A DNA stretch of 33,317 nt from Acholeplasmataceae bacterium (lineage in GTDB: Bacteria > Bacillota_I > Bacilli_A > Acholeplasmatales > Acholeplasmataceae), in NCBI GenBank assembly GCA_021736335.1, contig JAIPGC010000009.1:1-33317 (forward strand), read 5' to 3'. The notes below the pieces were generated by a model, which saw nothing but the letters and a program-made list of their open reading frames with translations, was not told the origin of the DNA and did no database searches. This document shows, piece after piece, positions 1 through 33,317 of the stretch. Made by a program: the position numbers and the translations under genes. Numbering within the stretch: the stretch's first letter is position 1; each line of letters starts with the position of its first letter.

Positions 1-746
1 TAGAAAACGTTGTCACCAGCTGTGTAAGCATCACCAAAACTAACTACATAAGCAACACCAACTTCACCAGCAGCATCTGCACCACCAAGAGCTAATGTAA
101 CATCGCCAGTTTTCTTAGTAGCATCATCGCCAGCATAAATCAATAAACCAGCCCAATCTTCTACAGCAGACATCATAACTGCTTTAACATCAAAACCAGC
201 AACTGATTTACCAACTGTTACTAAAATTGGATCTGGAGAAGCCCATGCTGGACCTGTAGCAGTCCAACCCCAGTGATGGAGACCAAGAGTTTCTTCATAA
301 GTTCCTGCTGGATCATAATATACAACAAGTAAATTAGCATGATCTGGAGAAGCTAAGGTGTATTGTGCACCTGAAGCACCTTGGAAAACATAAACGTGAG
401 TTGTTGTGTCAGCAACAATGACTTCTGCACCTAAATTAACATCACCTGTCAATTTAGCATCCCAGTTAGGACCATCGCCAACCCAATAAACTGCAATAAA
501 ACCAACTTCTGTCCCGACTGCAATATCGTTATAATTCCAATATGCACCGAAATCATCAACGCCGTCAGCACGTTTGCCAGCAGCTGTGTCGCCCCAAGCC
601 CATGAGCCTAGGTCGGTATAGTTTTCATCCCAAGCCTTGAAATGAACAACTAAATCCCCATGAGTTGCATCAGCGGCAAAAAGACTTGTTCCCAAGAGAC
701 CCGCTAAGGCAGCCACGAAGATTAAAGCTAATAACACTTTCTTCAT
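1..746 (-). CDS. Secreted protein with tandem CBM41-like starch-binding repeats (3' end outside window)
   Basis: The frame is open from an ATG at 746 to the left edge, giving 248 complete codons of a longer gene. AGGAGG lies at 753-758 just upstream. Residues 1-24 form a Sec signal peptide (MKK, hydrophobic core, then SLFA-A) without a lipobox cysteine. Residues 30-52 (DLVVHFKAWDENYTDLGSWAW) resemble the start of the CBM41 pullulanase domain and closely match residues 29-49 of the divergent pullulanase. A second, weaker copy starts near residue 138 (NLLVVYYDPAGTYEETLGLHHWGW), so the visible part looks like two tandem CBM41-like units. CBM41 domains bind alpha-glucans. The protein is richer in Ala and Gly than its neighbours. 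No catalytic domain is visible; the missing part could be a second amylopullulanase or a non-catalytic starch-binding surface protein. The CBM41 call rests on motif resemblance only. Confidence 0.75.
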   Translation of the reverse strand, partial: MKKVLLALIFVAALAGLLGTSLFAADATHGDLVVHFKAWDENYTDLGSWAWGDTAAGKRADGVDDFGAYWNYNDIAVGTEVGFIAVYWVGDGPNWDAKLTGDVNLGAEVIVADTTTHVYVFQGASGAQYTLASPDHANLLVVYYDPAGTYEETLGLHHWGWTATGPAWASPDPILVTVGKSVAGFDVKAVMMSAVEDWAGLLIYAGDDATKKTGDVTLALGGADAAGEVGVAYVVSFGDAYTAGDNVF

Positions 747-819
747 TTTTTTCCTCCTATAGTTTTAAAGAATGGATTTTCATCCTTTTACTTCTTAATC
801 TTATCATATATATATGAAA

Positions 820-837
820 AATGTAAACGCTTTAGAT
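820..837 (+). promoter_or_regulatory. cre-like operator (16/18), overlaps leftward -35
   Basis: AATGTAAACGCTTTAGAT matches WWTGNAARCGNWWWCAWW at 16 of 18 positions on either strand. It covers the TTTACA -35 candidate of the leftward CBM41 gene, which would fit repression. A LacI-family maltose regulator with a similar operator is an alternative to CcpA. Confidence 0.55.
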
Positions 838-847
838 TTTAATGCAT

Positions 848-865
848 TGTGCAACCGTTTTCTTT
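848..865 (+). promoter_or_regulatory. Weak cre-like half-match (15/18)
   Basis: The sequence around TGCAACCGTTTTCT matches the cre consensus at 15 of 18 positions. Alone it would not be convincing; its position between two better matches is why it is listed. Confidence 0.3.
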
Positions 866-882
866 TTGTAATCGCTATCATT
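865..882 (+). promoter_or_regulatory. cre-like operator (17/18) upstream of pullulanase
   Basis: TTTGTAATCGCTATCATT matches the cre consensus at 17 of 18 positions on both strands, so it is almost fully palindromic. It lies about 25-45 bp upstream of the pullulanase -10 box, where a bound LacI-family protein would interfere with polymerase. Confidence 0.6.
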
Positions 883-937
883 TAGGTGAGAACATTTACT
901 TATATCATGTTATATTGTTAATGTGAGGAGGTATTTT

Positions 938-3868
938 ATGAAAAAATTTATTATTTTAATGATGATGGTATTCACTTTGCTGGGATTGGGATTAACCACA
1001 ATAGCAAATGAAATCCCAGATACACTAGTTATACACTATTTTAGATACGATGATACATATACAGATTTCAACATGTGGGTATGGCAATTTGAACCTGTAT
1101 CACTAGGCGGCATACAGCATGATTTTGATACCTTGCAAAAGGATGAGCATGGTGTCTTCTATGAAATCAATTTGAGCGAAGACTACCCTGATGCTACAGC
1201 ACTAGGTATTATTATTAAACAAGGTGGTTGGGATGGCTACAGAGAAGTTGGAGGAGATCGTTTTATTGATCTATCTAATATCGAAACAGTTAGTGGTGTC
1301 GCACACGCATACTTTGTTGAACAAGATCTACAAATCGGAACATCAGCTGCTGATTTAGCAAACAATATTCCTGATTATCGTGCAAAAATTCTATCTGTTG
1401 CATTTGATACTCAAAAACGGATTGCTGCTACTTTAACACATGTACCAGAACTCGGTTTTGAAGTTTATGAAAATGACACTATGGTATTTAACGGTTTATC
1501 TACAATAAAAACACTATTGATTACCATACCGTCTGTGGATATATCAAAAACATATACACTCAAGGTCAAATTTACAGCAATTTTAACTGTAGAAAAAGTT
1601 GTTTCACTTCAAAATCTATATGACACTCAAGATTTCGAAGATTTGTACACCTATACAGGCACACTAGGTGTTAGTAAGGAAGAGGAATTTACTGTCTTCA
1701 GATTATGGGCACCTCTAAGCAGTAGTGTAACACTCAATTTATATCAACAAGGTCATCCAAATTACAATGACTTAGGAGAATTAAACAATGAGTTAACACC
1801 TTACCAAACAGAATCACTTTATAAAATAGAAAGTGGTACTTGGGAAGTTAAACTTACTGGTGATTACGATTTCAAATATTACACTTTTAGTGTTAATAAT
1901 AATGGCATTAGCAATGAAGTTGTTGATCCCTATGCATATTCAACAGGTGTTAATGGCCAAAGAGGTATGATTGTTAACTTCGATGAAGTTAATCCTAATG
2001 GTTGGACCTATAATGATCGTCCTAATACCATTACTAATTTAACTGATTATATCATTTATGAACTTCATGTAAGAGACTTAACAACACATGAATCTTGGAA
2101 TGGAACTGAAAGCTATCGTGGTACTTTTATGGGTCTTACTGAATCTGGTACGACTTACACTTCTGGAGAAACAACAGTTACTACTGGTCTTGACCATTTA
2201 GAAGAACTTGGTGTAACTGCAGTTCAATTACTTCCAATCTTTGATTTTGGTTATGTTGATGAAGCTCAAGAATGGAGTAACCCAAATTATCCAAACGCCT
2301 TCAACTGGGGTTATATGCCTTATAACTTTAATACTTTGGAAGGTTCATATGCAACCAATCCATTTGATGGTAGAACAAGAATCAATGAATTTAAACAAGC
2401 AGTTATGGCACTTCATGATAAAGATATTAGAGTGATTATGGATGTCGTTTATAATCATACAGGCGAATCTTCTTCTTCTAATTTTAATAAGATTGTTCCT
2501 GGTTATTATCATCGTTTGACTGCTCAAGGTGGTTTCTATAATGGATCTGGTACAGGTAATGAAACAGCATCAGATCGTGCTATGATGAATAAATTCATGG
2601 TTGACTCAGTCCAATTTTGGGCAACTGAATATAATCTTTCAGGATTTAGATTTGATTTGATGGCACTTCATGATGTTGATACAATGAATGATATTCAAGC
2701 AATGCTTGAGGATATTGATCCAACACTCATTGTTTATGGTGAACCATGGACAGGTGGAACCTCACCACTTTCAGAATCAATTCGTGCTGATAAAGACAAT
2801 ATCAAAGATTTGAATCTTGTTGGAGCATTTAATGATGTCACACGAGATGCTGTCAAAGGATCTGTATTCCAAGCAAATGAAAAAGGTTGGGTACAAGGTA
2901 ATGTTACTACCGAAAATGTGCAAGGTATCAAATATGGTATCGTTGGTGGGATTGATTTTCCTGGATTAAATCTGATCAATGCATGGCATTTAAATCCAAA
3001 TCAGACAATCAATTATGTTACAGCACATGATAATAATACACTTTACGATAAGTTGAAGTTAACAAATGTTAAATCAACAGAAATTGAAGCTGAACAAATT
3101 CAAGCTAATGCGATGATACTTACAGCTCAAGGTATTCCATTCTTGCATGCTGGAGTTGATTTTATGAGATCAAAACCTGCTGTAGGTGGAGGATACGATC
3201 ACAACTCATATGAATCCCCTGATGAGGTCAATCAATTAAGATGGGATAGAAAAGCTTTATATGTCAATGTATTTGAATACTACAAAGCTTTAATTGAAAT
3301 AAGAAAGACATATTCACACTTCAGAATGGATAATGCGACTGATATACTTGCAAGATTACAATTTGTTGAAGCGAATGCTGGTTTACAAGGTATCGCATTT
3401 AAGATTGATGGACTAGATAATGAACCCGATATTTATGTGGTTCATAGTGGTAATCCTACAGGTGGACTTGCACAAGTTGATCTTGAAGCAGGAAAATCTT
3501 ATAAGTTGTTAACTTATACTGAAGCAACCGATTTAAATGGTATTGAAATAGTCTCAGGTTCAGTCTTTGTTCCTGCACACACTACAGCTATATTAGTTGA
3601 AGTAGTTGAAGAATCAATTACCATCATCCTTCCTGAAGTTACAATTTCTAAAGGTAGTGTATTTACTCCATCATCTAATATCACTATCAATAATCCAAGC
3701 GCAACCATTTATTATTCCAATTATTTTGATGTCAATGTTCCTGGTAGATATACAGTTACTGTTGCAGTTGTTGAAAGTTATGGACAAGTTAGACATTATT
3801 ACTTCACACTATATGTTCGTGGAAATACATTTAATGTCATCATTGATGAAACGAATATAGGAGGATAA
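938..3868 (+). CDS. pulA: Secreted type I pullulanase
   Basis: This enzyme should hydrolyse alpha-1,6 branch links of pullulan, starch or glycogen outside the cell. The ATG at 938 is preferred over an in-frame GTG at 923 because GAGGAGGT (925-932) sits before it. The product has 976 residues. Residues 1-23 are a signal peptide, and 29-133 a CBM41 domain (LVIHYFRYDDTYTDFNMWVW). A beta-rich linker domain reaches about 230, and a CBM48-like module spans about 240-350. The GH13 barrel carries YELHVRDL, DVVYNHTG (about 502-509), GFRFDLMALHD with nucleophile D573, YGEPW with acid/base E602, and AHDNNT with D698. The pullulanase signature YNWGYDP reads FNWGYMP here (455-461). The last ~90 residues look like an Ig-type beta domain; no anchor is visible. 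The gene leads a two-gene operon with the lipoprotein at 3873. Confidence 0.93.
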   Translation: MKKFIILMMMVFTLLGLGLTTIANEIPDTLVIHYFRYDDTYTDFNMWVWQFEPVSLGGIQHDFDTLQKDEHGVFYEINLSEDYPDATALGIIIKQGGWDGYREVGGDRFIDLSNIETVSGVAHAYFVEQDLQIGTSAADLANNIPDYRAKILSVAFDTQKRIAATLTHVPELGFEVYENDTMVFNGLSTIKTLLITIPSVDISKTYTLKVKFTAILTVEKVVSLQNLYDTQDFEDLYTYTGTLGVSKEEEFTVFRLWAPLSSSVTLNLYQQGHPNYNDLGELNNELTPYQTESLYKIESGTWEVKLTGDYDFKYYTFSVNNNGISNEVVDPYAYSTGVNGQRGMIVNFDEVNPNGWTYNDRPNTITNLTDYIIYELHVRDLTTHESWNGTESYRGTFMGLTESGTTYTSGETTVTTGLDHLEELGVTAVQLLPIFDFGYVDEAQEWSNPNYPNAFNWGYMPYNFNTLEGSYATNPFDGRTRINEFKQAVMALHDKDIRVIMDVVYNHTGESSSSNFNKIVPGYYHRLTAQGGFYNGSGTGNETASDRAMMNKFMVDSVQFWATEYNLSGFRFDLMALHDVDTMNDIQAMLEDIDPTLIVYGEPWTGGTSPLSESIRADKDNIKDLNLVGAFNDVTRDAVKGSVFQANEKGWVQGNVTTENVQGIKYGIVGGIDFPGLNLINAWHLNPNQTINYVTAHDNNTLYDKLKLTNVKSTEIEAEQIQANAMILTAQGIPFLHAGVDFMRSKPAVGGGYDHNSYESPDEVNQLRWDRKALYVNVFEYYKALIEIRKTYSHFRMDNATDILARLQFVEANAGLQGIAFKIDGLDNEPDIYVVHSGNPTGGLAQVDLEAGKSYKLLTYTEATDLNGIEIVSGSVFVPAHTTAILVEVVEESITIILPEVTISKGSVFTPSSNITINNPSATIYYSNYFDVNVPGRYTVTVAVVESYGQVRHYYFTLYVRGNTFNVIIDETNIGG

Positions 3869-3872
3869 GACA

Positions 3873-4262
3873 ATGAAAAAATTACTATATGCATTATTCA
3901 TCTCATTTATCGTTATCGGATTAGCATCTTGCTCAAAGGATAAAGAACCCATTGATATCACTGTTGAGGTTGTTTCTGAAATTATAGTGTCTAATCATAT
4001 TGAAGTTCATGTTGTTGTTCCAGTTGAAATAACATCAATTGATGAACTTTATGAGATAGCATTAAGTATTGCAAGTCAAACTTATGAAAAACATTTTGAA
4101 ATGATAGAAACTAATCGTTATATGATGAAAATTGTTTTATATTCATCTTCAGCTGATTATGCAATCGAAGCACCAAGTTATGGCCAAATCCTATTTATAA
4201 TAAATGATACTGTAACATCCCCAGGATTAACAATTGGTCAAAATGATTTAATTTTTGAATAA
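3873..4262 (+). CDS. Small lipoprotein of unknown function, downstream of pullulanase
   Basis: The 129-residue product starts with a lipoprotein signal ending in LASC (cysteine at residue 20), so it should be lipid-anchored on the outer face of the membrane. The mature part is short, mostly beta-strand in character, and matches no family I recognise. Its ribosome binding site (AGGAGGA) lies inside the last codons of the pullulanase gene, with a 4-base gap between the two genes, so they are almost certainly co-transcribed. A strong terminator follows. A role in retaining pullulanase or starch at the surface is possible but is only inferred from position. Confidence 0.8.
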   Translation: MKKLLYALFISFIVIGLASCSKDKEPIDITVEVVSEIIVSNHIEVHVVVPVEITSIDELYEIALSIASQTYEKHFEMIETNRYMMKIVLYSSSADYAIEAPSYGQILFIINDTVTSPGLTIGQNDLIFE

Positions 4263-4267
4263 AAAAA

Positions 4268-4310
4268 GACGCTTCTAGCGTCTTCTAAAGGAACCTCGGT
4301 TCCTTTTTTT
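4268..4310. terminator. Double-hairpin terminator between convergent operons
   Basis: Two hairpins follow one another: GACGC-TTCTA-GCGTC (4268-4282) and AGGAACC-TC-GGTTCCT followed by a run of T (4288-4310). The second is a strong intrinsic terminator for the pullulanase operon. It abuts the stop codon of the convergent gene and may serve both strands. Confidence 0.85.
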
Positions 4311-5119
4311 TATGCAAAATACTTCTTTCCATACCTTAGCATGACAATCATTGTTATAATACCCATACCTAGTTGAAAGAAAACTGGGGAGAAAGCTGGT
4401 TCGAAAATACCAACGACAAAACTAAGTATTGCCGGTACTGCCATCATGTAGACCAAGAATTTCAAACTATCTACATAAGTAAAGAATTTTGTATATCCAA
4501 ACCTAAAAAGTTGTAAAACCAAGGAGAGTATCACGAGAAATAAAGCATTCAATGCGATACTTGTTATCGTATTAACTAATAATGTGTAAAGTACAATATA
4601 TGGGCTAAATGATGATTCTATTGATTGTCCAAATTGCTCATAAAGTAATGCCCGATCGACACCCTCTGATAGATTAAGCTCTAAAAAGCTTTGAGAATAA
4701 TTAAATCCCTTATAATCATAACCTACCATGCTGGCATTTTCGCCATTCGTATAAATAATGGTCGTTTCTTTAAAAAGAACTTGTTTTTTAGATAAATCGT
4801 AATCGGTGCCTTGATAATTAAAGATATAGACGATATCTTGATGCTCATATGTATACTCTGTATCATCAGAACATACAAGCTTAGAGGCTGTTATCCCACA
4901 CGTTTCAGGCAACACCCAGTCAGGTGTTTCCAATGTAAAGCTTTCTGCAATAAAATTAAGTCTCCAACCTTGTTCTTTGACAATTAAGAAGTTGAGTGGG
5001 AAAACATTAATCATGCACAAAATTAAAAAATAGATTACAATCTTCCACATCTTTTCATTAACATGTGTAAACACCTTACTATATTGAAGTGAATATTGTA
5101 AAAAGCGAACGAGAAACAT
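4310..5119 (-). CDS. DUF1189 family membrane protein (MalA/YvdJ-like)
   Basis: The 269-residue protein has one membrane segment near residues 26-47, an extracytoplasmic part (about 50-170) with two cysteines (C74 and C83 region), and three or four membrane segments in the C-terminal 100 residues. This layout and the N-terminal FLQYSLQYSKVF fit DUF1189. Members of that family sit in maltodextrin loci (B. subtilis YvdJ, streptococcal MalA), where their function is not settled. Its ATG shares one base with the stop codon of the upstream alpha-amylase gene (TAATG), so translation is probably coupled. The context supports a role in alpha-glucan use. Family assignment is from layout and resemblance, not a search. 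Confidence 0.7.
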   Translation of the reverse strand: MFLVRFLQYSLQYSKVFTHVNEKMWKIVIYFLILCMINVFPLNFLIVKEQGWRLNFIAESFTLETPDWVLPETCGITASKLVCSDDTEYTYEHQDIVYIFNYQGTDYDLSKKQVLFKETTIIYTNGENASMVGYDYKGFNYSQSFLELNLSEGVDRALLYEQFGQSIESSFSPYIVLYTLLVNTITSIALNALFLVILSLVLQLFRFGYTKFFTYVDSLKFLVYMMAVPAILSFVVGIFEPAFSPVFFQLGMGIITMIVMLRYGKKYFA

Positions 5120-6642
5120 TAAATGTAATCCTCAATTCTACTAGGGTCTACTGTAACAATTAAAGAACCATAGGCTGGTATATCAAGTGTTCCATAAAGA
5201 ATTTCAAGGTATTCAATATCAACTGAATAAGAATCCATGGATAAATTATGCAAAACAAGTACGGCTTGCTCTATATCTTCATACATAAAGTATCTTAGAT
5301 ATCCTTGAATATTTGAAGTATTGTTGACATAAGGCTCAAAATAATTCCCATACATTAAAGCAGGATTATTCTTTCTGATCTCTATCATTTCACGATATTG
5401 GTTGAACATTGAATTTTGATCATCTTTTTGATTCAACAAACTTGGTGTTTGATCATTTGACCCATCACTTGGCAACCAAGTGGTTTGATATGTTGCACTA
5501 CCCCATAAGAAAGGTTGTCTGCGATACTCATCATAAACCGTACCGTATCCAGGTATATTAGATCCCTCATAACGATATCCTTTCATCCCAATCTCATCAC
5601 CATAATAGATGAATGGACTTCCAGGAAGTGTTAGAAAAACTCTTGCTGCTAATGATAACTTTTCAAATGTGTTATATGTATTAAAACCACCCATGGATGC
5701 AACTCGATCCACATCATGATTACCGATGAATGGTGAATCCACAAAATCAGGTTTAATTGATCTAAAATCGTCATATGCTTTCTTCAGGTTTGATGCAAAT
5801 AAATATCTATTGTTCCCATATCCGATTTTGTCCCAAACATTGCCAGCAACATTGAAATTAAAAACTGAGTCTGATCCAATATAATAATCAGTTAAAAACT
5901 CATAATTATAATCGAAAACCTCAGAAACTAAGAAGCTATCTGGATTGATCTCTTTCATGTATTGGTTGAATTCAAAAATCAATAAAGCATTCTCGATGGT
6001 TGCATTATTGCCTTCTATCAAATGCTTAGCTGCATCAATTCTAAACCCATGCACACCCATATTCAAGTAGAAACTCATAATATTTTCGACTTCAGCAATG
6101 ACTTCAGGATTTTCAAAATTTAAATCCTTCATGCCACCAACGAAGCTTTCATATGCATTTCCGTTGTTCCATATATAATAATCGCGATATTGGCTTGATG
6201 TACTATTTAGAGCTGATATATACCATGGATGTTGATCGGAAGTATGATTGATGACTAAATCCATAATGATATCAATATTTCTTAATGAAGCTTCATCAAC
6301 TAGATTCTGAAAGTCCTCTAGTGTTCCGTAATCAGACTCGATGTCATAATAATCAGTAATGCTATATCCATGATAGGAAGGTGAGGGATTGATAGGCATT
6401 AGCCAAATTGCTGTTGCACCTAATTCCTCAATGTAATCTAGATTTTGCGTGATGCCATTCAAATCTCCTATGCCATTGCCATCACTATCAGCAAATGATC
6501 GCACAAAAATCTCATAATACACATCATTTTGTGGATATATTTGTGATAAGTCAATTGGTTCAATAATGGGATCTTCTTCTTTACAAGCATATAATCCAAT
6601 CACAAGAAGGATTACTACAAAAATTGAAAATACTTTTTTCAT
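5119..6642 (-). CDS. Alpha-amylase lipoprotein (GH13)
   Basis: This 507-residue lipoprotein should cleave alpha-1,4 links of starch or maltodextrin at the cell surface. The signal peptide ends in LYAC with the lipidated cysteine at residue 20. The GH13 motifs are complete: DLVINHTS (128-135), GFRIDAAKHL with nucleophile D203, VSEVFD with acid/base E241, and FIGNHDVDR with D310. The YYEIFVRSFADSDGNGIGDL opening (residues 42-61) and short C-terminal beta domain resemble lipoprotein alpha-amylases of subfamily GH13_36; oligo-1,6-glucosidase or a transglycosylase specificity is not excluded. It is the middle gene of three joined by TAATG overlaps (RDD protein before, DUF1189 protein after). GAGAGGG precedes the ATG. 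Confidence 0.92.
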   Translation of the reverse strand: MKKVFSIFVVILLVIGLYACKEEDPIIEPIDLSQIYPQNDVYYEIFVRSFADSDGNGIGDLNGITQNLDYIEELGATAIWLMPINPSPSYHGYSITDYYDIESDYGTLEDFQNLVDEASLRNIDIIMDLVINHTSDQHPWYISALNSTSSQYRDYYIWNNGNAYESFVGGMKDLNFENPEVIAEVENIMSFYLNMGVHGFRIDAAKHLIEGNNATIENALLIFEFNQYMKEINPDSFLVSEVFDYNYEFLTDYYIGSDSVFNFNVAGNVWDKIGYGNNRYLFASNLKKAYDDFRSIKPDFVDSPFIGNHDVDRVASMGGFNTYNTFEKLSLAARVFLTLPGSPFIYYGDEIGMKGYRYEGSNIPGYGTVYDEYRRQPFLWGSATYQTTWLPSDGSNDQTPSLLNQKDDQNSMFNQYREMIEIRKNNPALMYGNYFEPYVNNTSNIQGYLRYFMYEDIEQAVLVLHNLSMDSYSVDIEYLEILYGTLDIPAYGSLIVTVDPSRIEDYI

Positions 6643-7094
6643 TAGAACCCTCTCTTTCTCATTGATTCGGTCTTGTTCATGAAATTGTTTTTTCCAGTGG
6701 GTTTTTCCAAATCAATAACTTTTGTTTTAAATATATAATCATGTACTGTTCTGCCTGATTTATCAGATAATATGAAAAACGAGACGATCATGTAAACACT
6801 GAATGTACCTATGCTTAAGATTAATTTGAACATATCTCTTAAAAATACTTTCCATAGTTCTACATCAGATCCATCTAAATTCACAACTCTTATTTTTTGG
6901 ATTCTTTTACCAAAAGTTTGTCCTTTGGAAAAAATATATGGAACGAAATAAAAGCCTAAAAAGGCTGAGCCACTGACAATATATGGTAATTCTAAAAATA
7001 CATCTCCTAGAGCCCAAGAAATAATGACAAATAGCATCACTCCTGATGTATCAATTGCGAAGGCTCTAACTCTTTTTTCAAATGAAGGAATCAT
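6642..7094 (-). CDS. RDD family membrane protein
   Basis: The 150-residue protein carries the RDD pattern: RVRAFAID near the N-terminus (R10, D15), GQTFGKRIQKIRVV in the middle, and GRTVHDYIFKTKVI near the end, with about three membrane segments. RDD proteins are small membrane proteins of mostly unknown role; some are proposed transporters. It is the first gene of the amylase operon and its stop codon shares one base with the amylase start. GTGAGGT precedes the ATG at 7094. A link to sugar export, import or amylase placement is inferred from the operon alone. Confidence 0.85.
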   Translation of the reverse strand: MIPSFEKRVRAFAIDTSGVMLFVIISWALGDVFLELPYIVSGSAFLGFYFVPYIFSKGQTFGKRIQKIRVVNLDGSDVELWKVFLRDMFKLILSIGTFSVYMIVSFFILSDKSGRTVHDYIFKTKVIDLEKPTGKNNFMNKTESMRKRGF

Positions 7095-7116
7095 TTTTGT
7101 ACCTCACTTTTAGTCT

Positions 7117-7158
7117 ATTATAATTATACCATAAGCATTTTATGAAACCGTTTGCAAA
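7117..7158 (-). promoter_or_regulatory. Amylase operon promoter with perfect cre-like operator
   Basis: On the minus strand an extended -10 (TG-G-TATAAT, -10 at 7123-7128) precedes the RDD-amylase-DUF1189 operon. The -35 position falls inside TTTGCAAACGGTTTCATA (complement of 7141-7158), which matches the cre consensus WWTGNAARCGNWWWCAWW at all 18 positions. A LacI-family protein bound here would block polymerase. The site sits directly between the terminator of the preceding gene and this promoter. Confidence 0.75.
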
Positions 7159-7162
7159 CTAC

Positions 7163-7188
7163 TTAAAAAAAAGGCTCAGTGAGCCTTT
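7163..7188 (-). terminator. Terminator of the 5'-nucleotidase gene
   Basis: On the minus strand AAGGCTCA pairs with TGAGCCTT and is followed by a run of T. It lies just after the stop codon at 7190-7192. Confidence 0.85.
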
Positions 7189-7189
7189 A

Positions 7190-9223
7190 TTAAATTGATA
7201 ATTGGTTGATTGTATTTTTGTCTGGAATGAAGAGAGCTATTTCTAATGATGAGATCTGTCCAAGCACAATCGGATTATCCTTGGAGAAAACATCATAACC
7301 TGCCTCTTTTTGATTTCTAAGAACTGTTTCTAAAACGTCTCTGATTAAAATACCTGTATCTTCTGAATCTGTTCCATAAATGAATGGGTTGTTTGTTGAG
7401 TCGAAAACATAATCGTTTGTTGCAACTTTATATAACACATCATTCTCAAATACCATGTCAGGTTCTCTAGTGCTGTAATAACTGCCATAACTACTATTTT
7501 TAAATGCATTGATTTCTGATCCAAATAAGTAGGTTGTCTTAATCTTATTATCAAAGGGGAAAATTTGATAAAGTGTTCCAATAGTGATGATTTGTCCACT
7601 TGTAAGCGGTGCTCTTGTTCCCCCTGAATTGTGAAACCCTATGTCACTATCAGATGCTAATCGAATTAACTCAGCCATATAATAAGTCAATGCTGTCGTG
7701 CTCATATAAGCTCCATTAGTGATGATTGGCTCAGTGATCAGTGGCTCAACTTGGGTATAATAAGTATCAATAACTGCATCAATATTCGCATTATTTTCAT
7801 TTAGTCTTGAATCTGATGATCCATTTAAGTTTTCAGCATATGCTTCCGTTACATTTTTTGATCCATCAAGTGTTAAAGTGACCTTCCCTAAAGAAGTGCC
7901 ATTTGATCCTGATTGGATATATGGCAATCTGACACCTGTTCTTGTAATATATTGGGCATAAGTTGAATGACTATGCCCATTAAAGACTGCATCAACTCTT
8001 TGATTTCCTGTTAAAGCACTTATGGATTGATTATAGCCTGAAGATACACCGTTATCATGAATAACAGCAACAACAATATCCACACCTTCAACTGTTCTTA
8101 ATTGTTCAGCATAATAAGATGTCCAATAGACAGGATTATCAAAATAATATCCTGTGATCTTTGATGTTGCTATGCTATATTCTAATCCTAATCCTATGAC
8201 ACCAATCACACCTATTTTTAAATTACCTTTTTCAATAATCGTATAAGCATCAATATGTTCAGGTCTTGTTGTTGTGCCATCTAAAAAGATATTAGCACCC
8301 AATAAAGGAAAATCTGCTTGAATACTATCTGAACTAGGATCTCTAAAATTCTGAATGATATCAAAACCCCAGTCAAATTCATGGTTACCAATGGTAAATG
8401 CGTCCATTTGCATTTCATTTAACACATCCATCGTAGATGCTCCATTAAAGTAATTAGATAAAAGTGATCCCTGCAATATGTCTCCCCCACCAATAAATAT
8501 TGTATTCATTGGGCTGACTAGCTTTTCATTTAAAATGAGGTTCCCAATTCGTGAAAGACCCATCTGATCGTCATCTTCCAAAATAGCACCATGAAAATCA
8601 TTAATATAATAGATATTGATATGATCAGGGCTATCTAGTTGATCTAAATCCATAACAGTTATTTCTACAGTGATTTGGAATAAATTCCCTGCTTCATCAG
8701 AAACGGAATAGATAATATCATAAATGCCTATCGTGTTTAAATCAATATTGCTTATGTCAACAATTATTTGGTCTGTAAGATTCCCATCTTCTGGATCAAA
8801 TGCAACCAAGCCATCAAGATAATCAGGTTCAGGATCACCAAGATAATAAGTTAAATTTGCTGCACCAAGAATAATCGGTGGTGTGACATCATCTTCTATT
8901 ATGGTTTCAATCACAATAACCGATATCGTTCTTTTAATCTCATTACCAGATAAATCTGAAACAGTATAAGTCAATGTATAGATGCCTGGTGTTGTTAGAT
9001 CAACTTGACTTTCATCTATAGAAATAAGATGTGTGATATCACCATCAACTGAGTCACTTGCACTCACACCATCAAGAAAATCAGGTTCTGTTGAACCAAT
9101 AAAGTATGTAATATCTTTCGTCCCACTAAAATTAGGTGGAACTAAGTCTTTAGCTGTTGTGTCACATCCCATTAAGATTAAAGGTAAAATTAAAAGCATG
9201 ATCAATATTTTAAGTTTTTTCAT
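7190..9223 (-). CDS. 5'-nucleotidase / cyclic phosphodiesterase lipoprotein with tandem Ig-like domains
   Basis: This is a surface lipoprotein of the UshA/YfkN type that should release phosphate and nucleosides from extracellular nucleotides. The ATG at 9223 starts MKKLKILIML with a lipobox LMGC (C20); an in-frame upstream start would bury the signal peptide. Two DUF5011-like beta domains (about 30-106 and 115-191) come first, each with the DxxDGD/EDGN...PGIYxxxYxVSDxxGN pattern. The metallophosphatase domain shows NDFHG (D209, H211), GGGDILQG (D248), GNHEFDWG (N280, H281) and FNGHSHS. The C-terminal 5'-nucleotidase domain has NSGGTRAPL and FPFDN. About 677 residues. It is transcribed alone, with its own terminator. 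Confidence 0.9.
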   Translation of the reverse strand: MKKLKILIMLLILPLILMGCDTTAKDLVPPNFSGTKDITYFIGSTEPDFLDGVSASDSVDGDITHLISIDESQVDLTTPGIYTLTYTVSDLSGNEIKRTISVIVIETIIEDDVTPPIILGAANLTYYLGDPEPDYLDGLVAFDPEDGNLTDQIIVDISNIDLNTIGIYDIIYSVSDEAGNLFQITVEITVMDLDQLDSPDHINIYYINDFHGAILEDDDQMGLSRIGNLILNEKLVSPMNTIFIGGGDILQGSLLSNYFNGASTMDVLNEMQMDAFTIGNHEFDWGFDIIQNFRDPSSDSIQADFPLLGANIFLDGTTTRPEHIDAYTIIEKGNLKIGVIGVIGLGLEYSIATSKITGYYFDNPVYWTSYYAEQLRTVEGVDIVVAVIHDNGVSSGYNQSISALTGNQRVDAVFNGHSHSTYAQYITRTGVRLPYIQSGSNGTSLGKVTLTLDGSKNVTEAYAENLNGSSDSRLNENNANIDAVIDTYYTQVEPLITEPIITNGAYMSTTALTYYMAELIRLASDSDIGFHNSGGTRAPLTSGQIITIGTLYQIFPFDNKIKTTYLFGSEINAFKNSSYGSYYSTREPDMVFENDVLYKVATNDYVFDSTNNPFIYGTDSEDTGILIRDVLETVLRNQKEAGYDVFSKDNPIVLGQISSLEIALFIPDKNTINQLSI

Positions 9224-9247
9224 ATTCAGTCCGTCCTTTGCAAAAGT

Positions 9248-9292
9248 ATTATAACATAGATTAATCATTGGAAACACTATTTATGTTATAAT
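9248..9292. promoter_or_regulatory. Mirror-image divergent extended -10 promoters
   Basis: ATTATAACATA (9248-9258) and TATGTTATAAT (9282-9292) form an 11-bp perfect inverted repeat separated by 23 bp. Each arm is an extended -10 element (TG-T-TATAAT) pointing away from the other: leftward to the 5'-nucleotidase, rightward to the chromate-type transporter. No good -35 is visible for either, as expected for extended -10 promoters. Confidence 0.6.
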
Positions 9293-9311
9293 TATTTGGT
9301 GAGGTGTCAAG

Positions 9312-9890
9312 ATGAAAAAACAACATAATTTACTTGAGCTGTTTCTTACATTTTTAAAAATTGGTGCTCTAACATTTGGTGGTGGCTATGCCATGATGCC
9401 AATTATGCGCAAGGAAGTCGTTGAAAGAAAACAATGGGCTGATGATGATGATATATTAAAAATACTTGTGATATCTGAATCAACACCTGGTGTTTTAGCC
9501 GTTAATTCAGCTACTTTTATTGGCTATAAAATTGCTGGTTTCAAAGGCAGTTTGGTAGCTACATTAGGTGTTGTTATACCTTCTTTTATCATAATCTCTT
9601 TGATTTCTTTATTTATCGTTCAATTCCAACAATTGACATGGGTAGCATATGCCTTTAGGGGTATACAAGCTGGTGTTGCAGTCTTGATTTTTAAAGCAGC
9701 TATCAAATTATCCAAAAAAATACACTTTGATTTATTTGCTATTATCATTTTAGTTTCTTCAATTCTATTTGCTTTATTTTCTGAAATTAGCGTCATCTAT
9801 GCATTAATGGTTGGTGCTGTTTTAGGTATTATATATGGTTCTCTTATCCAACTTAAGGAGGTAAAAGCTGATGATACTCACACTTCTTAA
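9312..9890 (+). CDS. Chromate-type transporter, half-length subunit 1
   Basis: The 192-residue membrane protein has the CHR family motifs FGGGYAMMP (about 23-31) and SESTPGVLAVNSATFIGYK (about 57-75), followed by several hydrophobic segments. At this length it is one half of a transporter; short-chain CHR proteins usually come as adjacent pairs working together. Known members export chromate, but many in anaerobes have unproven substrates. GGTGAGGTG precedes the ATG. It overlaps the second half gene by 20 bases. Confidence 0.88.
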   Translation: MKKQHNLLELFLTFLKIGALTFGGGYAMMPIMRKEVVERKQWADDDDILKILVISESTPGVLAVNSATFIGYKIAGFKGSLVATLGVVIPSFIIISLISLFIVQFQQLTWVAYAFRGIQAGVAVLIFKAAIKLSKKIHFDLFAIIILVSSILFALFSEISVIYALMVGAVLGIIYGSLIQLKEVKADDTHTS

Positions 9891-10473
9891 CCTCTTTTGG
9901 ATGTTTTTTAAAATCGGATTATTCACTTTTGGTGGTGGATATGCGATGATTCCATTGATTCGTGATGAACTTGTAGGTGGTGGATATATATCTGCTGATG
10001 CTCTCATCAATTTCATTGGAATCAGTGAATCAACTCCTGGACCTGTTGCAGTCAATATGGCAACATTCATTGGGTTCAGTCAATTTCAAAATGAAAGTAT
10101 CTTCTATGCTTTATTTGGTGCTTTTGCTACTACTTTAGGTGTGATCCTTCCTTCATTCATTATTATTTTACTTATTGCCAGCTTGGGCAGTAAATTTCTC
10201 CAAAGCAAAATTGTCAATCACGCTTTTCTTGGACTCAAACCTGTCGTGATAGGACTAATCATCAGTGTATCAGCTGCACTTATGGTTCGTGCAGCACTTC
10301 CTAATATTGACTTTGAAAACTTAATTTTTGATTTTTCTCAGTTTAATTACAAGGGATTAATTATTTTGATCATCGTAGGTGCAATAACCCTATTCTATAA
10401 AAAAATGTCTCCCATCAAAATCATCCTACTTTCAGCTATTTTAGGGATGCTGATTTATGGATTGATACCCTAG
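9871..10473 (+). CDS. Chromate-type transporter, half-length subunit 2
   Basis: The 200-residue protein repeats the CHR signature: FGGGYAMIP (about 20-28) and SESTPGPVAVNMATFIGF. It differs from subunit 1 in sequence, consistent with an ancient duplication giving a heterodimeric transporter. The ATG at 9871 lies within the end of the first gene, with AAGGAGGT at 9854-9861, so the pair is translated together. Substrate is uncertain: chromate, sulfate or another oxyanion. Confidence 0.88.
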   Translation: MILTLLNLFWMFFKIGLFTFGGGYAMIPLIRDELVGGGYISADALINFIGISESTPGPVAVNMATFIGFSQFQNESIFYALFGAFATTLGVILPSFIIILLIASLGSKFLQSKIVNHAFLGLKPVVIGLIISVSAALMVRAALPNIDFENLIFDFSQFNYKGLIILIIVGAITLFYKKMSPIKIILLSAILGMLIYGLIP

Positions 10474-10480
10474 GTGAATG

Positions 10481-11218
10481 ATGAAAGATCTTAGTTGGAT
10501 TCAAAATAACTTAATCGCACATCGAGGTTTGTATTCTAAAGATCAAAGCATTCCTGAAAACTCTATAGCTTCTTTTAAGCGAGCTATGGATAAAGGTTAT
10601 TCTATTGAATTTGATGTCAATGTTTTAAAAGATGGAACTGTGCTTGTCTTTCATGATTATAACTTTAATAGAATCTGCAATGACTCAAGAGAACTCAAAG
10701 ATGTCACCTATGATCAATGCAAACATCTTACATTATTTGATACTGATGAACTCATACCTACATTGTCTCAAACACTTAATCTTGTGAGTGGGCAAGTCCC
10801 TTTACTGATTGAACTTAAACCACATGGAGATGTCATTCTGTTATGTGAATCATTTATGAAAACGATGATGGATTATCAAGGTGTATGGGCTGTCTTCTCG
10901 TTTCATCCGAAAGTTGTTAGCTGGTTCAAAAAAAATTATCCTGACGTTATAAGAGGACAAATATCAGAATACTTTAAAAACGATAAAGATATGAATCCAA
11001 TAGCAAAACACCTCATGAAAACAATGTTCTTTAATCGCTTTACTAAGCCAGATTTCATCAGTTATGGTATCTATGATATGCCTAATAAATATTTGAATCG
11101 ATCCATGAAAAAAGGCATAACTGTTATCAGCTATGCCGCAAGATCTCAACAAGATTTTGATTTCGTAAAAAGTCATTATCATAATACAGTCTTTGAATTC
11201 TTTGAACCAAAAATATAG
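10481..11218 (+). CDS. Glycerophosphodiester phosphodiesterase
   Basis: The product (about 245 residues) should hydrolyse glycerophosphodiesters to glycerol 3-phosphate and an alcohol. Family motifs are present near the N-terminus: AHRG (His and Arg around 13-15), PENS, EFDV (Glu and Asp metal ligands), VFHD (catalytic His), then LLIELKP. There is no signal peptide, so it acts in the cytoplasm, probably on deacylated phospholipids. Two ATGs lie in tandem at 10478 and 10481; the second has better spacing from AGGTG (10472-10476). It begins 7 bases after the transporter pair and shares their operon, though a functional link is not obvious. Confidence 0.9.
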   Translation: MKDLSWIQNNLIAHRGLYSKDQSIPENSIASFKRAMDKGYSIEFDVNVLKDGTVLVFHDYNFNRICNDSRELKDVTYDQCKHLTLFDTDELIPTLSQTLNLVSGQVPLLIELKPHGDVILLCESFMKTMMDYQGVWAVFSFHPKVVSWFKKNYPDVIRGQISEYFKNDKDMNPIAKHLMKTMFFNRFTKPDFISYGIYDMPNKYLNRSMKKGITVISYAARSQQDFDFVKSHYHNTVFEFFEPKI

Positions 11219-11247
11219 GGCACTTCATATGAAGTACCCTTTTTTTA
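11218..11247. terminator. Terminator between GDPD and sugar transporter genes
   Basis: GGGCACTTCAT pairs with ATGAAGTACCC (one C-A mismatch) and is followed by seven T. It begins at the stop codon of the phosphodiesterase and ends at the stop codon of the convergent transporter gene; the other strand is less T-rich. Confidence 0.8.
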
Positions 11248-12852
11248 TTAATCCATATCTACATCAAAGCTTTCAAGAAGTGTCTTCTTCTCAGCCTTTG
11301 AATCTCCATGTTTTGTGAAAAACATTGTAATGAATGCTAATGCTACAAAGAATGTTGCATATGGGAACAGCATCTTTTGATGGATGGTATCCATTAAGAA
11401 CCCAGATAATATAGGTGTTACAATTTGTGCAGCCATTGAGAAGGAATAATAATATCCAGTGTATCTACCTACATTTGAACCTTTAGCAAGCTCAACAACC
11501 ATTGGATATGAGTTAACATTGATTGTTGCCCAACCAACACCTGTCAAACCAAATACAATATACATAATCCATCCTGTATCATGGCTTAAGAAGAATACTG
11601 AACCAAAACACAATGTCAATAAAACAATACCAAATAAGATTGTTTTTCTACGACCAAATTTAGTAGACAAAATGCCAATTGGAATGAATGCGATAATCGC
11701 TGTCACATTAGCAATTAATAAAGGAATCGTAAATGATGCTAGTTGTAAAATCTTAGGAGCATAATCTGAAACCTTAGTCATTACAGCATTATAACCCATG
11801 AACCATAAGAATACAGAGAATAAAATTAAATATAATGATAGTTTCTTATCCTTCGGTAAGTCGTTTGCTTCATTGATATCATCTTCTTCTTCAATCAAAC
11901 CCCATTTGACATCATCAGCAACACGTTGCTCAACCAATTTAGGTTCTTTTACTTTCCATAAGAAGATTGCTAAAACGATAAGCATGACGATACCCACTGT
12001 TACAAAAGCCATGGTGTAATGAACATAAGACTTTCCACCTAAACCATAAAGTGTCAATATAATGAGTGCGGTAACACCAGCAGCAGCTCCCATCAGATTG
12101 ATAACAGCATTTGCTTTACTTCTTAAAGGTTTCATTGTCACATCAGGCATCAAAGCAACTGCTGGAGATCTAAAGATTGACATGAAAACAAGAGCAATTA
12201 ATAATACTAAAACAAAGATAATGAAATTGAAAGGATTTGCTACAGTAACTTCCCAAGCTAAATCACTTAAATAAACGTTATAATATCCATCTAAATATGA
12301 TAAATCACTAACTTCAAGTGAACCTGTCGTTCTACCATCTAAAATCAAATTGATTTTGTCAAGAACTTTGGTTTCCCAAGTTGCATAGCGTTCAGCAGTA
12401 ATTGTTCCACTTGATTGAGCAGCAGTTCTTTCGGTTGTCATCTGATCAACTAGTGTTACCCAATAGTCAATTTCTAGACGATCCACTGCATCATCGTGAT
12501 TAGCCTCATATAATTCAATAATTGTGTTAGTTTCTTCAATACGGGTTGTTTGCACGCTATCCATATAAGATAATCCCATGAATGCAAATGCAGCGACAAC
12601 AGTACCTACTATAACATAAGGTGTGCGTCTACCTAGTTTTCGATTAGACTTATCAGATAAAGCACCAAAAAGTGGTAACATGAATAAAGCTAATACATTA
12701 TCTAATGCCATGACAACACCAGACCATGTCTGATTCAAACCAAACTTGTCAATTAGAATTTTAGTTATAATTGAATCATAGGTTTGCCAAAAAATTGTGA
12801 TAATAAAGAATGCTAAACCAATATAAAACGTCTTTTTATAATCTAGTTTCAT
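11248..12852 (-). CDS. MFS sugar transporter (GPH/SLC45-like) with large extracellular loop
   Basis: The 534-residue permease has about 12 membrane segments. The loop after segment 2 reads GALSDKSNRKLGRRTPYV (64-80), typical of sucrose/maltose:proton symporters of the SLC45/GPH type, and LSTKFGRRKT marks the equivalent loop in the second half. Between segments 3 and 4 lies a hydrophilic stretch of about 109 residues (99-207), predicted outside the cell and absent from usual members. It is rich in acidic and helix-forming residues. A probable substrate is maltose or short maltodextrin released by the amylase and pullulanase, inferred from the neighbourhood. AGGGTG precedes the ATG. A single-gene unit with its own promoter. 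Confidence 0.82.
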   Translation of the reverse strand: MKLDYKKTFYIGLAFFIITIFWQTYDSIITKILIDKFGLNQTWSGVVMALDNVLALFMLPLFGALSDKSNRKLGRRTPYVIVGTVVAAFAFMGLSYMDSVQTTRIEETNTIIELYEANHDDAVDRLEIDYWVTLVDQMTTERTAAQSSGTITAERYATWETKVLDKINLILDGRTTGSLEVSDLSYLDGYYNVYLSDLAWEVTVANPFNFIIFVLVLLIALVFMSIFRSPAVALMPDVTMKPLRSKANAVINLMGAAAGVTALIILTLYGLGGKSYVHYTMAFVTVGIVMLIVLAIFLWKVKEPKLVEQRVADDVKWGLIEEEDDINEANDLPKDKKLSLYLILFSVFLWFMGYNAVMTKVSDYAPKILQLASFTIPLLIANVTAIIAFIPIGILSTKFGRRKTILFGIVLLTLCFGSVFFLSHDTGWIMYIVFGLTGVGWATINVNSYPMVVELAKGSNVGRYTGYYYSFSMAAQIVTPILSGFLMDTIHQKMLFPYATFFVALAFITMFFTKHGDSKAEKKTLLESFDVDMD

Positions 12853-12874
12853 TTTTTCACCCTAATCTCTCATT

Positions 12875-12899
12875 TTTTTTACCGCTTAAAAATATTATA
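12875..12899 (-). promoter_or_regulatory. Sugar transporter promoter with weak cre-like site
   Basis: On the minus strand TATAAT lies at 12894-12899. Just downstream, complement of 12875-12892 (TTTTTAAGCGGTAAAAAA) matches the cre consensus at 16 of 18 positions, but the mismatches hit the conserved G and C, and the AT-rich flanks make chance agreement easy. Confidence 0.4.
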
Positions 12900-12970
12900 A
12901 CATGTTTTGTTTTATATCAATATATTGATTTGAAATTCAATCTATCTTTATAATTAATGAACGATGACTC

Positions 12971-12998
12971 AAAAAAAAGGCCCAAGATATTGGGCCTT
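12971..12998 (-). terminator. Terminator of the dehydrogenase-VOR operon
   Basis: On the minus strand AAGGCCCAA-TATC-TTGGGCCTT (12977-12998) forms a 9-bp perfect stem followed by a T run. It lies just after the stop codon of the gamma subunit gene. Confidence 0.9.
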
Positions 12999-13002
12999 AA
13001 AC

Positions 13003-13536
13003 TTAAATCGAATCAAATCCTAAAGCAAGTGCTTTTTGGTTTATTGGTATCATGTCAACTTTCTTTTTTCCTAAGAAATGCTTCAAGGATTCAAGAATCA
13101 CTTCTTCTTTAAAGATGTTAACCTTTTTTAAATATGCACCAAGCATAACCATGTTAGCTACTTGAGGTTTATCAAGCGATAATGCTATATCACTCATGGG
13201 AACTGGAAATACATGAATATCTGAATCTATAACATCATTTTTTATGAGTGATGAATTATAAAACAAATTTCCACCAGTTTTGATCTTCTTACCAAATTTT
13301 GTTAAAGATGGCTCATTAAAGATTAGGCAATCATCTGATTTCTGAAAAACTGGAGAATAAATTGGTTGGTCGCTAATGGTGATTGAACAATTAGCTGTTC
13401 CACCTCTTGTTTCTGGACCATATGTAGGAACCCAAAGACTATAAAGACCTTGAGTATTTGCTGCATGTGCTAATAATTGACCAGTAAGCATCACACCTTG
13501 ACCACCAAAACCTGAAATTCTAATCGTTCTGATCAT
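13003..13536 (-). CDS. 2-oxoacid:ferredoxin oxidoreductase, gamma subunit
   Basis: The 177-residue protein has the gamma-domain signature RISGFGGQGVMLTGQLLAHA (6-25) and VPTYGPETRGGTANC (36-50). This subunit completes the heterotetramer that converts 2-oxoacids and CoA to acyl-CoA, CO2 and reduced ferredoxin. Its ATG overlaps the stop codon of the beta subunit gene (ATGA at 13533-13536), so translation is coupled. It is the last gene of the operon. Specificity for branched-chain 2-oxoacids is inferred from the alpha subunit and from the amino acid dehydrogenase gene at the head of the operon. Confidence 0.92.
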   Translation of the reverse strand: MIRTIRISGFGGQGVMLTGQLLAHAANTQGLYSLWVPTYGPETRGGTANCSITISDQPIYSPVFQKSDDCLIFNEPSLTKFGKKIKTGGNLFYNSSLIKNDVIDSDIHVFPVPMSDIALSLDKPQVANMVMLGAYLKKVNIFKEEVILESLKHFLGKKKVDMIPINQKALALGFDSI

Positions 13537-14273
13537 GGCTTCATCACATCCTTGTAGACTCCAAGTGGAAAGATTGGAAGCATATGCTCTTTAGACCAAT
13601 CTAAAGCTTCTCTTGGTTTCATACCCCAATTGACAGGACATGTGGAAATGACTTCAATTAAAGTGAAGCCTTTGTTTTCCATTTGATAGGTGAATGCCTT
13701 GGTAATTGCTTTTTTAGTTTTCTTGATATTAGCTATATCATGCATTGATGTTCTTTCAACATAAGCAGCACCATCTATTTGAGAAAATATCTCTGAAATT
13801 TTCATAGGATTGCCATGCTGAGCAAAGGTACGACCATCTTGTGATGTCGTTGTTTTTTGACCAATTAAAGTCGTTGGAGCCATTTGACCACCAGTCATAC
13901 CATAAGTTGCATTATTTGCCATAATGACTGTGATATTTTCTCCACGATTTGCAGCATGAATGGTTTCCGCTATACCAATGGATGCAAGATCTCCATCACC
14001 TTGATATGTGAAAACGATGCGATCAGGTAATACTCGTTTGATTCCAGTTGCAGTTGCACATGCTCTTCCATGTGGAACTTGCTGGAAATCAGTATTGATA
14101 TATTCATAACTAAAAACAGAACATCCAACAGAAGCTAGACCAATTGTTTTACCCAAAATGCCTAATTCTTCAAGAACTTCAGCAACAAGTTTATGGAGCA
14201 TACCATGTGTGCATCCTGGACAATAATGCGTATGGACATCAGTCAAACCTTTAGTTCGTTCGTACTTAATCAT
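13533..14273 (-). CDS. 2-oxoacid:ferredoxin oxidoreductase, beta (TPP-binding) subunit
   Basis: The 246-residue protein carries the thiamine diphosphate site: YQGDGDLASIG followed by IMANNATYGMTGGQ. CPGCTHG near the N-terminus (C18, C21), with further cysteines downstream, fits the iron-sulfur ligand pattern of beta subunits. It starts directly after the alpha subunit stop codon, with GGTGG upstream, and ends with TGA inside the gamma gene start. Together with alpha it forms the catalytic core. Confidence 0.93.
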   Translation of the reverse strand: MIKYERTKGLTDVHTHYCPGCTHGMLHKLVAEVLEELGILGKTIGLASVGCSVFSYEYINTDFQQVPHGRACATATGIKRVLPDRIVFTYQGDGDLASIGIAETIHAANRGENITVIMANNATYGMTGGQMAPTTLIGQKTTTSQDGRTFAQHGNPMKISEIFSQIDGAAYVERTSMHDIANIKKTKKAITKAFTYQMENKGFTLIEVISTCPVNWGMKPREALDWSKEHMLPIFPLGVYKDVMKP

Positions 14274-15341
14274 TTAGTCCACCACCTTTTCATCAAAATG
14301 AAGAATTGCTTCTACGATTTCTTCAGGTTCAGGAACCATACCACCAGCTCTACCATAGAACGCAACTTTATGTCTTCCTTTATTTGCAATTAAGACATCA
14401 TCTAGCATTTGTCCTAAACTCATTTCTACAACTAAAATGCCTTTACATGTTTTTGGAATCAAATCAAATGCCTTTTTAGGATATGGCCATAATGAGATAG
14501 GTCTAATGAGGCCAACATGAATGTTCATGTCAGTTAATGCTTGAATAGCTGATCTTGTGATACGAGCAACAGTACCATAAGCGACAATTACATATTCAGC
14601 ATGATCCATGTTAATCATCTCATACTGAACTTCATGCTTAATAATTTCATTATATTTTCTTTGCAATGCGAAATTATGTTTTTCTAGGTAGTGAGGATCT
14701 AATCCTAGACTGTTAATAATATTTCTTCCTTCATGATAATCCGTTCCAATAGTTGCATATGTTTTTGGCTCTATATGGCGCTTTTTGATTGGTTTATCTA
14801 AATCTACAGATTCCATCATTTGTCCGATAAGTCCATCTGCTAATACCATAACAGGATTACGATATTGATCAGCTATATCGAAAGCTTGTTTCATAAGATC
14901 GACTGTTTCTTGAATGCTTTCTGGTGCGAGTACTACGACTCTATAGTCACCATTTCCTCCTCCACGTGTCGCTTGAAAATAGTCTGCTTGAGAAGGTTGA
15001 ATACCTCCTAAACCAGGACCTGCTCTCATGACAGAGACAATGACACAAGGAAGTTCTGAACCAGCAATATAACTGATTCCTTCTTGCTTCAATGCAATCC
15101 CAACTGAAGATGAAGATGTCATAACTCTTGCTCCAGCACCTGCTGCACCATAAACCATATTGATGGCTGCAACTTCAGATTCTGCTTGTACAAATATTCT
15201 TCCGTTTTCTTTCATCAGTTTTGACATATATTCAGGTATTTCATTTTGAGGTGTAATTGGGTAACCAAAGAATGCATCAAGTCCTGCAGCAATAGCAGCT
15301 CTTACAATCGCTTCGTTACCTTTCATAAGTACTTTACTCAT
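14274..15341 (-). CDS. vorB: 2-ketoisovalerate:ferredoxin oxidoreductase, alpha subunit
   Basis: The product (about 355 residues) matches the VorB-type alpha subunit closely in memory: FFGYPITPQNEIPEYM, VQAESEVAAINMVYGAAGAG, TSSSSVGIALKQEGISYIAG and GPGLGGIQPSQADYFQATRG in order. These are the pyrimidine-binding and substrate regions. VOR enzymes oxidise 2-oxo acids from valine, leucine and isoleucine to isobutyryl-, isovaleryl- or 2-methylbutyryl-CoA, reducing ferredoxin. The ATG at 15341 is chosen over an in-frame TTG two codons upstream because GGAGGTG is well spaced from it. It overlaps the ferredoxin subunit gene by 8 bases. Confidence 0.92.
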   Translation of the reverse strand: MSKVLMKGNEAIVRAAIAAGLDAFFGYPITPQNEIPEYMSKLMKENGRIFVQAESEVAAINMVYGAAGAGARVMTSSSSVGIALKQEGISYIAGSELPCVIVSVMRAGPGLGGIQPSQADYFQATRGGGNGDYRVVVLAPESIQETVDLMKQAFDIADQYRNPVMVLADGLIGQMMESVDLDKPIKKRHIEPKTYATIGTDYHEGRNIINSLGLDPHYLEKHNFALQRKYNEIIKHEVQYEMINMDHAEYVIVAYGTVARITRSAIQALTDMNIHVGLIRPISLWPYPKKAFDLIPKTCKGILVVEMSLGQMLDDVLIANKGRHKVAFYGRAGGMVPEPEEIVEAILHFDEKVVD

Positions 15342-15558
15342 GCTCAAACACCTCCACTTTTATGACTGAATCAGGACATATGACAGCACAAAAAGCACAT
15401 GCAATACATTTGTCCATATCGCTAACGGATATGAGATTATAACCGCTTGAATTGATACGGTCCTTATCTAGGGATAAAATATGAACTGGACAAAAAGATA
15501 TGCATAATTCACATCCTTTGCATGATTCATCATCAAACGTCAATTTTCCCTTTTTCAC
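15334..15558 (-). CDS. 2-oxoacid:ferredoxin oxidoreductase, delta (2x[4Fe-4S]) subunit
   Basis: This 74-residue ferredoxin-like protein has two classical cluster motifs: CKGCELCISFCP and CIACAFCAVICP (each CxxCxxCxxxCP). It should pass electrons from the catalytic core to free ferredoxin. The start is GTG at 15558, with GGGAGTGG upstream. It sits 11 bases after the dehydrogenase gene and overlaps the alpha subunit gene. Confidence 0.93.
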   Translation of the reverse strand: MKKGKLTFDDESCKGCELCISFCPVHILSLDKDRINSSGYNLISVSDMDKCIACAFCAVICPDSVIKVEVFEHE

Positions 15559-15569
15559 GACACCACTCC

Positions 15570-16649
15570 CTATCTTTTTATATAATTATCTTGTATATTG
15601 TTAATGGTTTCAATACGTTTTTTAGCAAATACTTTTGCTGCTAACTGTGTATTGATATTTTCTTTTTCAGCAATCTTAAATATTTCAAGTAAACGATCAT
15701 AAATTTTCTCTATATCTCTTGTTGCACGACCGATATTATACTCTTTCAATTCATGATAAACGTTAATGAGTCCCCCAGCATTAATAACGAAATCTGGTGC
15801 ATATAAAATATTCATATTTTTAATCATATTTCCGTGAATGTCTTCATCAAGTAATACGTTATTTGCAGTTCCTGCAATAACTTTAGCTTTGATTTGTGGT
15901 ATCGTGTCATCATTTAAAGAAGCACCAAGTGCACAAGGTGAAAAGACATCAACATCAAGTCCATAAATATCTTTTGGATCAACACAAATGACATCTGGAT
16001 GTTCTTTCTTTAAACGGTTGATATGCTTTTGATTAATTTCTGCAAAATATATTTTCTTAGCTTTCATTTCTACTAATTTTTTGATCAAGTAATAGCCAGT
16101 TTGTCCAGCCCCTTGAACAGCAAATGAATACTTAGAAATATCTTCATCGCCAAACTTATACTGTAAAGCTGCACGAATTCCGTGAAATGCTCCTAGTGAA
16201 GTCATAGGCGATGGATTACCTGATTTGCCTTCTAATCCTACAACATAATCAGTTTCCATACTGACATAATCCATGTCCTTTGTGCTAGTGTTTACGTCTT
16301 CTGCTGTAATATAGCGGCCATTTAAGCTTTGAACATAACGTCCAAGTGCTCGGAAATAACCTTCGTTCTTAACAACATCTGCATCACCAATAAGAACTGT
16401 TTTGCCACCACCAAGATTTAATCCAGCTGCAGCTGCCTTGTAGGTCATGCCTCTTGCAAGTCTTAGACAATCTAAGATTGCATCATCTTCGCATTCATAT
16501 TTCCAAAGTCTAGTACCACCAAGGGCTGGTCCTAACGTTGTGTTATGAATACACGTAATACCTTTCAAACCTGTCGTTTTGTCATAAAAATATACGATCT
16601 GCTCGTATCTGTGCTTTGCCATGTAGTCAAAATGATTAAAGTCACTCAT
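15570..16649 (-). CDS. Leucine/valine dehydrogenase (Glu/Leu/Phe/Val family)
   Basis: The 359-residue enzyme should deaminate branched-chain amino acids with NAD+ to 2-oxoacids and ammonia. LGPALGGTRLW (39-49) and GMTYKAAAAGLNLGGGK (67-83, with catalytic K71 and K83) match leucine dehydrogenases, as do AEDVNTS (D118) and the NAD-binding GAGQTG (180-185, in VQGAGQTGYYLI). Leucine, valine and phenylalanine dehydrogenases share these motifs, but placement before VOR genes favours branched-chain substrates. It heads the five-gene operon. AAGGGAG precedes the ATG at 16649. Confidence 0.92.
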   Translation of the reverse strand: MSDFNHFDYMAKHRYEQIVYFYDKTTGLKGITCIHNTTLGPALGGTRLWKYECEDDAILDCLRLARGMTYKAAAAGLNLGGGKTVLIGDADVVKNEGYFRALGRYVQSLNGRYITAEDVNTSTKDMDYVSMETDYVVGLEGKSGNPSPMTSLGAFHGIRAALQYKFGDEDISKYSFAVQGAGQTGYYLIKKLVEMKAKKIYFAEINQKHINRLKKEHPDVICVDPKDIYGLDVDVFSPCALGASLNDDTIPQIKAKVIAGTANNVLLDEDIHGNMIKNMNILYAPDFVINAGGLINVYHELKEYNIGRATRDIEKIYDRLLEIFKIAEKENINTQLAAKVFAKKRIETINNIQDNYIKR

Positions 16650-16668
16650 GTGAATCTCCCTTCAATAT

Positions 16669-16718
16669 ATTAAAAGCGCTTACATAAACATTATAGCACA
16701 GAGATTTTGAGATGTATA
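16669..16718 (-). promoter_or_regulatory. Dehydrogenase-VOR promoter with cre-like operator at the start site
   Basis: On the minus strand -35 TATACA (16713-16718) and -10 TATAAT (16690-16695) are 17 bp apart. TATGTAAGCGCTTTTAAT (complement of 16669-16686) covers the expected start of transcription and matches the cre consensus at 17 of 18 positions. This placement fits repression by a CcpA-type regulator. Confidence 0.7.
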
Positions 16719-16733
16719 TGATAATATCATATA
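16715..16733. promoter_or_regulatory. 19-bp perfect palindrome upstream of dehydrogenase operon
   Basis: TATATGATA-A-TATCATATA is a perfect 9-bp inverted repeat around one base. It overlaps the -35 box of the dehydrogenase operon and lies away from the MerR promoter. It could be a pathway-specific operator. The regulator is unknown, and AT-rich composition raises the chance of coincidence. Confidence 0.4.
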
Positions 16734-16766
16734 ATTTAAGTTCATTATAAATAAAAAATAAATCAC

Positions 16767-16797
16767 TTGACATTAACGTAACGTAAAGGTTTATACT
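16767..16797 (+). promoter_or_regulatory. MerR-type promoter with 19-bp spacer and dyad
   Basis: TTGACA (16767-16772) and TATACT (16792-16797) are separated by 19 bp, the over-long spacing typical of MerR-activated promoters. Within it, ACATTAACGT and ACGTAAAGGT (16770-16779 and 16781-16790) are inverted copies at 8 of 10 positions around one central base. This is the expected autoregulatory operator of the gene that follows. Confidence 0.8.
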
Positions 16798-16820
16798 TAT
16801 AGATAGAGGATGTGGTATTT

Positions 16821-17582
16821 ATGAAATATTTAATCAATGAATTAGCAAAATTGGCATCAATTAGTACAAGAACTCTCAGATATTATGATCAAATTGGTCT
16901 GTTGCATCCTAGTATTACATCTCCAGCTGGTTATAGATTTTATAGCCGTGAAGAGGTTAATCGCTTGCAACAAATTATGTTTCTCAAAACACTCGATATA
17001 CCTTTGAAAAATATAAAGGAAATTCTTGATCATCCGGAATTTGATCATCTAGACAATCTCAAAGAACACCTTGAAAAACTTCAATTAAAGAAAAAACAAT
17101 TGAATGCTATTATATCAACACTTACAGCGACAATTGAAGCAACAGAAAGGAATATAGAAATGAAAGATAAGGATAAATTTGTGGGGTTCAAAAAGACTTT
17201 ACTTAAAGATAATGATGCTTTATATAAAGATGAAGTTGAGCAAAAATGGGGTAAGAGTAGCTATGAGCAATCAAGAAAAGCTTTTGAGAGCATGTCAGAA
17301 ACTGAATTTCAGCACTTTAAAGCTTTAGGCGAAAAGATAGTCAGTGAACTCAAAAAGGCTTATGATGCTCAATTAGACTACATGTCCTTGCCTATGCAAA
17401 AAGTTGCCAAACTTCATCAAGAATGGATCCAAATGGCATGGGGAAGATATGATGCTGATGCTCATTATCAATTAGTTGAAATGTATGTTGTTGATGAAAG
17501 ATTTAAAGTTTATTATGATAAAATTCAAGATGGACTAGCTCTTTTGCTGAAAAATGCGGTTCAATACTATTTACTAAAATAA
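16821..17582 (+). CDS. MerR family regulator with TipAS-like effector domain
   Basis: The 253-residue protein starts with a MerR winged helix (LINELAKLASISTRTLRYYD, then GLLHPSITSPAGYRFYSREEV), followed by a coiled coil (about 75-115) and a C-terminal alpha-helical domain of about 130 residues resembling TipAS (SPMQ-like LPMQKVAKLHQEWIQMAWG region). TipAS-type proteins (TipA, Mta) bind hydrophobic compounds or drugs and activate by twisting a 19-bp-spacer promoter. ATG at 16821 follows GAGGA with good spacing; an in-frame GTG upstream lacks one. The gene stands alone before a terminator, so its visible target is itself. It is divergent from the amino acid operon, but control of that operon is not indicated. 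Confidence 0.85.
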   Translation: MKYLINELAKLASISTRTLRYYDQIGLLHPSITSPAGYRFYSREEVNRLQQIMFLKTLDIPLKNIKEILDHPEFDHLDNLKEHLEKLQLKKKQLNAIISTLTATIEATERNIEMKDKDKFVGFKKTLLKDNDALYKDEVEQKWGKSSYEQSRKAFESMSETEFQHFKALGEKIVSELKKAYDAQLDYMSLPMQKVAKLHQEWIQMAWGRYDADAHYQLVEMYVVDERFKVYYDKIQDGLALLLKNAVQYYLLK

Positions 17583-17604
17583 AAAAGGCAATCGCCTTTT
17601 TTAT
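17580..17604. terminator. Bidirectional terminator between MerR and CAT-like genes
   Basis: AAAAAAGGC-AATC-GCCTTTTTT forms a stem with A runs on one side and T runs on the other, so it can end transcription from both convergent genes. It lies directly after the MerR stop codon. Confidence 0.85.
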
Positions 17605-18224
17605 TTTTCAAGTGCTGACTGAATATTTTGAATCAGTTTGCCTACATGTAGTCCATCGACTAATCCGTGATGCACCTCTATTGAAAATGGCATGATTAAT
17701 TTACCATTCACTTCTTCAAACTTTCCCCAAGCTATCTTTGGTATGGAATCAGTTTTATCAATATTATGTGCATGAGAAACTTGTGTATAAGAAGCCCATG
17801 GGAAAGTCGTGATATAAACTACATCAAACCGTTCTTCTTCGTTGACATCTAAAAAATGATGACCTTGATCTAAAGACTTTTGTTTAGCTTTTCTTATGAA
17901 TGTCAACAAATCATCATCCATATTTGAAGTAACAAATTTAAAGAGTTCAGTACCTTCTATGACATCAGTAAATGAAGGGTGAGTTTCATCAAATAAATAA
18001 ACATCGTCATTGATGATTCGATATCTGAAGTTTTCGATCAGATTCATTTCAGTCATTGCCAAATGAATAAATGACAAGTAAAACGATAATTTTTGACTTT
18101 TAATCTTTTTGACGAATTGTGTTACATCCAAAGGAACAGTAATCAAATATCTAGGAACATCAAGATGTTTAAAAAACTCAAAATGCTGACTGCGATCCCA
18201 CGTGTCAAGATTTACTTTCATCAT
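17601..18224 (-). CDS. CAT-like acetyltransferase
   Basis: The product of about 207 residues belongs to the chloramphenicol acetyltransferase fold. The hallmark HHGLVDGLHVGK (HHxxxDG with catalytic His) lies near the C-terminus, and DTWDRSQHFEFF and SFYLSFIHLAMTEMN near the N-terminus match CAT proteins. It should transfer acetyl groups from acetyl-CoA to a hydroxyl. True drug resistance is not established; many CAT-like proteins do not act on chloramphenicol. The ATG at 18224 follows GAGGTGG and overlaps the end of the esterase gene by 20 bases. Confidence 0.85.
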   Translation of the reverse strand: MMKVNLDTWDRSQHFEFFKHLDVPRYLITVPLDVTQFVKKIKSQKLSFYLSFIHLAMTEMNLIENFRYRIINDDVYLFDETHPSFTDVIEGTELFKFVTSNMDDDLLTFIRKAKQKSLDQGHHFLDVNEEERFDVVYITTFPWASYTQVSHAHNIDKTDSIPKIAWGKFEEVNGKLIMPFSIEVHHGLVDGLHVGKLIQNIQSALEK

Positions 18225-19143
18225 TTTTACCACCTCTTAAAAAAAGAATTCTTTCTCTTGTAAGATTTTTTACTAATTTACTAAAGAATACTGCATCATA
18301 TCCATGAACTGTGTTTTTCGTGTCATGCTCAACAACACGAATGCCAGCTTGTCGTAATTTTTTTCCATAGTTGATGCCTTCATCTCTTAAACAATCATAA
18401 TCAGCAGTTTCAATATATGTTTCTGGTAGTCCTTTAACATCTGCTATGGCTGGTGATGCATATTGAGGCATACCATAATCACCATTTCTCAAATATAGCT
18501 TCCACATATCTCGATTAAGATTTGCATTCCACATGGGTGCATCATAATATAATTTCATTGATTCTGTTTCCTGTTTGACATCTAACACCGGATATAAAAG
18601 CATTTGCCGTTGAATTTTGGGTCCTTTGCGATCTCTTGCAAGCAAAGCCACAGCAGCTGCAAGATTACCACCAGCACTTTCTCCTGCTACTGATATATCA
18701 TTAATGTCAATGTTTAGGAAATCCGCATGCTCAACCATCCATAAAAGTGCATGGAAACAATCCTCTAAAGCTGTAGGAAATGGATATTTAGGTGCTAATC
18801 TGTAATCAACATAAACTGCTTTATGTCCGGTTTCTAAAATCATATTAGCAACCATACGTTCTTGAACAGGAGTTCCTTGAATTTGAAATCCTCCACCATG
18901 TAGATAAAGCAATCCTGGTGCTTTTCCTGTTTGCTTTTTCAATTCATAGACTGACAATCTCACCTTTTGATGTTGATATCCTCTAAAAACAAATCGTTTT
19001 TCACGTATTCCCTTTTTTGGTCTTGTAAAAAACATCGTTAATCTAAAAATGAGATTAGCAAAAAACCTTCTCGAATTTGTATATTTTGAGAATTTAAGTG
19101 GTTTCAATAAAATCAGTTCTTGATCTATCTCATACTTATTCAT
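18205..19143 (-). CDS. Alpha/beta hydrolase, HSL-type esterase
   Basis: The 312-residue enzyme belongs to the hormone-sensitive-lipase group. It shows the oxyanion-hole motif LYLHGGGF, the nucleophile motif VAGESAGGN (Ser), an acid candidate in TADYDCLRDEG, and catalytic His in NTVHGYD. Such enzymes hydrolyse short acyl esters or amides of small molecules in the cytoplasm. No signal peptide is visible. It is preceded by the msrB gene 8 bases upstream and followed by an overlapping CAT-like gene, so the three form one operon. Substrate unknown. Confidence 0.88.
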   Translation of the reverse strand: MNKYEIDQELILLKPLKFSKYTNSRRFFANLIFRLTMFFTRPKKGIREKRFVFRGYQHQKVRLSVYELKKQTGKAPGLLYLHGGGFQIQGTPVQERMVANMILETGHKAVYVDYRLAPKYPFPTALEDCFHALLWMVEHADFLNIDINDISVAGESAGGNLAAAVALLARDRKGPKIQRQMLLYPVLDVKQETESMKLYYDAPMWNANLNRDMWKLYLRNGDYGMPQYASPAIADVKGLPETYIETADYDCLRDEGINYGKKLRQAGIRVVEHDTKNTVHGYDAVFFSKLVKNLTRERILFLRGGKNDESKS

Positions 19144-19151
19144 AAATCCCC

Positions 19152-19580
19152 CTATTTTTTGAATAACTGCAAATATTCTTTATATCCTTCTTTTTCCAAT
19201 TGATTGACTGGTATAAATCGTAATGATGCTGAATTGATACAATATCTAAGACCACCAAGTTCAAGTGGCCCATCTGTAAACAGATGTCCTAAATGACTAT
19301 CTCCTTTTTTACTTCTTACTTCAGTTCTGTGCATACCAAATGTTCTATCAAGTTTTTGTATCAAGGGTTCTACTGGTTTTGCAAAGCTTGGCCATCCACA
19401 ACTACTATCAAATTTATCTAAAGATGTAAATAATGGTTCTCCAGATACGATATCTACATATAATCCTTCTTCATGGTAATCCCAAAATGGATTTTCAAAA
19501 GGTCTTTCTGTACCATTTTCTTGTGTTACATGAAACTGGAGGGGAGTTAGTTTTTTCTTTAAATCTTCTTTTTTTATCAT
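19152..19580 (-). CDS. msrB: Peptide methionine (R)-S-oxide reductase
   Basis: The 142-residue enzyme reduces methionine-R-sulfoxide in proteins. Motifs seen are [39 protein letters not shown]-like [15 protein letters not shown] and [11 protein letters not shown]. The catalytic cysteine is in RYCIN; the cysteine in SCGWPSF is the resolving one. The CxxC zinc pairs of other MsrB forms are absent. ATG at 19580 follows AGGTGA; an in-frame GTG three codons upstream is part of that ribosome binding site. First gene of an operon with an esterase and a CAT-like enzyme. Confidence 0.94.
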
Positions 19581-19619
19581 TTTATTCACCTATATTTAGT
19601 GTAACATATTTTAATTAAA

Positions 19620-19656
19620 TATAAACTAGCAACACCTCTTGAAGATGTTGCTAGTC
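19620..19656 (-). terminator. Terminator of the hybrid kinase gene
   Basis: ACTAGCAACA (19625-19634) pairs with TGTTGCTAGT (19646-19655) as a 10-bp perfect stem, with an inner TCTT/AAGA pairing. A T-rich stretch follows on the minus strand. It lies 11 bases after the kinase stop codon. Confidence 0.75.
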
Positions 19657-19666
19657 GATGATTTTC

Positions 19667-22078
19667 TTATTGCGTCATTTGTCTTTTGTATTCTACAATA
19701 TGGTCGATCAATTTAGAAATCTCTTTTTCTAATAACTCATAACACATCGGCATCATATCAATCAATTGCCTTTTTGCTGCATCCAGCATATAGCTTAACA
19801 ACCAAACGACTCGCTTACCACTTAAATATGAACATGACCCTTTAAAATAATGTGATGTCTCGATCATTTGCGCTACATTTTTATTCAATATTGACATTTG
19901 GATTTTCTTCAAGTCTTTAATGTATTCAATCAAGAAAGAATCAATAACCTCACTGGCGATATCTAAGCTGCCTTCAAATCTAAGCTCGAAATCTTTTTGG
20001 TCAAAAACGAACAATTCATCAGGAATTCGTATTTGAGTTGTAGCTTTAACATATTTTCTGAGAATGAGATTAAGGTTTTTTACTCTAATTGGCTTAAAAA
20101 TAATATCGTTCATTAATGAGGTCTTCATATAATCATAATCATTAAGAAAAGCATTTGCAGTTACTGCGATAATAGGTAATGATTCATAGTTTTTTCCTAA
20201 ATTACGAATTTTTCTTGTAGTTTCTATACCATCCATATCGGGCATTTGCACATCCATGAAAACCAAATCGAAAACTTCTTTTTTTACTGCGTCAATAGCT
20301 TTTAAACCACTACTTACAGATTTTGATCTCATACCTTCTTTTGTTAATATGCTTTCTAACGCAATTCGGTTCAATCTATTATCATCAACAATGAGAGCAT
20401 ATCCATTTAATACTGACTGATTAACAAATTCGTCTTCAGGTTCCAGTGATGGACTACTCATAATATAATTTAATTTTTGATATAGACTATTTCTACTGAT
20501 TGGATAATCCGTATAAAGATTAATCAAATCCATTTTTTTCTGTTCATTTTGGTATAAAGAGATGACCCATGTGTGATCGTTGCCATATCTTAGTTTGATA
20601 TCAGAAATCTCATCATCACTAGCAATCTCAGATTCGAAGAAGATAAAATCACATTTGATGGATTTAACGGTTGCTTCTGTAAATGTAGTTAATCCCATCG
20701 ATTCAAGTAAATCTTTTGAAATAGGTGGGTATTTATTTGATACTATGAGTGCATTGTACTGACCATCAAATGGATACAGGTTTTCTTGAGCAAACTCAAT
20801 AGGCAATAAGATTTTGATGGTACTACCTTTATGAGGTATGCTTCGTATCGACATGGTCCCGCCTAAAAGTTGAACTAGTTCATAGCTAACAGGTAACCCT
20901 AATCCTGATCCATGAAATCGATTGAATCCTCTTTCTTTGTTTTGTTCATATGTATTTTGAAGCTGCATCAATTCTTTTTCATCAAGACCTATACCACTGT
21001 CTTCTATTTCTAATTCAAGCATAGGTTTGATCTCATTTTCTACTAAATGAGCTTTGATGTTGATGAACCCTTGATGAGTAAATTTGATCGAATTATTAAT
21101 AAGATTATGCATGATTTGTCTGATTTTGCGTTGATCACTGATGATATTATGTTTAATCTTATAATCATATTCAAAATTCAATTGAATGCCTTTTTCATCT
21201 GTTAATGGTTCTTGTGTGCGATAGATTTTAATGAGTTCTTCTTCTAAATTGAATGCATCATTAAATATTTCCATATGACCTGTTTCAATCTTTGACAAAT
21301 CAAGAATACCATCTATGATTGATGACATGACATCAACTGATGCTTGTCCTATTTCGATATAGTCTTTTTGCTCAATACTTAAATCTGTTGACCCTAAAAG
21401 ATAAATCGCATTGTAGATGCCGCCAAGAGGTGTTCTTATGTCATGACTCATTTTATATAAATATTCACCTTGAGATTTATTGTTTTCTTGAATTTGTTCT
21501 TCTAATTCGGCAACTTTACTTTCTATTTTGAAATTCATATATTTCTGTGTAATTAGGAGTGCTAACAGTTTTAATACTTGCATCTCTTTTTCGTTCCAAT
21601 GTCTAGCTTGATTATTGTCCTCGAAGGTTATAAATCCAAAACAAATTTTTTGATGCGTTAAAGGTTGTGATGCAATCGATTTAATGTCTTGAACATTTAA
21701 AACATTAAAAAATCGATCATTATGTTTGATTTTACTGATATCATCTATGATAAAAGCTTCATTATTCATGTGATGCATATGAAAATCAGAAGATAAATCA
21801 GCGACAGGAATGTTTTTTACATAATCAATTTTAGGTAAAACACCATGATTACACCACTCATAAGTCTTATTAATGATGAATTTAGCAGTAGAGTACTCGT
21901 TAATTGAGATTCTACTAAGATTTAGTGACGCACCAACAAACGAAAATACAACTTCCATCTTTTCTTTGAAGTTTTGCTTAATTATATCAGAAAAAAGAGA
22001 GACAATTGAGATCATCATGTCTTCAACTGATGGTAATTGTTCTAGATTCATTTTTGGTTTTAAATCTTTTTTTGCCAT
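19667..22078 (-). CDS. Soluble hybrid histidine kinase (GAF, HisKA, HATPase, pseudo-REC, REC, HPt)
   Basis: The 803-residue protein has no membrane segments. A GAF-like sensor domain spans about 45-180. A coiled coil then leads to the HisKA domain with MSHDIRTPLGG (H212). The ATPase domain has NLINNSIKF (N-box, about 325-333), EDSGIGLDE (359-367) and GSGLGL (390-395). A degenerate receiver (about 441-545) lacks the phospho-accepting Asp: ALIVSNKY and FIFFESE stand where acidic residues belong. An intact receiver follows, with VDDN (D565, D566), MDVQMPDMDG (D609), T640 and K662, and an HPt domain with SHYFKGSC (H743). So a full phosphorelay sits in one chain, but the final output regulator is not nearby. 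ATG at 22078 follows GAAGGGA; an upstream in-frame TTG is not used. Confidence 0.92.
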   Translation of the reverse strand: MAKKDLKPKMNLEQLPSVEDMMISIVSLFSDIIKQNFKEKMEVVFSFVGASLNLSRISINEYSTAKFIINKTYEWCNHGVLPKIDYVKNIPVADLSSDFHMHHMNNEAFIIDDISKIKHNDRFFNVLNVQDIKSIASQPLTHQKICFGFITFEDNNQARHWNEKEMQVLKLLALLITQKYMNFKIESKVAELEEQIQENNKSQGEYLYKMSHDIRTPLGGIYNAIYLLGSTDLSIEQKDYIEIGQASVDVMSSIIDGILDLSKIETGHMEIFNDAFNLEEELIKIYRTQEPLTDEKGIQLNFEYDYKIKHNIISDQRKIRQIMHNLINNSIKFTHQGFINIKAHLVENEIKPMLELEIEDSGIGLDEKELMQLQNTYEQNKERGFNRFHGSGLGLPVSYELVQLLGGTMSIRSIPHKGSTIKILLPIEFAQENLYPFDGQYNALIVSNKYPPISKDLLESMGLTTFTEATVKSIKCDFIFFESEIASDDEISDIKLRYGNDHTWVISLYQNEQKKMDLINLYTDYPISRNSLYQKLNYIMSSPSLEPEDEFVNQSVLNGYALIVDDNRLNRIALESILTKEGMRSKSVSSGLKAIDAVKKEVFDLVFMDVQMPDMDGIETTRKIRNLGKNYESLPIIAVTANAFLNDYDYMKTSLMNDIIFKPIRVKNLNLILRKYVKATTQIRIPDELFVFDQKDFELRFEGSLDIASEVIDSFLIEYIKDLKKIQMSILNKNVAQMIETSHYFKGSCSYLSGKRVVWLLSYMLDAAKRQLIDMMPMCYELLEKEISKLIDHIVEYKRQMTQ

Positions 22079-22233
22079 ATTATTCCCTTCAATCAACTAT
22101 ATGTCTATTATAACTTAATATGCCTTTTCAATATCTTAAGTATTGCTTAATTTTCAATTAATAGGAAAAAAGAACCTTTTCTACTTAATAATTGACATGT
22201 GATTTAAGTGCAAAAAAAGAAAACCTATGATTT
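22079..22233. other. Short intergenic region, kinase promoter candidate
   Basis: This 155-bp gap holds a minus-strand TATAAT about 30 bases upstream of the kinase ATG and the terminator of the ABC operon at its right end. No ATPase gene or small reading frame that would complete the ABC transporter was found here. Confidence 0.5.
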
Positions 22234-22248
22234 TTATCCTAGATTTTC
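22212..22248 (-). terminator. Terminator of the amino acid ABC operon
   Basis: On the minus strand GAAAATCTAGGA and TCATAGGTTTTC pair at about 10 of 12 positions and are followed by seven T. The stem includes the stop codon of the permease gene. Confidence 0.65.
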
Positions 22249-22881
22249 AATAAAATCATATTTTTTCTCAATCGCTTTAAAGATAAGTATGATGACATAA
22301 CTAATCAGTAAATAGAATATGGCAGCTAATAAAAATGGTGATAATGTAAAGTCTCTTGAAACGACTTCTTTTACACTACGCATGATATCAGATATTGCAA
22401 TTACCGTGACAAGAGCTGTATCTTTAATAAGTGTTATCACTTCATTAGTAATCGTTGGAACTTGCTTTCTTATAGCCTGTGGCATAATGATATGTAAATA
22501 AGTTTGGAACTTATTTGCTCCCATAACCATTGCTGATTCAATTTGATCTTTTTCAGTGTTTTCAATACCAGCTCTAATGATTTCAGTGAAATAAGCTGTA
22601 TAGTTCAAGATAAATGCGATATAGGCGACCATCATCCGATCAATTTGAATACCTATTGCTGGCAAAGCATACATGAAGAAAAAAAGTTGAAGCATCAAAG
22701 GTGTTCCTCTAAAAAGCCATGTGTAAAAAGAAATCAATCTTTTCAAGAATGGTGAACCTCTATATATGACTGCAGCAATAATACCAAGTGGAAAAGAAAC
22801 AATCAAAGTAAGAAAGAAAATACTTAATGATACGATTGCTCCATCAATTAAGTATTTTCCTGTTTCAATGAAATAACTCAT
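22234..22881 (-). CDS. Amino acid ABC transporter permease
   Basis: The 215-residue permease has about five membrane segments and the HisM/GlnP features YTWLFRGTPLMLQLFF and the ATPase-docking loop ESAMVMGANKFQTYLHIIMPQAI (EAA...G). Such proteins form the channel of polar amino acid importers. The ATG overlaps the TGA of the binding protein gene (22878-22881). Downstream there is no ATPase gene, which normally completes this operon, so the ATPase must be encoded elsewhere or shared. Confidence 0.9.
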   Translation of the reverse strand: MSYFIETGKYLIDGAIVSLSIFFLTLIVSFPLGIIAAVIYRGSPFLKRLISFYTWLFRGTPLMLQLFFFMYALPAIGIQIDRMMVAYIAFILNYTAYFTEIIRAGIENTEKDQIESAMVMGANKFQTYLHIIMPQAIRKQVPTITNEVITLIKDTALVTVIAISDIMRSVKEVVSRDFTLSPFLLAAIFYLLISYVIILIFKAIEKKYDFIENLG

Positions 22882-23672
22882 GATAATAAAATGATGTTTT
22901 CTCCAAACCAGTCATTTGAAATAATCGCTGCTAATCCATTATCAACCAAAGTCTGTAAAGCTTCATTAATTTGATCTCTAATATTTGTTGATTCTAATCT
23001 AAATCCCACGCCATATGTTTCAACACCAAAGTTTTCAGTTGCTACTTGATATAAATTATCCGTTTGACTGATAACATATCTTCCCATGATTTCATCGATC
23101 ACAACAGCATCAATGGTTCCATTTGATAATTCCAAAAGAGCTGCATTGAAAGTGTCATATTTAACAAATTCATCAAGTTGAGTAAAAATAGAACTTGCCG
23201 TAACTGCATCCTCAGATGCACTACTTATTTGCACTCCAACTTTTTTTCCTATCAAATCATTGACAGTATCAATTGTGGAATCCTTCTTGGTGATGATAAT
23301 TTGACTATTACCCAAATATGCACTTGAAAATGACATTTCTTCTAATCTTGATTCAGTGATGGTCAACCCATTCCAAATCATATCGATTGTTCCAGCATTA
23401 AGCTCTAAAACCTTTGAGTCCCAATCTATCGGTTGAAATCTAACTTCAACACCTAATAGTTCTCCAACAGCTTTAGCTAGATCCACATCAAAACCAACAA
23501 GATTACCATCATTGTCTCTAAATCCCATTGGAGCAAATGTATCATCTAATCCAACAATGATATAACCTCTTTCTTCAATTTCTTCCCATGTGTTTGGGAT
23601 TTCGTTCTTTTGACAACCGATTAATACAAATACAGTCAATAATAAAATCAATAAACCAGATAATTTTTTCAT
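22878..23672 (-). CDS. Amino acid ABC transporter substrate-binding lipoprotein
   Basis: The 264-residue lipoprotein has a signal peptide ending in LIGC (C20) and the family 3 solute-binding pattern: GLDDTFAPMGFRDNDGNLVGFDVDLA (41-66 region), NGLTITESR with R109 for the carboxylate, and GTIDAVVIDE with the Asp for the amino group. It should capture an amino acid and deliver it to the permease encoded next. The exact amino acid cannot be read from the sequence. GAGGTGA precedes the ATG. The operon promoter is at 23692-23720. Confidence 0.91.
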   Translation of the reverse strand: MKKLSGLLILLLTVFVLIGCQKNEIPNTWEEIEERGYIIVGLDDTFAPMGFRDNDGNLVGFDVDLAKAVGELLGVEVRFQPIDWDSKVLELNAGTIDMIWNGLTITESRLEEMSFSSAYLGNSQIIITKKDSTIDTVNDLIGKKVGVQISSASEDAVTASSIFTQLDEFVKYDTFNAALLELSNGTIDAVVIDEIMGRYVISQTDNLYQVATENFGVETYGVGFRLESTNIRDQINEALQTLVDNGLAAIISNDWFGENIILLS

Positions 23673-23691
23673 TTAATTCACCTCTGCTCAT

Positions 23692-23748
23692 ATTGTACTT
23701 TATCACTTTAGTATTGTAAAGCGTTAAATTAATGAAAACGTTATCTAA
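23692..23748 (-). promoter_or_regulatory. Amino acid ABC operon promoter with upstream cre-like site
   Basis: On the minus strand -35 TTTACA (23715-23720) and -10 TACAAT (23692-23697) are exactly 17 bp apart. AATGAAAACGTTATCTAA at 23731-23748 matches the cre consensus at 17 of 18 positions. It lies upstream of the -35, centred roughly 55 bp before the expected start, a position where CcpA activates some Bacillus genes. The effect here is unproven. Confidence 0.6.
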
Positions 23749-23775
23749 AAAAAAAGAATGAGGGGACTCATTCTT
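23745..23775 (-). terminator. Terminator of the PgpA-like gene
   Basis: On the minus strand AAGAATGAG-TCCC-CTCATTCTT (23754-23775) is a 9-bp perfect stem followed by a T run. It begins at the stop codon of the PgpA-like gene. Confidence 0.9.
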
Positions 23776-24292
23776 ATTGTGCGAATCTATGAGCAATAGA
23801 ACTTGCTGCTGCTGCTGAAATTGCTCCTACAATATCATCTAAAAATGTATTGCACTTACCAACTTCTTTTCCTTCTTTGTCTAAAATGCCTATAATTCCA
23901 GGTTTAGTCTTATCGACATAACCAAAATTGGTGAATCCTATTGATCCATATACATTGACAATCGCTAGAGCAAGAACTTCATCAATGCCATATAAACCAT
24001 AATCAGATAACAACATTTCAGATAGTGGTTCAGAAAGTAATCCTTTCTCAGCTAACTCATCGAGTTCTAATCCTGTTAATACAGCATTTTGAACTTCACG
24101 CTTCATAATGACCTTTTTGACATGCTCGAGACATAAATCGAAGGTTAGTTTAGGTAAATACTTGATTTGAAGATCTAAAGTGATTTGTGCCATATCTTCA
24201 AGTCTCACACCTCTTGCTTCTAATCTTTCAACAACGATATCATATCGCTTCACATCATTCATACGGTTTTCTTCTTTATATTTTTCTATCAT
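23774..24292 (-). CDS. PgpA/YutG-like phosphatidylglycerophosphatase A domain protein
   Basis: The 172-residue protein ends in NTFLDDIVGAISAAAASSIAH, the signature of the PgpA/YutG group, and has the DYGLYGIDEVLALAIVNVYGSIGFTNFGYVDK core. Enteric PgpA removes phosphate from phosphatidylglycerophosphate; the soluble Bacillus YutG-type members are shorter in membrane segments and their substrate is less certain. The start at 24292 follows GGAGG at the right spacing; an in-frame ATG 17 codons earlier overlaps the promoter. A -10 TATAAT lies at 24335-24340 with TTGAAA 16 bp upstream. Confidence 0.8.
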   Translation of the reverse strand: MIEKYKEENRMNDVKRYDIVVERLEARGVRLEDMAQITLDLQIKYLPKLTFDLCLEHVKKVIMKREVQNAVLTGLELDELAEKGLLSEPLSEMLLSDYGLYGIDEVLALAIVNVYGSIGFTNFGYVDKTKPGIIGILDKEGKEVGKCNTFLDDIVGAISAAAASSIAHRFAQ

Positions 24293-24379
24293 AGGAACCT
24301 CCAAGATTCTCTTTTTCGTTTTTAGTGTAGTATCATTATACATGATTTCATATCGTTTTCAAATAGGAAAACAAAAAAT

Positions 24380-24403
24380 AAAAAAAGTGCATTTGAGTGC
24401 ACT
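24380..24403 (-). terminator. Terminator of the YerC-like gene
   Basis: On the minus strand AGTGCA-CTCAAA-TGCACT (24386-24403) is followed by a T run. It lies immediately after the stop codon at 24404. Confidence 0.8.
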
Positions 24404-24715
24404 CTATTTTTGATTTTTCTTATAATCTTCTAAACGAGGAATAATCAAATGATACCCTTCTGCACCATATAATAAAGACTTATTAACTCTACTTATGGTC
24501 GCAGTTGAAGCATGTGTTTCTTCAACTATGACATGATAAGGTGTTTTTTGATTGAGCAGTTTAGCCACTTTTATGCGCTGTGCCATATCCATAACTTCTT
24601 TAACTGTGCATAAGTCTTCAAATAGGCGATAGCATTCTTCTTTATTTTCTAATTTTAGAATCGCTTCAAATAGCAATTCAATATCGTTGGAAGCAAACTT
24701 TGATTGATAGGACAT
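24404..24715 (-). CDS. YerC/TrpR-superfamily DNA-binding protein
   Basis: The 103-residue protein matches the YerC/YecD group of the Trp repressor superfamily: LFEAILKLENKEECYRLFEDLCTVKEV, then MAQRIKVAKLL, and a helix-turn-helix in YHVIVEETHASTATISRVNKSL. Its targets are unknown; B. subtilis YerC is an uncharacterised relative. An extended -10 (TGG-TATAAT, -10 at 24739-24744) and GAGGTG precede the ATG. The gene stands alone with its own terminator. Confidence 0.88.
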   Translation of the reverse strand: MSYQSKFASNDIELLFEAILKLENKEECYRLFEDLCTVKEVMDMAQRIKVAKLLNQKTPYHVIVEETHASTATISRVNKSLLYGAEGYHLIIPRLEDYKKNQK

Positions 24716-24758
24716 TCTTTCACCTCATTTTGTAAATTATTATACCATTATTAAGCCT

Positions 24759-25853
24759 TTATGTGCGTAATATCATCATTTTATCATTAGGCAGATAAAT
24801 ATACGCATCAATTTCTAAATCACTTCTACCAATTGTATAATCACTTGATAATATTTGAGCACCACTTGCAAGTGCGTCATCATAATCCTGTTGACGATAC
24901 ACTAAATCAGCATCAATACGTGTACGAACGATATATCCTTGGTTCACCAATTGACTGATTGCTGATACATCAGGATCATTATGAACGATAAAAGATGCAT
25001 ATGATTGGCTCGTTTGATCTGGATAAATGCCTATAAACATAGGAAGACTAGCTAATGATGAATCAATTTCATAATAGGTTTGAGTAAAACTACCTGGGTG
25101 CAACACAAAGATGACTTTTCCAAGAAGTGATGATACACTTGGCCATCCAGTTGTTTGAACCGTTTCGTTTAAAGTCTTTCCATTTTCAAGCATGTCATTT
25201 GGAGTAAACAGTCGATCTCCCAACTTAGTTTCAATTAAAGTATTCAGATTCTTGAGTTGATCTGACCCTATATTTTGAAGTGCATGATCCAAGATCATCC
25301 AATCATCTTTGATTTCCATTAAGATGATGATAGGTATATGATTAGGATTATTTTCAGAAAATAACGCAATCTCATCTAAAGCTAGAGAGAACAATGGTGC
25401 AACACTACTGTTATCTACCAAAGGCACATGAGTTAGCATGAACTCTGTTTTACGTAGTCTTAGATCAATTTCCATGCTGCGAATGCCAGCTTCGAATTGT
25501 TCTGTAAAGTTTTTATATCCATATTTGAAACCTTCAGCTTCTTCTTTGGTTGAACCAAGTCCAATAAAGAACTTCCCAAGGGTAGTTCCATATTTTTTAT
25601 AGCTGTTATGTGAAGCGAGTATTCTGATATCATTGAGTTTGATGCTAGTATCAGAAGGATTAAAATCAGTAAACAAGGTATCATCTATAGCATCAAATTC
25701 TGGTGATTCATAATACGTTTCTAACTGATTGAGATGTTTTGTTTGTATGCGTATGTCCGCTAATTTCACAGCATAAAATCTAACAACTAGTGCAACAAAC
25801 AAAATAATGACAGTTAAGATGAGTATTAAAATAATCTTAATGGCTTTTAGCAT
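24759..25853 (-). CDS. Membrane-anchored PI-PLC-like phosphodiesterase
   Basis: The 364-residue protein has an uncleaved N-terminal membrane helix (about 5-27), leaving the rest outside the cell. The outer domain follows the calcium-dependent PI-PLC (PI-PLC-C1) pattern: ILASHNSYKKYG (H82), GIRSMEIDLRL (E128, D130), MLTHVPL (H142), IIILMEIKDD (E180, K182), and TRIDADL near the end. Such enzymes cleave phospho- or glycolipid head groups; the substrate here is unknown. It lies 27 bases after the nucleotidyltransferase gene and is likely in the same operon. No terminator is evident after it. Confidence 0.8.
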   Translation of the reverse strand: MLKAIKIILILILTVIILFVALVVRFYAVKLADIRIQTKHLNQLETYYESPEFDAIDDTLFTDFNPSDTSIKLNDIRILASHNSYKKYGTTLGKFFIGLGSTKEEAEGFKYGYKNFTEQFEAGIRSMEIDLRLRKTEFMLTHVPLVDNSSVAPLFSLALDEIALFSENNPNHIPIIILMEIKDDWMILDHALQNIGSDQLKNLNTLIETKLGDRLFTPNDMLENGKTLNETVQTTGWPSVSSLLGKVIFVLHPGSFTQTYYEIDSSLASLPMFIGIYPDQTSQSYASFIVHNDPDVSAISQLVNQGYIVRTRIDADLVYRQQDYDDALASGAQILSSDYTIGRSDLEIDAYIYLPNDKMMILRT

Positions 25854-25880
25854 GTTTATAGCCTCTTTTCTGAATATGAT

Positions 25881-26663
25881 TCATAAGCTTGTTTGATTGA
25901 CTCTGATGATCAATTGTTTAATTTCATCTTTCATCCGCTTGTTGATTGGATAAATTGAGTCGATATAGTTCAGCATGACTTCCGCTGATAAACCAATGTT
26001 TTTATATCCTGACAGCATTTTATTCAATTGCTTTGAAAAATCTGGATAATGCTTTTCAAATCTTCTTTCAACGCCAAATGCATCTTCATAGATAGGTGAT
26101 TCTGTTTCATAATGATGAACAATGCTTAATATTCTGTTCAAGGCATAAGATTCTATGTATATATACCCTGATAATCTTTCACCTCTTAATGTGCGCAACA
26201 AACCTACATAAATATTAGTCAGTGCTTCATTGATTGCAAAATCGATATCATCATTTTTAATTTTTGGAATTTGCCCCTTCATTTTTGTTAAGTCATCATA
26301 TTGGTATGTTTCTTTTTTCCAAATTAATCTACCATTAGGTTGTGTCACCGAGGGCATGTCACTTTGACCAAACACAGCAAATTCTCCATAAATACCGTCT
26401 TCAAACAAAATTTTGAATCCATCTTTTGTATTCTTAAACTGGTATGCTAAAGGAAATGTTTCACTTAGCCAAGATAAATCATCGATGTATTTTTGTTTAT
26501 ACTCATCTTCAACAATGACAAAAAAATCCAAATCGGAAAATTCATCTGCCCTATCTCTTTCAACACCCACTGAACCTAGTGCCAATAATGCTAAGGTATG
26601 CTTTTCTTTAGATAATGTTACTGCTAAATCCTCAAGTCTTTGAAATAGTCTTTTTTCTTTCAA
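25881..26663 (-). CDS. Nucleotidyltransferase-domain protein
   Basis: The 260-residue protein shows the polymerase-beta type nucleotidyltransferase motif LALGSVGVERDRADEFSDLDFFVI, with G30-S31 and the metal pair D44 and D46. The C-terminal half is helical, as in aminoglycoside or lincosamide nucleotidyltransferases, but I cannot name a substrate. It may inactivate a drug or modify another molecule. The start is TTG at 26663, with GAGGTG five bases upstream. Promoter: -35 TTGGAA (26704-26709), 17-bp spacer, -10 TATAAT (26681-26686). Confidence 0.8.
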   Translation of the reverse strand: MKEKRLFQRLEDLAVTLSKEKHTLALLALGSVGVERDRADEFSDLDFFVIVEDEYKQKYIDDLSWLSETFPLAYQFKNTKDGFKILFEDGIYGEFAVFGQSDMPSVTQPNGRLIWKKETYQYDDLTKMKGQIPKIKNDDIDFAINEALTNIYVGLLRTLRGERLSGYIYIESYALNRILSIVHHYETESPIYEDAFGVERRFEKHYPDFSKQLNKMLSGYKNIGLSAEVMLNYIDSIYPINKRMKDEIKQLIIRVNQTSL

Positions 26664-26723
26664 AATAACACCTCATTACTATTATAAGATGAATGAAGCA
26701 ATATTCCAAGTATTGACTCTAAA

Positions 26724-26748
26724 ATTAAAAAAAGCACTGAGTGCTTTT
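26724..26748 (-). terminator. Terminator of the VOC gene
   Basis: AAAAGCACT-G-AGTGCTTTT is a near-perfect palindrome beside the stop codon, followed on the minus strand by a T-rich stretch. Confidence 0.75.
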
Positions 26749-27166
26749 ATTTTTCATAGATGAATTGCCAGGAAATGCCAAACTTATCGACTAACCGCCC
26801 ATATAATTCACTAAAAAACTGTGGTCCTAGTTCTATATTGATTTGAGCTCCAATTTTGAGCTTATTCCATGCGTTAGTCATCGCTTTCTTATCATCAGTG
26901 CATATTGCGAGTGAAAAATTATTACCCTTAACTACTTCTCTTCCAAAATCTTTTGGACTGTCTGATAGCATGATGCGACTACCAAATAATTCTATTTCAG
27001 CATGCATAATCAGATTTTTTATGGATTCAGGTAAGGGGTTATTTTCATCCTCTGGAGCATCACTCATCTTCATAATTTCAAGTACTTTTAAGTCGAAAAC
27101 TTGCTTATAAAATTCAATTGCTGACTCTGTCTGATTCTCAAATACAATGTATCCAATCACTGACAT
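26747..27166 (-). CDS. VOC-fold protein (PhnB/glyoxalase-like)
   Basis: The 139-residue protein has the paired beta-alpha-beta pattern of the VOC superfamily: ESAIEFYKQVFDLKVLEIMKM at the start and DKFGISWQFIYEK at the end, as in PhnB-like proteins. It lacks an obvious full set of metal ligands, so catalysis is uncertain. Its function is unknown. AAGGGA precedes the ATG and it has its own terminator. Confidence 0.82.
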   Translation of the reverse strand: MSVIGYIVFENQTESAIEFYKQVFDLKVLEIMKMSDAPEDENNPLPESIKNLIMHAEIELFGSRIMLSDSPKDFGREVVKGNNFSLAICTDDKKAMTNAWNKLKIGAQINIELGPQFFSELYGRLVDKFGISWQFIYEK

Positions 27167-27225
27167 AATATCCCTTCTTTCTATTCAATTATAATTCGAG
27201 TTATCAAAATAATAAAGCAATATGA

Positions 27226-27256
27226 AAAAAAACCAAAAAATCACTTTTGGTTTTTA
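27226..27256 (-). terminator. Terminator of the U32-GT4 operon
   Basis: On the minus strand AAAACCAAAA pairs with TTTTTTGGTTTT around a short loop and is followed by T. The stem includes the last codons and TGA stop of the glycosyltransferase gene. Confidence 0.7.
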
Positions 27257-28416
27257 TGATTAATTAACATGCGATACTTGGCATAAACTTCCTTTGTCGC
27301 TTGCTCCCAAGTAACATATAAATCTTTAAATGCTTGTTGAGCTACTTTATGATACAGTTTTGTATCCTTCATGATTTCCATAATCTTTTGAGCATATAAT
27401 TGCGGATCGTTTTCTGATAAGAAACCATTAACATTTTCGGCTACTGTATCTGCTGTTGCTGCACCTTTAAGAAATAGTGTAGGTGTTTTTTGACTTGAAG
27501 CTTCAATTTGCACCAGTGAACTTGAATCATAAAGGGACGGAAATAGGAACAAATGTGCGAGTTTATAATAACTTGCTAGTTCTACTCTATCCATGATTTT
27601 TCCTGCAAAATGAACATAATCAACCAAACCATATTTTTTTATCATATGCTTCATTTCATTTTCATGAGGTCCACTACCGACGAATATCATCTTAAATTGA
27701 TAACCCTTAAGCTTCAATCTATAAAGTGATTGAATTGTAAAATCCAAGTTCTTTAAAGCATCAAGTCTGCCTACATATAAGAATATCTTATCATTTGCTG
27801 AAATCTGATATTTCTTTTTTAAGGTCTCAATCTTTGATTCATCAGAAAAAGGCATAAGATCTGTTGCATTCAATTGTACTTTAGGTATTTGTGTTGCTCC
27901 ATATTCTGCAAATATTTGTGCAACCTTATGATTAACAGCCCAACATTCATCACATTTGTTAAATGTATGCATGATTTCTTTAATGGCTATTTCTGATAAT
28001 ATTTCACTCTTGGTTCGTGTATAAAAATCTTTTTTATATTGACTATGGAGTGTAGCAACTACTGGTACATTATTTTCCTTTGCATATGCAATTCCAGCTC
28101 TACCTAACCCAAATGGGGAATGAATATGAACGATATCTAACTTAGAGTTCTTTAGTACTTTCTTAAACTTGAAGTCAAAAAATGGTATCGATAAGTCATA
28201 GTCTGTAAAAGGTACTTTGATATATTTGCTTCTGACAACTTGATATGGAAAATGATCCACATATTTTCTATCTCTTGATCCAGGTGCAAACACGATAACA
28301 TGTGCATGTTGCATTAATTGTTTGGCGTAGTTATCAACAACGACAACAACACCGTCAACCATAGGATAAAACACATCGATAAACAAACCAATAGTTATTT
28401 TTTTATCTTCTGTCAT
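27241..28416 (-). CDS. GT4 family glycosyltransferase
   Basis: The 391-residue protein has a GT-B fold: N-terminal DVFYPMVDGVVVVVDNYA (14-31), DIVHIHSPFGLG (94-105), then LYVGRLDALKNLD (213-225), FVGSGPHENEM and FPSLYDSSSLVQIEA (292-306). The usual E-x7-E of GT4 reads D297-x7-E305. Relatives in wall-less bacteria make glucosyl-diacylglycerols, so a membrane glycolipid synthase is a fair guess, but sugar donor and acceptor are not determined. No membrane helix. It starts 12 bases after the U32 gene, with AGGAAG upstream, so the two share an operon. Confidence 0.85.
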   Translation of the reverse strand: MTEDKKITIGLFIDVFYPMVDGVVVVVDNYAKQLMQHAHVIVFAPGSRDRKYVDHFPYQVVRSKYIKVPFTDYDLSIPFFDFKFKKVLKNSKLDIVHIHSPFGLGRAGIAYAKENNVPVVATLHSQYKKDFYTRTKSEILSEIAIKEIMHTFNKCDECWAVNHKVAQIFAEYGATQIPKVQLNATDLMPFSDESKIETLKKKYQISANDKIFLYVGRLDALKNLDFTIQSLYRLKLKGYQFKMIFVGSGPHENEMKHMIKKYGLVDYVHFAGKIMDRVELASYYKLAHLFLFPSLYDSSSLVQIEASSQKTPTLFLKGAATADTVAENVNGFLSENDPQLYAQKIMEIMKDTKLYHKVAQQAFKDLYVTWEQATKEVYAKYRMLINHKNQK

Positions 28417-28428
28417 TTTTATTACTTC

Positions 28429-30747
28429 CTATCCAAAGAATCTTCCTGTGGTAAATGCCTTTGTATTCAATGTCATTTTACCACCATTTTCTGCTTGCTG
28501 ATAGGCTTTGATTAATTGTGTAACATCATGGTATTTTTCAATTGTGAAATCAAGTCTCAAAGTATTAATGTTTGCGTCTCTTAATTCTGCAATATGTTCA
28601 ATTAGATTTAGAGCTTTAGAATTCAATATTCGAATATTACAATTCCCATCGTTGATAAGTGGCAATTTCATACCCATTCGGTCCTGAAGATAATACTGAT
28701 TGATCTCGCACAAATGACAATCTTTTTTAGTTCTATATGTTTTTGCTATTGGACAATATTTTGAAATCATTAAATCGATGTGCCCATAGACAACAAGTTC
28801 TAAATTTGGTTTTTTTTGAAATTTCTTTTCATACAAGTTTGAAAACTTTAGAATTCTTTCTTTAGATAATTCTGGTGATAATGTTACTCTTATTGCTCGA
28901 AATTTCGATAATAAATGAGCTGAGTATATGTTTGTCACATTTAAAAACTCATTGGTGATTACTTCGTGATTATTTTTGTATAAACTACCAATCTCATTGA
29001 TAACACTCAAAGAATGTATGATTGATTTAGGATAAAATTGAATACGTTTCATAGAAGGAATCATCTGTCGGCCATTATATCTTTCGACTTTGATCAAATC
29101 ATCATAATAAATTGTTTTCATGTTCCGGTCAATGGCAGCACTCAATTGCTCCTCATTTGTTACTTTTACAACAAGCTCAAATGTTTGATGCTCAAATCCT
29201 GAGGGACCAAAATCAATATCATTATTGATGTTATATTGATGTCTTTTTACTCTTAAACTTGTAAGTTTAGATAGTGCTTCTCTTCTTAATTCATTAATAA
29301 CTTTGATAGGAATAAAAGCAAATCCATCAGTATCCACACGAAGGGATAAAAAATAAAATGGTGTGTTTCCTAATTTTGAGATCTGCTCAATGATTTGAGA
29401 TTCAGAAACTGCGGATTTATCAGCTTTTTGAATGATTTCCTTTGATTCAACTTCTACAGAGAACTCTCCATCATTAATCTCAAGTATCATCTTCTTTAGT
29501 GCATGTGCTTTGACATAGCAAGTTAGACCAATTGTTTTGTAGTTTTCATTCAAATAAATAGATAGATCATGTTCAAGTTCTATATCAAGTGTTTTTACAA
29601 CCAAACTTCCTTTTGACACCGTTTCAGGCACATCAAGTGAAATGATATCACCTGCTTCAGCATGTTGTATCAATTTACTTCCAAGTAAAATACGCGATAC
29701 TTGATTGCCATAATCAGTTTCACCAATGATTCGATAGCCATCATTGACACTCAAATGGTCAGACAATTGAATCGTTGCTCTATGATTCTGGTAGTTAATA
29801 ACGGTTCCTATTGGAACACCAAGATGATTTGGGCGAAACTGATTATTGATGAGATTTGGTTCTTCTTCAAAAATGTATCCTTTAGTATATTCTCTATTAA
29901 ACACACGTTTCAATCGATCAATTTCAGCTTGAAATTTCATTTTTAATTGATTTTGATAACTATCAATAGCTTTTCTATACGACAAAACAGATTGAATTAC
30001 ATATTCCGGTTTACGCATCCGACCTTCAATTTTGAAAGAATCAACACCAGCTTCAATGAGTAAATCAATATATTCTAGTGTCATTAAATCTTTTGTTGAT
30101 AATAAATAGCTTTGATCACTGATGGCTTGATCCTCTTTAAACAATCGATAGTTTAATCTGCATGGTTGAGCACATTCTCCTCGATTACCAGAACGACCTC
30201 CAAGCATAGAACTCATTAAACAGTTTCCTGAATAACTAACACATAGCGCACCATGAACAAAAACCTCTAGTTCAATATCAACAGTTTTTCTGATGTGTTT
30301 AATGATGGAAAGGGGTGTTTCCCTTGCCATAACGATTCTTTTTACTCCAAGCTCCTTTAGGAATTTGACTTGATTGATATTATGAATATTCATTTGTGTT
30401 GAAGCATGAATTTCAACTGAAGGATATCTTTTAATCAATAAATCCATCATCCCTAGGTCTTGAACAATCAATGCATCCACATCATTTTCCACTAACATAT
30501 CAGTAAAGCTTATAAGTTCTTCAACCTCATCATCAAAAATGAGCGTGTTGATGGTCACATACACAAAAACGCCACGCAAATGTGCGTAGCGAATGGCATC
30601 GATAAGACTTTCATCATCAAAGTTATTAGAGAATGCTCTTGCTCCAAATCTTTTTCCTGCTAGATAAACAGCATTTGCACCTGCATTAATTGCTCCTATA
30701 AGAGATTCTAGATTGCCTGCTGGTGCTAATAATTCGATACTTTTCAT
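28429..30747 (-). CDS. U32 family protein, RlhA-type (probable RNA hydroxylase)
   Basis: The 772-residue protein begins with ELLAPAGNLESLIGAINAGANAVYLAG, has STQMNIHN and VFVHGALCVSYSGNCLMSSMLGGRSGNRGECAQPCR with four conserved cysteines, and continues with a long C-terminal part containing CHLC and further cysteines. E. coli RlhA and TrhP of this family carry an iron-sulfur cluster and hydroxylate 23S rRNA C2501 or tRNA U34 using prephenate. The length and the C-terminal DUF3656-like part favour the RlhA type over short TrhP. The older name is collagenase-like peptidase. ATG at 30747 follows GAGGTG; an in-frame GTG upstream is part of that site. First gene of an operon with a glycosyltransferase. 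Confidence 0.86.
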   Translation of the reverse strand: MKSIELLAPAGNLESLIGAINAGANAVYLAGKRFGARAFSNNFDDESLIDAIRYAHLRGVFVYVTINTLIFDDEVEELISFTDMLVENDVDALIVQDLGMMDLLIKRYPSVEIHASTQMNIHNINQVKFLKELGVKRIVMARETPLSIIKHIRKTVDIELEVFVHGALCVSYSGNCLMSSMLGGRSGNRGECAQPCRLNYRLFKEDQAISDQSYLLSTKDLMTLEYIDLLIEAGVDSFKIEGRMRKPEYVIQSVLSYRKAIDSYQNQLKMKFQAEIDRLKRVFNREYTKGYIFEEEPNLINNQFRPNHLGVPIGTVINYQNHRATIQLSDHLSVNDGYRIIGETDYGNQVSRILLGSKLIQHAEAGDIISLDVPETVSKGSLVVKTLDIELEHDLSIYLNENYKTIGLTCYVKAHALKKMILEINDGEFSVEVESKEIIQKADKSAVSESQIIEQISKLGNTPFYFLSLRVDTDGFAFIPIKVINELRREALSKLTSLRVKRHQYNINNDIDFGPSGFEHQTFELVVKVTNEEQLSAAIDRNMKTIYYDDLIKVERYNGRQMIPSMKRIQFYPKSIIHSLSVINEIGSLYKNNHEVITNEFLNVTNIYSAHLLSKFRAIRVTLSPELSKERILKFSNLYEKKFQKKPNLELVVYGHIDLMISKYCPIAKTYRTKKDCHLCEINQYYLQDRMGMKLPLINDGNCNIRILNSKALNLIEHIAELRDANINTLRLDFTIEKYHDVTQLIKAYQQAENGGKMTLNTKAFTTGRFFG

Positions 30748-30784
30748 ATGTGATGTCACCTCGTTACTGACGTCATATATTATA
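30746..30784 (-). promoter_or_regulatory. U32 operon promoter with imperfect inverted repeat
   Basis: On the minus strand an extended -10 (TGG-TATAAT, -10 at 30779-30784) lies just upstream of ATATATGACGTCA, whose inverted copy ATATGTGATGTCA (11 of 13 positions, + strand 30746-30758) covers the start codon region. The right arm contains the perfect palindrome TGACGTCA (30768-30775) over the expected transcription start. This could be an operator. Confidence 0.45.
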
Positions 30785-30830
30785 CCAAAAATTAACAGAA
30801 AAATGATGAAATTGATGAAAAATATTAATA

Positions 30831-31688
30831 TTAAAATTTAAACTTAATTTGTGTCAACTCTTCAGAGTATTCCCATAGTTTTTTTGCATCAATGATACTG
30901 TATGATACTTTGCTTGATGCAACAGATACACCTTTTTTTATATAATGTCCTGACATGGAATTATATTCATTTTTAGTAGCAACATCAATCATAAAACCTG
31001 CTGGATATAAAGGATTAGTTCCTTTATTCATCCTAGAATTCCATATGGCATAAGCAAGACCATTGGTTCTTTTAAGTCCTAGTTCTGTCTTGACTAATCC
31101 CGGATCAATCGCATAGATCTTGATATCATTGAAATGTCTTGAGAATTCTTTAACAAAAAGGACATTATAGAGTTTTGAACGTTTATAACTCTTTAAAATA
31201 TTGTAAAGCTTTTGAGATTGGATGTTTTTCCAGTTGATGGATGCCCAATAATGCGAAAGAGAACTTACAACTAAGATTCTTGGATCACTGCTTTTCTTAA
31301 GACATGGAATCATATGATAAGTTAAAAGGAAAACAGCCAAATGATTAATTGCAAATGTGACTTCGTTACCATCCTCATTTAAATGACGTCCTGAAGATAC
31401 AATACCAGCAATATTCATCAAAATATCGATTTTTCCGTGATATTTATCATCAATCAACTCTTTCAAATCTTTGGCTGCTAAATTAACTTGTCTGTTATCA
31501 GAAAGATCTCCAAGGACAAAATCAAGATTTGCATGTTTTGTTAATGCTTGAAACTCATTTTTAACTGCATCAATCTTTTCAGTATTTCTGCCTAAACCTA
31601 CGACATGAATCCCTTCCTTAAGAAGCAACTCAACGACTGCTTTACCTATACCAGAAGTTGCTCCGGTTACAACTGCGACTTTACTCAT
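30831..31688 (-). CDS. Short-chain dehydrogenase/reductase
   Basis: The 285-residue enzyme has the nucleotide-binding TGATSGIG (8-15), NIAG (92-95), N115, and the catalytic Ser (about 142-143), Y168 and K172 (YKRSK). It resembles retinol-dehydrogenase or WWOX-type SDRs, larger than classical ones. An NADP preference is suggested by GLGRN after the second strand. Substrate unknown. GGAGGT precedes the ATG. It starts 28 bases after the M28 peptidase gene and may be co-transcribed with it. No terminator is evident after it. Confidence 0.88.
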   Translation of the reverse strand: MSKVAVVTGATSGIGKAVVELLLKEGIHVVGLGRNTEKIDAVKNEFQALTKHANLDFVLGDLSDNRQVNLAAKDLKELIDDKYHGKIDILMNIAGIVSSGRHLNEDGNEVTFAINHLAVFLLTYHMIPCLKKSSDPRILVVSSLSHYWASINWKNIQSQKLYNILKSYKRSKLYNVLFVKEFSRHFNDIKIYAIDPGLVKTELGLKRTNGLAYAIWNSRMNKGTNPLYPAGFMIDVATKNEYNSMSGHYIKKGVSVASSKVSYSIIDAKKLWEYSEELTQIKFKF

Positions 31689-31716
31689 ATGTGACCTCCG
31701 TTAAATCATTCTAATT

Positions 31717-33317
31717 TTAAAGTTCTATCTGTTTAAAGAAATAGGGGATAACGGTCACCATATTAATGACTAAGATGACCATAAATGCAAGTAATCCACC
31801 GACTGTGATTGCCAAATATAATGAATATAAGATAGGAACAATTAATAAAGCGTTCCATAATAAATTTTGTGATAATGCGATATGAAGTGCCACTTTATGC
31901 TTAACAAATGTCATAACATACAAGCTTATTGTACCAAATAATGCTGGAACAAAGAATAGAAAGCTAGCTCCACTTAAAGCAAAACCCGTTAAAATAGCAA
32001 ACAACAGATTAGTAAAAATTCCAGAAATCATAAAAGCTTTCTTGTTTTCATCACTTTTGACAAATTTCTTATATAAGAAACCAAGTGATACAATTGTTGC
32101 TAGCAAGATTAACAAGGTTATGAGTTCCGTATTTTGCATTCTCACATAAGTAATGGAAAATGGAACTCGACCAATAAATGCTATCAGTTTTGCAAGATAT
32201 AAACCGATGATTGCATAAATAGCAACCAATCCAAAAATGATGCCAAAATATCGAATGATAGGTATCATTTTAGTTTCCTTTTTCACGATCAAATATGCAG
32301 TAATGCCTAAAAAGAATGCTAATAAGGCAAAATGAAAGATTTGCATCGTTGATTCACGATATGTCACTAAAACGTTAGGTAATATCGTGAAAAACACTTG
32401 ATTCTGATTACCAACAAAATAATCAACATCACTATATGTACTATCATAAACGAATGCTTCAACTAATGGAACGATTTGTGAACCATAATGTTGAATGCTT
32501 GATAAGTTGATATTATTATAATTGTCATTTGGCGTGTGATAATAATATAGATCATCTAATACAGCAAAATTGATGCCTTGCTTATCAACTTCTAAAAATT
32601 CTGTAAAATCAGTTAAATTGGGCATGACCGTATATACTGCAGTTGCTAAACTATATGTCACTGGCAATTCTGCTTTTTTATAGAAATCAATAACAAGTTC
32701 ATTGTTTGAGCTTGTTTCAAACATGTAGGCTGGTCCTTCATTGCCTCTTGCTTCAATATTGATGATAAACCCTATCTTATCCATGAAAGGTTCTGTAGCA
32801 GCCATATAAGCTCCATATAAACCAGTCTCTTCTGCATCAGTCATTAATATATAAATACTATTTGTAAGTGATATATCACCATATAATCGAGCAATTTCAA
32901 GTAATGTAGCAATTGCATAACCATCATCAGCGGCACCATAAGATCTACCTAACTCACCATCTCTGCCGACATGCCCTCTAGAATCATAGTGACCAACAAG
33001 CAATATACCGGTTTCTGATGAACCTGGAATAACTGCAAGTAAATTTTTGATATCATAATCGGTACCTTCTCCTAATTCAAGGCTGGTATAGTTCATTTCA
33101 GTAACATTAGCAGCTCCAACATACATCTCTAGTTGATCTTTTAAGTACAATCTTACTTCTTCATGTGCTATCGGATCAAAAACTGAATGTGGTTCTCTAG
33201 ATAACACTTCAATATATTCTGCTGCATATGCAGCACTAAATGTATCATCATTTTTTCCAATTGGTACTGGAGTATTTAATACAAACATGCTTAAAATAAC
33301 GCTTAATAATAAGACGC
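31717..33317 (-). CDS. M28 family membrane metallopeptidase (5' end outside window)
   Basis: The frame remains open to the right edge. The in-frame codons before the ATG at 33288 spell a hydrophobic VLLLSVILS stretch, so that ATG is internal and the true start, with a signal or anchor helix, lies outside the window. Metal ligands of M28 aminopeptidases are all visible: VGHYDSRG (His), GAADDGYA (Asp), DAEETG (Glu pair), IEARGNEG, and YYHTPNDN (His). The peptidase domain faces outside, and the C-terminal ~220 residues hold about six to eight membrane segments, as in Pff1-like proteins. It probably trims extracellular peptides, feeding amino acid use. Confidence 0.88.
   Translation of the reverse strand, partial: VLLLSVILSMFVLNTPVPIGKNDDTFSAAYAAEYIEVLSREPHSVFDPIAHEEVRLYLKDQLEMYVGAANVTEMNYTSLELGEGTDYDIKNLLAVIPGSSETGILLVGHYDSRGHVGRDGELGRSYGAADDGYAIATLLEIARLYGDISLTNSIYILMTDAEETGLYGAYMAATEPFMDKIGFIINIEARGNEGPAYMFETSSNNELVIDFYKKAELPVTYSLATAVYTVMPNLTDFTEFLEVDKQGINFAVLDDLYYYHTPNDNYNNINLSSIQHYGSQIVPLVEAFVYDSTYSDVDYFVGNQNQVFFTILPNVLVTYRESTMQIFHFALLAFFLGITAYLIVKKETKMIPIIRYFGIIFGLVAIYAIIGLYLAKLIAFIGRVPFSITYVRMQNTELITLLILLATIVSLGFLYKKFVKSDENKKAFMISGIFTNLLFAILTGFALSGASFLFFVPALFGTISLYVMTFVKHKVALHIALSQNLLWNALLIVPILYSLYLAITVGGLLAFMVILVINMVTVIPYFFKQIEL

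Follow-up and report, generated by a model that had tools for sequence, protein, structure and literature searches.

Membrane transporters genetically tied to a GDPD enzyme (glycerophosphoryl diester phosphodiesterase) are known from glycerophosphodiester salvage, as in GlpT/GlpQ and UgpQ, and MFSD2A and LplT are comparison cases for MFS proteins that act in a flippase-like manner on lysolipids or lipid headgroups. QacA, a DHA2 MFS exporter, has an extracellular helical hairpin (EL7, approximately residues 441-467) between TM13 and TM14, which has a gating or allosteric role and without which resistance to the tested compounds was lost (PMC10425836). SLC45A4 carries a regulatory plug (residues 414-462), an extended coil packed on the intracellular gating helices (PMC12507699).

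Here we analyze a window of 33,317 nucleotides (the whole stretch of DNA under study; contig JAIPGC010000009.1 of an Acholeplasmataceae bacterium, probably wall-less) that encodes an MFS transporter with a large insert. Like EL7, the insert is predicted to be a helical extracellular element carried by two prolonged TM helices, and it occurs in a subset of its family. In contrast to EL7, which is essential for efflux, it comprises approximately 109 residues, lies between TM3 and TM4 in another subfamily, and is naturally absent from some lineages. By analogy, EL7 counts against regarding the insert as a dispensable cap, as such a loop can be essential. The transporter resembles SLC45A4, ranked 1-2 by fold, in being an MFS protein with an extra segment (regulatory in SLC45A4); whereas the plug is an inner-side coil, the insert is predicted to be external and helical. 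As for GlpT/GlpQ and UgpQ, the transporter gene is tied to a GDPD gene; different from GlpT/GlpQ, the best Pfam matches of the transporter are MFS_1/MFS_2 and its substrate is putative. The transporter and its relevant parts are located as follows (window coordinates):

11248 to 12852, reverse strand: MFS transporter, open reading frame for a 534-aa protein (stop codon within the coordinates), Pfam MFS_1/MFS_2
12619 to 12663, reverse strand: loop 2-3 (residues 64-78), cytoplasmic by charge, with a stretch that we take to be MFS motif A-like
12529 to 12624, reverse strand: TM3 helix (residues 77-108 in the AlphaFold model; hydrophobic segment 77-98)
12232 to 12558, reverse strand: extracellular insert (residues 99-207) between TM3 and TM4, from alignment, model and charge
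12409 to 12471, reverse strand: insert helix (residues 128-148), in the whole and insert-only models
12340 to 12396, reverse strand: insert helix (residues 153-171), in the whole and insert-only models
12238 to 12312, reverse strand: insert helix (residues 181-205) entering TM4, in the whole and insert-only models

The transporter matches Pfam MFS_1 (PF07690) at 6.5e-35 and MFS_2 at 7.3e-12 (45 bits, cut-off 27), and its structural model matches MFS structures with a best E-value of 6.7e-8. The best profile stretches listed, residues 17-94 (MFS_2) and 344-522 (MFS_1), flank the insert. Against NCBIfam TIGR00792 the protein scored 22.3 bits (cut-off 231), and a score of 25.4 bits against TIGR01301 (cut-off 511) does not place it among the SLC45/sucrose transporters, to which it is only distantly related; the sucrose transporter SUC1 was its sole PDB sequence match at E ≤ 0.01 (7.1e-4). 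In a Foldseek comparison of the whole model, SLC45A4 was followed by MFSD2A chains at ranks 3 and 4, but the rank carries little weight, as sialin, GlpT and many other MFS proteins fit about equally well (query TM-score mostly 0.5-0.6). We regard the protein as a secondary transporter within the MFS that probably belongs to the MFS_2/GPH-like group; "sugar transporter" is a superfamily label only and unproven.

The preliminary description had reported a hydrophilic, helix-prone insertion at residues 99-207 between TM3 and TM4, and sequence, alignment and AlphaFold model all confirm it. The 109 residues are acidic (net charge -13) and contain no TM-like 19-mer (highest Kyte-Doolittle mean 0.38); a net negative charge is found in all 134 insert-bearing homologues (mean -9.8). 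Positively charged loops of membrane proteins face inward. Loops 2-3, 4-5 and 8-9 of the transporter are K/R-rich (net charge +4 at residues 64-80) and thereby predicted inside, so that the charge pattern would put the insert on the outer face of the membrane. This agrees with the external side proposed earlier, and no topology with the insert inside was found.

The AlphaFold2 model of the whole transporter, built with 56 sequences, has a mean pLDDT of 88.4 and a pTM of 0.84. Rather than being disordered, the loop is modeled as ordered and helical, with 10-residue blocks at pLDDT 83-95 and helices at residues 111-118, 128-148, 153-171 and 181-205, the last leading into TM4; TM3 continues approximately 10 residues past its hydrophobic segment into the insert. 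Modeled alone (pLDDT 78, pTM 0.67), the insert adopts the same three main helices. The confident predicted fold is that of an ordered external helical domain on prolonged TM3 and TM4.

Comparison of the insert-only model with known structures gave a best E-value of 0.76 in Foldseek, with none at ≤ 0.001, and in VIA-align a best Z of 7.4, obtained with designed three-helix bundles; this resemblance may reflect no more than a common arrangement. Neither EF-hand nor another named family was prominent in the two lists, which excludes nothing. In a Pfam scan of 36 inserts no family matched more than three; GvpG reached that number (3/36, best 4e-4), which is too few for an assignment, as are the weak matches of SHOCT/SHOCT_2 in one or two of the 36 (best 1.1e-4). 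A search of PDB sequences with the insert profile returned Cas9 chains as its best matches (E 0.047), which we take as chance. The idea of an EF-hand had been raised by helix-loop-helix units in the model that contain bridge residues, together with a canonical loop in one homologue (L061). This was rejected as a family trait, as the canonical loop occurs in 1 of 134 inserts, and EF-hand was absent among the best 25 of 60 and the best 25 of 36 families in the insert scans. The single case is the final loop of the L061 insert, an EF-hand-like DHDGDGTFSPRE unique among the 134 inserts scanned.

We confirmed 126 relatives of the window protein and kept the best 80 loci, split by record title and rank into 31 of Acholeplasma/Izemoplasma type (L032-L061, L103) and 49 others, mostly Clostridia (L084, among the latter, is titled Bacillales). 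An alignment of 55 homologues from these loci with the window protein shows the insert in all 56 rows, at a length of 83-192 aa; the homologue survey thus finds it kept by close relatives, in Acholeplasma/Izemoplasma-type genomes and rumen Clostridia. In 166 distinct family proteins, this region falls into two length classes, 53-192 aa in 134 and 0-7 residues in 32, with no intermediate. Being common to 56/56 aligned homologues and 134/166 members, the insert is no chance or assembly artefact. All 49 loci outside the Acholeplasma type carry it (83-124 aa), and 47/49 of these Clostridia-type loci keep 83-93 aa. The window's own assembly, which is incomplete, yielded the window copy as the only family copy.

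No part of the transporter varies more than the insert: its mean column entropy in the 56-row alignment is 2.33 bits, against 0.80, 1.04 and 0.92 in the membrane parts and 1.42 in the C-terminal tail, with the cytoplasmic central loop close behind (2.12 bits). In all seven near pairs compared, the dN of the insert exceeded that of the core, by 1.3 to 13 times either core part where core dN was above 0. The dN/dS of the insert was 0.056-0.30 in the five of seven pairs with a value, a rough estimate, as two pairs were saturated and dS was mostly >1. These values point to an insert that is fast-evolving yet constrained. The longest insert, of 192 residues (L061, 6283-6882), is a tandem duplicate with 37% identity over 84 residues and a repeat alignment score of 136, compared to ≤ 62 in 1000 shuffles; the module is thus able to act as a unit of its own. 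Six other long inserts showed no clear repeat, none of their scores being more than 4 above the shuffle maximum.

Relatives without the insert were placed by FastTree on core columns only (126 thinned rows, midpoint-rooted), which separated 26 insertless rows (support 1.0) from 100 rows on the other side, where L153 was the sole insertless row. A 132-row tree with two more insertless genomes (L199 being the same genome as L153) grouped L195, L196 and L199 together as a clade (1.0). This clade is nested in a larger one of 91 rows (0.988), where the only other rows lacking the insert are L207 and L208, with 13-residue loops. The lineage of L195, L196 and L199 has likely lost the insert, although a loss is not proven, as support is weak (0.594) for their exact position next to or among the Clostridia-type rows. 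Fourteen positions that separate the insert-bearing and insertless clades (e.g., K360) were considered as insert-linked and rejected: 12/14 are kept in insertless L153, and since L153 groups with the insert-bearing side, most of them mark the clade and not the insert. A congener of the host (G004) has a 444-aa insertless relative in the place of the window gene (L112, 4919-6253), downstream of the same 2-oxoacid oxidoreductase genes and with two extra genes before the GDPD gene; it also has a separate insert-bearing homologue beside rplM-rpsI. A second insert-bearing group lies between rplM-rpsI and gltX in six of the eight loci tested (L117-L121 and L124; e.g., L120, 5214-6818). Since some relatives naturally do without the insert, the family does not require it for its basic transport cycle. 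The built-in substrate capture that had been suggested may still be one of its roles, but an insert this variable, and absent from the sister clade and three genomes, is not needed for core transport.

The neighbor of the transporter in the window is:

10478 to 11218, forward strand: glycerophosphoryl diester phosphodiesterase (GDPD), PF03009 at 3e-20

This gene is convergent with the transporter gene across a gap of 29 bp, and the two therefore do not form an operon. Two adjacent half-size chromate-transporter genes (PF02417) lie beside it (9312-10473), a pair that is kept in 14/80 loci by ORF clustering. A tblastn search of the 80 loci used GDPD, HAD phosphatase, amylase and pullulanase as queries; as flanks extended up to 6 kb and were often shorter, the neighbor counts are lower bounds. 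GDPD was found in 58/80 loci (26/31 Acholeplasma-type, 32/49 others), a linkage in keeping with a glycerophosphodiester salvage module, and within 300 bp of the transporter in 46 (19 and 27, respectively); it was not found by tblastn in 22/80, some with short flanks. We estimate the chance of a random gene having GDPD within 6 kb at approximately 3% (the window's own 1.75-Mb assembly has four GDPD genes), and give no P-value as the loci are related. In Acholeplasma-type loci the GDPD gene lies downstream and convergent; elsewhere it is either upstream and divergent or downstream in the same direction. Since the arrangements differ between the groups, the association arose or was retained repeatedly. 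It is also independent of the insert, as GDPD occurs in 6/19 short-loop loci (two genes off in L112, adjoining in L114, L205, L206, L207 and L208); it was not found in the other 13, including L195, L196 and L199, which have short flanks. None of the eight divergent insert-bearing loci (L117-L124) has GDPD. A HAD phosphatase lies within 300 bp of the transporter in 0/31 Acholeplasma-type loci vs. 13/49 others, where it is 0-71 bp upstream and of subfamily HAD-IIA, as judged from the one protein scanned, which scored above the subfamily cut-off. An N-terminal hydrophobic stretch is present in 0/24 Acholeplasma-type GDPDs listed (17-residue mean ≤ 1.04) and in 22/23 Clostridia-type GDPDs listed (L065-L111; 1.69-3.76), the exception, L072, probably having a wrong start.

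Our preferred explanation, to which we assign a probability of roughly 45%, is that the transporter is an importer of glycerophosphodiester-like lipid remnants or related phospho-compounds with an accessory extracellular cap; the substrate, the direction and the role of the lid are all inferred. Counting against this reading are the loci in which no GDPD was found, the convergent rather than operon-like gene order, and the hydrophobic stretch of the Clostridia-type enzymes. The transporter would take up a glycerophosphodiester or a close lipid-derived phospho-compound, such as what remains of a phospholipid or glycolipid after deacylation; the neighboring GDPD would handle the same metabolite. 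As the Acholeplasma-type GDPD has no membrane anchor, cleavage of the imported diester would take place in the cytoplasm, whereas the N-terminal hydrophobic stretch suggests that the Clostridia-type GDPD may act outside, with the transporter taking up the cleavage product. By analogy with the QacA EL7 hairpin, the insert, standing on the prolonged TM3 and TM4 helices, most likely serves as an accessory lid, stabilizer or gate of the outward face; an essential role in binding the substrate is less likely.

That the protein instead imports sugar or maltodextrin, with the insert capturing oligosaccharide or docking the nearby amylase or pullulanase, is the least probable of the readings and in our view very unlikely. 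The MFS_2/GPH-type similarity and the SUC1 match point in this direction, as do an amylase 4.6 kb and a pullulanase 7.4 kb from the transporter (the amylase gene sits in a tightly packed trio with genes for a DUF1189 protein and an RDD protein, 4310-7094, reverse strand). However, the conserved GH13 linkage of a starch-utilization transporter was not found: amylase/pullulanase genes are near 15/31 Acholeplasma-type loci and 0/49 others, though all 49 bear the insert, so that the proximity is local synteny and the recurrent neighbor is GDPD. The docking of the insert to the amylase or a starch-binding protein, as proposed in the preliminary description, is not supported by these counts, and starch capture is unlikely as the usual gene neighbor cuts lipid breakdown products, not starch.

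A flippase-like MFS protein for lysolipids or lipid headgroups, with GDPD acting as a lysophospholipase D and the insert as a cap at the lipid interface, would fit the GDPD linkage, and is in keeping with the MFSD2A ranks and with a weak match of GDPD to the NCBIfam lysophosphatidylglycerol phospholipase D model, far under its cut-off. Given that Foldseek scores sialin, GlpT and many other MFS proteins alike, we regard it as distinctly unlikely. Somewhat less improbable, though still unlikely, is a main role of the insert at the surface of wall-less cells, where it would diversify as a shield or decoy against phages, proteases or competitors and take no direct part in transport. Its entropy, its elevated dN in every pair, its length range and the duplication in L061 would fit such a function; on the other hand, variability is almost as high in the cytoplasmic central loop, dN/dS stays below 1 with dS near saturation, and the Clostridia-type inserts are nearly uniform in length.

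Going beyond the importer of lipid remnants preferred here, it is possible, if doubtful, that these proteins form a class of Bacillota MFS importers not described so far, which would take up lipid-derived glycerophosphodiesters and be recognizable by their extracellular helical cap. This cap, swappable, duplicable, quickly diversifying between species and without clear PDB match, would tune substrate access or surface contacts. Among the papers listed from one open-licence library we found no paper on this insert-bearing transporter family, none joining SLC45, MFS and glycerophosphodiester phosphodiesterase, and none on SLC45/MFS transmembrane proteins with an extracellular domain insertion. 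If the preferred reading is right, it would provide a testable substrate class for a widespread, unnamed family of transporters found in gut Clostridia and in bacteria of the Acholeplasma type, along with natural insert-plus/insert-minus pairs for probing large extracellular domains in MFS transporters.
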